In this document: one piece after another, positions 1 through 49,799 of the stretch
Layout: each line of letters opens with the position of its first letter
Position numbering within the stretch: position 1 is the stretch's first letter
Assembly: GCA_938084925.1 (NCBI GenBank)
Contig: CALKFY010000075.1
Coordinates: forward strand, 1-49,799
From: an uncultured Pseudomonadales bacterium
GTDB lineage: Bacteria > Pseudomonadota > Gammaproteobacteria > Pseudomonadales > Balneatricaceae
Length of the DNA: 49,799 nucleotides
Reading direction: 5' to 3'
The notes under the pieces: model-generated
Told to the model about the DNA's origin: nothing
Database searches by the model: none
The model's input: only the letters and a program-made list of their open reading frames with translations
Position numbers and translations under genes: made by a program

Positions 1-317
1 ACCTACAAGCCGAAGACCTTTGGTATGGCGACAATCAAACTGACACTTGGGATGAATTAAGCCAATGCATTACTCCCTTTGTACAAGCTTTACCGAAAGA
101 AACAGCGGCTTTGCTAACAGCGGTAGACCTAGAGGGTAAATCGCAAAAGCAATTAGCCGCTCAGCAAGGCCTTAGCTATTCTGGGCTAAAGTCTCGGGTG
201 CAACGTGGCCGAGAACAGCTACGGGGCTTGTTTCAATCTTGTTGCGAAATGGAGCTGGATCACCGTGGACAGCCCATGGGGTGCGTACCATCCAGCAAGT
301 GCAACAGCTGCAACTGA
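1..317 (+). CDS. sigZ: SigZ-like ECF RNA polymerase sigma factor, C-terminal part (5' end outside window)
   Basis: The frame is open from the left edge (first full codon at base 3) to a TGA at 315-317, giving about 104 residues. The middle holds a sigma-70 region 4 helix-turn-helix (GKSQKQLAAQQGLSYSGLKS) followed by the arginine-rich recognition stretch (RVQRGREQLR). The tail has a vicinal cysteine pair (SCCEMELDHRG) and a C-x5-C-x2-C end. This cysteine-rich end is what I remember of SigZ-type ECF factors, and it suggests direct metal or redox sensing, which is inference. The start, regions 2-3 and any anti-sigma partner lie outside the window. It converges on the copper ATPase gene 54 bp downstream. 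Confidence 0.75.
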   Translation, partial: LQAEDLWYGDNQTDTWDELSQCITPFVQALPKETAALLTAVDLEGKSQKQLAAQQGLSYSGLKSRVQRGREQLRGLFQSCCEMELDHRGQPMGCVPSSKCNSCN

Positions 318-371
318 CGCTAGCAAGAATATGGGGCAGACCTCATGCCTGCCCAGCAACTAGGTGTGCAA

Positions 372-2813
372 CTACGAGCGCGTTTTAAACCAACGTAAAC
401 GGTTTGCATTAGTCACCACCGTTACCGATGATAAGGACATGGCTAGACCCGCTAACATGGGATTCAACAACATACCTGTAAAGGGAAACAACAAGCCCGC
501 AGCAATGGGGATTCCCAAGCTGTTATAAGCAAAGGCCCCCACCAAATTCTGCTTGATATTACGCAACGTAGCTTGGCTAAGCTCGATGGCATCGGCCACT
601 CCATGCAAGGAATCACGCAGTAAGGTTAGGTCGGCGGTTTCCATGGCCACATCGGTACCACTACCGATAGCAAAGCCCACATCGGCTTGGCTTAAAGCCG
701 GCGCGTCATTGATACCATCCCCCACCATAGCCACCACGTGACCGTGGGCCTGCAGCTGTTTCAACACTGACAGCTTCTGCGCTGGTGACAAGCGGGCCTG
801 GTAGTCATCTACGCCTACTTGGTCTGCCACCAACTTGGCGGTGCCTTCGTTATCGCCAGTGAGCATCATCACTTTCACACCCATGCCATGTAAGCGTTGA
901 ATCGCCGCGGCACTGTCTTCACGTAATGGATCGGCAAGGGCAAAACCAGCTTGCAGTTGGCCATCCTGCGCTAGCAACATTAGGGTAGCACCAGCTTGCG
1001 CCTGCAACCAACTAGCGGCAGCGGTTAAATCCACACCTTCGGCTTCTAGCCATTCAGGCTTACCTAATAGCAAGCCATCAGCTAATACACCTTTGCCCTG
1101 CACCGCGGTGAAGCCGTTAATAGCAGCCACTGGTGAGTCGCCACAAAAATCCACCACCGCACGGGCCAAGGGATGCTCGGAGCTTTGCTCTAAGGCTTTA
1201 GCTAAAGCTAGTACTTGATCAGACTCAGCACCATTGAACACTTCGCTACTCACAACGGAGGGTTTACCCTGTGTTATAGTGCCGGTCTTATCCAACACCA
1301 CCCAGTCCAATTTGCTAGCATTCTGCAGTGCTTCAGCATTGCGCACCAGCACCCCCATTTCCGCGGCTTTGCCCACGCCTAACATAATAGAAATTGGCGT
1401 TGCCAAACCCAAAGCACAGGGGCAAGCAATAATCAGCACCGATACGGCACTTACTAAGGCATAGGTGACAGCAGGTTCTGGCCCGATTAGATACCAAGCT
1501 ACAGCCGTTACTATTGCTATCAGCATAACTATGGGCACGAAAACTGCGGCTACCTGGTCGGCCAAACGGCTAATGGGCGCCTTACTATTTTGCGCCTGGC
1601 GCACCATGTCGATGATCCGCGCTAGGGCCGTGGCACTACCTACGCGGGTGGCTTCTAGCACTAAGCTACCTTGTTGATTGATGGTGCCACCAGAAAGCAA
1701 ATCACCTTGCTGCTTTAGCACGGGAACGGGTTCACCTGTGAGCATAGATTCGTCAATGTAGGTCTGGCCGTCTAACACCTTGCCATCCACAGGCACTTTA
1801 TCACCTGGCCTTAGACGTAAGTGATCACCAACTAACACCTGCGCTACAGGCACTTCGATGTCTTGACCATTGCGGATCACCCAAGCATGGCTAGCCTTCA
1901 AATTTAGCAAGGCATTGAGGCTAGTTTGGGTTTTGCTACGGGCACGCAGCTCCATGGCTTGGCCTAAGTTTATCAAGCCGATAATCATCACCGCGGCTTC
2001 AAAATACACCCCACGGGCCGCTTCGGGAAACCAGCCCGGCAGATACACTACAGCAATAGAATACAACCAAGCACTGCCTGTGCCTAAAGCTACCAAGGTA
2101 TCCATATTGGCATGGCCGCTGCGCAGTGCTTTAAAACCACTGCGATAAAAGTGCCCACCGGTAATCACCATTAAAGCCAAAGTCGCCCAAGCAATACCTT
2201 GCAGCAACAGACCAGGCCCGATATCCATACCAAAGAACATCAAACCTAAGCCAAACACCACACCTACAACCGCGTATATTGAGCGTCTTTTTAGATCGAG
2301 TTTTAATTGCGCTAGCTGTTCAGCTTGGGCCAATTCTGGGTCTATAATTTCTTTACCGTCATAACCGGCTTGTTGTAACGAACTAATAAGATCTTGCGTG
2401 TTCACTTGGCCAAAGATATCTGCCGTGCGGCTAGCAAAATTCACCTGAACTTGCTTTACCCCAGCCACCTTATTCAGGGCTTTATCCACGGCACTAACAC
2501 ACGCAGCACAGGTCATACCTTCTAAAGTCAGCTGCACATCAGCAGGCTTGGTTGCCACAAATTCGTTGCTAGATGAGCTATCTTCGGGCTTAACAAACAC
2601 CTGCCCTTGCCACGGTTCAGGCTGGTATTTTGCTAACGCTGCAAGCACCTTGGGCAAATCCAAACTACTGGTAATAACAAACTGTTTGGTTTGCAAATTG
2701 GCTTCTATTACGGCTTCGGCATCCTGCTCCTGTAACAGCGCCGTGACCCTTTTAAGGCAACCACCACACTTAATATCAGGGGCAAATATCTCCACCTTGT
2801 GTGAACTTGTCAT
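372..2813 (-). CDS. copA: Copper-translocating P1B-type ATPase
   Basis: An 813-residue inner-membrane heavy-metal ATPase expected to export Cu(I). Two N-terminal metal-binding domains are visible: a degenerate first one (C16-G-G-C19) and a canonical second one (GMTCAAC, C102/C105). Then come membrane helices, the TGE actuator loop (LTGEPVPV), the transmembrane metal site CPC (IIACPCALGLATP), the phosphorylated aspartate (DKTGT), the P1B marker SEHPLA and the hinge (GDGINDAP). The CPC motif with a MerR regulator supports copper or silver over zinc. It starts one base after the stop of the regulator gene, so the two form one transcript. Length is normal for a two-domain CopA. Specificity is inferred from motif and family. 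Confidence 0.93.
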   Translation of the reverse strand: MTSSHKVEIFAPDIKCGGCLKRVTALLQEQDAEAVIEANLQTKQFVITSSLDLPKVLAALAKYQPEPWQGQVFVKPEDSSSSNEFVATKPADVQLTLEGMTCAACVSAVDKALNKVAGVKQVQVNFASRTADIFGQVNTQDLISSLQQAGYDGKEIIDPELAQAEQLAQLKLDLKRRSIYAVVGVVFGLGLMFFGMDIGPGLLLQGIAWATLALMVITGGHFYRSGFKALRSGHANMDTLVALGTGSAWLYSIAVVYLPGWFPEAARGVYFEAAVMIIGLINLGQAMELRARSKTQTSLNALLNLKASHAWVIRNGQDIEVPVAQVLVGDHLRLRPGDKVPVDGKVLDGQTYIDESMLTGEPVPVLKQQGDLLSGGTINQQGSLVLEATRVGSATALARIIDMVRQAQNSKAPISRLADQVAAVFVPIVMLIAIVTAVAWYLIGPEPAVTYALVSAVSVLIIACPCALGLATPISIMLGVGKAAEMGVLVRNAEALQNASKLDWVVLDKTGTITQGKPSVVSSEVFNGAESDQVLALAKALEQSSEHPLARAVVDFCGDSPVAAINGFTAVQGKGVLADGLLLGKPEWLEAEGVDLTAAASWLQAQAGATLMLLAQDGQLQAGFALADPLREDSAAAIQRLHGMGVKVMMLTGDNEGTAKLVADQVGVDDYQARLSPAQKLSVLKQLQAHGHVVAMVGDGINDAPALSQADVGFAIGSGTDVAMETADLTLLRDSLHGVADAIELSQATLRNIKQNLVGAFAYNSLGIPIAAGLLFPFTGMLLNPMLAGLAMSLSSVTVVTNANRLRWFKTRS

Positions 2814-2814
2814 A

Positions 2815-3228
2815 CTATTGTTGCTCCCAGGTTTCTATGAGATGGCAGATGCGGTGGCCATCGGGTGCACCATCGGGCATTTGTTGCCACTGGCCTAAGG
2901 CCTTTTGCATGCGTTGCAATTGCTGTTGTAAATCAGCTATCTTGGCTTCTATGACCGGCACCCTTTGTTGCAATAGATCACGTACCATAGGACAAGGTGA
3001 ATCCCCAGCCGCTTCATGGCCCAGGATGGCACTAATCTCTTTTAAGCTAAAACCTAGGGAACGAGACTGATTGATAAAACGTAAACGCTTAAGTTGGCTG
3101 GCATCATATAGCTGATAGCCATTGTTGGGATCGCGCGTAGACGCCAGCAATTTCTGGCGTGTGTAGTGGCGTACAGTTTCAGCGGTAACTTCCGCAGCAC
3201 TGGCCAATTGGCTTACAGTCATGGACAT
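2815..3228 (-). CDS. MerR-family heavy-metal-responsive regulator of the copper ATPase operon
   Basis: A 137-residue MerR protein: N-terminal winged helix (residues 4-40, VRHYTRQKLL and GYQLYDASQLKRL), then a long dimerisation helix (about 80-117) and a short metal-binding loop. The start at 3228 is supported by AGGAG seven bases upstream. Cysteines are at 79 (SPCPMV) and 128 (HRICHLIE). CueR normally has two cysteines in the C-terminal loop, while MerR and ZntR have a helix cysteine plus two or more; here only one loop cysteine is present, next to H125 and H129. The metal is therefore uncertain, although the adjacent gene indicates copper. It probably activates its own promoter at 3255-3286. 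Confidence 0.9.
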   Translation of the reverse strand: MSMTVSQLASAAEVTAETVRHYTRQKLLASTRDPNNGYQLYDASQLKRLRFINQSRSLGFSLKEISAILGHEAAGDSPCPMVRDLLQQRVPVIEAKIADLQQQLQRMQKALGQWQQMPDGAPDGHRICHLIETWEQQ

Positions 3229-3254
3229 AAGATTTCTCCTAAATGGATAACCCC

Positions 3255-3286
3255 ATTGTAAAACCTAAGTGTTACACATAGGTCAA
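3255..3286 (-). promoter_or_regulatory. MerR-type promoter with operator dyad in an over-long spacer
   Basis: On the minus strand a -35 TTGACC (3281-3286) and a -10 TACAAT (3255-3260) are separated by 20 bp, the stretched spacing typical of MerR-activated promoters. A 21 bp dyad with ACCTA/TAGGT ends (3263-3283) fills the spacer, and its inner bases are also nearly symmetric. It lies about 30 bp upstream of the merR-like start, so regulator and ATPase would be co-induced. Confidence 0.85.
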
Positions 3287-3403
3287 CAGCAACACCAGAT
3301 ATGCTTATACTAATTTAGTTTAAATTGTTGCTTACCCATCCCCATCGCGGTGATACTGAGCACATACATTACACCCACAGGCCCATTAAGGCAGGATCAT
3401 TAA

Positions 3404-4087
3404 ATGCAAAATGTACTCATTACCGGCGCCAATCGCGGCATTGGCTTAGCGCTTACCCAACATTACCTAAAAGCTGGCTGGCAAGTTATTGCAACCTATC
3501 GCAAAGCTTACGATATTGAGTCCTTACAAGCCTTAAGCTGCCCGCAACTGGCCTTGATGCAAGCCGATGTTGGCAACGACGAGGACTTAGAGAATCTCGC
3601 CCAACAACTCGAGAGCAAGGGCCTGGATTTAATCATCAACAATGCCGGTGTCTACGGCCCTCGCAACCAAGCTTTGGGTACCATCGATCGTCAAACATGG
3701 CGGGATGTTTTGGAAGTGAATACCATCTCCCCTCTCATGCTTGCCCAAGCCCTAGCTGATAATCTGGCGCAAAACCAAGGTACCTTGGCCATCATCAGCT
3801 CCAAGGTAGGTAGCATTGATGATAACTCCGGCGGTGAGGGTTACATGTACCGTTCGTCAAAGACCGCCGTCAATCAGGTAGTAAAAAGCTTATCCATTGA
3901 TTTAGCACCTTATAACATCACTGTGGTAGCCCTACACCCAGGTTGGGTGCGCACGGATATGGGTGGGCCTAATGGCCATATTGACGTGCAGGAAAGTGTA
4001 GCCGGACTAACTAAAGTACTGGCCAACTTAAACCCTGAATTAAGTGGTCACTTTATTAACTATGACGGCAATGAGATTGCTTGGTAA
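3404..4087 (+). CDS. Short-chain dehydrogenase/reductase (C-factor-like SDR)
   Basis: A 227-residue classical SDR. It shows the Rossmann dinucleotide motif ITGANRGIGLAL (residues 6-17), NNAGVYG, a catalytic serine in IISSKVGS and the YxxxK pair in YMYRSSK, followed by HPGWVRTDMGG. This short form resembles the cytosolic C-factor (CsgA-like) group of NAD(P)H-dependent carbonyl reductases. The substrate cannot be read from sequence. A weak ribosome site (AGGA) precedes the ATG. It runs convergently into the LysR gene with a 6 bp gap and has no obvious operon partner. Confidence 0.85.
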   Translation: MQNVLITGANRGIGLALTQHYLKAGWQVIATYRKAYDIESLQALSCPQLALMQADVGNDEDLENLAQQLESKGLDLIINNAGVYGPRNQALGTIDRQTWRDVLEVNTISPLMLAQALADNLAQNQGTLAIISSKVGSIDDNSGGEGYMYRSSKTAVNQVVKSLSIDLAPYNITVVALHPGWVRTDMGGPNGHIDVQESVAGLTKVLANLNPELSGHFINYDGNEIAW

Positions 4088-4093
4088 AGCCAG

Positions 4094-4999
4094 CTAATCA
4101 CTGGCAGTTTTCATAAATAAAGGTTTCATGCTTTCCAGCATACTCACAAAAGGGCGCAATACCGGGTTGGTGTTGCGCTGGCGCCACTGCACATAAACCG
4201 GAATACATGAATCAATATCTTTTATTGGCAAACGCACGATACCTGGCCTAACGGCAGTGCCGGGTAACTCATAGTTCAAACCCATACCCACACCCATCTG
4301 TACCAAGGCATCCATACTCACCGGGTCATCTGTGACAAAGGCAATATTGTAAGGCTGATTGTGGCGCCCAAAATAGTCATCCAGCATCATGCGCTGCGAA
4401 CGCCATTTATTGTATGGCCCAACCACAAACCTTTCATTGATCACATCGGCAAATTCGACATAGGGCCGATGGGCTAAAAGGTGGTTTTCTGGCGCTATAA
4501 AATAGATTTCTTTATTGGCAATATGCAAAAATTCCAAATTTGGCTCCGGCGATAAGTCGCTGATAAATCCCAAATCAATCGTACCATCATGCAGGTTGCT
4601 GGCGATTTCCTGAGTCCAAGCGAACTTAGGTGTGACGTTTATGGCCGGCATATTAGCCAATACATGGGCTATCACTCTTGGCAAAATATCCGACATTACA
4701 TTGCCCGAATAACCTAATTCAATAGTACCCACCTGCCCTTGGCTCAAGGCCAGTAACTCATCACGCAAGTTCTCATCTTGGGAGACTATTCTTTGGGCAT
4801 GGCGCAAAAACACCTCACCATAGGGCGTGATGGCCATTTTCCGTGTAGTACGACTAAAAATGGCATGGCCATACTCTTCTTCCAAATTAATTATCACTCT
4901 GGTGACTTTAGAATTGGCCAAACCTAACCGTTCGGCAGCTAATGAAAAACTCAAATATTCCGCCACCTTGAGGGCAATTTGGGCCTCGTCAATACGCAT
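4094..4999 (-). CDS. LysR-family transcriptional regulator
   Basis: A 301-residue LysR protein: N-terminal winged helix-turn-helix (SFSLAAERLGLANSKVTRVI), linker helix and an effector-binding domain from about residue 90. The start is supported by GAGGA close upstream. It is divergent from the ABC binding-protein gene starting at 5132, so it is the natural candidate regulator of the transport and hydrolysis operon at 5.1-12.9 kb. That link is inferred from position only. The 132 bp shared intergenic region is AT-rich and holds short dyads but no clear T-N11-A box that I could settle on. Confidence 0.88.
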   Translation of the reverse strand: MRIDEAQIALKVAEYLSFSLAAERLGLANSKVTRVIINLEEEYGHAIFSRTTRKMAITPYGEVFLRHAQRIVSQDENLRDELLALSQGQVGTIELGYSGNVMSDILPRVIAHVLANMPAINVTPKFAWTQEIASNLHDGTIDLGFISDLSPEPNLEFLHIANKEIYFIAPENHLLAHRPYVEFADVINERFVVGPYNKWRSQRMMLDDYFGRHNQPYNIAFVTDDPVSMDALVQMGVGMGLNYELPGTAVRPGIVRLPIKDIDSCIPVYVQWRQRNTNPVLRPFVSMLESMKPLFMKTASD

Positions 5000-5131
5000 A
5001 AATTCCTCAATTATTCTATTTTTTGCAATAATTGAATCAATTTAGCATATTCCCTTACCTTATACGAATGTCTTACTCTGTTGACTCAGGTCAATAAAAA
5101 TATAATTACCTGCAAACTACGGAGAACTATA

Positions 5132-6694
5132 ATGAAGACAAAAAATACTTGGCTAAAGGCCGCCACTATTGGTGCCGCCTTAACTGCCAGCGCCACGGCC
5201 ATGGCCGGTAACGATTTACGCTGGGGCATGACCGGTGACGCAATTTCCTTAGACCCACAAGGTGTTTTGGGGGCTGTAGAAATTATCTTCTTACGCAATG
5301 TCTATGATGGCTTGATGGTGGTAGATGGCGACAACCAGCCTATGCATGGTTTGGCGGAAAGCCATGAAGTACTTGCTGACGGCACTATTCGCTTTACTTT
5401 GCGCAAGGGTGTGAAGTTCCACGGTGGTCAAGACTTTACTGCTGATGACGTGGTGTTCTCTATCGCGCGTACGCAAGGTGAGAAAAGCGCCTTTAAGAGC
5501 ATGGTAGCGGCGGTAGACAAGGCGGTTAAAGTGGACGACTACACAGTCGACATCATCATGAAACGCCCTGATCCACTAATTCTTAGCAATTTAGCTAACG
5601 CCTATATTATGGACTCTGGCTGGGCAGCAGAACACGGAGTAGAAGAAGCACCAGGTGGTGCTAACAAGGGTTTGTACACAGAAAACAACATGAACGGTAC
5701 CGGCATGTTGAAGCTAGTTGAGCGTCAACCCACTATCTCTTCCACGCTCGTACGCAATGATAACTTCTGGGGTGATGCCACAGATTATTACCCTGGTAAC
5801 ATCGATAGGGTAATCACCACCACCATCGGCAGCGCCTCTACTCGTGTAGCAACACTCCTGTCTGGCGATTTGGAGCTGGTAACGGAAGTACCGCTACCTG
5901 ACTTAGGTCGCGTCGATAGTGACAGCAATCTAAAGATAGAAGGCACGGCGCAATTGCGTACTATCTTCTTTGGTTTCAACCTAACCACCGACAACCTAGT
6001 TTCTACTGAGGGCAACCCATTTGCCAAGCCGGAAGTTCGTAAAGCTGTATCGGTGGCGCTAGACCGTGGTTTGATTCAGAAGAAGATTATGCGTGGCGTA
6101 TCCGTACCCACCACTATTCTAGCTTACCCTGGCACACAAGGGCATACTGATGCTTTAGCCGCAGTAGAAAAGGGCAACCCCAAAAAAGCTAAAGAAATGC
6201 TAGCAGCAGCTGGCTACCCTGATGGCTTCTCGGTACAGTTGGATTGTCCTAACAACCGTTATGTTAACGACGAATCTATCTGTCAAGCCGCTGTATCTAT
6301 GCTAGCTAAAGCCGGTATCAAGGTGAACTTGAACGCCTTACCAAAGGACCAGTGGATGCCACTATTGCTAGAAGACAAGTCTGACTTCTACATGCTAGGT
6401 TTTGGTACCCCGACCAACGACTCTTTGTTCACCTTTGGTCACATCTACAACCAGGGTCCATTCCAGTCTGGCTACGCCAATGCTGAAGTCACCGCTCTTA
6501 TCGGCGAAGCCGCTGTTGAAGCTGATGCCGCTAAGCGTACCGTGATGATGGAGAAGATTTCACAGATCACCAAAGACGACATGGCAGTAGTGCCTGTGCA
6601 CTACCAGATGATTAACTGGGGCATGACCAATGGTCTAAGTATTCCGGTTGACTTTAGTAACCTGCCAAACTTCCGCTACGCGGTAATGCAGTAA
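5132..6694 (+). CDS. Peptide/nickel-type ABC transporter, periplasmic substrate-binding protein
   Basis: A 520-residue family 5 solute-binding protein (DppA/OppA type). The ATG at 5132 is preceded by GGAG (5121-5124) and starts a clean Sec signal peptide (MKTKNTWLKAATIGAALTAS, likely cut after AMA at residue 25). An ORF start upstream at 5081 would bury this signal and is rejected. The mature part begins RWGMTGDAISLDPQG, typical of the family, and continues with LRKGVKFHGGQDFTADDV. It heads the operon with two permeases, a fused ATPase, a DUF2817 hydrolase and an amidase, suggesting a peptide or amide ligand. Upstream are TTGACT (5081) and TATAAT (5101), spaced only 14 bp, so the promoter is uncertain. 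Confidence 0.92.
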   Translation: MKTKNTWLKAATIGAALTASATAMAGNDLRWGMTGDAISLDPQGVLGAVEIIFLRNVYDGLMVVDGDNQPMHGLAESHEVLADGTIRFTLRKGVKFHGGQDFTADDVVFSIARTQGEKSAFKSMVAAVDKAVKVDDYTVDIIMKRPDPLILSNLANAYIMDSGWAAEHGVEEAPGGANKGLYTENNMNGTGMLKLVERQPTISSTLVRNDNFWGDATDYYPGNIDRVITTTIGSASTRVATLLSGDLELVTEVPLPDLGRVDSDSNLKIEGTAQLRTIFFGFNLTTDNLVSTEGNPFAKPEVRKAVSVALDRGLIQKKIMRGVSVPTTILAYPGTQGHTDALAAVEKGNPKKAKEMLAAAGYPDGFSVQLDCPNNRYVNDESICQAAVSMLAKAGIKVNLNALPKDQWMPLLLEDKSDFYMLGFGTPTNDSLFTFGHIYNQGPFQSGYANAEVTALIGEAAVEADAAKRTVMMEKISQITKDDMAVVPVHYQMINWGMTNGLSIPVDFSNLPNFRYAVMQ

Positions 6695-6711
6695 GTTTCA
6701 TTGCTATATTT

Positions 6712-6738
6712 GGGCCCTACTAGCTAGGGCCCTTTTTT
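6712..6738 (+). terminator. Rho-independent terminator/attenuator between binding protein and permease genes
   Basis: A perfect 8 bp stem (GGGCCCTA at 6712-6719 with TAGGGCCC at 6725-6732), a 5-base loop and six T residues follow the binding-protein stop by 17 bp. Its position inside the operon fits partial termination, giving more binding protein than membrane components. Confidence 0.9.
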
Positions 6739-6838
6739 CTTCCCTATTATTGATTCGTTTAAGAATTTTGCAAAATGCGCAACAGCTGCTCATTTTCGCA
6801 AAGCTTTTACTCACCCAGAAAGGTTTCAGGAGCCAATC

Positions 6839-7804
6839 ATGGCCATCAAATTACTGCAACGCTTGTTACAGTCAATGCTAGTACTGTTAGCCACCGGATT
6901 TTTGGCATTTCTCATTATGAGTTTTGCCCCAGACCCCGTAGACAACATCGCTGGCGATTACGCCACCACCGAAGACCGCGCCCGCATTCGCGCAGAGTTG
7001 GGCTATGACCGCCCATTCTTAGTGCAGTATGGCGAATATATGGTGAAATTTGTGCAGTGGGACCTGGGTAGCTCATTACGCACCTCGGAACCCGTTGCCG
7101 AATTGATTGCCTCCCGTGCCCCAGCCACCCTTGAGTTGGTACTGGTCTCCACCATCATGACCTTAGGTGCCGGCATTTGGTTAGGCATCTACACAGGCGT
7201 ACACCGCCGCAGCAAACGTACCCAGGCCATTCTAACTAGTAGCTTGCTAGGTATTTCTATGCCTACCTTCCTACTGGGCTTGTTAGCCATTTATATTGGC
7301 GCCGTCGAACTCGGCTGGTTCCCAGCCTCTGGTCGCAAAGCTGTTGATACTTGGATGTGGACTTCATCCCTCGTTTCTTTAGAAGGTTGGCGCTCCATTT
7401 TTATGCCTGCACTTACACTATCTATCTTTAACGTCGGTTTGTTTATTCGCCTAGTCCGTGCCGATGTGTTGGAAATCCGCACCATGGACTACATCAAATT
7501 TGCCCGTGCTCGAGGTTTGCCAGAAAAAACCATCAACAACAAGCATGTATTACCTAACGCCATTATGCCGGTAATTAATGTCGCAGCCTTGAACATTGGT
7601 GTCATGATCGCCTTCTCTCTGATCACCGAATCGGTTTTCCAGTGGCCTGGCCTTGGTTTGATGTTTATTCAATCCATCTCCTTTAGCGACTTCCCGGTAA
7701 TGTCGGCCTACTTCCTACTAGTGGCAGCCATCTTTATTGGCTTAAACCTGTTGGCTGACGTGTTACTGTCCATCGTCGACCCACGAATCCGCCGAGGCGA
7801 ATAA
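6839..7804 (+). CDS. ABC transporter permease (DppB/OppB-like)
   Basis: A 321-residue inner-membrane permease. The N-terminal helix (LLQRLLQSMLVLLATGFLAF) and the following periplasmic segment (DPVDNIAGDYAT, then RAELGYDRPFLVQYGEYM) are the DppB N-terminal signature. The cytoplasmic EAA loop is at RADVLEIRTMDYIKFARARG, followed by HVLPNAIMPVI. A ribosome site (CAGGAG) precedes the ATG. It is two bases upstream of the second permease, with which it would form the membrane channel. Confidence 0.93.
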   Translation: MAIKLLQRLLQSMLVLLATGFLAFLIMSFAPDPVDNIAGDYATTEDRARIRAELGYDRPFLVQYGEYMVKFVQWDLGSSLRTSEPVAELIASRAPATLELVLVSTIMTLGAGIWLGIYTGVHRRSKRTQAILTSSLLGISMPTFLLGLLAIYIGAVELGWFPASGRKAVDTWMWTSSLVSLEGWRSIFMPALTLSIFNVGLFIRLVRADVLEIRTMDYIKFARARGLPEKTINNKHVLPNAIMPVINVAALNIGVMIAFSLITESVFQWPGLGLMFIQSISFSDFPVMSAYFLLVAAIFIGLNLLADVLLSIVDPRIRRGE

Positions 7805-7806
7805 GC

Positions 7807-8709
7807 ATGCAAAAATTTCTACAACATAATATCGTGCAGGATTATCTGCGCACCCCATCGGCCATCCTTTCTTCCTTGGTATTGGTGGCCATTATTTTTT
7901 GTGCCATATTTGCCGGCTATATCACCAACCAAAACCCTTTTGATCCTTTACAACTGGACTTGATGGATTCGCAAATCCCGCCTGTGTGGCTGGAATATGG
8001 TGACGAGCGCTTTATCTTTGGCACCGACGAACAAGGACGTGATGTATTAGCCGCTCTGTTTTACGGTTCACGTCTGTCCTTATTGGTCGGTTTAGCTTCG
8101 GTTCTCTTGTCATGCTTTATTGGTATTGGCCTAGGCCTGGCTGCTGGCTTCTTCCGTGGCACCACCGACACCGTTGTGACACGTCTAGCTGACCTGCAAA
8201 TGACCATCCCAGGTTTGATTGTCGCGCTTATGCTCGCCGGTGTGATCAAGTCACAAATATCCATGGAAATGCAAGAAACCGTGATGATCTATGTGGTTAT
8301 TTTGGCCATAGGCTTTTCTGACTGGCCTAAATACGCCCGCGTAACCCGCTCTGCAGTGATGATTGAAAGCCAGGAAGACTATGTTTTGGCGGCCCGCGCC
8401 ATGGGTGCCTCACCTTGGTATATTCTGTTTAAACATGTATTACCCAACGTTATGCGCTCTAACATTGTTATTGCCACCGTTGGTTTGGGTATCGCTATCA
8501 TGCTCGAAGCTACTCTAAGTTTCTTAGGTGCCGGTGTGCCTGTCAGCACACCTTCCTTAGGCACCTTGATTCGTACCGGCTCCAACTTCCTGTTTGCCGG
8601 TGAATGGTGGGTGGTATTCTTCCCCGGCCTAATGCTGATCCTAACGGTTTTTTCCATCAACATTCTTGGTGATTGGCTACGTGATGCCATGAACCCAAAA
8701 CTAGACTAA
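7807..8709 (+). CDS. ABC transporter permease (DppC/OppC-like)
   Basis: A 300-residue permease with the DppC-type N-terminal helix, the conserved FGTDEQGRDVLAALFYGSR segment after it, and an EAA loop (EDYVLAARAMGASPWYILF) followed by HVLPNV. It partners the preceding permease in the dipeptide/oligopeptide-type importer. Spacing to its neighbours (2 bp upstream, 15 bp downstream) indicates one transcript. Substrate not determinable. Confidence 0.93.
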   Translation: MQKFLQHNIVQDYLRTPSAILSSLVLVAIIFCAIFAGYITNQNPFDPLQLDLMDSQIPPVWLEYGDERFIFGTDEQGRDVLAALFYGSRLSLLVGLASVLLSCFIGIGLGLAAGFFRGTTDTVVTRLADLQMTIPGLIVALMLAGVIKSQISMEMQETVMIYVVILAIGFSDWPKYARVTRSAVMIESQEDYVLAARAMGASPWYILFKHVLPNVMRSNIVIATVGLGIAIMLEATLSFLGAGVPVSTPSLGTLIRTGSNFLFAGEWWVVFFPGLMLILTVFSINILGDWLRDAMNPKLD

Positions 8710-8724
8710 TAAGGCGCGAACGAC

Positions 8725-10392
8725 ATGTTAGAAGTAAACAATATTACTATCGATTTCGCTTCTCGCCGTGGTGATGTACGTGCCGCAAGGAACGTCAGTT
8801 TAACGGTGGAACGCGGTGAAATTCTCGGCTTAGTGGGCGAATCTGGGGCCGGTAAATCCACCATTGGCAACGCGGTCATGGGTTTATTGGAGTCTGGCGG
8901 TGCCGTCACCAAAGGCAGCATCATGTTTGAAGGCGAAAACCTGCTAGACATGGACGACAGTCAAATGCGTGCTGTACGCGGTCGCCGTATCAGCATGATT
9001 ATGCAAGACCCTATGACAGCGCTAAATCCGGTAAAAACCATTGCTGATCAGATCACCGAAACCATCTCTCACAACTTGGGTTTGAATGCTAAGGACGCCA
9101 TGCAAGATGCCATCAATTGGCTGAAAAAAATGGACATCCCCAATCCAGAAGAGCGTATTCACCACTACCCGCACGAATTCTCGGGCGGTCAACGCCAGCG
9201 TATCGTTATTGCTATGGCCTTGTGTGGCAAGCCCGATTTGGTGATTGCCGACGAACCTACTACGGCTTTGGATGTTTCCGTACAAGCCCAGATTCTCCAG
9301 CTGATTAAAAAGCTGGTTGCCGAGACCAACATTGGTATTATCTTGGTGACCCATAACATGGGCGTGGTAGCCGAAGTCACCGACCGTGTGGCTATCATGC
9401 GTTATGGTGAATTAGTAGAAATTGGGCCAACTAGCAAAATCCTTTCCGCACCTGAGACGGATTACGCCAAGATGCTTATTGCTTCGGTACCACCAGGCGA
9501 TACCAAGCTACACCGCCTACCTGTACCGACAGAAGATGGTACCTTGCCTCCCGCACAGGCGGCCACGCACCGCGATTTCGATGAAAACGACATCATTCTC
9601 AAAGTTAAAGACCTCAGCATCACCTACAATCCAGGTGGTAGCATGTTCTCCAAGAGTGAACCAGTGCGGGCCCTACAGAATTTGAGTTTTGACCTGCCAA
9701 GGGGTGCCTCCATGGGCCTAGTAGGCGAGTCTGGGTCTGGCAAATCCACCTGTGCTCGCGGCATTATCGGCCTCACGCCAACTAGTGGTGGCCAAGTGTA
9801 TTTTAACGGCCATGAAATCAGCGCCATGTCTGAAAAACAACGCCGTCCATTGCGCCCAGCCATGCAAATGATCTTTCAAGATCCCTACTCCTCGTTAAAC
9901 AAGCGCATGTCCATATTGGATATTATTGCCGAACCTATCCGCTTTTACGGGCTGGCTAATAACCGTACTGAGATCGAGCAACAAGTGGTCAGCCTACTGG
10001 AGCGCGTTGGCCTCAACGGCGATGCTCTGAAGCGTTTCCCGCACCAATTCTCTGGTGGCCAACGACAGCGTATTGCAGTAGCGAGAACCTTAGCTAGTAA
10101 GCCAGAATTGATTATCTGTGACGAGCCTACTTCGGCTCTGGATGTCTCAGTGCAAGCTGCAGTTTTGAACCTCATCAAGGATTTACAAGACGAATACAAC
10201 CTTAGTTTGTTGTTTATTAGCCATGACCTGCCAGTGGTGCGCCAAATGTGTGATGACATTATTGTGCTCAAACAAGGCCAGCTAGTTGAAATGGATCAAA
10301 CGGACCGCATCTTCGACAACCCACAGGCAGATTACACCAAAGAACTCATTCAATTAATGCCTCACATGGATGATTTTAAGCAAGCAGGTTGA
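8725..10392 (+). CDS. Fused double ATPase of the peptide-type ABC transporter (DppD-DppF fusion)
   Basis: A 555-residue protein with two complete ABC cassettes. The first has Walker A GLVGESGAGKST (about residues 35-46), signature FSGGQRQRI and Walker B LVIADEPT. The second has GLVGESGSGKST, QFSGGQRQRI and LIICDEPT. Peptide importers usually encode DppD and DppF separately; the single-chain form is like E. coli YejF/GsiA and guarantees a heterodimer-like pair. Both catalytic sites look intact. The oligopeptide-type C-terminal extension after the first cassette (around DTKLHRLPVP) is present. It is followed two bases later by the hydrolase start. Confidence 0.93.
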   Translation: MLEVNNITIDFASRRGDVRAARNVSLTVERGEILGLVGESGAGKSTIGNAVMGLLESGGAVTKGSIMFEGENLLDMDDSQMRAVRGRRISMIMQDPMTALNPVKTIADQITETISHNLGLNAKDAMQDAINWLKKMDIPNPEERIHHYPHEFSGGQRQRIVIAMALCGKPDLVIADEPTTALDVSVQAQILQLIKKLVAETNIGIILVTHNMGVVAEVTDRVAIMRYGELVEIGPTSKILSAPETDYAKMLIASVPPGDTKLHRLPVPTEDGTLPPAQAATHRDFDENDIILKVKDLSITYNPGGSMFSKSEPVRALQNLSFDLPRGASMGLVGESGSGKSTCARGIIGLTPTSGGQVYFNGHEISAMSEKQRRPLRPAMQMIFQDPYSSLNKRMSILDIIAEPIRFYGLANNRTEIEQQVVSLLERVGLNGDALKRFPHQFSGGQRQRIAVARTLASKPELIICDEPTSALDVSVQAAVLNLIKDLQDEYNLSLLFISHDLPVVRQMCDDIIVLKQGQLVEMDQTDRIFDNPQADYTKELIQLMPHMDDFKQAG

Positions 10393-10394
10393 AC

Positions 10395-11471
10395 ATGGAT
10401 AGCTTTTCAAATAGTTACGCCGAGGCACGCGGCAAGTTTCTTGCTGCCGCCGAAGCCCGAGGCCTCGGCATACAAAGCGTTATTCACCCTTTGCGTGGCC
10501 CCGAAAATGAAGCACTAGCCACCGATGTTGTCCGGCTTGGCGCGACTACGGCTAAACGCACGCTATATGTCACTACCGGTGTGCATGGTGTAGAAGGCTA
10601 TTATGGCTCTGGTGTTATCGTGCAATGGCTACGCGATGGTTGGATGCCGCCAGCGGATATTAAAGTTATCCTCGTGCATGCTTGTAATCCCCATGGCTTT
10701 GCTTGGGGGCGCCGCTTCACCGAAGAAAACGTCGATCTAAATCGCAATTTTTGGCCCCTAAATCAGGTTCCAGAAACCAATGCTGCTTATGCAGAAATAC
10801 AGCACCTAGTTGAATACTCAGGTGTGGGCGCCGACTCGTTAGCGTACTGCCAACAACAACTTGCCGAGTATTTGCAAAAAAACGGCGCTGCTAATTTCAA
10901 AATCGCCCTTTCTGGAGGCCAGTCACAAAGCAGCCAAGGCTTGTTTTTTACGGGCACTGAACCTACATGGGCACGTCATACTTACGAGCAGTTGCTAAGG
11001 CAGCACACCCAAGGCAGTGAACATGTGTTCTATATGGACTTACATACTGGGTTAGGCCCTCGTGGCTATGCTGACTTCTTACACCAATATGCAACTGGGT
11101 CAACGGAATTAAACAATTTAGTTAGCTATATCGGCGAGCGTGTACTAGGTGATGAACGCGACGAAGCTACTGCCCAAGGCCTAGAAGGCACCACTATTTC
11201 CTGCTTCGCTAGGCATGCCAAGGTCTTGGGCTACAGCCTCTTAGGCGGTGCCATTGAATGCGGCACTACCCCCTTGGATCACACCTTAGAAGCCTTATTA
11301 CAAGAAACAGCCCTGCAACGCCATGGCTGTGATGATGACCAGCTAGCGGCACAAATCAGACAACAACTAAAAGACGTTTTTTACGTCAACGAAGATGATT
11401 GGAAGCAACAGGTGTTTGAACAAACTTGTGACATTCGCCAAGGCGCTATCAACTACCTTAACGAACAATAA
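10395..11471 (+). CDS. DUF2817 family zinc carboxypeptidase-like hydrolase
   Basis: A 358-residue cytosolic protein of the DUF2817 family, structurally related to M14 carboxypeptidases and aspartoacylases. Likely zinc ligands are H64 and E67 (TGVHGVEGYYGSG) and H217 (YMDLHTGLGP); NVDLNRNF (112-119) supplies the M14-type substrate-carboxylate arginine. I chose the ATG at 10395 with AGG upstream; a TTG at 10389 is possible. No signal peptide is seen, so it acts after import. In this operon it probably trims the imported peptide-like compound. The exact bond cleaved is unknown. Confidence 0.8.
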   Translation: MDSFSNSYAEARGKFLAAAEARGLGIQSVIHPLRGPENEALATDVVRLGATTAKRTLYVTTGVHGVEGYYGSGVIVQWLRDGWMPPADIKVILVHACNPHGFAWGRRFTEENVDLNRNFWPLNQVPETNAAYAEIQHLVEYSGVGADSLAYCQQQLAEYLQKNGAANFKIALSGGQSQSSQGLFFTGTEPTWARHTYEQLLRQHTQGSEHVFYMDLHTGLGPRGYADFLHQYATGSTELNNLVSYIGERVLGDERDEATAQGLEGTTISCFARHAKVLGYSLLGGAIECGTTPLDHTLEALLQETALQRHGCDDDQLAAQIRQQLKDVFYVNEDDWKQQVFEQTCDIRQGAINYLNEQ

Positions 11472-11485
11472 CTATAGGCAAAACC

Positions 11486-12871
11486 ATGACCCAACTATGG
11501 CAACTTAGCGCTGCGCAACTCGCCAATGCATACCATCGTAAACAGGCTTCCCCCGTGGAAGCCACTGAAGCTATTATTGCCCGTTGTCAAAGCCATGCCG
11601 AACCACTAAATGCCATCAGCCATCAGCTCTACGAACAAGCCTTAGAAGCGGCCAAAGCGTCTGCACAGCGCTATATGAAAGGCCGTCCCTTAAGCACTCT
11701 GGACGGCGTACCCTACACCATTAAAGAAAACGTGGTGACCCAAGGTCATAACAACACCATGGGTAGCGTGATTTGCCGCACAGCACCCGTGTCCAAAGTT
11801 AGCGCACCATCAGCACAACGCTTAGCTGACGCAGGCGGCATCATGTTTGCTAAAACGGCCATGACTGATTTTGGTTTGGCGGGTAGTGGTGCAAGCACTC
11901 TACACGGCCCTTGCAAAAACCCCTATGATCCTATGCTCAACACCAACGGCAGCAGCTCTGGTAGCGCTGCCGCCCTTGCCGTAGGTGCAGGTCCTATATC
12001 AATCGGTACAGATCTCTGTGGCTCTATTCGCAACCCCGCCGCCTGGTGTGGCGTAGTGGGTTTTAAACAAAACTATGGCAGCATTCCCCATATACCTGCA
12101 GCTTGGGGACGCCATGCGGGCCCTATGACACGTAGTGTGGCCGATGCCCAGACCATGTTGAACCTATTGCGCGGCCCCCATGTTGCCGATGCCAGCGCAT
12201 TGCCAACGATCGCTCCCGCCATATTGCCCAATAGTTTAGAAGGCTTAAAAGTTGGCTTGATACTGAACGCCTACGGCATGCCCGCCGTAGAACCCGCTAT
12301 AGCCAACGCTGTACAGCAAGCTGCCATGCACCTACACGCAGCAGGCGCGCACATCATTGATTTGTCAGACCAACCTGTGTGGAGTGAAAGCATGCGCTGC
12401 TGGCACTATTACTTGGGCCTCACGGGTGCTCACGCCATGCATAGTATAGACCAGGAACAACATGCTAAATTACCACCGAGCACCTTGGCCTTTAACGACA
12501 TTTCGGGCCCTAGTACCAGTATACAAGCCGGCCAAGCCTTGGCCGACCTAAGCGGTGCCCGTCAAGCTATGCACCAAGCCAGCTTACAGGTCGACGTCCT
12601 ATTAAGCCCAACCATACCGATAAGCCCTTTTGCCGCCGAGCTCTATGGTATTGATAACGACCCAGGTCGGCATGTTGAGCATCTTAACTATACCGGTATA
12701 TTCAACTTGTCAGGGCAGCCAGCTATTTCCATCCCTGGTGGCTTAGATGACGCCGGCATGCCTATTGGCATTCAACTGGCTAGCAACCTTTATGAAGACG
12801 ATAAGTTGCTGTGGATAGCACGTCAGCTAGAAACTTACTTGGCTTTTGAGTATCGCCAACTAGAAGTATAA
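11486..12871 (+). CDS. Amidase-signature family amidase
   Basis: A 461-residue amidase-signature enzyme. Its Ser-cisSer-Lys triad can be placed at K80 (PYTIKENV), S156 in the NGSSSGS loop and nucleophile S180 (DLCGSIRNP). The usual loops are GGSSGGS and DGGGSIR; here they read NGSSSGS and DLCGSIR, so the active-site glycines are partly replaced while the catalytic residues remain. It is the last gene of the ABC operon (14 bp after the DUF2817 gene) and would hydrolyse an amide bond of the imported compound or of the carboxypeptidase product. A GatA role is unlikely because GatB/GatC are absent. Confidence 0.87.
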   Translation: MTQLWQLSAAQLANAYHRKQASPVEATEAIIARCQSHAEPLNAISHQLYEQALEAAKASAQRYMKGRPLSTLDGVPYTIKENVVTQGHNNTMGSVICRTAPVSKVSAPSAQRLADAGGIMFAKTAMTDFGLAGSGASTLHGPCKNPYDPMLNTNGSSSGSAAALAVGAGPISIGTDLCGSIRNPAAWCGVVGFKQNYGSIPHIPAAWGRHAGPMTRSVADAQTMLNLLRGPHVADASALPTIAPAILPNSLEGLKVGLILNAYGMPAVEPAIANAVQQAAMHLHAAGAHIIDLSDQPVWSESMRCWHYYLGLTGAHAMHSIDQEQHAKLPPSTLAFNDISGPSTSIQAGQALADLSGARQAMHQASLQVDVLLSPTIPISPFAAELYGIDNDPGRHVEHLNYTGIFNLSGQPAISIPGGLDDAGMPIGIQLASNLYEDDKLLWIARQLETYLAFEYRQLEV

Positions 12872-12882
12872 AGCGCTAGTCA

Positions 12883-13725
12883 CTAAAACTGCGCCACAGC
12901 CTTGGCGGTACCAATTACCACAAGGCCCAGTTCAGTGACGCCCTCAGGTGCCACCGTGATGCTCACATCTTTACCTACCACTTGTATCAGCATGCGTGCC
13001 GCACCATGCTGAACAAAACCTTTCATGCGATAGATTTGGGCGTCGGCAGCGGCTTGCGCCGCCCATTGTTTTGCTTGTGAAAGATCTTTTGCTATAACAG
13101 TTTGTGTGGCCAGCTGACTCACACTATGGCCCTCTACCTGATCGCTGCCTACTGGCCTAGTTAGCCATTGCTGAGGGCTATGCAATGTTTGTAACGCTAC
13201 GGGCTTATCAATACCAGCGTGTGACAGTGTTTGCTGCCCTTGAGCCAAGTCTGATAAGTCCGCTGTATCGGTTCTATTCAGTAATAGCTGCCCACCACCT
13301 TGCAGTTGTTTGACATAGGTATCCGCCATCCATTGATCGACCAGCAAATCCGCTAGCGTATGGCCGTTAATCAGCGTGATAGTAGCATGGGGGACTAGAT
13401 TGGGGGCCAACTTGGCAAGTGCCCCAATGCGCGATGGAATGGCCACACCACTGCATTCCAATACAATATGCTCCATACCTAGGGATTGCAGCTTATTGAT
13501 GCCAGTAGCTAAATCACTACCCAAGCTACAGCAAGCGCAGCCATTGGCCAATGACAAAACATCTCGGTCATCGCCTGACAGCAAGCCAGCGTCCACAGCC
13601 AAGCTGCCAAAGTCGTTGACTAGCACGCCATAACGCACGCCTTGCGGGTCGGCTAACAGCTTATTAATAAAGCTGGTTTTACCCGCGCCAAGGAAACCAC
13701 CAATAACACTAAAGGGCGTATTCAT
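12883..13725 (-). CDS. COG0523 (CobW/YjiA/YeiR-like) metal-chaperone GTPase
   Basis: A 280-residue G3E-family GTPase. Walker A is GGFLGAGKTS (9-18), the family CxCC metal site is GCACCS (C63, C65, C66), and ECSG (90-93) is the third G motif. The base-recognition motif reads NRTD (150-153) instead of NKxD. The C-terminal domain is short. It starts 3 bases after the stop of the amidohydrolase gene and is almost certainly co-translated with it, suggesting it loads metal (zinc, iron or manganese) into that enzyme or into the zinc hydrolase of the facing operon. The client is inferred from position. Confidence 0.87.
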   Translation of the reverse strand: MNTPFSVIGGFLGAGKTSFINKLLADPQGVRYGVLVNDFGSLAVDAGLLSGDDRDVLSLANGCACCSLGSDLATGINKLQSLGMEHIVLECSGVAIPSRIGALAKLAPNLVPHATITLINGHTLADLLVDQWMADTYVKQLQGGGQLLLNRTDTADLSDLAQGQQTLSHAGIDKPVALQTLHSPQQWLTRPVGSDQVEGHSVSQLATQTVIAKDLSQAKQWAAQAAADAQIYRMKGFVQHGAARMLIQVVGKDVSITVAPEGVTELGLVVIGTAKAVAQF

Positions 13726-13728
13726 TAG

Positions 13729-15345
13729 CTAGTGGGTCACCTTGCCATCCAGCAAGGTAGCCACCACAGGGATGTCTTTAATGGCCATGGGATCGACCGT
13801 CAGTGGGTCACCAGCCAATACCGTGATGTCGGCGCGTTTGCCAACAGCTAGGCTGCCAATTTCCTGTTCCATACCTAAAGTTATGGCAGGTGCCAGGGTA
13901 ATAGCACACAATGCCTCTGCGGCATTAATACGCTGCTCAGGCCCCAATAGAGCGCCACTAGCCGTAACCCGGTTCACCGCACTCCACATGACATGCAACG
14001 GCCCCATAGGGGTTACGGGGGCGTCACTGTGCAAAGCCACTACTAACCCCATATCAAGAGCTTCTCGCGCCGGGTTCATGCGTGATGCGATATCAGACCC
14101 AACGGTTTGCTGACAATGCTGATCACCCCAGTAGTAGGTATGATTGGCAAAAAAGTTGATGTTCAAACCTAGATCTTTGGCCTGCCGTAACTGCTGGCTA
14201 TCCATCATTTGTGCGTGCTGCAGTACATGAGGTACCTGAAAGGCATGTTCCGCGGCGGCCTTAGCAAACGCCTGCAAGGCAAAGTCCGATGCTTGGTCAC
14301 CATTGACATGCACGTGCACGGGAATATCGGCGCGATTACAGGCCATAATCATGTCTTCCATGGCCGGTGGTGGGGCTACCCACACACCATTTTCTACACC
14401 ATTTTCTACACCATTGACGTACGGCTGACGCACACGGGCACTAAAGCCTTGTATGGAACCATCGGTAACAATCTTCACGGCTCCTAGACGCAACTTATCA
14501 CTCGCTGCTTGGCGCAACTCTATAGCGCGCGTGACCGCGGCTTGTGATGTCACCTGCATAACACCTAGGGTCGACACCAAGCGCATGGGGAAGTCTTGGT
14601 CATTCACTACCTGTTGCATGGTCGCCACGGTTTCAGGTTCTAACTGATTATATAGATCCGCTGCCGTGGTAACCCCAGAACGCCGCCCTGAACGACCATA
14701 ACGCACTAGGCCAGCGGCATCATTGAAGCCACCAAAAACAGGATTACCAACGGCATTGTAAACCTGGAACATGGCGGCCATTTCTGCCAACTCACCATTT
14801 GGCTCGCCTTGTTCATCCGTATAGATGCCGTCGATAAGATGATCACGGTCAATACCAGCCCTATCTAGCGCTGTTGAATTCACTGTAATGAGATGTAAGT
14901 TGCTATGATGAATGACGATAGGGCGTTGGGTAGACACGCTGTCCAATGCTTGGCGCATGGGTTTATCTTCACCAAAATAAATGGCGTCATAGCCCCACAC
15001 AAACATTGGCTCGTCGGCCGGCATACTGGCATCCAATTCCTTCAAACGCGCTAACAAGGCTGGCACAGAATCACAACCTGCAACATAATCACCATCGGGA
15101 TGATAGCGACCGTAGAAGCCTACATAGGGTAGCTTCCAGATTACCCCCTCCATCGCATGAGCGTGGCCTTCAACAAAACCTGGCACCATCACTTGATCGG
15201 CAAAACGGGTGTCGGCTGCGCCATATTGGCCTGCCAATTCTGCACCACCAATTGCTGCTATACGGCCATCATCATCAATAGCAATATGCGTATGAGCTTG
15301 ATCTTGTTCTAGGGAATGTATAGTGCGGGCTTGATAGAGTTTCAC
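13729..15345 (-). CDS. YtcJ-type metal-dependent amidohydrolase
   Basis: A 538-residue amidohydrolase of the YtcJ/N-substituted formamide deformylase group. The HxH metal pair is in GFVEGHAHAMEG, a further metal histidine in HVHVNGDQASD, and the catalytic aspartate in VALHSDAPVTP. The composite C-terminal beta-sandwich returns at GKRADITVLAGDP. No signal peptide is visible. With the GTPase it forms a two-gene unit that converges on the ABC/DUF2817/amidase operon, so the two transcripts may serve one pathway for N-acyl or formamide compounds; this is inference. Members of this family act on many substrates and the one here cannot be named. Confidence 0.87.
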   Translation of the reverse strand: MKLYQARTIHSLEQDQAHTHIAIDDDGRIAAIGGAELAGQYGAADTRFADQVMVPGFVEGHAHAMEGVIWKLPYVGFYGRYHPDGDYVAGCDSVPALLARLKELDASMPADEPMFVWGYDAIYFGEDKPMRQALDSVSTQRPIVIHHSNLHLITVNSTALDRAGIDRDHLIDGIYTDEQGEPNGELAEMAAMFQVYNAVGNPVFGGFNDAAGLVRYGRSGRRSGVTTAADLYNQLEPETVATMQQVVNDQDFPMRLVSTLGVMQVTSQAAVTRAIELRQAASDKLRLGAVKIVTDGSIQGFSARVRQPYVNGVENGVENGVWVAPPPAMEDMIMACNRADIPVHVHVNGDQASDFALQAFAKAAAEHAFQVPHVLQHAQMMDSQQLRQAKDLGLNINFFANHTYYWGDQHCQQTVGSDIASRMNPAREALDMGLVVALHSDAPVTPMGPLHVMWSAVNRVTASGALLGPEQRINAAEALCAITLAPAITLGMEQEIGSLAVGKRADITVLAGDPLTVDPMAIKDIPVVATLLDGKVTH

Positions 15346-15407
15346 AGGATAATCTCTGGTTGTTGTTTCACTTGAGTATAGCCACGCAAAACCTCACAAA
15401 CAACGTA

Positions 15408-15427
15408 ATCATTCGCCCGTGAATGAT
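15408..15427. promoter_or_regulatory. Perfect inverted repeat upstream of the amidohydrolase gene
   Basis: ATCATTC at 15408-15414 pairs with GAATGAT at 15421-15427 around a 6-base centre, about 63 bp upstream of the amidohydrolase start. No T-run follows on either strand that would make a good terminator, so an operator is the better guess. Nothing else is seen in 15346-15482. Confidence 0.35.
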
Positions 15428-15482
15428 TTAATTATTTCAATAAATGCAAATATAAAGAAGCGCTTAGATACCCCTGTAAAAG

Positions 15483-15857
15483 CTAAATCCAAGCATCAGG
15501 AACTTCTCGCAGAATATACTCAATATCATCGGCATTAAACGGTTTAGGGTAGTACTGATCAAAACCTTGCTCAACATAGCTGCTCGCAAAGCTATCTGAG
15601 GACATGGCCGTGATAGCAACAATAAAGGACTTATCGGGGCTCTGCATTTGCGCTTGTCTGATTTTTTTCGTTGCCTCAATACCGTCCATCACCGGCATCA
15701 TGATATCCATTAATATCAGTGGAAAGTGCATGCTTATGGATAACTCCAGCGCTTCTTGGCCATTGTTAGCTGTAAACACCTGGCAATTTTCCATTTCAAA
15801 TAACTCCGCCAATATTTCACGGTTGACTTCGTTATCATCTACAACAAGTACTTTCAT
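15483..15857 (-). CDS. Single-domain response regulator (CheY-like receiver)
   Basis: A 124-residue protein that is only a receiver domain: acidic pair D7/D8, phosphoacceptor D51 (ILMDIMMPVMDG), T83 (AITAM) and K105 (YYPKPF) are all in place. There is no output domain and no sensor kinase nearby, so it is probably fed by a hybrid kinase elsewhere and works by protein-protein contact. The MDIMMPVMDG sequence is the type found in receivers of hybrid kinases. A second orphan receiver lies at 31787-32158. Confidence 0.9.
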   Translation of the reverse strand: MKVLVVDDNEVNREILAELFEMENCQVFTANNGQEALELSISMHFPLILMDIMMPVMDGIEATKKIRQAQMQSPDKSFIVAITAMSSDSFASSYVEQGFDQYYPKPFNADDIEYILREVPDAWI

Positions 15858-15918
15858 GTAATCATTCTCATCTTTTATAGTAGGTGAAACATATTGAGAT
15901 TAACAGGCGCATGCTGTG

Positions 15919-16290
15919 TCACGAGACACGCAAACCTCTAATAAAGATAAGCAATATTACAGCAATCATCACCAGCATCAAACACAACCAAAGATTGCTA
16001 GACAGCAGATAAATGGATACCGAAAAAGCCACGACAATCAGCCAGGTAGCTTTACGTTTAACCGCTGTCGAAATACTACGAGTCGTTTCCCACTGGTATA
16101 ACGCTGGGCCAAACCAAGAGTTTTTTAACAGCATCTGGTGAAAACGAGGCGAACTCTTCGAGAATAATAACAAGGCCAGAATTAAAAATGGTGTAGTCGG
16201 TAACAAAGGCAATAGGGCACCGATAGCACCCAGTAGCACACACAACCAGCCGAGGCTGATATATAGATGTTTTTGTAAACCTTGTTTCAT
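15919..16290 (-). CDS. DUF454 (YbaN-like) small inner-membrane protein
   Basis: A 123-residue membrane protein with the family N-terminal pattern: a helix GWLCVLLGAIGALLPLLPTT, then PFLILALLLFSKSSPRFH, and two closely spaced C-terminal helices. E. coli YbaN has the same size and layout. Function is unknown. It stands alone between the receiver gene and the broken gene; upstream spacing gives no hint of an operon. Confidence 0.85.
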   Translation of the reverse strand: MKQGLQKHLYISLGWLCVLLGAIGALLPLLPTTPFLILALLLFSKSSPRFHQMLLKNSWFGPALYQWETTRSISTAVKRKATWLIVVAFSVSIYLLSSNLWLCLMLVMIAVILLIFIRGLRVS

Positions 16291-16348
16291 ATGGGCAATG
16301 TCTGCGAGCTATTTAGGCCCGCAGATATAGAGTACTGATAGATCTATA

Positions 16349-16610
16349 CTACACCACCTTAAGAGCTTCTACGACGCTTAGCATACGCGCTATTTCATCG
16401 TTAGTGTTGCAATGACCCAATGGGGGGGGGAGTACATTGGCGCTATAATGATCCACCACTACGGACACTAGGTCTTCCCGTGCTGGATCGCCTGCACCAC
16501 CAATCACCTGACCAGAGATATGCGGCCATAGTCAGAGCACCCGTATCGACATCGCAGGTATAGACTTTGCCGTCTAGAGAAATGCTAAAACTACAGATTC
16601 GAGCGTGTCA
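16349..16610 (-). pseudogene. Degenerate protein-coding remnant, unrecognised
   Basis: Two minus-strand frames read as plausible protein but do not join. About 16525-16610 gives SISLDGKVYTCDVDTGALTM. A second frame, open from about 16531 to a TAG at 16349-16351, gives ISGQVIGGAGDPAREDLVSV and ends GHCNTNDEIARMLSVVEALK plus VV. A single frameshift near 16515-16531 would fuse them, and no start codon is visible because the segment begins inside the end of the PilZ-like gene. I do not recognise the family. It looks like the 3' part of a decayed gene. A run of nine G residues (16422-16430) is in frame and is not the break. Confidence 0.5.
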
Positions 16611-17034
16611 TTTGTTGCTGCTTACCTTTTAAAAAAAGATATAAGGTACTATTCGCCTTTTCACTCATAGCTTGAAATTGCATGGCTACTTCGTATAGCT
16701 TCGAACCAGGGCCTGACAATGCTTTAACATCAACAACGCGTGCAAATATACGGATAGCTTGCTCATTTGTTAGCGTTAGCCTGAAATCTACACCGGATTC
16801 TTGTGTCAGCTGCTGATCTGTTTTTAGCCGACATCCACCAAAACTCAAACTGATAATTTGCAGGTTATTTTCCACCACTGGCACTGTATTCAAATCTTGC
16901 ATAATGCCATCAATAACACGCCATTTTTGTTGCTCAGGAACTAAACTCAAGCCAAACTGGGCTTCTTCATCAACACGATAATACTGGCGCTGGTCATGGG
17001 GCATATCGTTTTTAGTCACCGGAACTCCTAGCAA
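16591..17034 (-). CDS. PilZ-domain-like protein
   Basis: A 147-residue protein. Near its N-terminus is R-Q-Y-Y-R (about residues 16-20), and mid-protein is ISLSFGGCRL, matching the RxxxR and (D/N)xSxxG elements of c-di-GMP-binding PilZ domains. The aspartate before the serine is replaced by leucine-serine, so binding is uncertain. Beta-rich pattern and length fit a one-domain PilZ protein. A shorter start at the methionine of MPHDQRQYYRV is possible. It follows the DUF1653 gene by 10 bp and probably ends the proC-like/DUF1653/PilZ transcript. Confidence 0.6.
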   Translation of the reverse strand: MLGVPVTKNDMPHDQRQYYRVDEEAQFGLSLVPEQQKWRVIDGIMQDLNTVPVVENNLQIISLSFGGCRLKTDQQLTQESGVDFRLTLTNEQAIRIFARVVDVKALSGPGSKLYEVAMQFQAMSEKANSTLYLFLKGKQQQMTRSNL

Positions 17035-17044
17035 AGTAATTGTA

Positions 17045-17275
17045 TTATTCTGTCATTGGTCCCAAGTAAGTAAAGCGTGAGACTAGCTTACCGTCAAATT
17101 CCTTTTCACCTATAAACAAATTTATAGGACGAACCCATAAGCCCCGCTCGCCATATAGGGCGCGATACAACACCAGCTCTTCTTCGGTTTCTGAGTGCCT
17201 TACCACATCAATTACCTGATACTGATTACCTTTAAAATGCTGATATAAACCAGCCTTAAGTGTCGCTTTAGTCAT
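17045..17275 (-). CDS. DUF1653 family small protein
   Basis: A 76-residue protein matching DUF1653: GLYQHFKGNQYQVIDVVRHS, then a conserved LVLYRALYGERGLWVRP and FTYLG near the end. Function is unknown; the fold is predicted to be small and beta-rich. Its start overlaps the end of the upstream ProC-like gene by 8 bp, implying translational coupling. Confidence 0.85.
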   Translation of the reverse strand: MTKATLKAGLYQHFKGNQYQVIDVVRHSETEEELVLYRALYGERGLWVRPINLFIGEKEFDGKLVSRFTYLGPMTE

Positions 17276-18038
17276 CGTCTTGTGCCATTAAAAGTGTTTG
17301 AACTGCATCCTGCCAAGGCTGAAACGCATCCTGTTGTCGCAATATATCCAAACCAAGTTTGGTATAGGTGCCATCGGTAGCGATGCCTTGCGTGACCTGT
17401 TCCAAGTTCATATCGGGCTCGTTATCAATATGTGCCATGGTACCAACAATTGATTGCACCACCAGCTTGCGCGCAGCAGATGCTGGCATACCTGCACCTA
17501 GCATTGGCTGCTCTAATGCTTCCACCAACTTGTACATCCAGCCGTTAGCACACATTGCAGCCAAGGACAGATCGAAGTCTTTTTCTGTATCTAGAGTTAC
17601 AACGTTGCCTAAACATGCTAACAACTGCTGTGCCGTTGGGCTGTCTGGATACAAAGATACAGCACCTTCATTGTAGGCAGCGCTAGAAACAATCAAGCTA
17701 CGGCAGATTTCTGCTTCTCCCTGCACGGCCCCACGCAACTGAGACACTGTGACTCCTGCTACCACAGAAATTAAACACTGCTCAGGGCGCAATGTTAGCT
17801 CTGACAATACGGCCAAGGCATACTGAGGACGCACTGCCAAAATCACCACATCCGCTGCATCCACCACGGCTTGATTAGAAGCAGCCACGGTACACTCGTA
17901 CTGGCTACTAAGCTGTTGTGCCTTTTCTGCGTTGCGCGGCGACAAGATAATATCTCGCTCATCCCCTGCCCGCCGTAAGCCTGCAATGGTATAACTGGCA
18001 AGATGTCCGGCACCGATAAATCCAAGTTTACTAGTCAT
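17268..18038 (-). CDS. Pyrroline-5-carboxylate reductase-like NAD(P)-binding protein
   Basis: A 256-residue protein with an N-terminal Rossmann motif (GFIGAGHLASYTI, residues 6-18) and the ProC-type helical C-terminal dimerisation domain (GMPASAARKLVVQSIVG). ProC normally ends with a strongly conserved SPGGTT loop before the last helix; the equivalent here is TDGTYT, and GNMG of the first motif is GHLA. It is therefore a divergent paralogue that may not make proline. It leads a minus-strand unit with DUF1653 and the PilZ-like gene and is divergent from the GAPDH gene. Confidence 0.7.
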   Translation of the reverse strand: MTSKLGFIGAGHLASYTIAGLRRAGDERDIILSPRNAEKAQQLSSQYECTVAASNQAVVDAADVVILAVRPQYALAVLSELTLRPEQCLISVVAGVTVSQLRGAVQGEAEICRSLIVSSAAYNEGAVSLYPDSPTAQQLLACLGNVVTLDTEKDFDLSLAAMCANGWMYKLVEALEQPMLGAGMPASAARKLVVQSIVGTMAHIDNEPDMNLEQVTQGIATDGTYTKLGLDILRQQDAFQPWQDAVQTLLMAQDDD

Positions 18039-18122
18039 AAAGCTAATCCGAATTTAGACATTAAAATGTCACTATTTTAGCGGTACAATACTCGTCCCGA
18101 TAATTAATGCAACACAATTATT

Positions 18123-19130
18123 ATGACTGTAAAAGTAGGTATCAATGGCATGGGCCGTATGGGGCGTTTGGTATTACGTGCCGCGTGGGGCTGGCCAGAA
18201 TTTGAATTTATCCAACTCAACGACCCAGCCGGTGACGCCACAGCCACTGCTCATCTAATGAAATTCGATTCCGTGCATGGTACCTGGGGCCCTGAATGCA
18301 GCGCCACAGATGACCAAGTCATCATTGATGGTCAAATGCTGGCCTACAGCCAAAATACGCGTATCGAAGATACTGACTGGTCAGCCTGCGATCTTGTCAT
18401 TGAAGCCTCTGGTAAGTTCAAGAAAAAAGAGCTGCTTGAAGAATACCTACAACAAGGCGTTAAGCGTGTGCTTGTAACGGCACCGGTTAAACAAGAAGGT
18501 GTGCTAGATTTAGTTATGGGCGTCAATCATGAATTATATGATGCTGATAAACACCAGCTTGTCACCGCGGCTTCTTGCACCACTAACTGTTTAGCACCTG
18601 TGGTCAAGGTTCTGCACGAGAAGCTTGGTATCAAGCATGGTTCCATGACGACTATTCATGATATCACCAACACCCAAACGATTCTGGATGCTCACCACAA
18701 GGACTTACGCCGGGCTCGTTCCTGCGGCCAAAACTTAATCCCTACCACCACCGGCTCTGCGACAGCCATCACACACATTTTCCCCGAACTAAAGGGCAAG
18801 CTAAATGGCCATGCGGTGCGTATTCCGCTAGCCAACGCATCCTTAACTGATTGTGTGTTTGAAATGCACAATCCCACCAGTGTGGAAGCAATCAATCAGT
18901 TACTATCGGAGGCGGCGGCTGGCGAATTAGCGGGGGTGCTTGGTTATGAAGAGCGTCCGCTAGTATCCAACGATTACCGTACCGACCCGCGTTCTTGTAT
19001 TGTCGATGCCTTATCGACCATGGTCATTAACGATACCCAAGTTAAGTTGTACTTGTGGTATGACAATGAGTGGGGCTATGTAAACCGTACGGCAGAGTTA
19101 GCACGCCTGATGATGGCAGGTGATCACTAA
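18123..19130 (+). CDS. ArsJ-associated glyceraldehyde-3-phosphate dehydrogenase
   Basis: A 335-residue GAPDH with NAD-binding [12 protein letters not shown] (residues 7-18), catalytic C152 ([11 protein letters not shown]) and H179 (TIHDITNTQ). The early segment [19 protein letters not shown] is the form seen in GAPDHs encoded beside arsJ rather than glycolytic Gap (which has VVAINDL). Known chemistry: arsenate replaces phosphate, giving 1-arseno-3-phosphoglycerate that ArsJ exports. The arsJ gene follows after 3 bp. A -10-like TACAAT lies at 18084-18089; no ArsR gene or ars cluster is adjacent. Confidence 0.9.
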
Positions 19131-19133
19131 TAC

Positions 19134-20351
19134 ATGTTTAGCCAGCTTTCTGCAGAAGTTCGCCAGTACCTTGTGGTGACGGGCAACTACTGGGCCTTTA
19201 CCCTCACTGACGGTGCCTTGCGCATGCTAGTCATCCTTCATTTCTATGGGCTTGGCTACAATACGCTACAGATTGCTTCGCTGTTTTTGCTGTACGAGTT
19301 CTTTGGTGTAGTCACCAATCTCGTGGGTGGTTATCTAGGTGCACGCCTAGGGCTAAATCGCACCATGAACCTCGGCTTGTTCTTACAACTACTGGCACTT
19401 GCCATGTTACTGGTTCCCGATGCCCAACTAACAATTGTGTGGGTAATGCTTGCCCAAGCTATGTCGGGCATTGCCAAGGACCTCAACAAGATGAGCGCCA
19501 AAAGTGCCATCAAATCTCTGGTCCCTGCCGATGCACAAGGTATGCTATTTCGCTGGGTGGCGATTCTAACTGGCTCCAAAAACACCTTGAAGGGCATAGG
19601 CTTTTTCCTTGGCGGCGCCATGCTCATGGTGACCGACTTACAAGGTGCAGCAGCAATCATGTTAATAGCTTTGGGACTGGTTTGGTTGCTCAGTTTATTG
19701 CTACTTAAACAAGACCTAGGCAAGAGTAAAAACAAACCTAAATTTCGTCAATTGCTGTCTAAGAATCGTGCTATTAACCAACTTAGCGCTGCCCGCATGA
19801 TGCTATTTGGTGCTCGCGATATTTGGTTTGTTATAGCCTTGCCGGTTTACCTGAGCCAACAGGCTAACTGGGATCATTGGCAGGTTGGCAGTGCCTTAGC
19901 CTTGTGGGTGATTGCTTATGGATTTATGCAATCTTTAACGCCATGGCTAACGGGCCGTCGTCAAGGCCGTGCGCCCCAAGGTAAAGATGCCCTATTCTGG
20001 GTGGTGGCCCTAACGGCAATTCCAGCCCTTATCGCCTTGGCAATGCAGGCAGCAAATGACCCGGTACTGCTTTTACTGGTAGGTTTAGGTGTATTTGGTT
20101 TGGTATTTGCTGTCAATTCTTCTATTCACAGCTATTTAATCGTCGACTACGCAGATGCGGATGGCACATCACTAGATGTAGGCTTCTATTACATGGCCAA
20201 TGCCGCAGGACGTTTATTAGGCACCGTGTTATCTGGCTGGGTATTCTTAGAAGGTGGTCTGCTTTGGTGTCTATACCTATCCACAGCCATGTTACTAATA
20301 GCCAGCTTGCTCTCAATCGGCTTGCCAGCAACTAAGCCTCAAGGGTCTTAA
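19134..20351 (+). CDS. arsJ: ArsJ organoarsenical efflux permease (MFS)
   Basis: A 405-residue major facilitator protein with about twelve hydrophobic segments. The N-terminus (NYWAFTLTDGALRMLVILHF) and the loop QAMSGIAKDLNKMSAKSAIK are characteristic of ArsJ. It starts 3 bp after the GAPDH stop, as in described gapdh-arsJ pairs, and would expel 1-arseno-3-phosphoglycerate, which then breaks down to arsenate outside. Its last 185 bases lie in a direct repeat whose second copy is at 20482-20715. Before that duplication arsJ would have overlapped the facing marR gene tail to tail by about 20 bp. Confidence 0.9.
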   Translation: MFSQLSAEVRQYLVVTGNYWAFTLTDGALRMLVILHFYGLGYNTLQIASLFLLYEFFGVVTNLVGGYLGARLGLNRTMNLGLFLQLLALAMLLVPDAQLTIVWVMLAQAMSGIAKDLNKMSAKSAIKSLVPADAQGMLFRWVAILTGSKNTLKGIGFFLGGAMLMVTDLQGAAAIMLIALGLVWLLSLLLLKQDLGKSKNKPKFRQLLSKNRAINQLSAARMMLFGARDIWFVIALPVYLSQQANWDHWQVGSALALWVIAYGFMQSLTPWLTGRRQGRAPQGKDALFWVVALTAIPALIALAMQAANDPVLLLLVGLGVFGLVFAVNSSIHSYLIVDYADADGTSLDVGFYYMANAAGRLLGTVLSGWVFLEGGLLWCLYLSTAMLLIASLLSIGLPATKPQGS

Positions 20352-20400
20352 CCAATTGGCGCAGCATATCTTTAAGCAACTCTTGCTGATCGCCACTGTA
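20167..20400 (+). repeat. 234 bp direct repeat, copy 1 (arsJ 3' end plus marR 3' end)
   Basis: This segment recurs at 20482-20715 (period 315 bp) with only about six mismatches. It holds the end of arsJ, intact here, and, reading the other way, a non-functional copy of the last codons of the marR gene. Confidence 0.95.
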
Positions 20401-20481
20401 ATTTGGGGTCTAATTTGGGGTCAGAGTAACAATAGCGTACCTTTGCTATTGTTACTCTGACCCCAAATTATTCAAATTATT
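20401..20481. repeat. 81 bp insert with perfect 25 bp inverted repeat (REP/RAYT-like palindrome)
   Basis: Arms at 20412-20436 and 20445-20469 are perfect reverse complements of 25 bases around an 8-base loop; arm ends read AATTTGGGG and CCCCAAATT and contain GGGTCAGAGTAA. A partial extra arm (ATTTGGGGTCT, 20401-20411) precedes them. From memory this TTTGGGGTCAGAGTA form is common near REP-associated tyrosine transposases in gammaproteobacteria. No transposase is encoded here. A role as a terminator for the convergent genes is also possible, but there is no T-run. Confidence 0.85.
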
Positions 20482-20715
20482 CATCACTAGATGTAGGCTT
20501 CTATTACATGGCCAATGCCGCAGGACGTTTATTAGGCACCGTGTTATCTGGCTGGGTATTCTTAGAAGATGGTCTGCTTTGGTGTCTATACCTATCCACA
20601 GCCATGTTACTAATGGCCAGCTTGCTCTCAATCAGCTTGCCAGCAACTAAGCCTCAAGGGTCTTAACCAATTGGCGTAACATTTCTTTAAGCAACTCTTG
20701 CTGATCGCCACTGTA
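20482..20715 (+). repeat. 234 bp direct repeat, copy 2 (arsJ tail remnant plus true marR 3' end)
   Basis: Second copy of 20167-20400. Here the plus strand carries a headless arsJ tail of about 56 codons, while the minus strand carries the working end of marR (stop at 20647-20649). Differences from copy 1 include GGTGG to GATGG and CGCAGCATATC to CGTAACATTTC. Confidence 0.95.
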
Positions 20716-21096
20716 GCTAGCTAGCACCTGTTCTTCATGCCACTTGGCTTTATCCAATAATTCATCAACCAAGGTGCGGCCTTGGGGGGTAATAAATATT
20801 AAAATCGCCCGCTTATCCTTGGCACCTTTTTGTCGACTTAATAAACCCTCAGCTTCCATTCTAGATACCAGCTTGGACAAGGTTGGCTGATTAAAAAGCA
20901 CCCGTTGATTGAGCTGATTTAGCGTTAAGCCATCGCCATCGGACAAGCTTGCTAGGATACGCCAATAGTTCACATTGACCCCAGCCTCTTTTACCGTGGC
21001 ATGAAATTGTTCACTCACTAGCTTGCTAGAACGGGCTAGCAAGTAGGCTAGATAGTCATCAACAAAGGGCTTGGATGTTTGTTTAGCTGCAGGCAT
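20647..21096 (-). CDS. MarR-family regulator (NicR/PicR-like position)
   Basis: A 149-residue MarR protein: winged helix-turn-helix with LTLNQLNQRVLFNQPTLSKL as helices and recognition helix, SRMEAEGLLSR wing, and helical dimerisation ends. I chose the methionine of MPAAKQTSKPF; the longer reading upstream runs through AT-rich promoter sequence. It is divergent from the NicX-like operon with a 99 bp intergenic region containing a strong inverted repeat. MarR repressors (NicR, PicR) control the known nicotinate and picolinate clusters, so local control of the operon is likely. Its 3' end lies in the 234 bp repeat. Confidence 0.87.
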   Translation of the reverse strand: MPAAKQTSKPFVDDYLAYLLARSSKLVSEQFHATVKEAGVNVNYWRILASLSDGDGLTLNQLNQRVLFNQPTLSKLVSRMEAEGLLSRQKGAKDKRAILIFITPQGRTLVDELLDKAKWHEEQVLASYSGDQQELLKEMLRQLVKTLEA

Positions 21097-21120
21097 CGAA
21101 ATCAATTTTTCTCTAATTAT

Positions 21121-21165
21121 TTGACAACTAGGGTAACATAAATATATATTCCATTTCATATATTT
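21121..21165 (+). promoter_or_regulatory. Promoter of the nicX-like operon with overlapping MarR-type operator
   Basis: A -35 TTGACA (21121-21126) is followed, 18 bp on, by a -10-like TATATT (21145-21150). An inverted repeat AAATATAT (21140-21147) and ATATATTT (21158-21165) with a 10 bp centre covers the -10 and start region. Binding there by the divergent MarR protein would block the polymerase; ligand release would induce the pathway. Confidence 0.6.
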
Positions 21166-21195
21166 TAAGAATAAAACAAATCGCAGGAATTATTT

Positions 21196-22242
21196 ATGCT
21201 CAACGACCGCATTGAGAAACCTTGGCTGGACGCCTTCCAATACACCTTTAGCCTGTGTGGTCTGGAACCTGGTGATACGGTTGCCATCCTATCGGAAAGC
21301 CAATCCCGCGAGATCAATTTACAACTAGCCGAACTAGCCTTATTAAACCTTGGCACACGGCCATTTCATGTGCGCATTCCCACACCAGCTGAAACAGCGC
21401 CAGTACCCGTGCGTTCTACTGGCGCTAGCAAGGTATTAACTGGCATGCAACCAGCGATTAATGCCCTCGGTAGCGCCACCATGGTTATCGACTGCACCGT
21501 GGAAGGTTTGTTGCATGCACCTGAACTACCTGAGCTGCTTAAGGCTGGCACACGCATTTTAATGATCAGCAACGAGCATCCTGAGGCTCTTGCCCGCTTG
21601 CAGCCTAGTCTAGAACTAACACCTAAGGTGAAAGCCGCTGCCAAGATGTGTAAGCAAGCCAGTCAAATGCGAGTTACCTCTGCCGCTGGAACAGACTTAA
21701 CCATCGATATGACCGATGCACCAACTGCCGGGGTTTGGGGTTATACGGACCGTCCGGGCACCCTCGCTCACTGGCCTGCAGGTGTTGTGGTTAGCTTCCC
21801 TAAGCAAGGTTCTACCAACGGTACTCTAGTTTTAGCACCGGGTGATGTGAACTTAACCTTTAAGCGCTACCTACAAGATACTGTAACCCTCACCATAGAA
21901 GATGACTATGTTACCCATATTGACGGCACCGGCACCGATGCCGAATTGATGCGCCGCTACTGGGCAGCGTGGGGCGACAAGGAAGCTTACGCGGTATCCC
22001 ATGTGGGTTTCGGCATGAATCCCAACGCGCGCTACGAAGCCCTCACCATGTACGACCAGCGTGACACAAATGGCACTGAATTACGTGCCTTTGCCGGTAA
22101 TTTCTTGTTCTCTACGGGCGCCAACGAATTTGCCGGCCGTTATACCGAAGGACACTTTGATATTCCTGTGTGCAACTGTGACATCTGGTTGGACGACCAA
22201 CTGGTGGTGAAAGCTGGCCAGCTACAGGGCGACCTTGCCTAA
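21196..22242 (+). CDS. nicX: NicX-like 2,5-dihydroxypyridine 5,6-dioxygenase family protein
   Basis: A 348-residue member of the M29 aminopeptidase-derived dioxygenase family. It is similar over its whole length to what I recall of Pseudomonas putida NicX, including YTDRPGTLAHWPAG (about 183-196), LRAFAGNFLFSTGAN and CDIWLDDQ. The iron ligands proposed for NicX map to H269 (AVSHVGFGMNP), H320 and D322 (EGHFDIP). Known role: ring opening of 2,5-dihydroxypyridine to N-formylmaleamate. It opens an operon with a NicD-like hydrolase (1-base overlap). Because the rest of the operon differs from known nic clusters, its true substrate may be a related hydroxypyridine. An M29 peptidase function is less likely. 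Confidence 0.8.
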   Translation: MLNDRIEKPWLDAFQYTFSLCGLEPGDTVAILSESQSREINLQLAELALLNLGTRPFHVRIPTPAETAPVPVRSTGASKVLTGMQPAINALGSATMVIDCTVEGLLHAPELPELLKAGTRILMISNEHPEALARLQPSLELTPKVKAAAKMCKQASQMRVTSAAGTDLTIDMTDAPTAGVWGYTDRPGTLAHWPAGVVVSFPKQGSTNGTLVLAPGDVNLTFKRYLQDTVTLTIEDDYVTHIDGTGTDAELMRRYWAAWGDKEAYAVSHVGFGMNPNARYEALTMYDQRDTNGTELRAFAGNFLFSTGANEFAGRYTEGHFDIPVCNCDIWLDDQLVVKAGQLQGDLA

Positions 22243-23009
22243 TGCTATTTATTGCTGAAACAGGTAGCCGTGAGCAACCGCCTTTGCTTATGCTGCACGG
22301 TGTGGGTGGAAACCATCAAGCCTTTGCACCACAGCTAAGCGCCTTAGCCGACAATGCTTGGTGCCTGGCTTGGGATATGCCGGGCTACGGACAATCCACC
22401 GCTCACCACGACATGACATGGGACAGCCTATGCGAGTCGATTGTGCAGTTATTGGACGAACGCGATATTCAGCAGGTAAACCTACTCGGCCATTCACTAG
22501 GCGGCATGCTGGCGCTGGAATTCGCACAGCGCTACCCTCAGCGTTTACAGAGTCTAATCCTGTATGCCACAAGCCCTGCTTTTGGCAGCCAGGATGGTGC
22601 TTTCCAGGAAAAGTTTTTGCGTGCACGCCTAGCGCCTTTAGAGCAAGGCGCGACCATGACGGACATTGCCAATAACATAGTGCCTGGCATGCTGCACCCA
22701 GAGCAGCAACATCTTGCACCCCAGTTGGTAGCCATGATGGGACAGGTGACAGCACCGGCTTACGCCCAAGCACTGGCATGTATTACGCAGTTTGACCAGC
22801 GCGGCAACCTAGCCAATCTAAACCTGCCTTGTACCCTAATTGCTGGTGACCAGGACCCTAACGCTCCTGCCGCCATGATGGCCAAAATGGCCAGCAAAAT
22901 CCCCCAAGCAGACTATATCAAGATCGCCACCAGTGGCCATTTTGCCAATCTAGAGCAGGCTGCTGCCTTTAATCAAACAATCAAACAACACTTGAGCCAG
23001 CTGATCTAG
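22242..23009 (+). CDS. nicD: Alpha/beta hydrolase (NicD-like N-formylmaleamate deformylase)
   Basis: A 255-residue alpha/beta hydrolase: oxyanion segment LHGVGGNH, nucleophile elbow GHSLGG (about residues 87-92), acid in AGDQDPNAP and histidine in TSGHFANLEQ. NicD, the enzyme that acts right after NicX in nicotinate breakdown, is the same fold and size, and the start codon overlaps the nicX-like stop (TAATG). The pairing supports a deformylase acting on the ring-opened product. Alone, the sequence would also fit an ester or C-C hydrolase. Confidence 0.75.
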   Translation: MLFIAETGSREQPPLLMLHGVGGNHQAFAPQLSALADNAWCLAWDMPGYGQSTAHHDMTWDSLCESIVQLLDERDIQQVNLLGHSLGGMLALEFAQRYPQRLQSLILYATSPAFGSQDGAFQEKFLRARLAPLEQGATMTDIANNIVPGMLHPEQQHLAPQLVAMMGQVTAPAYAQALACITQFDQRGNLANLNLPCTLIAGDQDPNAPAAMMAKMASKIPQADYIKIATSGHFANLEQAAAFNQTIKQHLSQLI

Positions 23010-23031
23010 CTGGGCCCAAAAGGATAATACG

Positions 23032-24285
23032 ATGAGCAATCTTGACTCCCCCATGTTCGAAACCAAAGCTTGGAGACTTACCGAGCAGCAAGAAGAACTA
23101 ACTACGCGCGCCCGCACCTTAGGCCAGGCCAAGTTTGCTGATCGTGCCGAAAAATGGGATACACAAGCGACTTTCCCAACAGACAACTACAAGGACATGT
23201 ACGACGCTGGCTTAATGGGAATTTGTATTCCTAAACAGCATGGTGGCGAAGGTGCCGACCTATTAACCTACGCCCTTACATCGGCGGAAATTGGCCGTTA
23301 TTGTGGTGCTACAGCCTTGACGTTTAACATGCATGTATCTTCTTGTGCATGGAGTGGCCGCCTAGCTGACGACCTAGATATGGATGAAGCAACCCGTGCC
23401 CTACATGATGCTCGTCGCGGCGTACACTACAAGCGTATTCTTGAAACGGGTGCTATCTACGCACAACCTTTCTCTGAGGGCGGTGCTGCAGCTGCAGGTA
23501 AACAAGCTTTTGAAACCATCGCTAAACGGGTTGAAGGCGGTTGGATTATCAATGGTAAAAAAATCTTTGCCTCGCTAGCGGGTCATGCCAACTACTATGG
23601 CGCGCTGTGTACCGAAATCACCGATGAAAACCAAACGCCAAGTAGAGCCAACACCATGTATTTGGCAGTGCCTGCCGCTGCCGAGGGCGTTAGTGTAGAA
23701 GGTCCTTGGGACCCTGTAGGTATGCGAGGCACGGTATCTCGTACACTTATTTTCAAGGACGTATTTGTCGATGACAATGCGCCTCTAATGCCATCCGGCG
23801 TCTATTTTCAAGCGGCTAAACGCTGGCCTCATATGTTTATGACCCTAACGCCAACCTATATGGGCCTAGCCCAAGCGGCTTATGACTTTACCGTAAAATA
23901 CTTGCGCGGAGAAATTGAAGGTACAGGTCCGGTGAAGCGCCGCCAGTTTGCCACCAAGCAGTTGGCTGTAGCACAAATGCGCATCATGCTAGATCAAACC
24001 AAGGCTATCTGGTTCCAAGCCATGAGCGAAGCCTGTGCCAACCCCAGCAAAGACCAGCTACTACGTGCCTGGTCTGCCCAATACACCACCATGGAAAACG
24101 CCAACGAGATTGCGCAATTGGCGATACGTACCTGTGGCGGCCAATCCATGCTCAAAACCTTCCCCCTAGAGCGCATGTATCGAGACACCCGCTGCGGCTC
24201 TTTGATGCTGCCGTGGACAGCGGAACTATGCCAAAATATGTTGGGCAAGGGCGCCCTATATGAGCGCGGTGAAAGCGACGAATAG
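23032..24285 (+). CDS. Acyl-CoA dehydrogenase-family flavoprotein lacking the usual catalytic glutamate
   Basis: A 417-residue protein with the full acyl-CoA dehydrogenase fold (helical N-terminal domain, FAD-binding middle with GGWIINGKKIFASLAGHANY, C-terminal helical bundle). In ordinary members the catalytic base lies in a YEGTxE motif near the C-terminus. Here the equivalent is LPWTAE (393-398), so the glutamate is replaced by proline; the alternative isovaleryl-CoA-type position also has no glutamate by eye. It may be a flavin monooxygenase of the DszC/HpaB-like type or a dehydrogenase with a different base. Being the third gene of the NicX-like operon, it would act on the same pathway. 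Confidence 0.8.
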   Translation: MSNLDSPMFETKAWRLTEQQEELTTRARTLGQAKFADRAEKWDTQATFPTDNYKDMYDAGLMGICIPKQHGGEGADLLTYALTSAEIGRYCGATALTFNMHVSSCAWSGRLADDLDMDEATRALHDARRGVHYKRILETGAIYAQPFSEGGAAAAGKQAFETIAKRVEGGWIINGKKIFASLAGHANYYGALCTEITDENQTPSRANTMYLAVPAAAEGVSVEGPWDPVGMRGTVSRTLIFKDVFVDDNAPLMPSGVYFQAAKRWPHMFMTLTPTYMGLAQAAYDFTVKYLRGEIEGTGPVKRRQFATKQLAVAQMRIMLDQTKAIWFQAMSEACANPSKDQLLRAWSAQYTTMENANEIAQLAIRTCGGQSMLKTFPLERMYRDTRCGSLMLPWTAELCQNMLGKGALYERGESDE

Positions 24286-24295
24286 GCTACAGATT

Positions 24296-24338
24296 GGACT
24301 GTAGATTTTATCCCGGACTGAAGTCCGACCTACAGTCC
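24296..24338. repeat. REP-like palindrome between the flavoprotein and ligase genes
   Basis: GGACTGTAG (24296-24304) is inverted as CTACAGTCC (24330-24338), and inside it CGGACT-GA-AGTCCG (24314-24327) forms a second stem. The GTCGGACTTCAGTCCGAC-type sequence is a common intergenic palindrome in gammaproteobacteria. It could attenuate transcription or stabilise the upstream mRNA. Confidence 0.7.
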
Positions 24339-24375
24339 GACATAAAACCTCTTGTCAGGCTAATACCCGACCTTT

Positions 24376-25902
24376 ATGGAACCTAGCATGCACAATATTT
24401 CTCAGTGGATTCAAACCCACGCTAGCTTTACTCCAGATAAGCTGGCCATCATCGATGAACACCACAGCTACACCTATGGCGAACTAGAACAGCTAGTCAG
24501 CCAGCATGCGCGTTTGCTGAAACACCAGATGCGTATAGGCCGTGGAGACCGCGTAGCGTATCTGGGTTTTAATAGCATTGAGTTTTTGTGTTTGGTATTT
24601 GCCTGCGCCCGCTTAGGAGCCTTGTTCATTCCCATGAACTGGCGCTTAACCACGCCCGAATTTGATCATATTTTAGAGGACGCCAGTCCTTCTTTGGTTG
24701 TTTGTAGCAGTCGTTTCTCACAGCAGTTAGAACCCCTGCGTGAACAGCACCCTGACTGCCGCTTTGTAGCGCAAAACTTTAGCCACCCTGGCTGGCTCAG
24801 TCTACCCAGTATGCTACACCTAGCGAAAGACGAGCAGCGTGATGACGAAAACCCGCATGTTGACCTCAACAGCCCCTTGTTGATTGTTTATACGTCGGGT
24901 ACGACTGGTTTGCCCAAGGGCGCTGTACTGACCCAAAACGCACTCTTTCATAACGCCTTAAACAGTGCCCACATGCATGACATGTGCAGTCAGGACCGTA
25001 TATTAACGGTACTGCCTATGTTTCATGTGGGCGGCTTAAACATTCAAACATTACCGGCCCTCTATAAGGGTGCCACGGTAATTTTGCATGACCGCTTTGA
25101 GCCCCTACGCACCTTGGAATCCATTCGTGATGATAAACCCAGTTTGGTAGTATTGGTGCCGGCAACCTTGCAGGCCGTATTGGATCAGCCTAACTGGCAG
25201 ACTTACTTATCTAGCTTGCGCAGTATTTCCACGGGCTCCTCGGTGGTGCCCGAAACACTCATTGCGCCGTTTCATGCTATTGGCCTACCAGTACAACAAG
25301 TATATGGACTCACAGAAACCGCACCCATTGCCGTTTATCAAACCGCTGCACAAGCCTTACTCAAGTCCGGTAGTACCGGCTTACCTGGCCTGCATTGCGA
25401 TATGCAACTAGTGGATAACCAAGGGGACGCAGTGGTAGACGGCGACATAGGCCATATCCGCATCAAAGGCCCTAATGTCATGTTTGAATATTGGGGCAAT
25501 CCACAAGCCACTGCGAAAGCCTTACACAACGGCTGGTTTGATACAGGTGACATGGGTTACAAGGATACAGATGGTCATCTGGTGGTTGCTGACCGCGCCA
25601 AAGACATGATCATTTCTGGTGGTGAGAACATCTACCCAGCCGAGTTAGAAAACGTGCTGCACTCTATGCCCGGTGTACGCGATGCTGCGGTGATAGGTCG
25701 TCACCATGAAAAGTGGGGGGAAACTCCTGTTGCCGTGGTTATAGTGCAAGCAGGCCATGAGCTTACCAGCGCAGAAATTTTGGCCTATTTTGACGGACGC
25801 TTAGCGCGCTTTAAGCACCCTCGTGAAGTCATCTTTATGGATGAATTGCCACGCAATGTGATGGGAAAAGTACAGAAATTCCGTTTACGCTCTATGATCT
25901 AG
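24376..25902 (+). CDS. AMP-dependent acyl-CoA synthetase/ligase
   Basis: A 508-residue adenylate-forming ligase. The P-loop is IVYTSGTTGLPKGAVLTQ, followed by YGLTETAP, the hinge region GDMGYKDTDGHLVVADRAKD, MIISGGENIYPAELE and the C-terminal catalytic lysine in RNVMGKVQKFRLR. It activates a carboxylic acid to its CoA thioester. It is the last gene of the NicX-like operon, beyond a 90 bp gap with a palindrome. A CoA ligase is not part of known nic or pic pathways. Start may be the second ATG (24388). Its stop overlaps the oxyR stop by 4 bp tail to tail. Confidence 0.88.
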   Translation: MEPSMHNISQWIQTHASFTPDKLAIIDEHHSYTYGELEQLVSQHARLLKHQMRIGRGDRVAYLGFNSIEFLCLVFACARLGALFIPMNWRLTTPEFDHILEDASPSLVVCSSRFSQQLEPLREQHPDCRFVAQNFSHPGWLSLPSMLHLAKDEQRDDENPHVDLNSPLLIVYTSGTTGLPKGAVLTQNALFHNALNSAHMHDMCSQDRILTVLPMFHVGGLNIQTLPALYKGATVILHDRFEPLRTLESIRDDKPSLVVLVPATLQAVLDQPNWQTYLSSLRSISTGSSVVPETLIAPFHAIGLPVQQVYGLTETAPIAVYQTAAQALLKSGSTGLPGLHCDMQLVDNQGDAVVDGDIGHIRIKGPNVMFEYWGNPQATAKALHNGWFDTGDMGYKDTDGHLVVADRAKDMIISGGENIYPAELENVLHSMPGVRDAAVIGRHHEKWGETPVAVVIVQAGHELTSAEILAYFDGRLARFKHPREVIFMDELPRNVMGKVQKFRLRSMI

Positions 25903-26822
25903 TCAAACTCGATGACTGTTGCCGCCTCAACTTGTTGAGGTAGCACCTCCTGCGCTAGATTATTCAGCTTTTCTATGACTGGCCACAATACACTACCCGT
26001 GCGCCCCATCAAACCTAACTGCCTACCCGGCACAGGGTTATTAATAGCAATAAATTCAATGCCTGTTTCACCTTGCTCCTGCCACATCAGTTGCGTCAGC
26101 TTAGGCACCAGAGTGACACCATAGCCCATGCGTACCATATGCCGAAGCGTTTCTAGACTAGTGCCCTTAAACTGGTTGTTACCGTCAGACAAACCACACA
26201 AACGCCTTGTTTGATCCGACAGGCAATGGCCATCTTCTAATATCAGCAGCTTTTGGCTGGCAATTTCCCTGCTAGCCACATGCTGACGCCCCACCCATTC
26301 GTGCCGAGCCGGCAGCGCTAACACAAACTCCTCTATCCACATGTTCAAGGACCGCAAGCCAGGCTGCGGTTTTGGCAACGCCAACAAGCCCGCATCAACA
26401 GTGCCTGCCTGCAGTTGCTGCAGCAGCTTATGAGTTTGCAACTCCACCAGTTCGATACGCAAGTTAGGTAGCTGACTACGTACCTGTTGAGTCAAAAAGG
26501 GTAGTATATAAGCCGCTACAGACGGTATCAAAGCTAAGGTAAGTTTACCGCTATAGGGGTCTTGATGTTGCGTGGCCAAGCTTTCGATATCGGCCACCTG
26601 CGCCAACACAGGTTTAGCCTTGGCAATCACCTGTTCACCCAAAGGTGTTAACAATAGCTTGGGTTTGCTCGCTTCAACTAACCGTGCCCCCAGACGCTGT
26701 TCCAACTTTTTAATTTGGCCACTTAGGGTAGGCTGGCTAACATGGCAAGCTTCAGCCGCTTTACCAAAATGCTGAGTCTGGGATAGCACCACTAAATAAT
26801 GCAAATCTTTAACACTTATCAT
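25899..26822 (-). CDS. oxyR: OxyR hydrogen-peroxide-sensing LysR regulator
   Basis: A 307-residue LysR protein. The N-terminal helix-turn-helix (FGKAAEACHVSQPTLSGQIK) is OxyR-like, and the redox cysteines fall at C200 and C209 (LEDGHCLSDQTRRLC), matching C199/C208 of E. coli OxyR. Peroxide would form the disulfide and switch it to an activator. It is divergent from a peroxiredoxin gene, its expected target. Confidence 0.95.
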   Translation of the reverse strand: MISVKDLHYLVVLSQTQHFGKAAEACHVSQPTLSGQIKKLEQRLGARLVEASKPKLLLTPLGEQVIAKAKPVLAQVADIESLATQHQDPYSGKLTLALIPSVAAYILPFLTQQVRSQLPNLRIELVELQTHKLLQQLQAGTVDAGLLALPKPQPGLRSLNMWIEEFVLALPARHEWVGRQHVASREIASQKLLILEDGHCLSDQTRRLCGLSDGNNQFKGTSLETLRHMVRMGYGVTLVPKLTQLMWQEQGETGIEFIAINNPVPGRQLGLMGRTGSVLWPVIEKLNNLAQEVLPQQVEAATVIEFD

Positions 26823-26962
26823 TATTGATTTTTCCTATCACAAATAACAATTCAAACGATTATACAAATAACATAACTTATCGCACAATGGCTACATCAG
26901 ATCGACACAACGATCTCTTATCATCAGTTAAGAACCTAGCAACAACTTTAGAGGGATTTACC

Positions 26963-27490
26963 ATGCACAAGGGCATTCAAGTACCAAACATCACTTTTCA
27001 CTACCGCGTACGAGACGAGAGCATCGGTGGCGACAACCCATTCCGCTGGCAGCAAGTCACTAGCGACGAGATTTTTAGCAACAAAAAGATCGTGGTCTTC
27101 TCTCTACCGGGGGCCTTCACACCGACATGCAGCACCTTTCAGGTACCTGGCTTTGAAGCGGCCTATGAGGAAATCAAATCCCATGGCGTCGATGAAGTCT
27201 ATGTGCTGTCTGTCAACGACACCTTTGTCATGCGTAAATGGATGTTAGACCAAGGCGTTGAAAACCTTAGCTTCATCCCCGACGGTGCTGGCGAATTTAC
27301 TCGCCAGCTGGGCATGCTAGTCGATAAGAGCAACATCGGCTTTGGCTTACGTTCATGGCGCTACGCAATGGTCGTTGATAACGGTATCATCCAGCACTGG
27401 TTAGAAGAACCAGGCCGTGAAGACAACCACGCCGCCGACCCTTATGGTGTTAGTTCGCCAGAATCAGTTTTGGCAGCACTTAAAGGCTAA
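26963..27490 (+). CDS. Prx5-type peroxiredoxin
   Basis: A 175-residue peroxiredoxin with the PxxxTxxC active site LPGAFTPTCSTF (P49, T53, peroxidatic C56). There is no other cysteine, so it is a one-Cys enzyme needing an outside reductant such as glutaredoxin. It resembles the peroxiredoxin half of the Prx5-glutaredoxin hybrids, without the glutaredoxin domain. The ATG at 26963 has GAGGG 7 bases upstream; a longer ORF from 26825 runs through the oxyR promoter region and is rejected. Divergent position from oxyR predicts peroxide induction. Confidence 0.92.
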   Translation: MHKGIQVPNITFHYRVRDESIGGDNPFRWQQVTSDEIFSNKKIVVFSLPGAFTPTCSTFQVPGFEAAYEEIKSHGVDEVYVLSVNDTFVMRKWMLDQGVENLSFIPDGAGEFTRQLGMLVDKSNIGFGLRSWRYAMVVDNGIIQHWLEEPGREDNHAADPYGVSSPESVLAALKG

Positions 27491-27589
27491 AATATTTAGG
27501 GGGGCAATCTTCAAGTCTGATCCTAACTAGGTGAAAACTTCTTAAGCGCCCCCTACAACACTCGCATATCTTTTCAGCGCAAAATCCCG

Positions 27590-27652
27590 TATAATATGCC
27601 GCGAATCAAGTCTGTCAGCCAATGCTGACTCCTCTATACCCCAGGATTATCC
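27590..27652 (+). promoter_or_regulatory. -10 element and structured leader of the deaD-like gene
   Basis: A consensus TATAAT lies at 27590-27595. The leader then carries a GTCAGC (27614-27619) / GCTGAC (27624-27629) hairpin with a CAAT loop, and AGGA about 8 bases before the ATG. The -35 is poorly defined. Cold-shock helicase genes often have folded leaders; this short one may be part of such control. Confidence 0.5.
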
Positions 27653-29473
27653 ATGACCACAGCCTCTGGCTTTGCCGAATTAGGCCTTTCTGCACCTGTA
27701 CAGAAAGCATTATCACGTATCGGCTACGAACAACCTTCCCCTATTCAAGCCGCTAGTATCCCACCGATTCTAGCTGGTAAAGACATCCTTGGTACAGCGC
27801 AAACAGGTACCGGCAAAACCGCCGCCTTTGCCCTACCAACCTTGTCACGTATTGACCTAAAGAACACCAACCCACAAATATTGGTGCTAGCGCCAACACG
27901 CGAACTAGCTATCCAGGTAGCTGAAGCTTTCCAGAACTATGCTAGCGAATTAAAAGGTTTCCATGTACTGCCAATTTACGGTGGTAGCAGCATGCAAAAC
28001 CAACTACGCATGCTAAAGCGTGGCGTACAAGTTATTGTTGGTACTCCTGGCCGTGTTATGGACCATATGCGTCGTGGCACACTAAAGCTAGAAAACCTAC
28101 AAACTGTGGTACTAGACGAAGCTGACGAAATGCTACGCATGGGCTTTATCGACGACATCAACTGGATCCTGGAACACAAGCCAGACGCATGTCAGGTAGC
28201 CTTGTTCTCCGCGACCATGCCTTCCCAGATCCAAAGAACAGCGCAAAAATACCTGAAAGATCCTCAAATCGTGAAGATCGAATCAGAAACCGCTACCGTA
28301 GAGCGTATTACTCAACGTTACTGGAAAGCCGTGGGCACTCCTAAGCTAGATGCTCTTACCCGCATCTTAGAAGTTGAAAACTTTGATGGCGTTATCATCT
28401 TTGTACGCACCAAGACTTTGACCGTAGAGCTGGCTGACAAGTTAGAAGCTCGTGGCCATAGTGCTGCCGCTATCAATGGCGACATGTCTCAGCAATTGCG
28501 TGAGCGCACCATTGAGCAGCTGAAGAATGGCAAAACCGACATTCTTGTGGCGACAGATGTTGCCGCCCGTGGTATCGACGTTGCTCGTGTAAGCCACGTT
28601 ATCAACTACGACATTCCTTACGATACAGAAGCCTACGTACACCGTATTGGCCGTACTGGCCGTGCTGGTCGTGAAGGCAACGCCATCTTGTTTGTCGCAC
28701 CACGCGAGCGCCGTATGCTACGCGCTATCGAAGAAGCTACTCGCCAAACCATTACACCAATGGAATTGCCTAGCCGCGAGCAAGCACAAGAACGCCGCAT
28801 TGACCAATTCAAAGATGAATTGGAAAAGGCATTGTCTGCTGACCTTAGCAAGTTTAGTGAAATTGTTTCCCAGTTTGTTGAAGAACGTGACACTAGCTCA
28901 GAGCAAGTTGCTGCCGCCTTGTTGCACCTTATTCAACAGGAAAAACCACTAATTTTGCCTGAAGGCCGTCCAGAACGTTCTCGTCGTGATGAAAGCGTTG
29001 GTTTTGACGAGCGCCCAGATCGTGAACGCCGTGAAAAACGCGAACGTCAGCCACGCCCAGAGCATGATGGCGAACCTATTGCTATGGAACGCTTCCGCAT
29101 TGCCGTTGGCCGTGACCATAACGTCAACCCAGGTGACATTGTTGGCGCCATTGCCAACGAAGCCGACCTATCCAGCGCCTATATTGGCCGTATCAAACTG
29201 CACGATGAGTACAGTACTGTTGATTTGCCGGCCGGCATGCCTCAGGAAGTACAAAATCTGCTAAAAGGTGTACGCGTGCGCAACCAGCCGCTACAACTTG
29301 AGTCAGAAGGCCCTGCGGATGATTTTGTTCCTGGCGCACCTCGACCACGTCGCCCAAGCCGTGGTGGCCCAGGTGGCGGCAAGCACCAGCGTGGTCGTTC
29401 TGACAACCGTGGTGATCGCGGAGATCGTGGTGGCGAACGTCGCCACTCACGCGGCCCTAAGCCTCGTTCTTAA
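27653..29473 (+). CDS. deaD: DEAD-box ATP-dependent RNA helicase (CsdA/DeaD-like)
   Basis: A 606-residue helicase. In order: Q motif (SPIQ), AQTGTGKT, PTRELA, TPGR, DEAD, SAT, ARGIDVARV and HRIGRTGRAG, then a C-terminal DbpA/CsdA RNA-binding domain beginning FRIAVGRDHNVNPGDIVGAI and an arginine-glycine-rich basic tail. This layout and length are those of DeaD/CsdA, which unwinds RNA for ribosome assembly and mRNA turnover, especially in the cold. Charged linker residues 430-480 are rich in arginine and glutamate. It is monocistronic, ending at a bidirectional terminator. Confidence 0.95.
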   Translation: MTTASGFAELGLSAPVQKALSRIGYEQPSPIQAASIPPILAGKDILGTAQTGTGKTAAFALPTLSRIDLKNTNPQILVLAPTRELAIQVAEAFQNYASELKGFHVLPIYGGSSMQNQLRMLKRGVQVIVGTPGRVMDHMRRGTLKLENLQTVVLDEADEMLRMGFIDDINWILEHKPDACQVALFSATMPSQIQRTAQKYLKDPQIVKIESETATVERITQRYWKAVGTPKLDALTRILEVENFDGVIIFVRTKTLTVELADKLEARGHSAAAINGDMSQQLRERTIEQLKNGKTDILVATDVAARGIDVARVSHVINYDIPYDTEAYVHRIGRTGRAGREGNAILFVAPRERRMLRAIEEATRQTITPMELPSREQAQERRIDQFKDELEKALSADLSKFSEIVSQFVEERDTSSEQVAAALLHLIQQEKPLILPEGRPERSRRDESVGFDERPDRERREKRERQPRPEHDGEPIAMERFRIAVGRDHNVNPGDIVGAIANEADLSSAYIGRIKLHDEYSTVDLPAGMPQEVQNLLKGVRVRNQPLQLESEGPADDFVPGAPRPRRPSRGGPGGGKHQRGRSDNRGDRGDRGGERRHSRGPKPRS

Positions 29474-29509
29474 TCACTATTTAAGAACAGCAAGACCGCG
29501 TTAAACCAA

Positions 29510-29540
29510 AAAGCCTAGCCTAAACAGCTAGGCTTTCTTG
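29510..29540. terminator. Bidirectional terminator between deaD and the LysR gene
   Basis: AAAGCCTAGC (29510-29519) pairs perfectly with GCTAGGCTTT (29527-29536) around a 7-base loop; A residues before it and T residues after it give tails for both directions. It overlaps the stop codon of the convergent LysR gene. Confidence 0.8.
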
Positions 29541-30410
29541 TAACCAGTCCGAAAATTGCTGAGCCGCAGGGCTCAAGGGCCCGCCTTGCGGCTTAATCAA
29601 GTAGAAGTTTTCAGCACTCGGAATCGACCAATCAAAGGGCTGTACCAGAGTACCTTTAGCCAACTCATCCTTAGTCAAAAAGTCCAAGCCTAGCATTACC
29701 CCCATACCTGACATGGCCGCCATCTGGCAAAAATCCGATGAATCCATTTGATCGCCAGAGCCTAACTGCTCCGGTGGCAAACCAGCCGTACGAAACCAAT
29801 CACTCCAGCCAGACAAGGTACCTGTAAGATGAATTAAACGGTGGTACTGCAGGTTATCTAAACTAGTAAGCGGGTGATCCCCTTCTAGCAAAGCTGGCGA
29901 ACACGTTGGCTGCAGGGCACCATGGGTAAGCTGCACCACTTCTGGCTCGGCCCACACACCTGGCCCCCAACGAATTTCTAAATCATAGTCTTCCACCCGT
30001 ACTTCAGGCAGCCATTGCACACGCGCTATGCGCAATTCAATATGCGGAAAACGTTCTTGAAAATCAGTTAAACGAGGCATCAACCACCAACCAAAGGCAC
30101 CGCTTACGCGTACACGTACGCGCTGCTCCTTAACCTGGCCGAATACTTCTTGAGTAGCCATACTGAGCCGGTCCAAAGCATCCTTTACCTTAGGCAAGTA
30201 GGCCCGGCCAGCTTCAGTAAGTTGCAAGCCACGCGGCATACGCTGAAACAGTGGCTGACATAAATAGTGTTCTAACAATTTAATTTGCTGGCTAACCGCA
30301 GCTTGTGTCAAATTCAGCTCAGCCGCCGCTGTGGTAAAACTCATATGACGGGCAGCCGATTCGAAGGTACGCAGCCAGTTTAATGTGGGCAAATGGGGAC
30401 GTCGTGACAT
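29520..30410 (-). CDS. GcvA-like LysR-family regulator
   Basis: A 296-residue LysR protein of the GcvA type (LPTLNWLRTFESAARHMSFT followed by AAELNLTQAAVSQQIKLLE). I chose the ATG at 30410 with a GAG-type ribosome site; a GTG three codons earlier is possible. It is divergent from the Ldh2-family dehydrogenase gene, with about 250 bp between the starts, and probably controls it. The effector is unknown. Confidence 0.88.
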   Translation of the reverse strand: MSRRPHLPTLNWLRTFESAARHMSFTTAAAELNLTQAAVSQQIKLLEHYLCQPLFQRMPRGLQLTEAGRAYLPKVKDALDRLSMATQEVFGQVKEQRVRVRVSGAFGWWLMPRLTDFQERFPHIELRIARVQWLPEVRVEDYDLEIRWGPGVWAEPEVVQLTHGALQPTCSPALLEGDHPLTSLDNLQYHRLIHLTGTLSGWSDWFRTAGLPPEQLGSGDQMDSSDFCQMAAMSGMGVMLGLDFLTKDELAKGTLVQPFDWSIPSAENFYLIKPQGGPLSPAAQQFSDWLQESLAV

Positions 30411-30659
30411 AAACACCACTCTTTCTAAAGAAGACTATAAGATGGGCTATTGATAAGGCCCGGTATTCGCAACCAGAATTGGTTTAATTCCAACATGGAT
30501 TAGACTCTTATGGCGAAATATATCCTCAAATCAGCCTTGTTTCCATCCATTTCTCACCCAATTCTTATCTTTAGGAGACAAAGCCAGTTTCCAGGCTTTA
30601 CCCCACCTTGCCCCATCCCCTACAATCGCCCCTTTATTGACCAATATACGGACCCGCCA

Positions 30660-31655
30660 ATGAGCACCACAAATGTTGACCTAGACACCATAGAATCTAC
30701 TACCAGCCAAGCCCTAAAAGCCCACGGCGCCGATGACTGGATTGCCGACAGTGTGGCACATGCAGTCCGTGTAGCGGAAGGTTATGGCAACCGTATTTGT
30801 GGACTTTACTACTTAGAAAGCTACTGCGCACAGCTTAAAACCGGCCGCGTACTAGGCAATGTAGAACCCGAAGTAAGCCAGCCTAAACCTGGTAGTGTAA
30901 AAGTAGACGCTAAGTTAGGCTTTGCCCAACCAGCTTTCACCCGCGGCTTACCAACCGCATTAGAAGCCGCCAAGGTTAATGGCATTGCTAGCTTGGCCAT
31001 TTGCCACGCCCATACTTGCACATCCCTAGGCTACTTTACCGAGCAGATCGCCCGCGCTGGCTTTATCGCTATTGGCCTAACTAACGCTTCTGCTTGTGTA
31101 TCACCTCCAGGTGGCACCAAAGCTGTATTGGGCACTAACCCATTCTCCATGTCAGTGCCTGCCGAAGATGGTGGCCTAGCCATGCATTTTGACCAGTCCA
31201 CAAGTGCTATTGCCTTGGGCAAAATCACTATGGCCGCGGCCGCGGGCGAAGACATTCCGGTGGGCTGGGGTGTAGATTCCGAAGGCCAATCTACCACTGA
31301 TCCAAATGCTGTTATCAAAGGCGGTTCATTGATGTCGTCAGGCGGCTACAAAGGTTATGGTTTTGGCTTGATGGTAGAAATATTGGCAGCCGCCTTCACC
31401 AACGGCAACACCAGCACTCAGTTAGAACCACTAAAGAAGCCAGAAGGTACACCACACGACCTAGGCCAAACTTATATCATTATTGATCCTACCAATGTTG
31501 CCGGCCAAGGTTTTTGGCAGCGCATGGAAGCTATTCAAGAAGTGATCAAGGCGCAACCTGGTGCTCGTCTACCCGGTGCCAACAAGACGCAACAGCCTGT
31601 AGTAGAGCTAGACGACAAAGTTTGGCAACAAGCTATCAACCTGTCGCAAGCCTAA
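30660..31655 (+). CDS. Malate/L-lactate dehydrogenase (Ldh2/YlbC) family NAD(P)H-dependent oxidoreductase
   Basis: A 331-residue member of the Ldh2/MDG family, which uses NAD(P)H without a Rossmann fold. Diagnostic stretches are TNPFSMSVPAEDGGLAMHFD, QSTSAIALGKI, GGYKGYGFGLMVEILAA and the early HAVRVAEGYGNR. Family members reduce ketoacids or cyclic imino acids (malate, lactate, ureidoglycolate, delta1-piperideine-2-carboxylate). The divergent GcvA-like regulator hints at amino-acid chemistry, which is inference. The ATG at 30660 is chosen because the 50 extra residues from an upstream start are not family-like. Confidence 0.85.
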   Translation: MSTTNVDLDTIESTTSQALKAHGADDWIADSVAHAVRVAEGYGNRICGLYYLESYCAQLKTGRVLGNVEPEVSQPKPGSVKVDAKLGFAQPAFTRGLPTALEAAKVNGIASLAICHAHTCTSLGYFTEQIARAGFIAIGLTNASACVSPPGGTKAVLGTNPFSMSVPAEDGGLAMHFDQSTSAIALGKITMAAAAGEDIPVGWGVDSEGQSTTDPNAVIKGGSLMSSGGYKGYGFGLMVEILAAAFTNGNTSTQLEPLKKPEGTPHDLGQTYIIIDPTNVAGQGFWQRMEAIQEVIKAQPGARLPGANKTQQPVVELDDKVWQQAINLSQA

Positions 31656-31702
31656 TATGCCTACTCCTAACTAGGTCTTTGGTCCTAGAAGATTAGAAAT
31701 AT

Positions 31703-31747
31703 GCCATAAATAGGCCTGAAAAACTTGCTTTCAGGCTTGGCTATGGC
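31703..31747. terminator. Long hairpin downstream of the dehydrogenase gene
   Basis: GCCTGAAA (31714-31721) pairs with TTTCAGGC (31729-31736), and an outer GCCATA (31703-31708) pairs with TATGGC (31742-31747). It sits between the dehydrogenase stop and the receiver gene. The T-run is weak, so termination may need Rho or it may act as an mRNA end stabiliser. Confidence 0.5.
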
Positions 31748-31786
31748 ACAATTTACCCCTAGCGTTAGTATGCAAGGTAGTAGTCC

Positions 31787-32158
31787 ATGTCCCAAATCCA
31801 AATCTTGGTCGTTGAAGACGATGTCGTCAACCAAGAAATCATAAGCGAATTCCTGACCTTTTCTGGCATTCAGGTAGATTTGGCCGAAGACGGCGTGGAA
31901 GCTCTTAACTGTGTTCGCGACAAGCAATATGACATCATCATCATGGATTTAATGATGCCTAACCTAGACGGTCTTGCCGCTACCCGCGCTATCCGCGCCA
32001 TGAAAGATGCGCAACGCGCCAACACCCCTATTATTGCTGCCACTGCCCGTGACCCTGTTGCGGAACAACAAGCTTGGCTAGAAGCAGGTATCAACGACTA
32101 CGTACACAAGCCCTTCTCTGAAGATGAGCTGTGGAACGTTATCAATCGCTTTGTTTGA
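31787..32158 (+). CDS. Single-domain response regulator (CheY-like receiver)
   Basis: A 123-residue receiver-only protein with acidic E10/D11/D12, phosphoacceptor D54 (IIMDLMMPNLDG), T86 (AATARD) and K108 (YVHKPF). There is no output domain and no kinase nearby. It is close in style to the receiver at 15483-15857, both resembling receivers of hybrid histidine kinases, but the two differ enough not to be a recent duplication. It converges on rluA with a 3 bp gap. Confidence 0.9.
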   Translation: MSQIQILVVEDDVVNQEIISEFLTFSGIQVDLAEDGVEALNCVRDKQYDIIIMDLMMPNLDGLAATRAIRAMKDAQRANTPIIAATARDPVAEQQAWLEAGINDYVHKPFSEDELWNVINRFV

Positions 32159-32161
32159 GCA

Positions 32162-32875
32162 TTACCAGCTCGTCTTTGCGAGCGTAGCAAAACAATCTTT
32201 CTGATACTCACGCGACACAAAATCTGCCTCTACTCGCTGGCTCAACGACAAATTGCTATCTGGATGCAATATTCGTAAATACTCAGCATGTAACTGCAAA
32301 CGCGCAGCTTTTGCTTGTGCCTGTGCATCGGCATAAAAGCGACAACCCAAAATAGGATTGCCCAAAGCTGCCATATGCACACGCAATTGGTGCGAACGAC
32401 CGGTGATAGGTGTTAAACGCACCAAACTTGCTTGCTTAACGGCATCGTAATGCAACACTTCATATTCCGTAAGGCTTGGCTTACCTTGAATCATATCTAC
32501 CATCTGCTTAGGACGATTGGGCCAATCACAACGCAAAGGCAAATTAACACTGCTTTGGTCTTGTGCCATAGGACCATCTACCCAAGCCAAATACTGTTTA
32601 CGTGTAGTGCGCTCCTGAAACTGCCGACTGAGGTGACGCAAAGCATCCTTGTGACGCGCCAGAACCATCACACCAGAGGTATCCATATCCAACCGGTGTA
32701 CCACATGCATCTCCCCGAAACGCGCTAACAAACGGCTATACACGCTGTCGTAATTGGCAGGATCACGTCCTGGCACCGACAACAAGCCACTGGGCTTGTT
32801 AACCAAGACTATGGCATCGTCTGCATACAGAATAGGTAAGGACTGCGTGCACTGCTGGTGTACATAAGTGCTCAA
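32162..32875 (-). CDS. rluA: RluA-family pseudouridine synthase (dual tRNA/23S rRNA type)
   Basis: A 237-residue pseudouridine synthase with NKPSGLLSVPGR, the catalytic aspartate loop HRLDMDTSGVMV, and the C-terminal RLTPITGRSHQLRVHM and LQLHAEYLRILHP. It has no S4 domain and RluA-like length, so it likely modifies U746 of 23S rRNA and U32 of tRNAs. The start is a TTG (32873-32875) that shares bases with the TGA of the upstream DUF2986 gene (TTGA); no ATG lies at a position that would keep the family N-terminus. Confidence 0.9.
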   Translation of the reverse strand: MSTYVHQQCTQSLPILYADDAIVLVNKPSGLLSVPGRDPANYDSVYSRLLARFGEMHVVHRLDMDTSGVMVLARHKDALRHLSRQFQERTTRKQYLAWVDGPMAQDQSSVNLPLRCDWPNRPKQMVDMIQGKPSLTEYEVLHYDAVKQASLVRLTPITGRSHQLRVHMAALGNPILGCRFYADAQAQAKAARLQLHAEYLRILHPDSNLSLSQRVEADFVSREYQKDCFATLAKTSW

Positions 32876-33033
32876 GGCTGCTGCTCAGCATTGGTGTTAG
32901 CAGCACTGCCATCAGACAGGTTGGCACGTTCGGCCTTGCTAATGTATCTAGGCTTATTTTTTGGTGCAAGTTTGGCCTTGGCACGCTTGGCGCGAGCCTT
33001 AAGAATTTGGTTGCCCTTTTTACGCTTGTTCAT
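32872..33033 (-). CDS. DUF2986 family small basic protein
   Basis: A 53-residue, very basic peptide starting MNKRKKGNQILKARAKRAKA and continuing with NKPRYISKAERA, which matches DUF2986. Function is unknown; the charge suggests RNA or ribosome binding, inferred only. It ends in the TTGA overlap that starts rluA, so the two are translationally coupled. Confidence 0.8.
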   Translation of the reverse strand: MNKRKKGNQILKARAKRAKAKLAPKNKPRYISKAERANLSDGSAANTNAEQQP

Positions 33034-33078
33034 TGCTATTAGCTCACATCTATTACCAGCAACATGATATCAGTTTGC

Positions 33079-33105
33079 AAAAAAAACCCCAGCTATAGCT
33101 GAGGC
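33079..33105 (-). terminator. Rho-independent terminator of the rhodanese/MBL gene
   Basis: Read on the minus strand, GCCTCAGC-TATA-GCTGGGGT forms a stem (one G-T pair) followed by eight T residues. It lies 36 bp past the stop of the upstream minus-strand gene and separates it from DUF2986/rluA. Confidence 0.85.
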
Positions 33106-33141
33106 TTTTACTACATTTTTGACCTTATAATAGCGGCCAAA

Positions 33142-34452
33142 TTACCATTCAAATTCGGCAATCTTGTAAAGCTCTGCCGCGTTTCTTAAAGATAGCTGGC
33201 GGTAAGTCTTCCACTGCATAAACTGTGATTGGTCGATCTTATAAGCATCCGTTAGATCACCGCCGTCATCCAACACCTTCATTACTTCATCAACCATGTA
33301 GTTAATATAGCCCATGGTGTAATGAGTTACGGTTTCTAGGTCTGTAACACCACCGTGGCCAGGGATAATGATTTTTGGATTCAACTCTTCAAGTTGCGCC
33401 CAGTTTTCCTGCCAAGCCAGCATGTCCGTGTGCTCCAATACAGGCAGCATTCGTACGTTAAAGGCGAAGTCACCGGAAATCAGCAGCTCATCTTCAGGCA
33501 ACCAAAGCTGCATATCATCTGGACTGTGGGCATGGCCGAAGTGCTTGAGTACAATTTCTTTGCCCTTTACTGGTACAACGTATTCATCAGAGAAAGTACG
33601 ATCTGGCATGACTACGTGAGACTTAAAGAACTTGTCTTTTAGGCTGCGTTGAGTACGCTCCATCATCTTTTCAGCATCATGTTCTAAGATCTCTGGGGTA
33701 TTTTCGTGAGCAATAATCTCCACACCCTGCTCTTTCCAGTAGCTACCACCAAATACCGCGTGGCCTTGGGCGTTCTCATAGATAAGATACTTAACTGGTA
33801 GATCGGTAACTTGCTTGATTTCTTCGTGCATGGCCTTGGCTAGCAAATAGCTGCCACCACCGTTAAATACCACTACGGCATCATCTGCAACGATAAAGCT
33901 CAAGTTATTGTTGTGACCAGAGTTTTCATAGGTAGAAGGGGCTGGCGCACCAATAGCAGAATAAACACCTTCAACGACTTTCTCAGGACGCTGGTACAAC
34001 AAACTGTTAGCATCGAGTGTGCGTAGGTTGGTATCCAAACCCATTTCTTGCCATTCAAAAAAACCACCGTCATAGTTACTAACGTTGGTATAACCCATAT
34101 TCATTAACGTTTGTGCTGCCATCGGGCTTCGCACGTTAGTACCGCAATAAACCACAATTGGCGTATCAAAGGATTCTACAGCTTCGCCTACATCAAATTC
34201 GATCCAACCACGTGGAATATTGATGTTCTGATAAATACCCAAGGTACCTAACAAATTCACTTCGTACTGCGTACGCACGTCAATAACGACGGTCTCTGGT
34301 TGGTCTTTGATCTGCTGCTGTAACTGCTCAGCAGTGATATGGGTGATAGCGTCATTGGCTGCGGCCAACATTTGTTCGCTAGTCGGTACTGTTGTTTGGG
34401 CAATTGCGGTGCTTGAAAACAACAAAGCAAAAGACAATAGATAAGATTTCAT
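33142..34452 (-). CDS. Secreted rhodanese + metallo-beta-lactamase-fold fusion with altered metal motif
   Basis: A 436-residue protein with a signal peptide (cleavage likely after AIA at 18), a rhodanese domain (about 35-145, active cysteine C103 in YCGTNVRS) and an MBL domain (about 155-436). Later MBL motifs are kept: H307 (GHAHSPDD), D328 (ISGDFAF), H366 (IPGHGG). The first motif, normally HxHxDH, is NAQGHA (227-232), so both leading histidines are lost; H231 takes the place of the aspartate. The periplasmic enzyme may hold one metal or have a new role. Persulfide or thiol chemistry is suggested by the fusion. It is monocistronic. Confidence 0.8.
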   Translation of the reverse strand: MKSYLLSFALLFSSTAIAQTTVPTSEQMLAAANDAITHITAEQLQQQIKDQPETVVIDVRTQYEVNLLGTLGIYQNINIPRGWIEFDVGEAVESFDTPIVVYCGTNVRSPMAAQTLMNMGYTNVSNYDGGFFEWQEMGLDTNLRTLDANSLLYQRPEKVVEGVYSAIGAPAPSTYENSGHNNNLSFIVADDAVVVFNGGGSYLLAKAMHEEIKQVTDLPVKYLIYENAQGHAVFGGSYWKEQGVEIIAHENTPEILEHDAEKMMERTQRSLKDKFFKSHVVMPDRTFSDEYVVPVKGKEIVLKHFGHAHSPDDMQLWLPEDELLISGDFAFNVRMLPVLEHTDMLAWQENWAQLEELNPKIIIPGHGGVTDLETVTHYTMGYINYMVDEVMKVLDDGGDLTDAYKIDQSQFMQWKTYRQLSLRNAAELYKIAEFEW

Positions 34453-34600
34453 AATGATTACACAGGTCTCTAATTGAACTGGTCGGAGCTAAATGCGGCT
34501 AGGTATAAAAATATAGCATATACTTAGGTGAATTAGTTATATCTATATTAGCATAGTTGCAATAGGCTTGCACAATATACCTTTGTAATAGAAAACCTAA

Positions 34601-34942
34601 TCAGGCAGAGCTGTTTATGGTATTGGCAATAGATTCAACAACAACTTGATTGATGCTTTTGCCAGCTGCCGCAGCTTTAACAACCAACCCTTCATGCAAT
34701 TCAGGAGAAATTCTGACATTAAATTTGCCAGAATAATTTTTCTTTGGACTTACACCGTCCTCTCGACACATAGCGAGAAACATATTCAACGACGCTTTAC
34801 CTTCAGTTTGAAGACCTTCTATATCAGACGCATAGAAATCAGCACCACCATTCAAATTAATGAACTCGCCTCTAAACATCTCAAACTCAGGATCGTACTG
34901 AATCACAGCATCGTATTCATCTATATTCATAACATTAATCAT
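34601..34942 (-). CDS. hicB: HicB-family antitoxin
   Basis: A 113-residue antitoxin: N-terminal HicB fold (IQYDPEFEMFRGEFINLNGG and ASDIEGLQTEG) and a C-terminal ribbon-helix-helix type DNA-binding part (GKFNVRISPELHEGLVVKAA and KSINQVVVESI). The start ATG at 34942 overlaps the toxin TGA (ATGA). It neutralises the HicA RNase and should repress the operon through the dyad at 35207-35223. The open frame extends further upstream, but that part lies inside the toxin gene. Confidence 0.9.
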   Translation of the reverse strand: MINVMNIDEYDAVIQYDPEFEMFRGEFINLNGGADFYASDIEGLQTEGKASLNMFLAMCREDGVSPKKNYSGKFNVRISPELHEGLVVKAAAAGKSINQVVVESIANTINSSA

Positions 34943-35193
34943 GGCTCTATCCCGTTTACTGCTAGCCAACGTCTAACACTATTTACAGCACCTTTATCAG
35001 TATCTGGCGAAGGGTGAGGTCTATGAAAAACCCTACGCTCACCAAATAGCCGGACACCTATACGAGATCCTTCTCCTTCCACTATTTCAGCCCCTAGCTC
35101 AAGAAACAGCTGTTCAATGTCCTTCCATTTGACATTACCACTCACAGGTCTAGAAAAAATAAGCTCAAGGGTTTTCTGATGCTTTCTTTTCAT
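34939..35193 (-). CDS. hicA: HicA-family mRNA interferase toxin
   Basis: An 84-residue HicA toxin: VKWKDIEQLFLELGAEIVEG, then GSRIGVRLFGERRVFHRPHP and the conserved DKGAVNSVRRWL tail. The family GSH motif is GSR here, as in the HicA subgroup that carries the FHRPHP histidines instead. It is a double-stranded-RNA-binding-like RNase that cleaves mRNA when free. It leads the operon and its predicted transcript begins at, or within a base or two of, the ATG. Confidence 0.9.
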   Translation of the reverse strand: MKRKHQKTLELIFSRPVSGNVKWKDIEQLFLELGAEIVEGEGSRIGVRLFGERRVFHRPHPSPDTDKGAVNSVRRWLAVNGIEP

Positions 35194-35200
35194 ACCAACC

Positions 35201-35229
35201 AGTGTAGTACCAAATTATGGTACCGTCAA
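35201..35229 (-). promoter_or_regulatory. hicAB promoter with operator dyad exactly filling the spacer
   Basis: On the minus strand -35 TTGACG (35224-35229) and -10 TACACT (35201-35206) are 17 bp apart. The spacer itself is a dyad, GTACC-n7-GGTAC (35207-35223). The -10 ends only 7 bases before the hicA ATG, so the transcript is predicted to be leaderless. Confidence 0.75.
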
Positions 35230-35255
35230 TTTGAGATATTAGAACTAACTTCCTA

Positions 35256-35591
35256 TCAGACCTTCTTCACGTACTTAGCAGTCACTATCATGTCACCAGC
35301 ACCATCAACTCGGCAATCAAGCTGGTGATCATTACTATCCTTCATACGGCGAATTACCGCTTTGGTGCCAATCTTTAGCACCTGCGAGCTGCCCTTTACT
35401 TTAATGTCTTTGGCTAGGGTGATCTTATCACCTTCCGCTAGCAAGGTGCCGTTGGCATCTTTGATGTTCAACTTAGCGTCTTCGGCTACTTCTTCAGGGT
35501 TCCACTCATAGGCACATTCTGGGCAAATCAAGTTGTCTTGATCTTGATATACGTATTCGGACTGGCAGCTCGGGCATGGAGGTAAAGACAT
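35256..35591 (-). CDS. yjdM: YjdM/PhnA family zinc-ribbon protein
   Basis: A 111-residue protein with an N-terminal zinc ribbon (CPSC at C6/C9 and CPEC at C23/C26) and the conserved beta-rich PhnA domain (GDKITLAKDIKVKGSSQVLK, then KIGTKAVIRR). Start at 35591 with AAGGA about 8 bases upstream; a longer ORF is rejected. Despite the old PhnA name it is not phosphonoacetate hydrolase; function is unknown. It is the next gene downstream of the P-loop gene (11 bp from it) and may share its transcript. Confidence 0.9.
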   Translation of the reverse strand: MSLPPCPSCQSEYVYQDQDNLICPECAYEWNPEEVAEDAKLNIKDANGTLLAEGDKITLAKDIKVKGSSQVLKIGTKAVIRRMKDSNDHQLDCRVDGAGDMIVTAKYVKKV

Positions 35592-35626
35592 GATTATTTT
35601 CCTTTTTAGGAGCAAGCGCTTATCAG

Positions 35627-36121
35627 CTATCTTCTTGACGATATCTGAACTAGATTAAAGCCTTCTTCTAGACCTGGTGCCACAAAATGCTTAGTCACCT
35701 TGGTAAACATCTCAGCCGTATCAGTTGCTGCGCGCTCTGGTTGTTCAATACGTCGCTGCTCAATGTGTGCCAAGCAAACTTCGTTGGCAAGATCGATAAA
35801 CAATAGCTTATGGGGGGCTTCTATTTCCGTAAAGATACTTTTAAACCAATTACGCTGAGGTATCGTATTGGCAGGAAAATCCATCACCACGTCGGCCCCA
35901 GTCAGCAAAATAGACTGCACAAGTTTTTTGATTAGCGGCTTCATCAGATTAGCGTAATGCATATAGTCCGACAAGGAAGCGATTTTGTTTGGATATAGCG
36001 ATGCCAACCACTCATCTTCTGATAACAAGACAGCATTGCTTTGCTTGGACAGCTCCAGAGCCTTAGTGGACTTGCCGGCCCCCATCTTGCCACAGAAAAA
36101 CGTTAATGCACCTTTGCCCAT
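35627..36121 (-). CDS. P-loop ATP-binding protein (AAA_33/zeta-toxin-like small kinase)
   Basis: A 164-residue protein with Walker A CGKMGAGKST (about 10-19) and an otherwise kinase-like pattern (VVMDFPANTIPQRNWF, HIEQRRIEQPER). This is the AAA_33 group of small predicted kinases that phosphorylate unknown small molecules or nucleotides. No antitoxin partner is adjacent, so a zeta-type toxin is unlikely. It follows the LysE gene by 15 bp. Confidence 0.75.
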   Translation of the reverse strand: MGKGALTFFCGKMGAGKSTKALELSKQSNAVLLSEDEWLASLYPNKIASLSDYMHYANLMKPLIKKLVQSILLTGADVVMDFPANTIPQRNWFKSIFTEIEAPHKLLFIDLANEVCLAHIEQRRIEQPERAATDTAEMFTKVTKHFVAPGLEEGFNLVQISSRR

Positions 36122-36136
36122 GCCACACCCTTATTA

Positions 36137-36757
36137 CTATTTGTATACCAACGCAGCCCCAAAACCAATAAAGGCCGTGCCAGTCAATCTATTGAATACC
36201 TTCATTGCACTTGGCTTAGATAGAAACGGCGATGCCATAGCAGCTAATAGTGCATAACCAATCATGATAGCAATCGAAATTCCTTCAATGGTAAGGATCA
36301 GAGTTAAAAACTGCGGTACAAATGCCCGCGACACATCAATGAATTGCGGAAACAGTGCAGTAAAAAAAGCGATTGCCTTAGGATTACTAATACCCACAAC
36401 AAAACCTTCTTTGAACACGGCCATTAAAGGCTTAGATGCTTTGGTCTTCGGTAACTCTTGATTACCTTCAATTTGACTAGGCGAGCGCCATATTTTTACA
36501 CCAAGATAAACCAAATAAATAGCGCCGAGGATTTTAACTAGCGAGAACAAAACTGTAGATGACAGAATAATGGCCCCCAACCCGAAAGCAGAAAGGGTTG
36601 CTAAAATTAACATGGCAACAAAATTAGCAAAGATATTTACAATAGCCGTTTTATAACCATAAACCAGACTGTTCTTTATAGTCAGTACAACAGCCGGACC
36701 TGGTATTGCCGTTACGGCAATGGCTAGTGTTATATAGACCAAATAATCGTTTATCAT
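36137..36757 (-). CDS. LysE/RhtB-family amino-acid exporter
   Basis: A 206-residue inner-membrane protein with six predicted helices. The N-terminus ITLAIAVTAIPGPAVVLTIK carries the family PGP motif, followed by GLGAIILSS and a central GISNPKAIAFF. Members export amino acids or homoserine lactones; the substrate here is unknown. It seems to head a minus-strand group with the P-loop and YjdM genes. Confidence 0.88.
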   Translation of the reverse strand: MINDYLVYITLAIAVTAIPGPAVVLTIKNSLVYGYKTAIVNIFANFVAMLILATLSAFGLGAIILSSTVLFSLVKILGAIYLVYLGVKIWRSPSQIEGNQELPKTKASKPLMAVFKEGFVVGISNPKAIAFFTALFPQFIDVSRAFVPQFLTLILTIEGISIAIMIGYALLAAMASPFLSKPSAMKVFNRLTGTAFIGFGAALVYK

Positions 36758-36808
36758 TTATAAACCTTATTTAGTTCGAGAAGAAGGACCGAATCCAGCC
36801 TACAAGCC

Positions 36809-36925
36809 TTATACAAATCCACATGAGCGGTAGTGAGTATCCATGGTGGCCCAAGGCACACCTTCACCATTTGCATTGGCTCCGGCATATAGGGGTTCAA
36901 ACCAATTAGTGGGCTGGTGATTCTG
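36809..36925 (-). pseudogene. Remnant of a class I SAM-dependent methyltransferase N-terminus
   Basis: The minus-strand frame reads NWFEPLYAGANANGEGVPWA then TMDTH before an early TAA at 36809-36811. This resembles the start of small SAM-dependent methyltransferases (WxxLYxxA...PWA). There is no start codon in frame and no SAM-binding motif; only about 39 codons survive. The rest of 36758-36958 shows nothing recognisable. Confidence 0.5.
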
Positions 36926-36958
36926 ATCGGTAAACTAACGCCAAAAGCAAGCGCGCGT

Positions 36959-37261
36959 TTACGCGTCGTCTTGCCTTTTCTTGTTAGCTGCTATATCGCG
37001 CAATGAACCAGATACATATTTGTGGATGATACTTGAAACTAAAGTCTGATAGGGAATACCTTCTTCGGATGCCCTTGACTGAACCGCAGTAAGATCGCGA
37101 CTAGATATACGAATATTGATCCGTTTATCTTTCTTAAAGGTATTGGTAGCGGCAGCTTCCAACTCTTCCTTGCGGGTTTCCGTCAGGGTTGATTCGAAAT
37201 CTCCCGACTCCACTGAATCCAGAAGCTCTTGTTCTTCTTTTGAGAGTTTTACCATATTCAT
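36959..37261 (-). CDS. BrnA/CopG-like antitoxin
   Basis: A 100-residue protein with an acidic N-terminal half (SKEEQELLDSVESGDFEST) and a ribbon-helix-helix end (KRINIRISSRDLTAVQSRAS and PYQTLVSSIIHKYVSG). It follows the BrnT-type toxin with an ATGA overlap and would bind both toxin and operator. A start two codons later is possible. Confidence 0.85.
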   Translation of the reverse strand: MNMVKLSKEEQELLDSVESGDFESTLTETRKEELEAAATNTFKKDKRINIRISSRDLTAVQSRASEEGIPYQTLVSSIIHKYVSGSLRDIAANKKRQDDA

Positions 37262-37536
37262 GAGACACCTCTCAGATATAATTTAGTGAATTTACGACTA
37301 GGGATCACGGTCTTTAAAAAATACTCGTCTTCAGTTTCGACATACGGAACTAAGTAGGCGTAACTGTCTACCGCCACGACAAAAATTTTTTGATGGGGAT
37401 AATCCACTGCATTGGGATGACAAATATCATCTAAAAGCCCCCCATTCTCAATATGAAAGATAATTTCTTCAAAAGATCTGCCTCGTTCTTCAATGAGCTG
37501 CTGATTTTTTTCGGAGTTCCAGTTAAAAACTTTCAT
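37258..37536 (-). CDS. BrnT-family ribonuclease toxin
   Basis: A 92-residue toxin with the BrnT pattern: FNWNSEKNQQLIEERGRSFE and EIIFHIENGGLLDD, then HPNAVDYPHQKIFVVAVDSY and a KTVIPSRKFTK end. BrnT folds like RelE-type RNases and blocks translation. It is the first gene of the pair, and its predicted transcript begins at the ATG. Confidence 0.82.
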   Translation of the reverse strand: MKVFNWNSEKNQQLIEERGRSFEEIIFHIENGGLLDDICHPNAVDYPHQKIFVVAVDSYAYLVPYVETEDEYFLKTVIPSRKFTKLYLRGVS

Positions 37537-37543
37537 AATACGA

Positions 37544-37572
37544 AGATTAGCACAAATGTGTGCCTTTTGTCA
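37544..37572 (-). promoter_or_regulatory. Toxin-antitoxin promoter with operator dyad in the spacer
   Basis: On the minus strand TGACAA (37567-37572) and TAATCT (37544-37549) are 17 bp apart, and a perfect dyad GCACA-n4-TGTGC (37550-37563) lies in the spacer. The -10 ends 7 bases before the toxin ATG, so the mRNA is predicted to be leaderless, as for hicA. Confidence 0.6.
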
Positions 37573-37669
37573 TCACGCGTAATAACTCAAATCAGACAGC
37601 TAACATTCGTATACCGCGCTGCGCAATAATCTTCCAGTGAGTCCGCGTTAGTTTCTTGGCTGCAACAAA

Positions 37670-37699
37670 GGCCTAGTGCTTGATGCACTAAGCCTTTTT
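37670..37699. terminator. Terminator-like hairpin downstream of paaZ
   Basis: GGCCTAGTGC (37670-37679) pairs with GCACTAAGCC (37685-37694) with one mismatch and a 5-base loop; five T residues follow on the plus strand, TTTGTT on the minus strand. The only gene that could use it is paaZ on the minus strand, about 90 bp upstream. Confidence 0.55.
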
Positions 37700-37738
37700 G
37701 AAGTTTTGAATATATGGAGGCATACCTGATGTCTGCCC

Positions 37739-37782
37739 CAGAGTGCGCAGAGATTGCCGCGGCGCTGTGCACCTCGCAATGA
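37739..37782. repeat. Intergenic repeat fragment (family with 44156-44254)
   Basis: GAGATTGCCGCGGCGCTGTG then CACCTCGCAATGACG matches, with few changes, the right half of the repeat at 44221-44256. The remainder of 37573-37738 shows only the hairpin at 37670. Confidence 0.75.
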
Positions 37783-37786
37783 CGTT

Positions 37787-39832
37787 TTAGTCTTCGCGAC
37801 GCTCAACCAAGGTCATGATGCTGTACAAGGCAACGGAATCGCCGTGTTGGTTCCATACTTCTACATCCCATTCCACTACGCCGGTAGGCGCAAAGTCGTC
37901 TGGACGCTTGTCCTTGTAGATTTTTTGCTTACAGGTCAAGCGTACTTGGATGGTGTCACCGATGCCTACTGGCTCGATAAAACGGAGGTTTTCTAGGCCG
38001 TAGTTAGCGAGTACTGGGCCTGGTGAAGGCTCTACGAACATGCCCGCTGCAGCAGAGATAACGAAGTAACCGTGGGCTACGCGCTTGCCAAATAGGGAGT
38101 CTTTGGCGGCTTGTTCGTCAAAGTGGGCATAGAAATGGTCACCAGATAGGCAACCGAAGTTAACGATGTCGGCTTCGGTTACGGTACGACGGTGAGTAAT
38201 CAGAGTCTCGCCTATCTGTAGGTCTTCAAAGTACTTACGGAATGGGTGTATGTCGGTCTTAACCTGCTCAGAACCAGGGTGAAATTCCTTGGTAATGTTG
38301 GTGAGCATGGTTGGGCTACCCTGCAGGGCAGTACGCTGCATGTAGTGCTTAACGGCGCGGATGCCACCTAGTTCTTCGCCGCCACCGGCGCGGCCTGGGC
38401 CACCGTGTACCAATGTAGGTAGTGGCGAACCGTGGCCAGTAGATTCTTTGGCGCACTCTTCATTAAGAATAAGTAGACGACCGTGCCAACAAGCAGTACC
38501 TAATACCATCTTGGTGGCTTCTTGGGAGTCAGCAGTAACGATGGAGCCGACTAGGCTACCGCGGCCTAGCTTGGCTAGGGCAATGGCTTCGTCCAAGTTT
38601 GCGTAGGGCATCATGGTGGTCACTGGGCCAAAGGCTTCTACGCTGTGGGGTAGGTCGGTGTTAAACGGCTGGTCACAACGCAAAACGGTAGCCGGGAAGA
38701 AGGCACCTTTTTCTTTGCTACCGCCTACTAAATCAAAGTCTTCTGTACCACCGCAAACTACGTCGGAGGCTGTTTTAAGCTTGTTTACTTGTTCCCATAC
38801 GTCGGCAACCTGATCACGACCTACTAGCGGCCCCATGCGTACGCCTTCCATGGCCGGATCACCTAGGGTGGTCTTGGCTAGGCGTGCGCTTAGGGCTTCA
38901 CCTACGGCATCCATCTGTGCCGTTGGCACTAGAGAACGACGTATAGCGGTGCATTTTTGACCGGCTTTCACGGTCATTTCTGCCACAACGCCTTTAACGA
39001 ACAGGTCAAACTCTGGTGTGCCAGGTACAGCTGTTTCGCCAAGGATACTGTAGTTTAGGGAGTCGGCTTCCATGGTAAATGGAATGCTCTTACCAATAAT
39101 ATTGGGGTGTGAACGGAGCTTTTGGCCGGTAGAGGCCGATCCGGTAAAGGTCACAACGTCTTGTTCGTCTAGTAGATCTAGCAGGTTGCCCACGCTACCG
39201 CTGATTAGTTGTATAGCGCCATCTGGCAGGATGCCCGAGTCGATCATGGCCTTAACCATTACTTCTGTTAGGTAGCCAGAGGCGGTGGCTGGTTTCACAA
39301 CAACGGGCATACCGGCCGCCAAGCTAGGGGCAATTTTTTCAAGCATACCCCAGCAAGGGAAGTTAAAGGCATTGATGTGTACCGCTACGCCTTCTTTGGG
39401 AGTCAGAATATGGCGACCCACAAAGGTGCCGTTTTTGGACAGTGGCTCGGAGTTGCCTTCAACAGCAAAGGTCTCATTGGCAAATTCGCGGCGTACTAGG
39501 CCAGAATAGGTGAATAGGGTTTGCACACCACCTTCGATGTCCACCCAGCTGTCTAGCTTGGTGGCACCCGTAAAGGCCGATACTGTGTAGAATTCGGCCT
39601 TGCGTTCTAGCAAATACTTGGCCAATTCTTTAAGCATGTTGCCACGCTCGTGGAAGGTCAACTTACGTAGGGCTGGGCCACCTACTTTACGGCCGTAGTC
39701 CAGTACTTCGTCAAAGTCGACACCAGCACTGCTGACGCTACCTACTAGGTCACCATTAACAGCATTGAATACCTGTACGCCATCATCGGCAGCTTCATGC
39801 CAACGTCCTGCCACATAACTTGAAACCTTCAT
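37787..39832 (-). CDS. paaZ: Bifunctional oxepin-CoA hydrolase/3-oxo-5,6-dehydrosuberyl-CoA semialdehyde dehydrogenase
   Basis: A 681-residue fusion, the same length as E. coli PaaZ. An aldehyde dehydrogenase domain (to about 515) has E256 (TMEADSLN) and catalytic C294 (GQKCTAIRR); a MaoC-type hydratase domain (about 540-680) has [14 protein letters not shown] and [12 protein letters not shown]. It opens the oxepin-CoA ring and oxidises the aldehyde in aerobic phenylacetate breakdown. The ATG at 39832 is chosen over an upstream TTG. No other paa gene is nearby, so the ring epoxidase must be elsewhere or absent. The region 39833-40016 upstream is AT-rich and holds only the promoter space. Confidence 0.93.
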
Positions 39833-40016
39833 AACACTTCCCAAAATTGATCAACGTCAAAGAAATGATTATATGATACAAAAATATAAAATAAAATAGA
39901 TATTTTGTAGCAGTTTTTTTTCGCCACCCATTAGCCAGAACAACAAAAGCGTAGTCTCGCTGAAAAATCCCTGTTAGGATCAAGCAAAATAACACTCACA
40001 AACGGTTTACATAGCT

Positions 40017-40472
40017 ATGTTATTTCGCCCTGCCCTAATGTCCGACATACCTGTGCTGCTGCACATGGAACAAGAACTAGTTGAAGCTGAACGGCCTTTT
40101 GATGCCGATATTCGGCCTAGCGGCGCTACTTACTATGATTTTGATGACTTGGTACAAAGTGACCTAGCTTGTGTTCTGATGATTGAAGATGAATCAGGAG
40201 AACTAGTAGGCACGGGTTATGTACAAATACGCGACTCGAAGCCTGCCCATAAACATGATCGCCATGGTTACCTAGGATGCATGTATGTTGCGCCTAGCCA
40301 ACGGGGCAAGGGTTTAATCACTACCTTGATCGATAAGCTAACCCAGTGGAGTAAAGCACAAGGTGTAACGGACTTTTATCTAGACGTGTACGACGGCAAC
40401 AACTCCGCCATACGCGCCTACGAAAAACTGGGTTTTAAACCTTGTCTGGTAGAAATGAAGTTAAACCTCTAA
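40017..40472 (+). CDS. GNAT-family N-acetyltransferase
   Basis: A 151-residue acetyltransferase with the acetyl-CoA loop MYVAPSQRGKGL (Q/RxxGxG/A type) and the C-terminal motif NNSAIRAYEKLGF. The acceptor is unknown. No clear ribosome site precedes the ATG. It converges on hutG; a short dyad TTAAACCT/AGGTTTAA (40461-40480) overlaps its end. Confidence 0.85.
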   Translation: MLFRPALMSDIPVLLHMEQELVEAERPFDADIRPSGATYYDFDDLVQSDLACVLMIEDESGELVGTGYVQIRDSKPAHKHDRHGYLGCMYVAPSQRGKGLITTLIDKLTQWSKAQGVTDFYLDVYDGNNSAIRAYEKLGFKPCLVEMKLNL

Positions 40473-40481
40473 AGGTTTAAA

Positions 40482-41285
40482 CTAAGGACACCAGGCTATT
40501 AAGCCCTTTAATAGCTTGTTGAGTACAAGGGTAACTGTGTCTAGCTTTTCAGGGCTCAATACGTAGTTACCGTCTTGCTTATAGCTATCCTGCAAATAAG
40601 TATCTTGGCTTAGCTCTAACTGAATGGCATGCACCCCTTGCTGGGGTTGGCCATAGTGGCGAGTGATATAACCGCCTTTAAAACGGCCATTGCTCACCTG
40701 CGTATACATCCCTTCATTCACACTGTTTTGCGCCACCTGCAATATACTTTCTGCACAACTGTTACCGGCATTGGCGCCCCAGTTAAAGTGCGGCAGATCA
40801 CCTGAAAATAACATGGGTACTTGGCCAGAAATGGAATGGGCATCTAATAAGATGGCATAGCCATGTTGCTGTTTAATGCGCTCTAATTGCTGGGTAATGG
40901 CATGGTGATAAGGCTGCCACACTTGTTGTTTACAGGTTTCTCGATGGTCGGCACTGGGAGTTTTACCCACTTGAAAAAGCGGCTCGTCGGTAAACAAGAT
41001 CTCCGGGAATAAGCCTGTGGTTTTACTGGTGTACAAGGCGGCATTGTTTTCTGGACGGTTTAGGTCTATGACATAACGCGAGTAGTTGGCACTGACAATG
41101 CTAGCACCTAGGCTCGGTGCCAGCTTATATAACTCGGGAATGTGCCAGTCTGTGTCTGGTAAGGCCTTGGCTGCTGGTGTCATGCCTTGTGCGACTTCAG
41201 CCGTTAAACAGGTACCGCTGTGAGGCATACTAATTAGTAATGGGCTGTTACCTTCGTGTAGATCAAATGCTTGCCAGTTGTTCAT
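40482..41285 (-). CDS. hutG: N-formylglutamate deformylase
   Basis: A 267-residue enzyme releasing glutamate and formate from N-formylglutamate, the last step of the five-step histidine route. Signature stretches are LLISMPHSGTCLTAEVAQGM's core (ISMPHSGT), DTDWHIPELY, YVIDLNRP and LLDAHSISGQVP. The start overlaps the hutI stop (ATGA). Its presence with hutF fits the Pseudomonas-type pathway. Confidence 0.95.
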   Translation of the reverse strand: MNNWQAFDLHEGNSPLLISMPHSGTCLTAEVAQGMTPAAKALPDTDWHIPELYKLAPSLGASIVSANYSRYVIDLNRPENNAALYTSKTTGLFPEILFTDEPLFQVGKTPSADHRETCKQQVWQPYHHAITQQLERIKQQHGYAILLDAHSISGQVPMLFSGDLPHFNWGANAGNSCAESILQVAQNSVNEGMYTQVSNGRFKGGYITRHYGQPQQGVHAIQLELSQDTYLQDSYKQDGNYVLSPEKLDTVTLVLNKLLKGLIAWCP

Positions 41286-42475
41286 GTCAGATTACCTGCC
41301 AGTACACGCTGCTTCATCAGCTGGCCACCTTGCCAATAGCTTAAATCCGCAGGGCCAGTAACATCCCAACAAACAAAATCGGCAGCCATACCCACAGCAA
41401 GGTGGCCATGGCTATCTTGCAACCCCAAGGCTCTTGCACCATGGCAGGTTGCGCCAGCCAAGGTTTCTTCTGGCGTCATGCCAAACAGCACACAACCCAT
41501 GTTCATCATTAAACGCAGTGACAAAACGGGGGCAGAACCTGGATTGGCATCACTGGCAATGGCCATGGGCACACCGGCTTCACGTAAGGCTGCAATGGGT
41601 GGCAACTGGGTTTCGCGCAGGCTATAAAAAGCCCCTGGCAAAATCACCGCAACACTGCCCGCTTGCTTAATAGCGGGAATATCTTGTGCGTTTAGATATT
41701 CCAAATGATCCACAGACAAGGCACCGAAACCTGCCGCCATGGCTGCGCCACCTAGATCCGATAATTGCTCTGCATGTAATTTTACAGGTAGACCTAATGC
41801 TTGTGCTTTATTGAAAACTCGTTCCATTTGCGCAGCTGAAAAAGCAATGCCTTCACAGAAACCATCAACAGCATCAGCGACACCCGCCTGGGCAACAGCT
41901 GGTAGTATGTACTCACAAACTAAGTCAATATAGTCATCATCACGACCAGCGTATTCTTTTGGTAAGGCATGGGCAGCCAAACAACTAGTGCGAACATTTA
42001 TGGAAAATTCGTCGCCCAAACGGCGTGCCACACGTAGCATTTTTAGCTCGTTGTCTTCGTCTAGGCCATAGCCAGATTTAATCTCGATGCTGGTAACGCC
42101 ATCGGCCATGAGGCTCTTTAAGCGCCGGCTAGCTTGTTCAAACAACGCATCTTCGGTCGCTTCACGGGTGGCGGTTACAGTTGAGACAATGCCGCCTCCG
42201 GCCTTGGCAATGGCGGCATAGTCGGCACCTTGCATGCGCATTTCAAACTCGCCACTGCGGTTGCCACCAAAAACAATATGACTATGACAATCAATCAAAC
42301 CCGGCGTTACTAAACCACCTCCCATGTCTTGTTTGATATCGGCCGCCGGTGCATCGGCCACTTTACCAAGCCAGGTGATTTTACCTGCTTCGGTAACCAT
42401 GGCGGCATCTGCCACTAGGTTGTATTGGCCACCAACCATGGTTGCCATATCAAAGCCGTGCCAAAGAGTTGTCAT
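41282..42475 (-). CDS. hutI: Imidazolonepropionase
   Basis: A 397-residue amidohydrolase-fold enzyme. Metal ligands are in GLIDCHSHIVFGG, HAEQLSDLGG and SDANPGSAP, with IEIKSGYGLD for substrate binding. It hydrolyses 4-imidazolone-5-propionate to N-formimino-glutamate. It is separated from hutH by a 98 bp gap with a palindromic repeat, but is overlapped by hutG. Confidence 0.95.
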   Translation of the reverse strand: MTTLWHGFDMATMVGGQYNLVADAAMVTEAGKITWLGKVADAPAADIKQDMGGGLVTPGLIDCHSHIVFGGNRSGEFEMRMQGADYAAIAKAGGGIVSTVTATREATEDALFEQASRRLKSLMADGVTSIEIKSGYGLDEDNELKMLRVARRLGDEFSINVRTSCLAAHALPKEYAGRDDDYIDLVCEYILPAVAQAGVADAVDGFCEGIAFSAAQMERVFNKAQALGLPVKLHAEQLSDLGGAAMAAGFGALSVDHLEYLNAQDIPAIKQAGSVAVILPGAFYSLRETQLPPIAALREAGVPMAIASDANPGSAPVLSLRLMMNMGCVLFGMTPEETLAGATCHGARALGLQDSHGHLAVGMAADFVCWDVTGPADLSYWQGGQLMKQRVLAGNLT

Positions 42476-42497
42476 TATAATGGTCCTTGTTTTCTGT

Positions 42498-42563
42498 CAT
42501 TGCGAATTTACCATTCCCGGTCAGTGCGAGGTATCGCTCGATGACGGGAATGAATTCGCAATG
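42498..42563. repeat. 66 bp palindromic intergenic repeat inside the hut operon
   Basis: Arms CATTGCGAATT...CATTCCCG (42498-42519) and CGGGAATG...AATTCGCAATG (42545-42563) pair with a 3-base bulge. The CATTGCGA end is shared with the other repeats in this region. Confidence 0.85.
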
Positions 42564-42573
42564 AGCGTATTTA

Positions 42574-44109
42574 TTAACCAAAGCTTGGTAATATCTGTTT
42601 TGGCATCAAGCTATTATGACAAGCCATGGCCAATAGGCTATTGGCAGACTCTATGTCTGTCGCAAAGTAACGATCCTTGTCATAAAAGGGCACCTTGGCA
42701 CGTAGGCCAGAGCGGGCCTTCTCTAACGCAGGCGTACTTTGCAGTGGCTTTCTAAAATCCAAACCTTGTACGGCAGACAAGAGCTCAACAGCCAAAATAC
42801 CCCGTGTGTTACCCGCCATATCGTACAAACGGCGTGCAGCAAAGGTGGCCATGGATACGTGATCTTCTTGGTTAGCCGAAGTAGGCAAGCTATCAACACT
42901 GGCAGGGTGCGCCCAGGTTTTGTTTTCGCTAGCTAGGGCCGCCGAGGTTACCTGGGCAATCATAAAGCCCGAGTTAACACCGCCATTGTCGACGAGGAAC
43001 GGAGGCAATTTACTCAAACCAGAATCAATCAATAGGGCCATGCGGCGCTCAGAAAGACTACCGATTTCGGCAATGGCAATGGCCAAGCCATCGGCCACAA
43101 TCGCTACCGGTTCGGCGTGGAAGTTACCACCAGAAATGATGTCTTCCTCTTCAGCAAACACTAGCGGGTTATCTGACACGGCATTGGATTCTATCTGCAG
43201 CACCTTGGCCGCATGGCGAATTTGATCCAAGCAAGCGCCCATAACCTGTGGCTGGCAACGTAATGAATAAGGATCTTGGACCTTTTCGCAGTTTTCATGG
43301 GAATCACCCACTTCGCTTTGCTCACCCAATAGATGACGGTAGGCCGCAGCTGCGTCTATTTGACCTGGATGGCCACGCACAATATGAATACGTTCATCAA
43401 AAGGACGGCGGCTACCTAGGGCTGCTTCTACCGACAAGGAACCGCAAACAACCGCAGAGGCCCATAGGTCTTCGGCAGCAAACAAACCTTCTAGCGCAAA
43501 AGCGGTAGACGCCTGGGTGCCGTTGAGAAGGGCTAGGCCTTCTTTTGGTGCCAATACAACGGGGGCCAAACCAGCAATAGCTAGAGCCGCTTGGCCTGAG
43601 ATAATTTCACCCTGGTAGCGTGCCTGGCCTTCACCTAATAGCACAGCACTCATGTGCGCCAAGGGGGCTAGGTCACCAGAGGCGCCCACAGAACCTTTTT
43701 GTGGAATGCATGGATAGATATTATGGTTTAACAGGGTAATTAGGGCTTCGATTACTTCTAATCGAATACCAGAATAGCCACGTGCAAGGCTATTGATCTT
43801 AAGAATCATCACCAAGCGTACGGTTTCATCACGCATTAGTTCGCCAATGCCTGCCGCATGGGACAAAACAATAGAACGCTGTAGCTCTTCTAAGTCCTTA
43901 ACGTCAATACGGGTGTTAGCCAATAAACCAAAACCCGTGTTAATGCCGTACACAGTACGGTCTTCGTCAATCATCTTCTGCACTAGAGCAGTGCTGGCAT
44001 GGATCGCGTCCAAGCAATCCGCAGCAAGGCTTACTTGCACTGATGCACGGCTAGCTTGACGTAACTGGGATAGGTTTAGCTGGCCTGGATTAATTTCTAA
44101 ATAATGCAT
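42574..44109 (-). CDS. hutH: Histidine ammonia-lyase
   Basis: A 511-residue lyase that turns histidine into urocanate. The self-made MIO cofactor comes from A143-S144-G145 ([14 protein letters not shown]), and Y54 (YGINTGFG) is the conserved active-site tyrosine. ATG at 44109 fits the family N-terminus; an upstream TTG extension is rejected. It is flanked by repeats on both sides, and cotranscription with hutU and hutI is likely. Confidence 0.96.
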
Positions 44110-44155
44110 ATTGTTAATTCTCTTTTGCTTGCTCAAAGCATAGTTTTGAACTCCA

Positions 44156-44254
44156 TCATTGCGAGAAGCGACGCGGCAACCTCTTTCAGTGTCTGCTAGA
44201 GATTGCTTCGCTTTGCTGTGCCGAGATTGCCGCGGTGCTGCGCACCTCGCAATG
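44156..44254. repeat. Intergenic repeat between hutU and hutH
   Basis: About 99 bp bounded by TCATTGCGAG and CTCGCAATGA. The left core (GACGCGGCAACCTCTT then AGAGATTGCTTC) recurs at 49391-49510, and the right core (GAGATTGCCGCGG...CACCTCGCAATGACG) at 37739-37782. Confidence 0.85.
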
Positions 44255-44275
44255 ACGATGCTGGTTGTGTCGGTG

Positions 44276-45952
44276 TTAGCCTAAACTGGGCAAATTCAAG
44301 CCCTGTTCTTGGGCGCAATCAATGGCCTCTTGGTATCCGGCATCCGCATGGCGCATCACGCCAGTAGCTGGGTCATTATGTAGTACACGGGCAATACGCG
44401 CTGCTGCCTCGTCGGTACCATCACACACAATTACCATACCAGAATGTTGGGAGAAGCCCATACCTACGCCACCTCCGTGATGCAAAGACACCCAAGTAGC
44501 GCCAGATGCCGTATTAAGCAGAGCGTTAAGTAGTGGCCAATCAGACACAGCATCAGAGCCATCAGCCATGGCTTCAGTTTCACGGTTAGGGCTAGCTACA
44601 GAGCCAGAATCCAAGTGATCACGACCGATCACGACCGGTGCTTTTAGTTCACCAGAACGCACCATTTCGTTAAAGGCCAAGCCTAGCTTTTCACGCTGCC
44701 CTAAGCCCACCCAACAAATACGCGCAGGCAAACCTTGGAACTGAATGCGTTCGCGGGCCATGTCCAACCAGTTATGCAGATGTTTGTCGTCGATAAGCTC
44801 TTTTACCTTAGCATCGGTCTTGTAGATATCTTCTGCATCACCCGACAAGGCCGCCCAACGAAAAGGACCTACGCCACGACAGAACAACGGCCGAATATAG
44901 GCAGGTACAAAACCTGGGAAATCAAAGGCCTTTTCGACGCCTTCTTCCATAGCCATTTGGCGAATATTGTTACCATAATCGACTGTAGGAATACCCATAT
45001 TATGGAAATCCAACATGGCTTGTACATGTACGGCCATCGATGCCTTGGCTTTGCTAACAATCACATCAGGCTGTAACACGCCCTGCTGGCGGTATTCTTC
45101 CCAGCTCATATTTTGTGGCAAGTAGCCGTTCAATGGATCATGTGCAGATGTCTGATCGGTTACTAGATCTGGCTTAACGCCGCGCTTCACTAGCTCTGGC
45201 AAGATATCAGCAGCATTACCCAGCAAGCCAATGGACTTGGCTTCGCCGCTAGCTGTGTACTTAGCAATGCGCGCAAGGGCATCGTCTAAGTCCGTAGCTT
45301 GTTCGTCTAGGTAACGATTGGCCAAACGAAACTCAATGCGGCTTTGCTGACATTCAATGTTCAAGGAAGTAGCACCAGCTAGGCTTGCTGCTAATGGCTG
45401 TGCACCGCCCATGCCACCTAAACCGGCTGTTAGAATCCAACGTCCTTTCCAGCTTCCGTCATAGTGCTGACGACCCGCTTCTACGAAGGTTTCATAGGTA
45501 CCCTGAACGATGCCTTGGCTACCGATATATATCCACGAACCCGCCGTCATCTGGCCATACATGGCTAGGCCCTTGGCATCTAGCTCGTTAAAGTGCTCCC
45601 AGCTAGACCAGTGTGGTACTAGGTTGGAGTTGGCGATTAATACACGAGGTGCGTTTTCGTGAGTACGGAATACGCCTACTGGCTTGCCCGATTGCACTAG
45701 CAAGGTTTCATCGCTTTCTAGCTCTTTCAAAGAAGCCACGATGCGATCGTAGGCATCCCAATTACGTGCCGCGCGCCCAATACCACCGTATACCACCAGC
45801 TCTTGTGGGTTTTCTGCTACCTCGGGATCTAGGTTGTTCATCAACATGCGTAAGGGAGCTTCCGTCAACCAGCTCTTGGCGTCTAGCTCTGTTCCGGTCT
45901 TGGCTTTTACTTCGCCAGCGCGAAAGCGGTTTTGTTGCATTGGGCTGTTCAT
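44276..45952 (-). CDS. hutU: Urocanate hydratase
   Basis: A 558-residue urocanase, second step of histidine breakdown. It has the NAD-binding [12 protein letters not shown], the active-site cysteine region [17 protein letters not shown], and [19 protein letters not shown] lies just before the ATG. It is the first structural gene after hutC and has a HutC box about 80 bp upstream. Confidence 0.96.
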
Positions 45953-46031
45953 AGCGTTACCTCAATTAATTATGGGCTTGTGCTATTCACCAAAAAGCCC
46001 CATTCATGGCTGGCATTCTATGACAACTATA

Positions 46032-46045
46032 CATGTATATACAAG
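46032..46045 (-). promoter_or_regulatory. HutC-type operator upstream of hutU
   Basis: CATGTATATACAAG differs at one base from the CTTGTATATACAAG form I recall for hut operators. It lies in the 154 bp between hutC and hutU, next to a TATAGT that could be the -10 of hutU. Confidence 0.7.
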
Positions 46046-46106
46046 CAAAAAATAAACAATCCTCTCTCTTTAAGAAACTAAAAGATTTGCGGTGTTATTT
46101 ATTATT

Positions 46107-46856
46107 TTAGCGCTGGAAATGTCCAAACAATTGCAACACATGCCCTGGTGACAACAAGCGCGCACTAGTAACAATATTATCGCCACTCCAGGTACGGCGG
46201 CGAATTTGCAAACAAGCAGTAGCTTCTGACAAACCCAAAGCCTGAGCCTCCCAGCGACTTGGCATCACCGCTTCTACAAGATGCTCACCTTCGCTAATAG
46301 GGGCTGCTTGGTTTAGATATTCATAAGGAGTAATACTGGTGAAATCTTGCTCGGTATATTCAGGGGCAATAACCGCGTTAACGGCACGCTCTTCCATTTG
46401 TACCGGCTTGTCATTTTCAAAGTGTACAAGCAAAGAACGGAATACTGCGTTGCCGGTACGGATACCCAACTGCATGGCTTCGTCGGTAGTTGCCTGGCCA
46501 CTGTCCAAACGCAGGACTTGAGCATGATGTTTGTTACCGCGTGCACTTATGTCATCAGCAATGTTGTGCACTTCAAACAAAGCCGAGTGCACTTTTTGTG
46601 GCGCTACAAAGGTACCTACACCTTGCTGACGCTCCAATACACCTTCGGCTGTTAACTCGCGCAAGGCGCGATTAACCGTCATGCGGCTTACGCCCAAGGC
46701 TTTTACTAATTCAGCTTCTGATGGTACGCGCTGGTGAGGCAACCATTCTTGGCTGACCACCTTGGTACTAATAGCACCTTTTACCCGTTGATATATAGGT
46801 GCTGGCGAATCTTCCATCACCGCCAAGAGGCTATCGACTAGAGCTGTATCGTTCAT
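46107..46856 (-). CDS. hutC: HutC GntR-family histidine utilisation repressor
   Basis: A 249-residue GntR/HutC regulator: N-terminal winged helix (RVPSEAELVKALGVSRMTVN then RALRELTAEGVLERQQGVGT) and a UTRA effector domain from about residue 95, which binds urocanate in known HutC proteins. It lies upstream of hutU on the same strand and is divergent from hutF, so it can repress both units through the boxes at 46032 and 46924. Confidence 0.94.
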   Translation of the reverse strand: MNDTALVDSLLAVMEDSPAPIYQRVKGAISTKVVSQEWLPHQRVPSEAELVKALGVSRMTVNRALRELTAEGVLERQQGVGTFVAPQKVHSALFEVHNIADDISARGNKHHAQVLRLDSGQATTDEAMQLGIRTGNAVFRSLLVHFENDKPVQMEERAVNAVIAPEYTEQDFTSITPYEYLNQAAPISEGEHLVEAVMPSRWEAQALGLSEATACLQIRRRTWSGDNIVTSARLLSPGHVLQLFGHFQR

Positions 46857-46923
46857 AATGACGCTTTGTTAGCTTATTTATGTCGTAATTATATGGCGTT
46901 AAATAGCAAAAAGGTAGTAACAT

Positions 46924-46937
46924 CTTGTCTATACAAG
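46924..46937. promoter_or_regulatory. HutC-type operator upstream of hutF
   Basis: CTTGTCTATACAAG is a near-perfect dyad matching the hut operator form. It lies 22 bp before the chosen hutF start and between the divergent hutC and hutF genes, where it could control both. Confidence 0.8.
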
Positions 46938-46959
46938 TTAAATACAAGTGAATTTTTAC

Positions 46960-48315
46960 ATGCACTACTATCACGCCGATCACGCCCTACTCCCTACCGG
47001 CTGGGCACAAGACGTTCGATTTCAAATTACTGGCGGCTGCTTTAAGGATATACAAGTTGACAGCGCAGCCCATGAACGAGACACCAAACTACAAGGCCCC
47101 ATCTTGCCTGGCATGGTAAATTTGCACTCCCATGCCTTCCAAAGAGCCATGGCAGGTTTAGCCGAAGTAAGCCTCAATCCTTCCGACAGCTTCTGGAGCT
47201 GGCGCGATCTCATGTATGGCTTAGTAGGCAAACTGACACCAGAGCAGGTACAAACCATTGCCAGCTTTTTGTACATTGATATGCTTAAGGCGGGCTACAC
47301 GCAGGTAGCTGAATTCCATTACCTGCACCATCAAGCCAATGGCCAGGCCTATGACAACCCAGCCACCATGGCCTTGGCGGTACGTGATGCCGCCCAAGAT
47401 ACAGGCATTGGCCAAACCTTGCTGCCAGTACTCTACAGCCACAGTGGCTTTGGCGGCCAGGCAGCCAACGACGGACAGAAACGTTTTTTACATGACGTGG
47501 ATGCTTACCTAGGATTGCACCAAGAGCTAGCCAGTAGCAATACTTCTAGCCGCATAAACCAAGGCCTGTGCTTTCACTCTTTACGCGCAGTAACAAAGGC
47601 GCAAATACAAGAGACTTTAGCTGCCTCTAATAGCAGCTGGCCTGTGCACATTCATATTGCTGAGCAACAAAAAGAAGTAAATGACTGCATCGCCTGGAGT
47701 GGCCAACGCCCTGTAGCTTGGCTGGATAGTGAAATTGGCTTAAGTGATCGTTGGTGCTTGGTGCACGCTACCCATATTGACGCTAGTGAGCTACAACAGA
47801 TTATTCGTAGCCAAGCTGTAGTAGGTATTTGCCCTACTACTGAGGCTAACTTAGGTGATGGCATCTTCCCAGCTACACAGCTTGCCCAAGGTGGCGGGCG
47901 CTTTGGCATAGGCTCTGATAGCCATGTTTGTATTTCACCTGCCGAAGAGATTCGCTTGTTGGAATACAGTCAGCGTTTGCACGAACAGCAGCGCAACCGT
48001 TTGTATGATGCCAACAACACTAGCGTGGGTAGTTATCTATACCAGAAGTGCGTTGCCGACGGAGCCGCCGCTTGCGGCCTAGAAGCCGGTATTGCCGAAG
48101 GTAGGCGTGCAGACTTTATTAGCTTGGATATTAGCTACCCAACTTTAGCTTGCGCCGCACCAGAAAAATGGCTAGATCTATGGTGCTTTGGCAGCAATCA
48201 CAACCCAGTAAAGGATGTGTATGTGGCAGGTAACCAAGTCATTAGTAACGGCGAGCACCCTCTACAAGAGAGCACCTACGCCGCTATGAGTGCATGTTTA
48301 AAGCAGTTGATGTAA
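46960..48315 (+). CDS. hutF: Formimidoylglutamate deiminase
   Basis: A 451-residue amidohydrolase that converts N-formimino-glutamate to N-formyl-glutamate and ammonia, the step before hutG. Metal ligands are in GMVNLHSHAFQRAMAG, HIHIAEQQKE and IGSDSHVCI, and the NLHSHAFQR motif is typical of HutF. I chose ATG at 46960 because it lines up with the family N-terminus (YHADHALLPTGW); a GTG at 46948 is possible. Divergent from hutC. Confidence 0.95.
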   Translation: MHYYHADHALLPTGWAQDVRFQITGGCFKDIQVDSAAHERDTKLQGPILPGMVNLHSHAFQRAMAGLAEVSLNPSDSFWSWRDLMYGLVGKLTPEQVQTIASFLYIDMLKAGYTQVAEFHYLHHQANGQAYDNPATMALAVRDAAQDTGIGQTLLPVLYSHSGFGGQAANDGQKRFLHDVDAYLGLHQELASSNTSSRINQGLCFHSLRAVTKAQIQETLAASNSSWPVHIHIAEQQKEVNDCIAWSGQRPVAWLDSEIGLSDRWCLVHATHIDASELQQIIRSQAVVGICPTTEANLGDGIFPATQLAQGGGRFGIGSDSHVCISPAEEIRLLEYSQRLHEQQRNRLYDANNTSVGSYLYQKCVADGAAACGLEAGIAEGRRADFISLDISYPTLACAAPEKWLDLWCFGSNHNPVKDVYVAGNQVISNGEHPLQESTYAAMSACLKQLM

Positions 48316-48337
48316 CAGCTGCTTTAAATCACTTTAT

Positions 48338-48351
48338 CTTATCTATACAAG
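48338..48351. promoter_or_regulatory. HutC-box-like dyad downstream of hutF
   Basis: CTTATCTATACAAG differs by one base from the hutF operator. It is also the core of a TTTATCTT/AAGATAAA hairpin, so it may simply be part of a weak terminator for the convergent hutF and transporter genes. Confidence 0.4.
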
Positions 48352-48356
48352 ATAAA

Positions 48357-49307
48357 TTATGCACTACCAATGGTAATGCCTGTCACTTGCACCGCTATTA
48401 ATAACCAAGCTGTTAAGGTCAGTAAACTAGCAAGAGTTTGCACGCTGATAATATCTGCCATCAACGGCGCATCGCCTTTCAATTGCTGAGCCAAGGCGTA
48501 GGCCGCAGGTGCTGTCGGCAAAGAGGTAAATACCACAGCCAGCAACACTACCTCTGCTGGCAGGCCTAATAGCATGGTTGCGGTTAATGCAAAGCCAGGC
48601 ATGATTAAACCCTTACCCAGTATCACTGTTAGTAAGGCCTGCCAGTTGCTGTGGATAGCGCTTAGCTTCATGCTGGCACCCACAGCCAATAGCAGCATAG
48701 GCAAGGCGGCACGGCTCATTAGATCCATGGTTTGCATAATCAACGCTGGCAAGCTCAAACCAGCCAGATTCAAACTAATACCGACAACTACGGAGATAAT
48801 CAAAGGATTTCGCGCCAGTTCTTTAACGATCAAACGCTTCATACTTTGTTCGCTAGAGGAGCCATTCAGACGCATCATGCTGACTACACACAGTACATTG
48901 ACCGTTGGTACCAGTATACCCGTTGCCAAGGCCGCTAATTCGATACCACGTAAACCCAACATATCACCCATGATGGCAATGCCTACAAAGGTATTGTGAC
49001 GGATATTGCCTTGCAAGATAGAAGAAGTCGAAGGACCTGATAAGCCTAAAAGCTTACCAGCAAACAGACTGTAGCCTACCATCAGCATTAAGGCACTCCA
49101 CAGCACTACGACCAAACTGCCTATCCAGGCACCGCTAAAATCAGCACCGGATAACACCTTGATCAACATGATAGGGAACAACACCCAATAACAAAGGCGA
49201 GACACACCCTGCCAAAAGGCTTTATCAGTCAGTAAAGTACGAGATAGGGCATAACCAGACATGATTACCAATAAAACAGAGGTAACCGTAATTAAAATAA
49301 CCGACAT
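48357..49307 (-). CDS. AEC-family (auxin efflux carrier-like) transporter
   Basis: A 316-residue protein with about ten hydrophobic helices in two repeats of five, as in bacterial AEC carriers. Typical stretches are GYALSRTLLTDKAFW near the start, GNIRHNTFVGIAIMGD in the middle and SLPTAPAAYALAQQ near the end. GGGGA precedes the ATG. Bacterial members move dicarboxylates or other organic acids. Position beside hut genes could mean export or uptake of a histidine-route product, but a known histidine permease is not of this family. Confidence 0.88.
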   Translation of the reverse strand: MSVILITVTSVLLVIMSGYALSRTLLTDKAFWQGVSRLCYWVLFPIMLIKVLSGADFSGAWIGSLVVVLWSALMLMVGYSLFAGKLLGLSGPSTSSILQGNIRHNTFVGIAIMGDMLGLRGIELAALATGILVPTVNVLCVVSMMRLNGSSSEQSMKRLIVKELARNPLIISVVVGISLNLAGLSLPALIMQTMDLMSRAALPMLLLAVGASMKLSAIHSNWQALLTVILGKGLIMPGFALTATMLLGLPAEVVLLAVVFTSLPTAPAAYALAQQLKGDAPLMADIISVQTLASLLTLTAWLLIAVQVTGITIGSA

Positions 49308-49390
49308 AGTAATCCCCGAGCGGGTAAGAACAGATGGCGTTATTTTAGGGGATATTCGGTGGGTTTACTACGAAATCAAGGATGATTACG

Positions 49391-49510
49391 TCATTGCGAG
49401 GTACTCAAAGCACTCGCTGTGCTCGCGGGGCATGCTAAGGAACGACGCGGCAACCTCTTCACGCTGGCACTTTGCCTGTTAGAGATTGCTTCACTTCACT
49501 GGGCCTGCCC
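49391..49510. repeat. Intergenic repeat between the AEC gene and the Fnr-type gene
   Basis: Begins TCATTGCGAGG, then holds GACGCGGCAACCTCTT and GTTAGAGATTGCTTCACTT, all shared with 44156-44254. The right end (AATGAC) is missing, so this copy is incomplete. It fills most of the gap 49308-49547. Confidence 0.8.
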
Positions 49511-49547
49511 CATGAACGGGGCGAGTGTTTTTGACGTTGTTAAGCTT

Positions 49548-49799
49548 TTAAGCGATGCTAAGAGGCTCTGCAGCGTCTTCGCCGGTACAATTGCCGTTTA
49601 GACAGGTTAAACCTCCAAAGTCCAAAATAGTCACTTCCTTACCTTCTACCTTGATAACACCACGCTGTTGCAGCTTGGTCAAAGTACGACTTACGGTTTC
49701 TACGGCAAGACCTAGGTAGTTACCCATATCCACGCGAGACATAGTCAAACGGAACTGCGTAGAGGAAAAGCCCAAGCGCTTAAAGCGCTGCGACAAACG
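49548..49799 (-). CDS. Anr/Fnr-type Crp-family regulator, C-terminal part (5' end outside window)
   Basis: The minus-strand frame is open to the right edge and gives about 83 residues. It contains the Crp/Fnr winged helix-turn-helix ([20 protein letters not shown] then [20 protein letters not shown]) with the ETVSRxxxxLQ recognition helix typical of Fnr/Anr, which bind TTGAT-n4-ATCAA sites under low oxygen. The N-terminal cysteines that would hold the 4Fe-4S cluster are outside the window. An apparent internal TTG start is not real. Confidence 0.85.

Follow-up and report, generated by a model that had tools for sequence, protein, structure and literature searches.

A glutamate-less acyl-CoA dehydrogenase-fold protein in a ring-cleavage operon as probable oxygenase of a two-component flavin monooxygenase

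Which reaction might be catalyzed by a protein that has the full-length acyl-CoA dehydrogenase (ACAD) fold and lacks the catalytic glutamate? This question is raised by a gene (ATG start, 417 aa plus stop) on contig C75 of a gammaproteobacterial MAG, within the 49,799-nucleotide stretch of DNA analysed here (the window). The host genome comprises 2.38 Mb and is 87% complete; its closest named relatives are Oceanospirillaceae MAGs, one of them labelled ASP10-02a. The gene is the third in a tight same-strand row, which lies divergently to a MarR-family gene and encodes a NicX-like dioxygenase, an alpha/beta hydrolase, the ACAD-fold protein and a CoA ligase. The features are as follows:

20647..21159, minus strand: MarR-family protein (PF12802/PF01047)
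21196..22242, plus strand: NicX-like Fe(II) ring-cleavage dioxygenase (phmmer to 7cn3, E 1.1e-64)
22242..23009, plus strand: alpha/beta hydrolase, in the PcaD/NicD position of the operon (PF00561, E 9.4e-33)
23032..24285, plus strand: ACAD-fold protein lacking the catalytic glutamate, candidate oxygenase of a two-component flavin monooxygenase (Pfam, alignment, tree, context)
23572..23574, plus strand: Ser181 codon, aligned with MCAD Thr168 and HPAH C2 Ser171; invariant in 92/92 family members
23824..23838, plus strand: W265-P266-H267-M268-F269 codons, aligned with HPAH C2 R263-P264-Y265-F266
24205..24225, plus strand: M392-L393-P394-W395-T396-A397-E398 codons, in place of the YEGTxE motif
24286..24345, no strand: REP-like palindromic repeat in the gap that separates the genes for ACAD-fold protein and ligase (core 24314-24335)
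24376..25902, plus strand: AMP-forming acyl/aryl-CoA ligase, fourth gene of the operon (PF00501, E 4.3e-79)

The four-gene row is kept within the genus of the window, where the ACAD-fold proteins are 78-79% identical. Top NCBIfam matches of the hydrolase were of the PcaD type, under the cut-off, and this enzyme likely acts on the ring-fission product. The core of the REP-like repeat occurs in 27 genome copies with two or fewer mismatches, and the reversed control gave none. A strong sigma-70-like promoter match (TTGACA-18-TATATT, 11/12; 21121-21150, plus strand) lies just upstream of the NicX-like gene; translation of the MarR gene may therefore begin at a Met inside the ORF rather than at its start at 21159. 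Elsewhere in the window (18123-20351, plus strand) a GAPDH-like gene followed by a gene for an ArsJ organoarsenical efflux MFS protein (NF033734, 581.8 bits, cut-off 400) forms an arsenate-detoxification pair.

The missing base and the position of the family

The protein exceeded the Pfam cut-offs for the ACAD N-terminal, middle and C-terminal models and thus carries all three domains of the superfamily. We aligned it with MAFFT to butyryl-CoA dehydrogenases (9w60, 5ol2) and to an isovaleryl-CoA dehydrogenase (IVD)-type paralogue from its own genome (locus L004). It has RD-TRCGSLMLPWTAEL opposite the dehydrogenase RD-AKITEI-YEGTSEV, that is, the dehydrogenase stretch RDAKITEI-YEGTSEV is replaced by RDTRCGSLMLPWTAEL. 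The column of the catalytic glutamate (MCAD E376, D+8) is occupied by L393, or by P394 if one inserted residue is allowed, both of them non-acidic. At the alternative IVD-type position (IVD E254; LDYER in the paralogue) stands M268, and the adjacent helix-G arginine of ACADs (MCAD R256 column) is F269. A preliminary description of this DNA had claimed that the YEGTxE motif is replaced and that the isovaleryl-type glutamate looks absent as well, and the alignment confirmed both statements.

Among 92 family members neither the E376 nor the E254 column was acidic in a single case. Column 392 is always Met and column 394 always Pro, giving an invariant M-x-P, while column 393 is Leu in 91 members and Arg in one, and column 268 is Met or Leu throughout. 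The glutamate that a functional acyl-CoA dehydrogenase carries at one of these two positions is thus lacking from the whole family. Because the loss is shared by 92 members we regard it as a fixed family trait, and reject chance, a sequencing error or a lineage accident as its cause. The conserved acids left in the family are E149, E380, D385 and E398, of which E149 and E398 align with acids also present in ordinary dehydrogenases. E398, the last residue of LPWTAE, corresponds to the acid of the dehydrogenase GTSE; judged from the alignment it is unlikely to serve as substitute base, since ordinary dehydrogenases have this acid in addition to E376. Ser181 aligns with the serine that contacts flavin N5 in C2 (Ser171), the oxygenase of p-hydroxyphenylacetate 3-hydroxylase (HPAH; PMC10816480). 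A lone gene copy (57% identity, locus L014, 8989-10236) without operon partners, on the conjugative cyanobacterial plasmid pDol_DET69_01 of Dolichospermum, has Arg at column 393.

Structural comparison and tree placement had been proposed as checks on the preliminary description. An AF2 model of the protein (pLDDT 87.1, pTM 0.89) matched ACADs over its whole length, with Z 36-39 over approximately 370 residues. The match to 5z8t was equally good (Z 36.8), and KijD3 (35.0), DnmZ (35) and TdsC (34.8) followed at a short distance, so that the fold of this predicted model (VIA-align; Z 36-39 for both groups) does not by itself separate an oxygenase from a dehydrogenase. The top profile matches among solved structures were 5gj7/5z8t (E 2e-37), the structure title of 5z8t being 'Flavin-containing monooxygenase', and there were further matches to KijD3 (E 4e-24) and DnmZ (E 2e-19). 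None of the curated NCBIfam models came near its own cut-off (HPAH C2 model NF045920, 34.7 bits against 650; HsaA model NF045629, 71 against 450).

In a maximum likelihood tree of 45 rows the family formed one clade (100/100) on a stem of 1.6 changes per column, apart from the dehydrogenases and also from HPAH/HsaA/XiaF. 5z8t appeared as a long single branch, which shares its side of the root with the family and the dehydrogenases; the tree was flagged for long branches meeting and its deep order is not relied on here. That the family belongs to neither reference group, dehydrogenases or HPAH/HsaA, is secure.

Flavin reductases and sensors among the relatives

A scan of bacterial genomes returned at least 582 related stretches, of which the best 80 were kept; viral contigs encoded no relative of the ACAD-fold protein. 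Nearly all of these 80 with enough flanking sequence encoded the NicX-like dioxygenase, the hydrolase, the ACAD-fold protein and the ligase together, and the operon is strictly conserved across many families. The ligase gene follows 3' of the ACAD-fold gene in most relatives and is absent beside it in two operons (G472 and G500). The gene and its NicX-like partner are found almost throughout Bradyrhizobium and occur widely among marine Alpha- and Gammaproteobacteria. To a second clade (45-49% identical) belong a paralogue on contig C32 of the window's own genome and copies on plasmids or chromosomes of Ensifer, Sinorhizobium, Shinella and Aminobacter. Its operons encode the NicX-like and ACAD-fold proteins, an N-terminally extended hydrolase (sometimes a TetR fusion), a glutamine-synthetase-like protein in place of the ligase, and a flavin reductase; as a rule an APC permease is encoded as well. 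The C32 operon has the order NicX, ACAD, hydrolase/TetR, glutamine-synthetase-like, flavin reductase. ORFs of about 670 aa that combine the hydrolase with the TetR regulator were observed at L101:3054-5063 (on C32), L137:6746-8749 and L138:10804-12807.

The preliminary description had further considered a monooxygenase role attractive, and the genomic context of the relatives, the decisive evidence here, supports this prediction of activity. In eight of ten complete genomes a flavin reductase (PF01613) was encoded within 5 kb of the ACAD-fold gene. The corresponding frequency for other ACAD-domain genes, among the matches listed in the same ten genomes (a list truncated at its weakest entries), was one in 150 (Fisher p 4e-11, for related genomes that are not independent of each other). 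A PF01613 reductase is encoded near the ACAD-fold gene in Stappia, Tardiphaga and Rhizobiales YIM 77505 and in four genomes of the window's class, and in these it adjoins a MarR gene or is fused to it. A Hyphomicrobiales MAG, a Rhodospirillales MAG and the whole second clade have the reductase too. In Stappia sediminis the linked genes lie at L037:9968-11236 (ACAD-fold protein) and L037:7477-7977 (reductase). HPAH C1 consists of a flavin reductase and a MarR domain, and the MarR domain binds substrate and lifts inhibition (PMC10816480). The same layout, N-terminal reductase and C-terminal MarR, was found in the partner proteins of two relatives (L036, 330 aa; L044, 319 aa), both of which align with the entire HPAH reductase model NF045919 (184 and 179 bits, below the cut-off of 340). 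The ligase-free operons and the retained Ser181 point in the same direction.

A flavin reductase thus is encoded together with the oxygenase candidate in relatives and beside the C32 paralogue; the operon of the window and its genus relatives encodes none, and has the MarR protein only. With the MarR parts of L036, L044, L130 and L132 this MarR protein shares 40-47% identity, and the window therefore appears to have kept the sensor while the reductase is gone from the operon. It also matched residues 176-308 of NF045919 (E 2.8e-9), with a better match to the HpaR model (1.1e-17; NCBIfam). Two PF01613 matches exist in the window's genome: the first belongs to the paralogous operon (C32:6737-7162; L101:6695-7177), the second, a weaker match, is on C50. 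The reductase for the window's oxygenase would most likely come from the locus on C32. Reductase-MarR fusions elsewhere in the genus (e.g. G010:C49) are no clear partners because they are also found in genomes without the operon. In one Bradyrhizobium genome (G175) the nearest reductase lies 12 kb away, beside a different, HsaA/C2-like oxygenase.

In another relative (L043, 8005-9192) Pfam places a LysR-type substrate-binding domain, and not MarR, on the reductase. Such a fusion is possibly a ligand-gated counterpart of the MarR fusion of HPAH C1 with a different sensor. A second candidate fusion of this kind was seen at L016:16608-17783.

The NicX-like partner and possible substrates

No Pfam or NCBIfam model matched the NicX homologue. 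Its iron ligands H265, S302, H318 and D320, together with H105 and H189, are kept in all 75 NicX homologues compared. Glu177 of NicX contacts N1 and O1 of the pyridine, and its alanine mutant has 2.7% activity (PMC7910607). This residue is Val180 in the window protein (bases 21733-21735), and the column holds V in 60, T in 11, I in two and N in two of the 75 homologues. With the iron ligands kept, the replacement probably reflects a substrate switch within the NicX family of dioxygenases. Since none of the 75 has retained Glu177, 2,5-dihydroxypyridine is probably not the ring being opened. No maleate isomerase over the cut-off was found in the 87%-complete genome, and on both grounds we doubt that this is a nicotinate/2,5-dihydroxypyridine pathway. 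The substrate would rather be a carbocyclic para-diol or a different heterocycle.

Genes for TRAP transporters adjoin several copies of the operon, which suggests an organic acid as substrate. At distances of up to 10 kb, genes of the salicylyl-CoA 5-hydroxylase/2-aminobenzoyl-CoA monooxygenase type occur in the genus Bradyrhizobium, in a related Bradyrhizobiaceae MAG and in Tardiphaga, as well as in a marine MAG (L049) and G522/G524; in Leucothrix and on C32 the operon borders on homoprotocatechuate (hpa) genes. These neighbours fit several aromatic substrates, including ones that give anthranilate, and are hints rather than proof. L093, L049 and L137 are loci at which salicylyl-CoA 5-hydroxylase/2-aminobenzoyl-CoA monooxygenase type genes were noted near the operon, in several lineages. 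The hpa genes on C32 (L101, 10109-14783) are meta-cleavage genes encoding an isomerase, HpaE, a FAH-type protein, a hydratase and HpaI and lie, with an M81 metallopeptidase gene, beside the paralogous operon; the only LigB-type dioxygenase of this genome is encoded on another contig, C95. The genome also encodes a closer HPAH C2-like oxygenase at the end of contig C103 (L167:9246-9710); the contig breaks off after its N-terminal part, which scores 219 bits over 148 positions.

Proposed reaction, alternatives and comparison with known systems

The loss of both bases, the reductase linkage and MarR fusion in relatives, the C32 operon, Ser181 and the match to 5z8t lead us to read the ACAD-fold protein as the oxygenase of a two-component (group D type) flavin monooxygenase, with a probability of roughly 0.8. 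We infer the oxygen chemistry, the substrate class and the order of steps as follows. A separate NAD(P)H:flavin reductase would deliver reduced flavin to the oxygenase, which would bind it with Ser181 at N5. O2 would react with the bound reduced flavin to a C4a-(hydro)peroxyflavin, and by this route an aromatic compound would be hydroxylated. The hydroxylated ring could then be opened by the NicX-like dioxygenase and the fission product cleaved by the alpha/beta hydrolase, and the CoA ligase might activate either the substrate or a product acid.

Some observations stand against an oxygenase. The operon of the window and of its genus relatives is without a reductase, His396 of HPAH C2 is not conserved (M392), the fold is as close to dehydrogenases as to monooxygenases, and the CoA ligase as neighbour would fit an enzyme acting on a CoA thioester. 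An ACAD enzyme of the latter kind without glutamate base, resembling acryloyl-CoA reductase or 3-sulfinopropionyl-CoA (3SP-CoA) desulfinase, could use the product of the ligase, which is the next gene in most relatives. 3SP-CoA desulfinase is itself an ACAD homologue without the glutamate, and the models for acryloyl-CoA reductase and 3SP-CoA desulfinase gave 120 and 107 bits, both far under their NCBIfam cut-offs. We consider this unlikely, since G472 and G500 lack the ligase beside the gene and the second clade has a glutamine-synthetase-like gene in its stead, the arginine of the MCAD R256 column is lost too, and the reductase linkage would be left unexplained.

Chemistry at nitrogen instead of ring hydroxylation, by a nitrososynthase/N-hydroxylase-like or oxidase-type homologue (KijD3, DnmZ, nitroalkane oxidase type), is suggested by KijD3 and DnmZ among the structural and profile matches, and the glutamine-synthetase-like gene and APC permease of the second clade would suggest an amine. 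Such an activity seems very improbable, as the most constant neighbour is a ring-cleavage dioxygenase, which needs a hydroxylated ring, and nitroalkane oxidase keeps an acidic base that is absent here. Of the parallels drawn in the preliminary description, the one to flavin monooxygenases is supported; the nearest characterised enzymes are two-component hydroxylases of the HPAH/HsaA type, and less so nitroalkane oxidase or DszC in particular. A catalytically dead or structural relative, as the lost catalytic residue might imply, is hardly credible given more than 100 invariant columns among 45 members and the strict conservation of the operon.

On the preferred reading as an oxygenase, a wider proposal can be made, to which we give slightly less than even odds. 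The gene and its NicX-like partner may represent an as yet undescribed pathway that opens the ring of a carbocyclic aromatic acid or of the corresponding CoA thioester. The oxygenase would be a new two-component ACAD-fold hydroxylase lineage that arose from the dehydrogenase side independently of HPAH/HsaA. Its control would lie with a flavin reductase coupled to a sensor (MarR or LysR), and it would feed a NicX-family dioxygenase that no longer has pyridine specificity. Literature searches on the operon, homarine catabolism, 5GJ7, and NicX with acyl-CoA dehydrogenase and flavin reductase returned no description of the cluster. Pipelines annotate the family as 'acyl-CoA dehydrogenase' and its partner as 'peptidase M29'; if the proposal is true, an aromatic ring-opening pathway is thereby hidden in hundreds of genomes as fatty-acid and peptide metabolism. 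It would also offer a four-protein pathway that can be tested, widespread among bacteria of sea and soil, and a third lineage of hydroxylases on the ACAD fold, here paired with a natural reductase; the NicX relative within it probably acts on something other than a pyridine.

Among known systems, short-chain, butyryl- and isovaleryl-CoA dehydrogenases share with the window protein the full-length fold, the domain order and the GTSE-type acid, and differ at the E376, E254 and helix-G arginine positions, which are not conserved in it. NicX/NicD of nicotinate catabolism share with this operon the iron ligands (His, Ser, His, Asp), the residues H105 and H189 and an adjoining hydrolase, whereas Glu177 and a maleate isomerase over the cut-off are missing here. 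The ACAD type 2 domain protein 5gj7/5z8t, the best profile match, likewise has no glutamate, with H-N-P-P in that stretch; it is about 23% identical to the window protein, and no paper on its function was found in the literature searched. HsaA/HsaB (3-HSA hydroxylase) and other PF08028 oxygenases have the same fold and two components but form a separate clade, and HsaA also has a His in the region of C2 H396, where the window protein has M392. HPAH of the Acinetobacter type (C2 + C1) differs in its separate, deeply branching clade, in H396, in the substrate-binding R263, which is Trp here (W-P-H-M aligned with R263-P-Y-F266), and in the lack of a reductase from the window operon. With this system the family shares an ACAD-fold oxygenase without the dehydrogenase base, the serine at the N5-contact position (Ser171/Ser181) and, in its relatives, a flavin reductase adjoining or fused to a MarR domain.

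Follow-up and report, generated by a model that had tools for sequence, protein, structure and literature searches.

Organization of the gene and its product

The window, which is the whole 49,799-nucleotide stretch of DNA that was analysed, carries on its minus strand an uninterrupted open reading frame that encodes a protein of 436 amino acids, followed by a stop codon. The gene reported at 33142-34452 in a preliminary description, which did not give the strand, is real, and the two domains assigned to its product, an N-terminal rhodanese and a C-terminal metallo-beta-lactamase (MBL) domain, were both recovered by profile searches (Table 1). The match to Lactamase_B, PF00753, scored 39.3 bits against a cut-off of 22.7 and spans residues 251-366 only. 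The rhodanese match passed the curated cut-off and the active-site CxxxxR loop is present (C103-GTNV-R108), with its cysteine retained, as had been described. The N-terminus, read by eye, resembles a Sec signal peptide, as the earlier proposal of an exported protein had it, and hydrophobic N-termini were likewise seen by eye in most fusions compared; the rhodanese-SoxH protein is apparently exported.

The identity range in Table 1 refers to four genomes of the same genus (G002, G006, G012 and G014), found in a scan of 56 related genomes. When the window gene was compared with L141 and L139, dN was low (0.078-0.126 per domain) and dS large or saturated; since dS was mostly saturated, dN/dS could be estimated only in part. 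A promoter and terminator scan gave a signal no higher than in shuffles. Directly upstream of the fusion are two overlapping minus-strand frames named by eye as HicB-like (34601-34969) and HicA-like (34939-35193), and a similar HicB/HicA-like pair precedes the fusion in L033.

Table 1. Coordinates of the features discussed (positions in the window unless a locus is named)
Feature	Position	Strand	Basis
Rhodanese-SoxH fusion gene	33142..34452	-	matches in four same-genus genomes, 71-83% identity
Signal-peptide-like N-terminus, residues ~1-19 (MKSYLLSFALLFSSTAIAQ)	34396..34452	-	read by eye from sequence
Rhodanese domain, residues 40-136	34045..34335	-	PF00581, E 4.7e-15, 56.3 bits vs cut-off 22.2
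C103, rhodanese active-site cysteine in YCGTNVRSP	34144..34146	-	sole Cys of whole protein
SoxH-type MBL domain, residues 150-436	33145..34005	-	family alignment, tree, fold match to MBLs
H180-N181-N182-N183, second family signature (GHNNNLSF)	33904..33915	-	NNN 48/48, H180 46/48
N227-A-Q229-G-H231-A232 replacing HxHxDH	33757..33774	-	sequence; aligned to CphA N-Y-H-T-D-R
H309, true motif-3 histidine	33526..33528	-	48/48
D328, motif-4 aspartate	33469..33471	-	48/48
H366, motif-5 histidine	33355..33357	-	48/48
Genes following soxB in related sox clusters	L104:10736-11626, L105:7721-8614	-	G014 and G012 clusters

Identification of the MBL domain as SoxH

A tblastn search of plasmids (86 records) returned Paracoccus, Ruegeria and Limimaricola among the 20 records listed. 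The matching gene of P. pantotrophus pPAN3 (L043) and of P. denitrificans (L044) is immediately preceded by soxY, Z, A, B, C, D, E, F and G, an order established from the frames read and a similarity table, both records being without annotation there. Because it follows soxG in the sox operon, this gene is soxH by position. The two Paracoccus copies have the motif ENGQGHA and the neighbouring SoxG has the canonical HGHPDH. The window MBL domain is approximately 42% identical to these SoxH proteins and falls on the same side of the tree, a kinship that makes the window protein a rhodanese-SoxH fusion. Ruegeria sp. SCSIO 43209 and Paracoccus sp. SMMA_5_TC have annotated sox clusters in which SoxH is paired with another MBL gene; in Limimaricola the gene is surrounded by other genes, outside a sox cluster.

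Scans of 369 genomes of the class and 398 of the phylum gave 63 genomes with a match at E 1e-40, representing several kinds of MBL, and 8 with a match at E 1e-60, the window genome included, respectively. After duplicates were removed, 68 MBL sequences were aligned; nine short matches (three each from L087 and L075 and one each from L092, L026 and L028) were dropped. The tree calculated without the motif columns comprised 66 rows, the incomplete L005 and L072 being left out, and placed the N-x-Q-x-H rows (49, L073 included) on one side of a branch supported at 92/83, not starred. Next to them is a set of seven rows with G-x-Q-x-H-R (100/97), followed by four with HxHxDH and six with HxHxVR. 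Since the N-x-Q-x-H rows adjoin the G-x-Q-x-H-R rows, two sister groups have in common a Gln at motif position 3 and a His at position 5. Neither MBL tree includes L107-L113; five of these seven sequences (L108, L109, L111, L112 and L113) were read for the motif, which is N-x-Q-x-H-[AS].

Two other groups also have an odd motif. At L031, the match of G012, a close relative, the fusion (6001-7308, plus strand) lies 381 bp from a divergent paralogue (4684-5619, minus strand) with GGQDHR in place of HxHxDH; this second group, G[GT]QDHR, is also represented by L013, L014, L048 and L076-L078. The third, consisting of L015-L020 and PDB 8d2z, has HYHAVR, and in the rows read Arg replaces the motif-5 His (GGRG or PGRG).

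Conservation of the altered motif

The HxHxDH motif that is canonical for MBL hydrolases is absent, and NAQGHA is found exactly at residues 227-232, where the preliminary description had placed it. As the PF00753 match covers only residues 251-366, the part of the domain with this motif lies outside it. The metal residues named earlier were H307, D328 and H366. The two last were correctly assigned, but the motif-3 histidine is H309, since only 3 of the 48 SoxH rows have a His at 307 and all of them have one at 309.

In the same rows, a count that excludes L073, ten residues are invariant (N181, N182, N183, N197, N227, H231, H309, D328, R334 and H366), while Q229 is present in 47 (Asp in L070) and A232 in 46 (Ser in L047 and L067). 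The window protein has the complete family signature, that is N-x-Q-x-H-[AS] together with HNNN, N197, H309, D328 and H366. The replacement residues are nearly fixed across the family, so the odd motif is more than chance. A homologue search, which had been suggested as a check, found N-x-Q-x-H-A conserved across the SoxH rows. Seven MBL-only relatives with 43-48% identity, from the scan of 56 related genomes, have NGQ[SG]HA, and a contig scan gave 12 loci, including fusions of Thioglobus and Bathymodiolus symbionts and MBL-only forms of Alphaproteobacteria; when the window protein was added, N227, Q229, H231 and A232 were kept in 13/13.

What had been taken for a rewritten zinc motif is the regular form in SoxH proteins, those of the Paracoccus sox operons included, and is neither private nor a sign of decay. 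Normal HxHxDH in close relatives would have meant a private mutation; this does not apply, because the gene has NAQGHA in G002, G006, G012 and G014, the four further genomes of the genus where it occurs, and the conservation in 48 SoxH rows refutes a private mutation of the motif. The preliminary view that the protein had changed its function rather than decayed was right to exclude decay, but its change of function, if taken relative to SoxH, was too strong a claim.

Distribution of the rhodanese fusion

Rhodanese-SoxH fusions were read at 18 loci (the window, L002, L003, L004, L005, L034-L039, L050-L055 and L113), of which L005 and L113 are both cut by a contig end; a broken copy in G164 is excluded from this count. 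The rhodanese active-site cysteine is kept in 17/18 and is Ser in L113. This fusion (L113/L133), from outside the class, reads VVYSSANRRSP, and its SoxH motif is intact up to the contig end. The fusion recurs in the genus, in Thioglobus and Bathymodiolus symbionts and elsewhere, and many SoxH proteins have no fused rhodanese. An AU test of one clade for the rhodanese fusion gave p 0.055, so that a single origin was neither established nor rejected; on the rhodanese tree the fusion pattern requires 3 changes.

A second type of fusion, in which another N-terminal domain precedes SoxH, was found in L059, L062 and L063; the Pfam run on L059, one of the three, matched this domain to dienelactone hydrolase (DLH), PF01738. 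A DUF302 protein is the divergent neighbour of the fusion in L034 (by Pfam) and in L036 and L037 (by similarity), and the L045 and L047 sox clusters also contain DUF302 genes. Frameshifts interrupt the rhodanese-SoxH fusion of G164 (L087), a 1.4-Mb genome that keeps soxB, and the SoxH of G339 is split.

A link between the fusion and loss of soxCD was considered and rejected as a rule, because soxC is part of the sox cluster in the same-genus fusion genomes G012 and G014, and this soxC-bearing stretch of DNA is matched in G002 and G006, which also have the fusion. In the class sample, SoxC (E 1e-60) was present in 1/6 genomes with an intact fusion, a count that leaves out the window genome and the broken G164, both without a SoxC match. 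The corresponding figures were 9/14 for genomes in which SoxH is fused to neither partner and 0/3 for those with the DLH fusion.

Association with the Sox system

In the class sample, soxB was found in 151/369 genomes overall, in 24/25 of those with SoxH as against 127/344 of the others (Fisher p 2.4e-9, kinship ignored). Presence of SoxH was defined here by E 1.2e-90 or better, a threshold chosen after the list had been viewed, and the count adds the frameshifted G164 and the split G339 and includes the window genome. Weaker hits, whose motif was checked in part, were counted apart, and soxB was present in 32/34. Among the 56 relatives, soxB (E under 1e-40) was found in 11/12 genomes with SoxH and 6/44 without (p 8.8e-7, kinship ignored), or 17/56 in total; at 1e-20 the total rises to 21/56 and the second figure to 10/44. 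Genomes with soxB and without SoxH are common: the class sample has 127 of them, and the genus contributes G004, G010 and G013.

The sole SoxH genome without soxB in both samples is that of the window, which is 87% complete. Searches of this genome for soxB, soxC and SoxY found none of them, and the sox cluster of its sister G014 gave one 77-base match only; soxB and SoxY are present in G002, G006, G012 and G014, the genomes with the fusion. Since the three genes gave no matches in an 87%-complete genome, we infer that the Sox partner of the window gene is either missing or located in the unassembled part.

The window itself has no sox gene other than SoxH. At least two sox genes besides soxH were found in only 5 of the 52 stretches scanned (L043, L044, L045, L047 and L130), where the 52 include L048 (G-x-Q-x-H-R), both halves of a gene that is split, and some stretches that share a genome. 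As most of the loci scanned lie outside a sox cluster, membership in one is not a strict criterion for SoxH. The G014 and G012 sox clusters have genes for an alpha/beta-hydrolase (Pfam for the L104 copy) and a thioredoxin-like protein after soxB.

One paper lists soxH as a gene of unknown function in sox operons (PMC11237559), and two cite SoxH as possibly releasing sulfate from SoxY in Campylobacterota (PMC10045233, PMC11237559). In Thiodiazotropha, whose genomes have soxB, PMC11237559 considers a SoxB-like role of SoxH improbable. Because SoxH nearly always accompanies soxB in our samples, SoxH is unlikely to be a simple replacement for SoxB; work on another bond, or on sulfur delivered by the rhodanese, fits better.

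Fold, metal site and proposed reaction

The AF2 model (13 sequences) had a pLDDT of 76.8 and a pTM of 0.66, with residues 168-182, a stretch that touches the HNNN signature (H180-N183), under 50. The model resembled chlorothalonil dehalogenase 6uxu, 8d2z and CphA, with Z scores of 31.2, 31.0 and 28.1, aligned lengths of 276, 274 and 221 and rmsd values of 2.4, 2.5 and 2.3, respectively, in Foldseek and VIA comparisons that cover mainly residues 148-390. With phmmer, the window domain aligned with the B2 carbapenemase CphA over the motif. N227, Q229, H231, A232, H309, D328 and H366 are aligned with N116, H118, D120, R121, H196, C221 and H263 of CphA. The single zinc of CphA is held by D120, C221 and H263. 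If this map, which rests on the sequence alignment to CphA, is right, the first zinc site has been lost and the second is left with a His-Asp-His set, so that the ordinary two-metal site of canonical MBLs has likely disappeared.

We give about even chances to the following interpretation: the fusion is probably periplasmic, C103 takes up sulfane sulfur, and the SoxH site, with at most one metal, cleaves sulfur bonds on carriers of the SoxYZ type. After export to the periplasm, C103 would carry sulfane sulfur as a persulfide, transferred from or to a SoxYZ-type carrier, a polysulfide or a small thiol. With H116 and H118 replaced by N227 and Q229, the first zinc site would be lost, and no more than one metal would be bound at the second by H231 (for D120), D328 and H366. 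H309 would then be free for catalysis, as in the mono-zinc B2 MBLs. The site may hydrolyse a sulfur-sulfur, S-sulfonate or thioester bond, either on the carrier or on the rhodanese persulfide, and the fusion would pass sulfur from one site to the other. The reaction is a candidate drawn from context. Family identity, the order of the domains, conservation of the odd motif and the co-occurrence of SoxH with soxB are established. These, the tree, the CphA map and fold match, the PQQ-linked parallel described below and the sulfate release cited for Campylobacterota favour this interpretation. The Thiodiazotropha argument counts against it, because the presence of soxB is the usual situation for the SoxH genomes studied here. 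So do the lack of soxB, soxC and SoxY matches in the window genome, the many soxB genomes that have no SoxH, the rarity of SoxH inside sox clusters, the Ser of L113, the SoxH proteins with no fused rhodanese and the middling quality of the AF2 model. A more specific proposal, that SoxH is a mono-metal MBL enzyme with a new type of active site acting on protein-bound persulfides handed over by the rhodanese, is a long shot; in its boldest version the metal would be iron and the reaction oxidative, which would make SoxH a periplasmic persulfide oxidase unrelated to persulfide dioxygenase (PDO).

Alternative explanations

The SoxH domain might instead be a metal-free, non-catalytic scaffold or binding module that presents SoxYZ to the rhodanese domain. 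Other families include MBL domains that are catalytically dead, and four canonical ligand positions are changed nearly family-wide (N, Q, H and A for H, H, D and H), both of which speak for such a module. However, H309, D328, H366 and the replacement H231 are all conserved in 48/48 rows, which is unexpected without a metal or catalysis, and SoxH without rhodanese is widespread, so we regard this explanation as rather unlikely. Decay of the gene, or a private mutation, is very improbable indeed: the window genome has no detectable sox genes and the copies in G164 and G339 are frameshifted and split, respectively, but the frame in the window is intact, dN is low with a large or saturated dS, and the motif is constant in the 48 rows except for one Q-to-D and two A-to-S changes.

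The remaining alternative is a 2-His-1-carboxylate iron site (H231, H366 and D328) catalyzing periplasmic persulfide oxidation, as a functional analogue of PDO. The residue set permits a facial triad and SoxH is distributed together with soxB. On the other hand, the ligand positions of the SoxH site differ from those of PDO. Moreover, 5ve3 (BpPRF), the one PDO fusion recognised among the 60 PDB matches listed, is matched through query residues 35-138, the rhodanese only. No protein named PDO is among the 49 PDB matches (E 0.01 or better) of the MBL domain, which aligns with the B1/B2 lactamases and 8d2z instead. These PDB matches gave no sequence support for PDO activity, one of those that the preliminary description had proposed to test. 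Rhodanese-PDO fusions with an altered motif, HXQADY, are described for cable bacteria in PMC13047784 and speak for such an iron site, which overall appears improbable.

Of most interest here is that SoxH proteins in general have the unusual motif. Given this family-wide N-x-Q-x-H-A signature, SoxH is not to be regarded as a common zinc hydrolase, and its repeated fusion to a rhodanese names the likely partner chemistry. With its single cysteine, the fusion protein is a test object for the SoxH reaction. The literature searched, available in part and largely outside the older subscription Sox papers, makes no mention of the SoxH motif or of a rhodanese-SoxH fusion.

Comparison with known systems

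The closest counterpart is Paracoccus SoxH (soxFGH), which shares with the window protein the MBL homology (~42%), N-x-Q-x-H-A, HNNN, N197, H309, D328 and H366. It has no rhodanese and is part of an operon, whereas the window copy has a rhodanese and lies outside any sox cluster. The subclass B2 MBLs CphA and Sfh-I are similar in fold (Z ~28), in the Asn at the first motif position and in the proposed mono-metal logic. CphA, however, has NxHxDR and a Cys at motif 4, where the window protein has NxQxHA and D328, and the score with the B2 beta-lactamase model NF033087 was 61.9 against a cut-off of 240. The matched rhodanese of BpPRF (5ve3) forms the C-terminal end of the chain, at residues 272-369.

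Among the NCBIfam models, those of the quinoprotein relay zinc metallohydrolases, TIGR04558 and TIGR04559 (hydrolase 2), scored highest, with 118.8 and 162 bits, both below the curated cut-offs of 300 and 280. Phyllobacterium L106, annotated as belonging to the quinoprotein relay family, has HMHPDH, unlike the NAQGHA of the window; this canonical-motif homologue adjoins a SoxYZ-like carrier, and a rhodanese-domain CXXCW protein is found in the same PQQ cluster. Four proteins related by similarity, with cut-offs not applied, keep HxHxDH (L021, L023, L024 and L143), and L143 adjoins a SoxYZ-like frame in G014. PMC12997753 describes a trio in Pseudomonas putida, a rhodanese, a SoxYZ-like carrier and a SoxH-like hydrolase, which occur together and consistently accompany a certain type of PQQ alcohol dehydrogenase. 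The window fusion joins two of the three parts of this Pseudomonas/Phyllobacterium trio. The PQQ parallel is weakened because PMC11582611 interprets a Hyphomicrobium SoxYZ/SoxH-like group as PQQ-dependent alcohol catabolism, not sulfur oxidation.

Rhodanese-MBL fusions were known already. PMC13047784 reported in 2026 that the Rho-PDO of cable bacteria likewise has an N-terminal rhodanese joined to an MBL domain with an altered motif; that MBL domain is PDO-like, while the window MBL domain belongs to another family.
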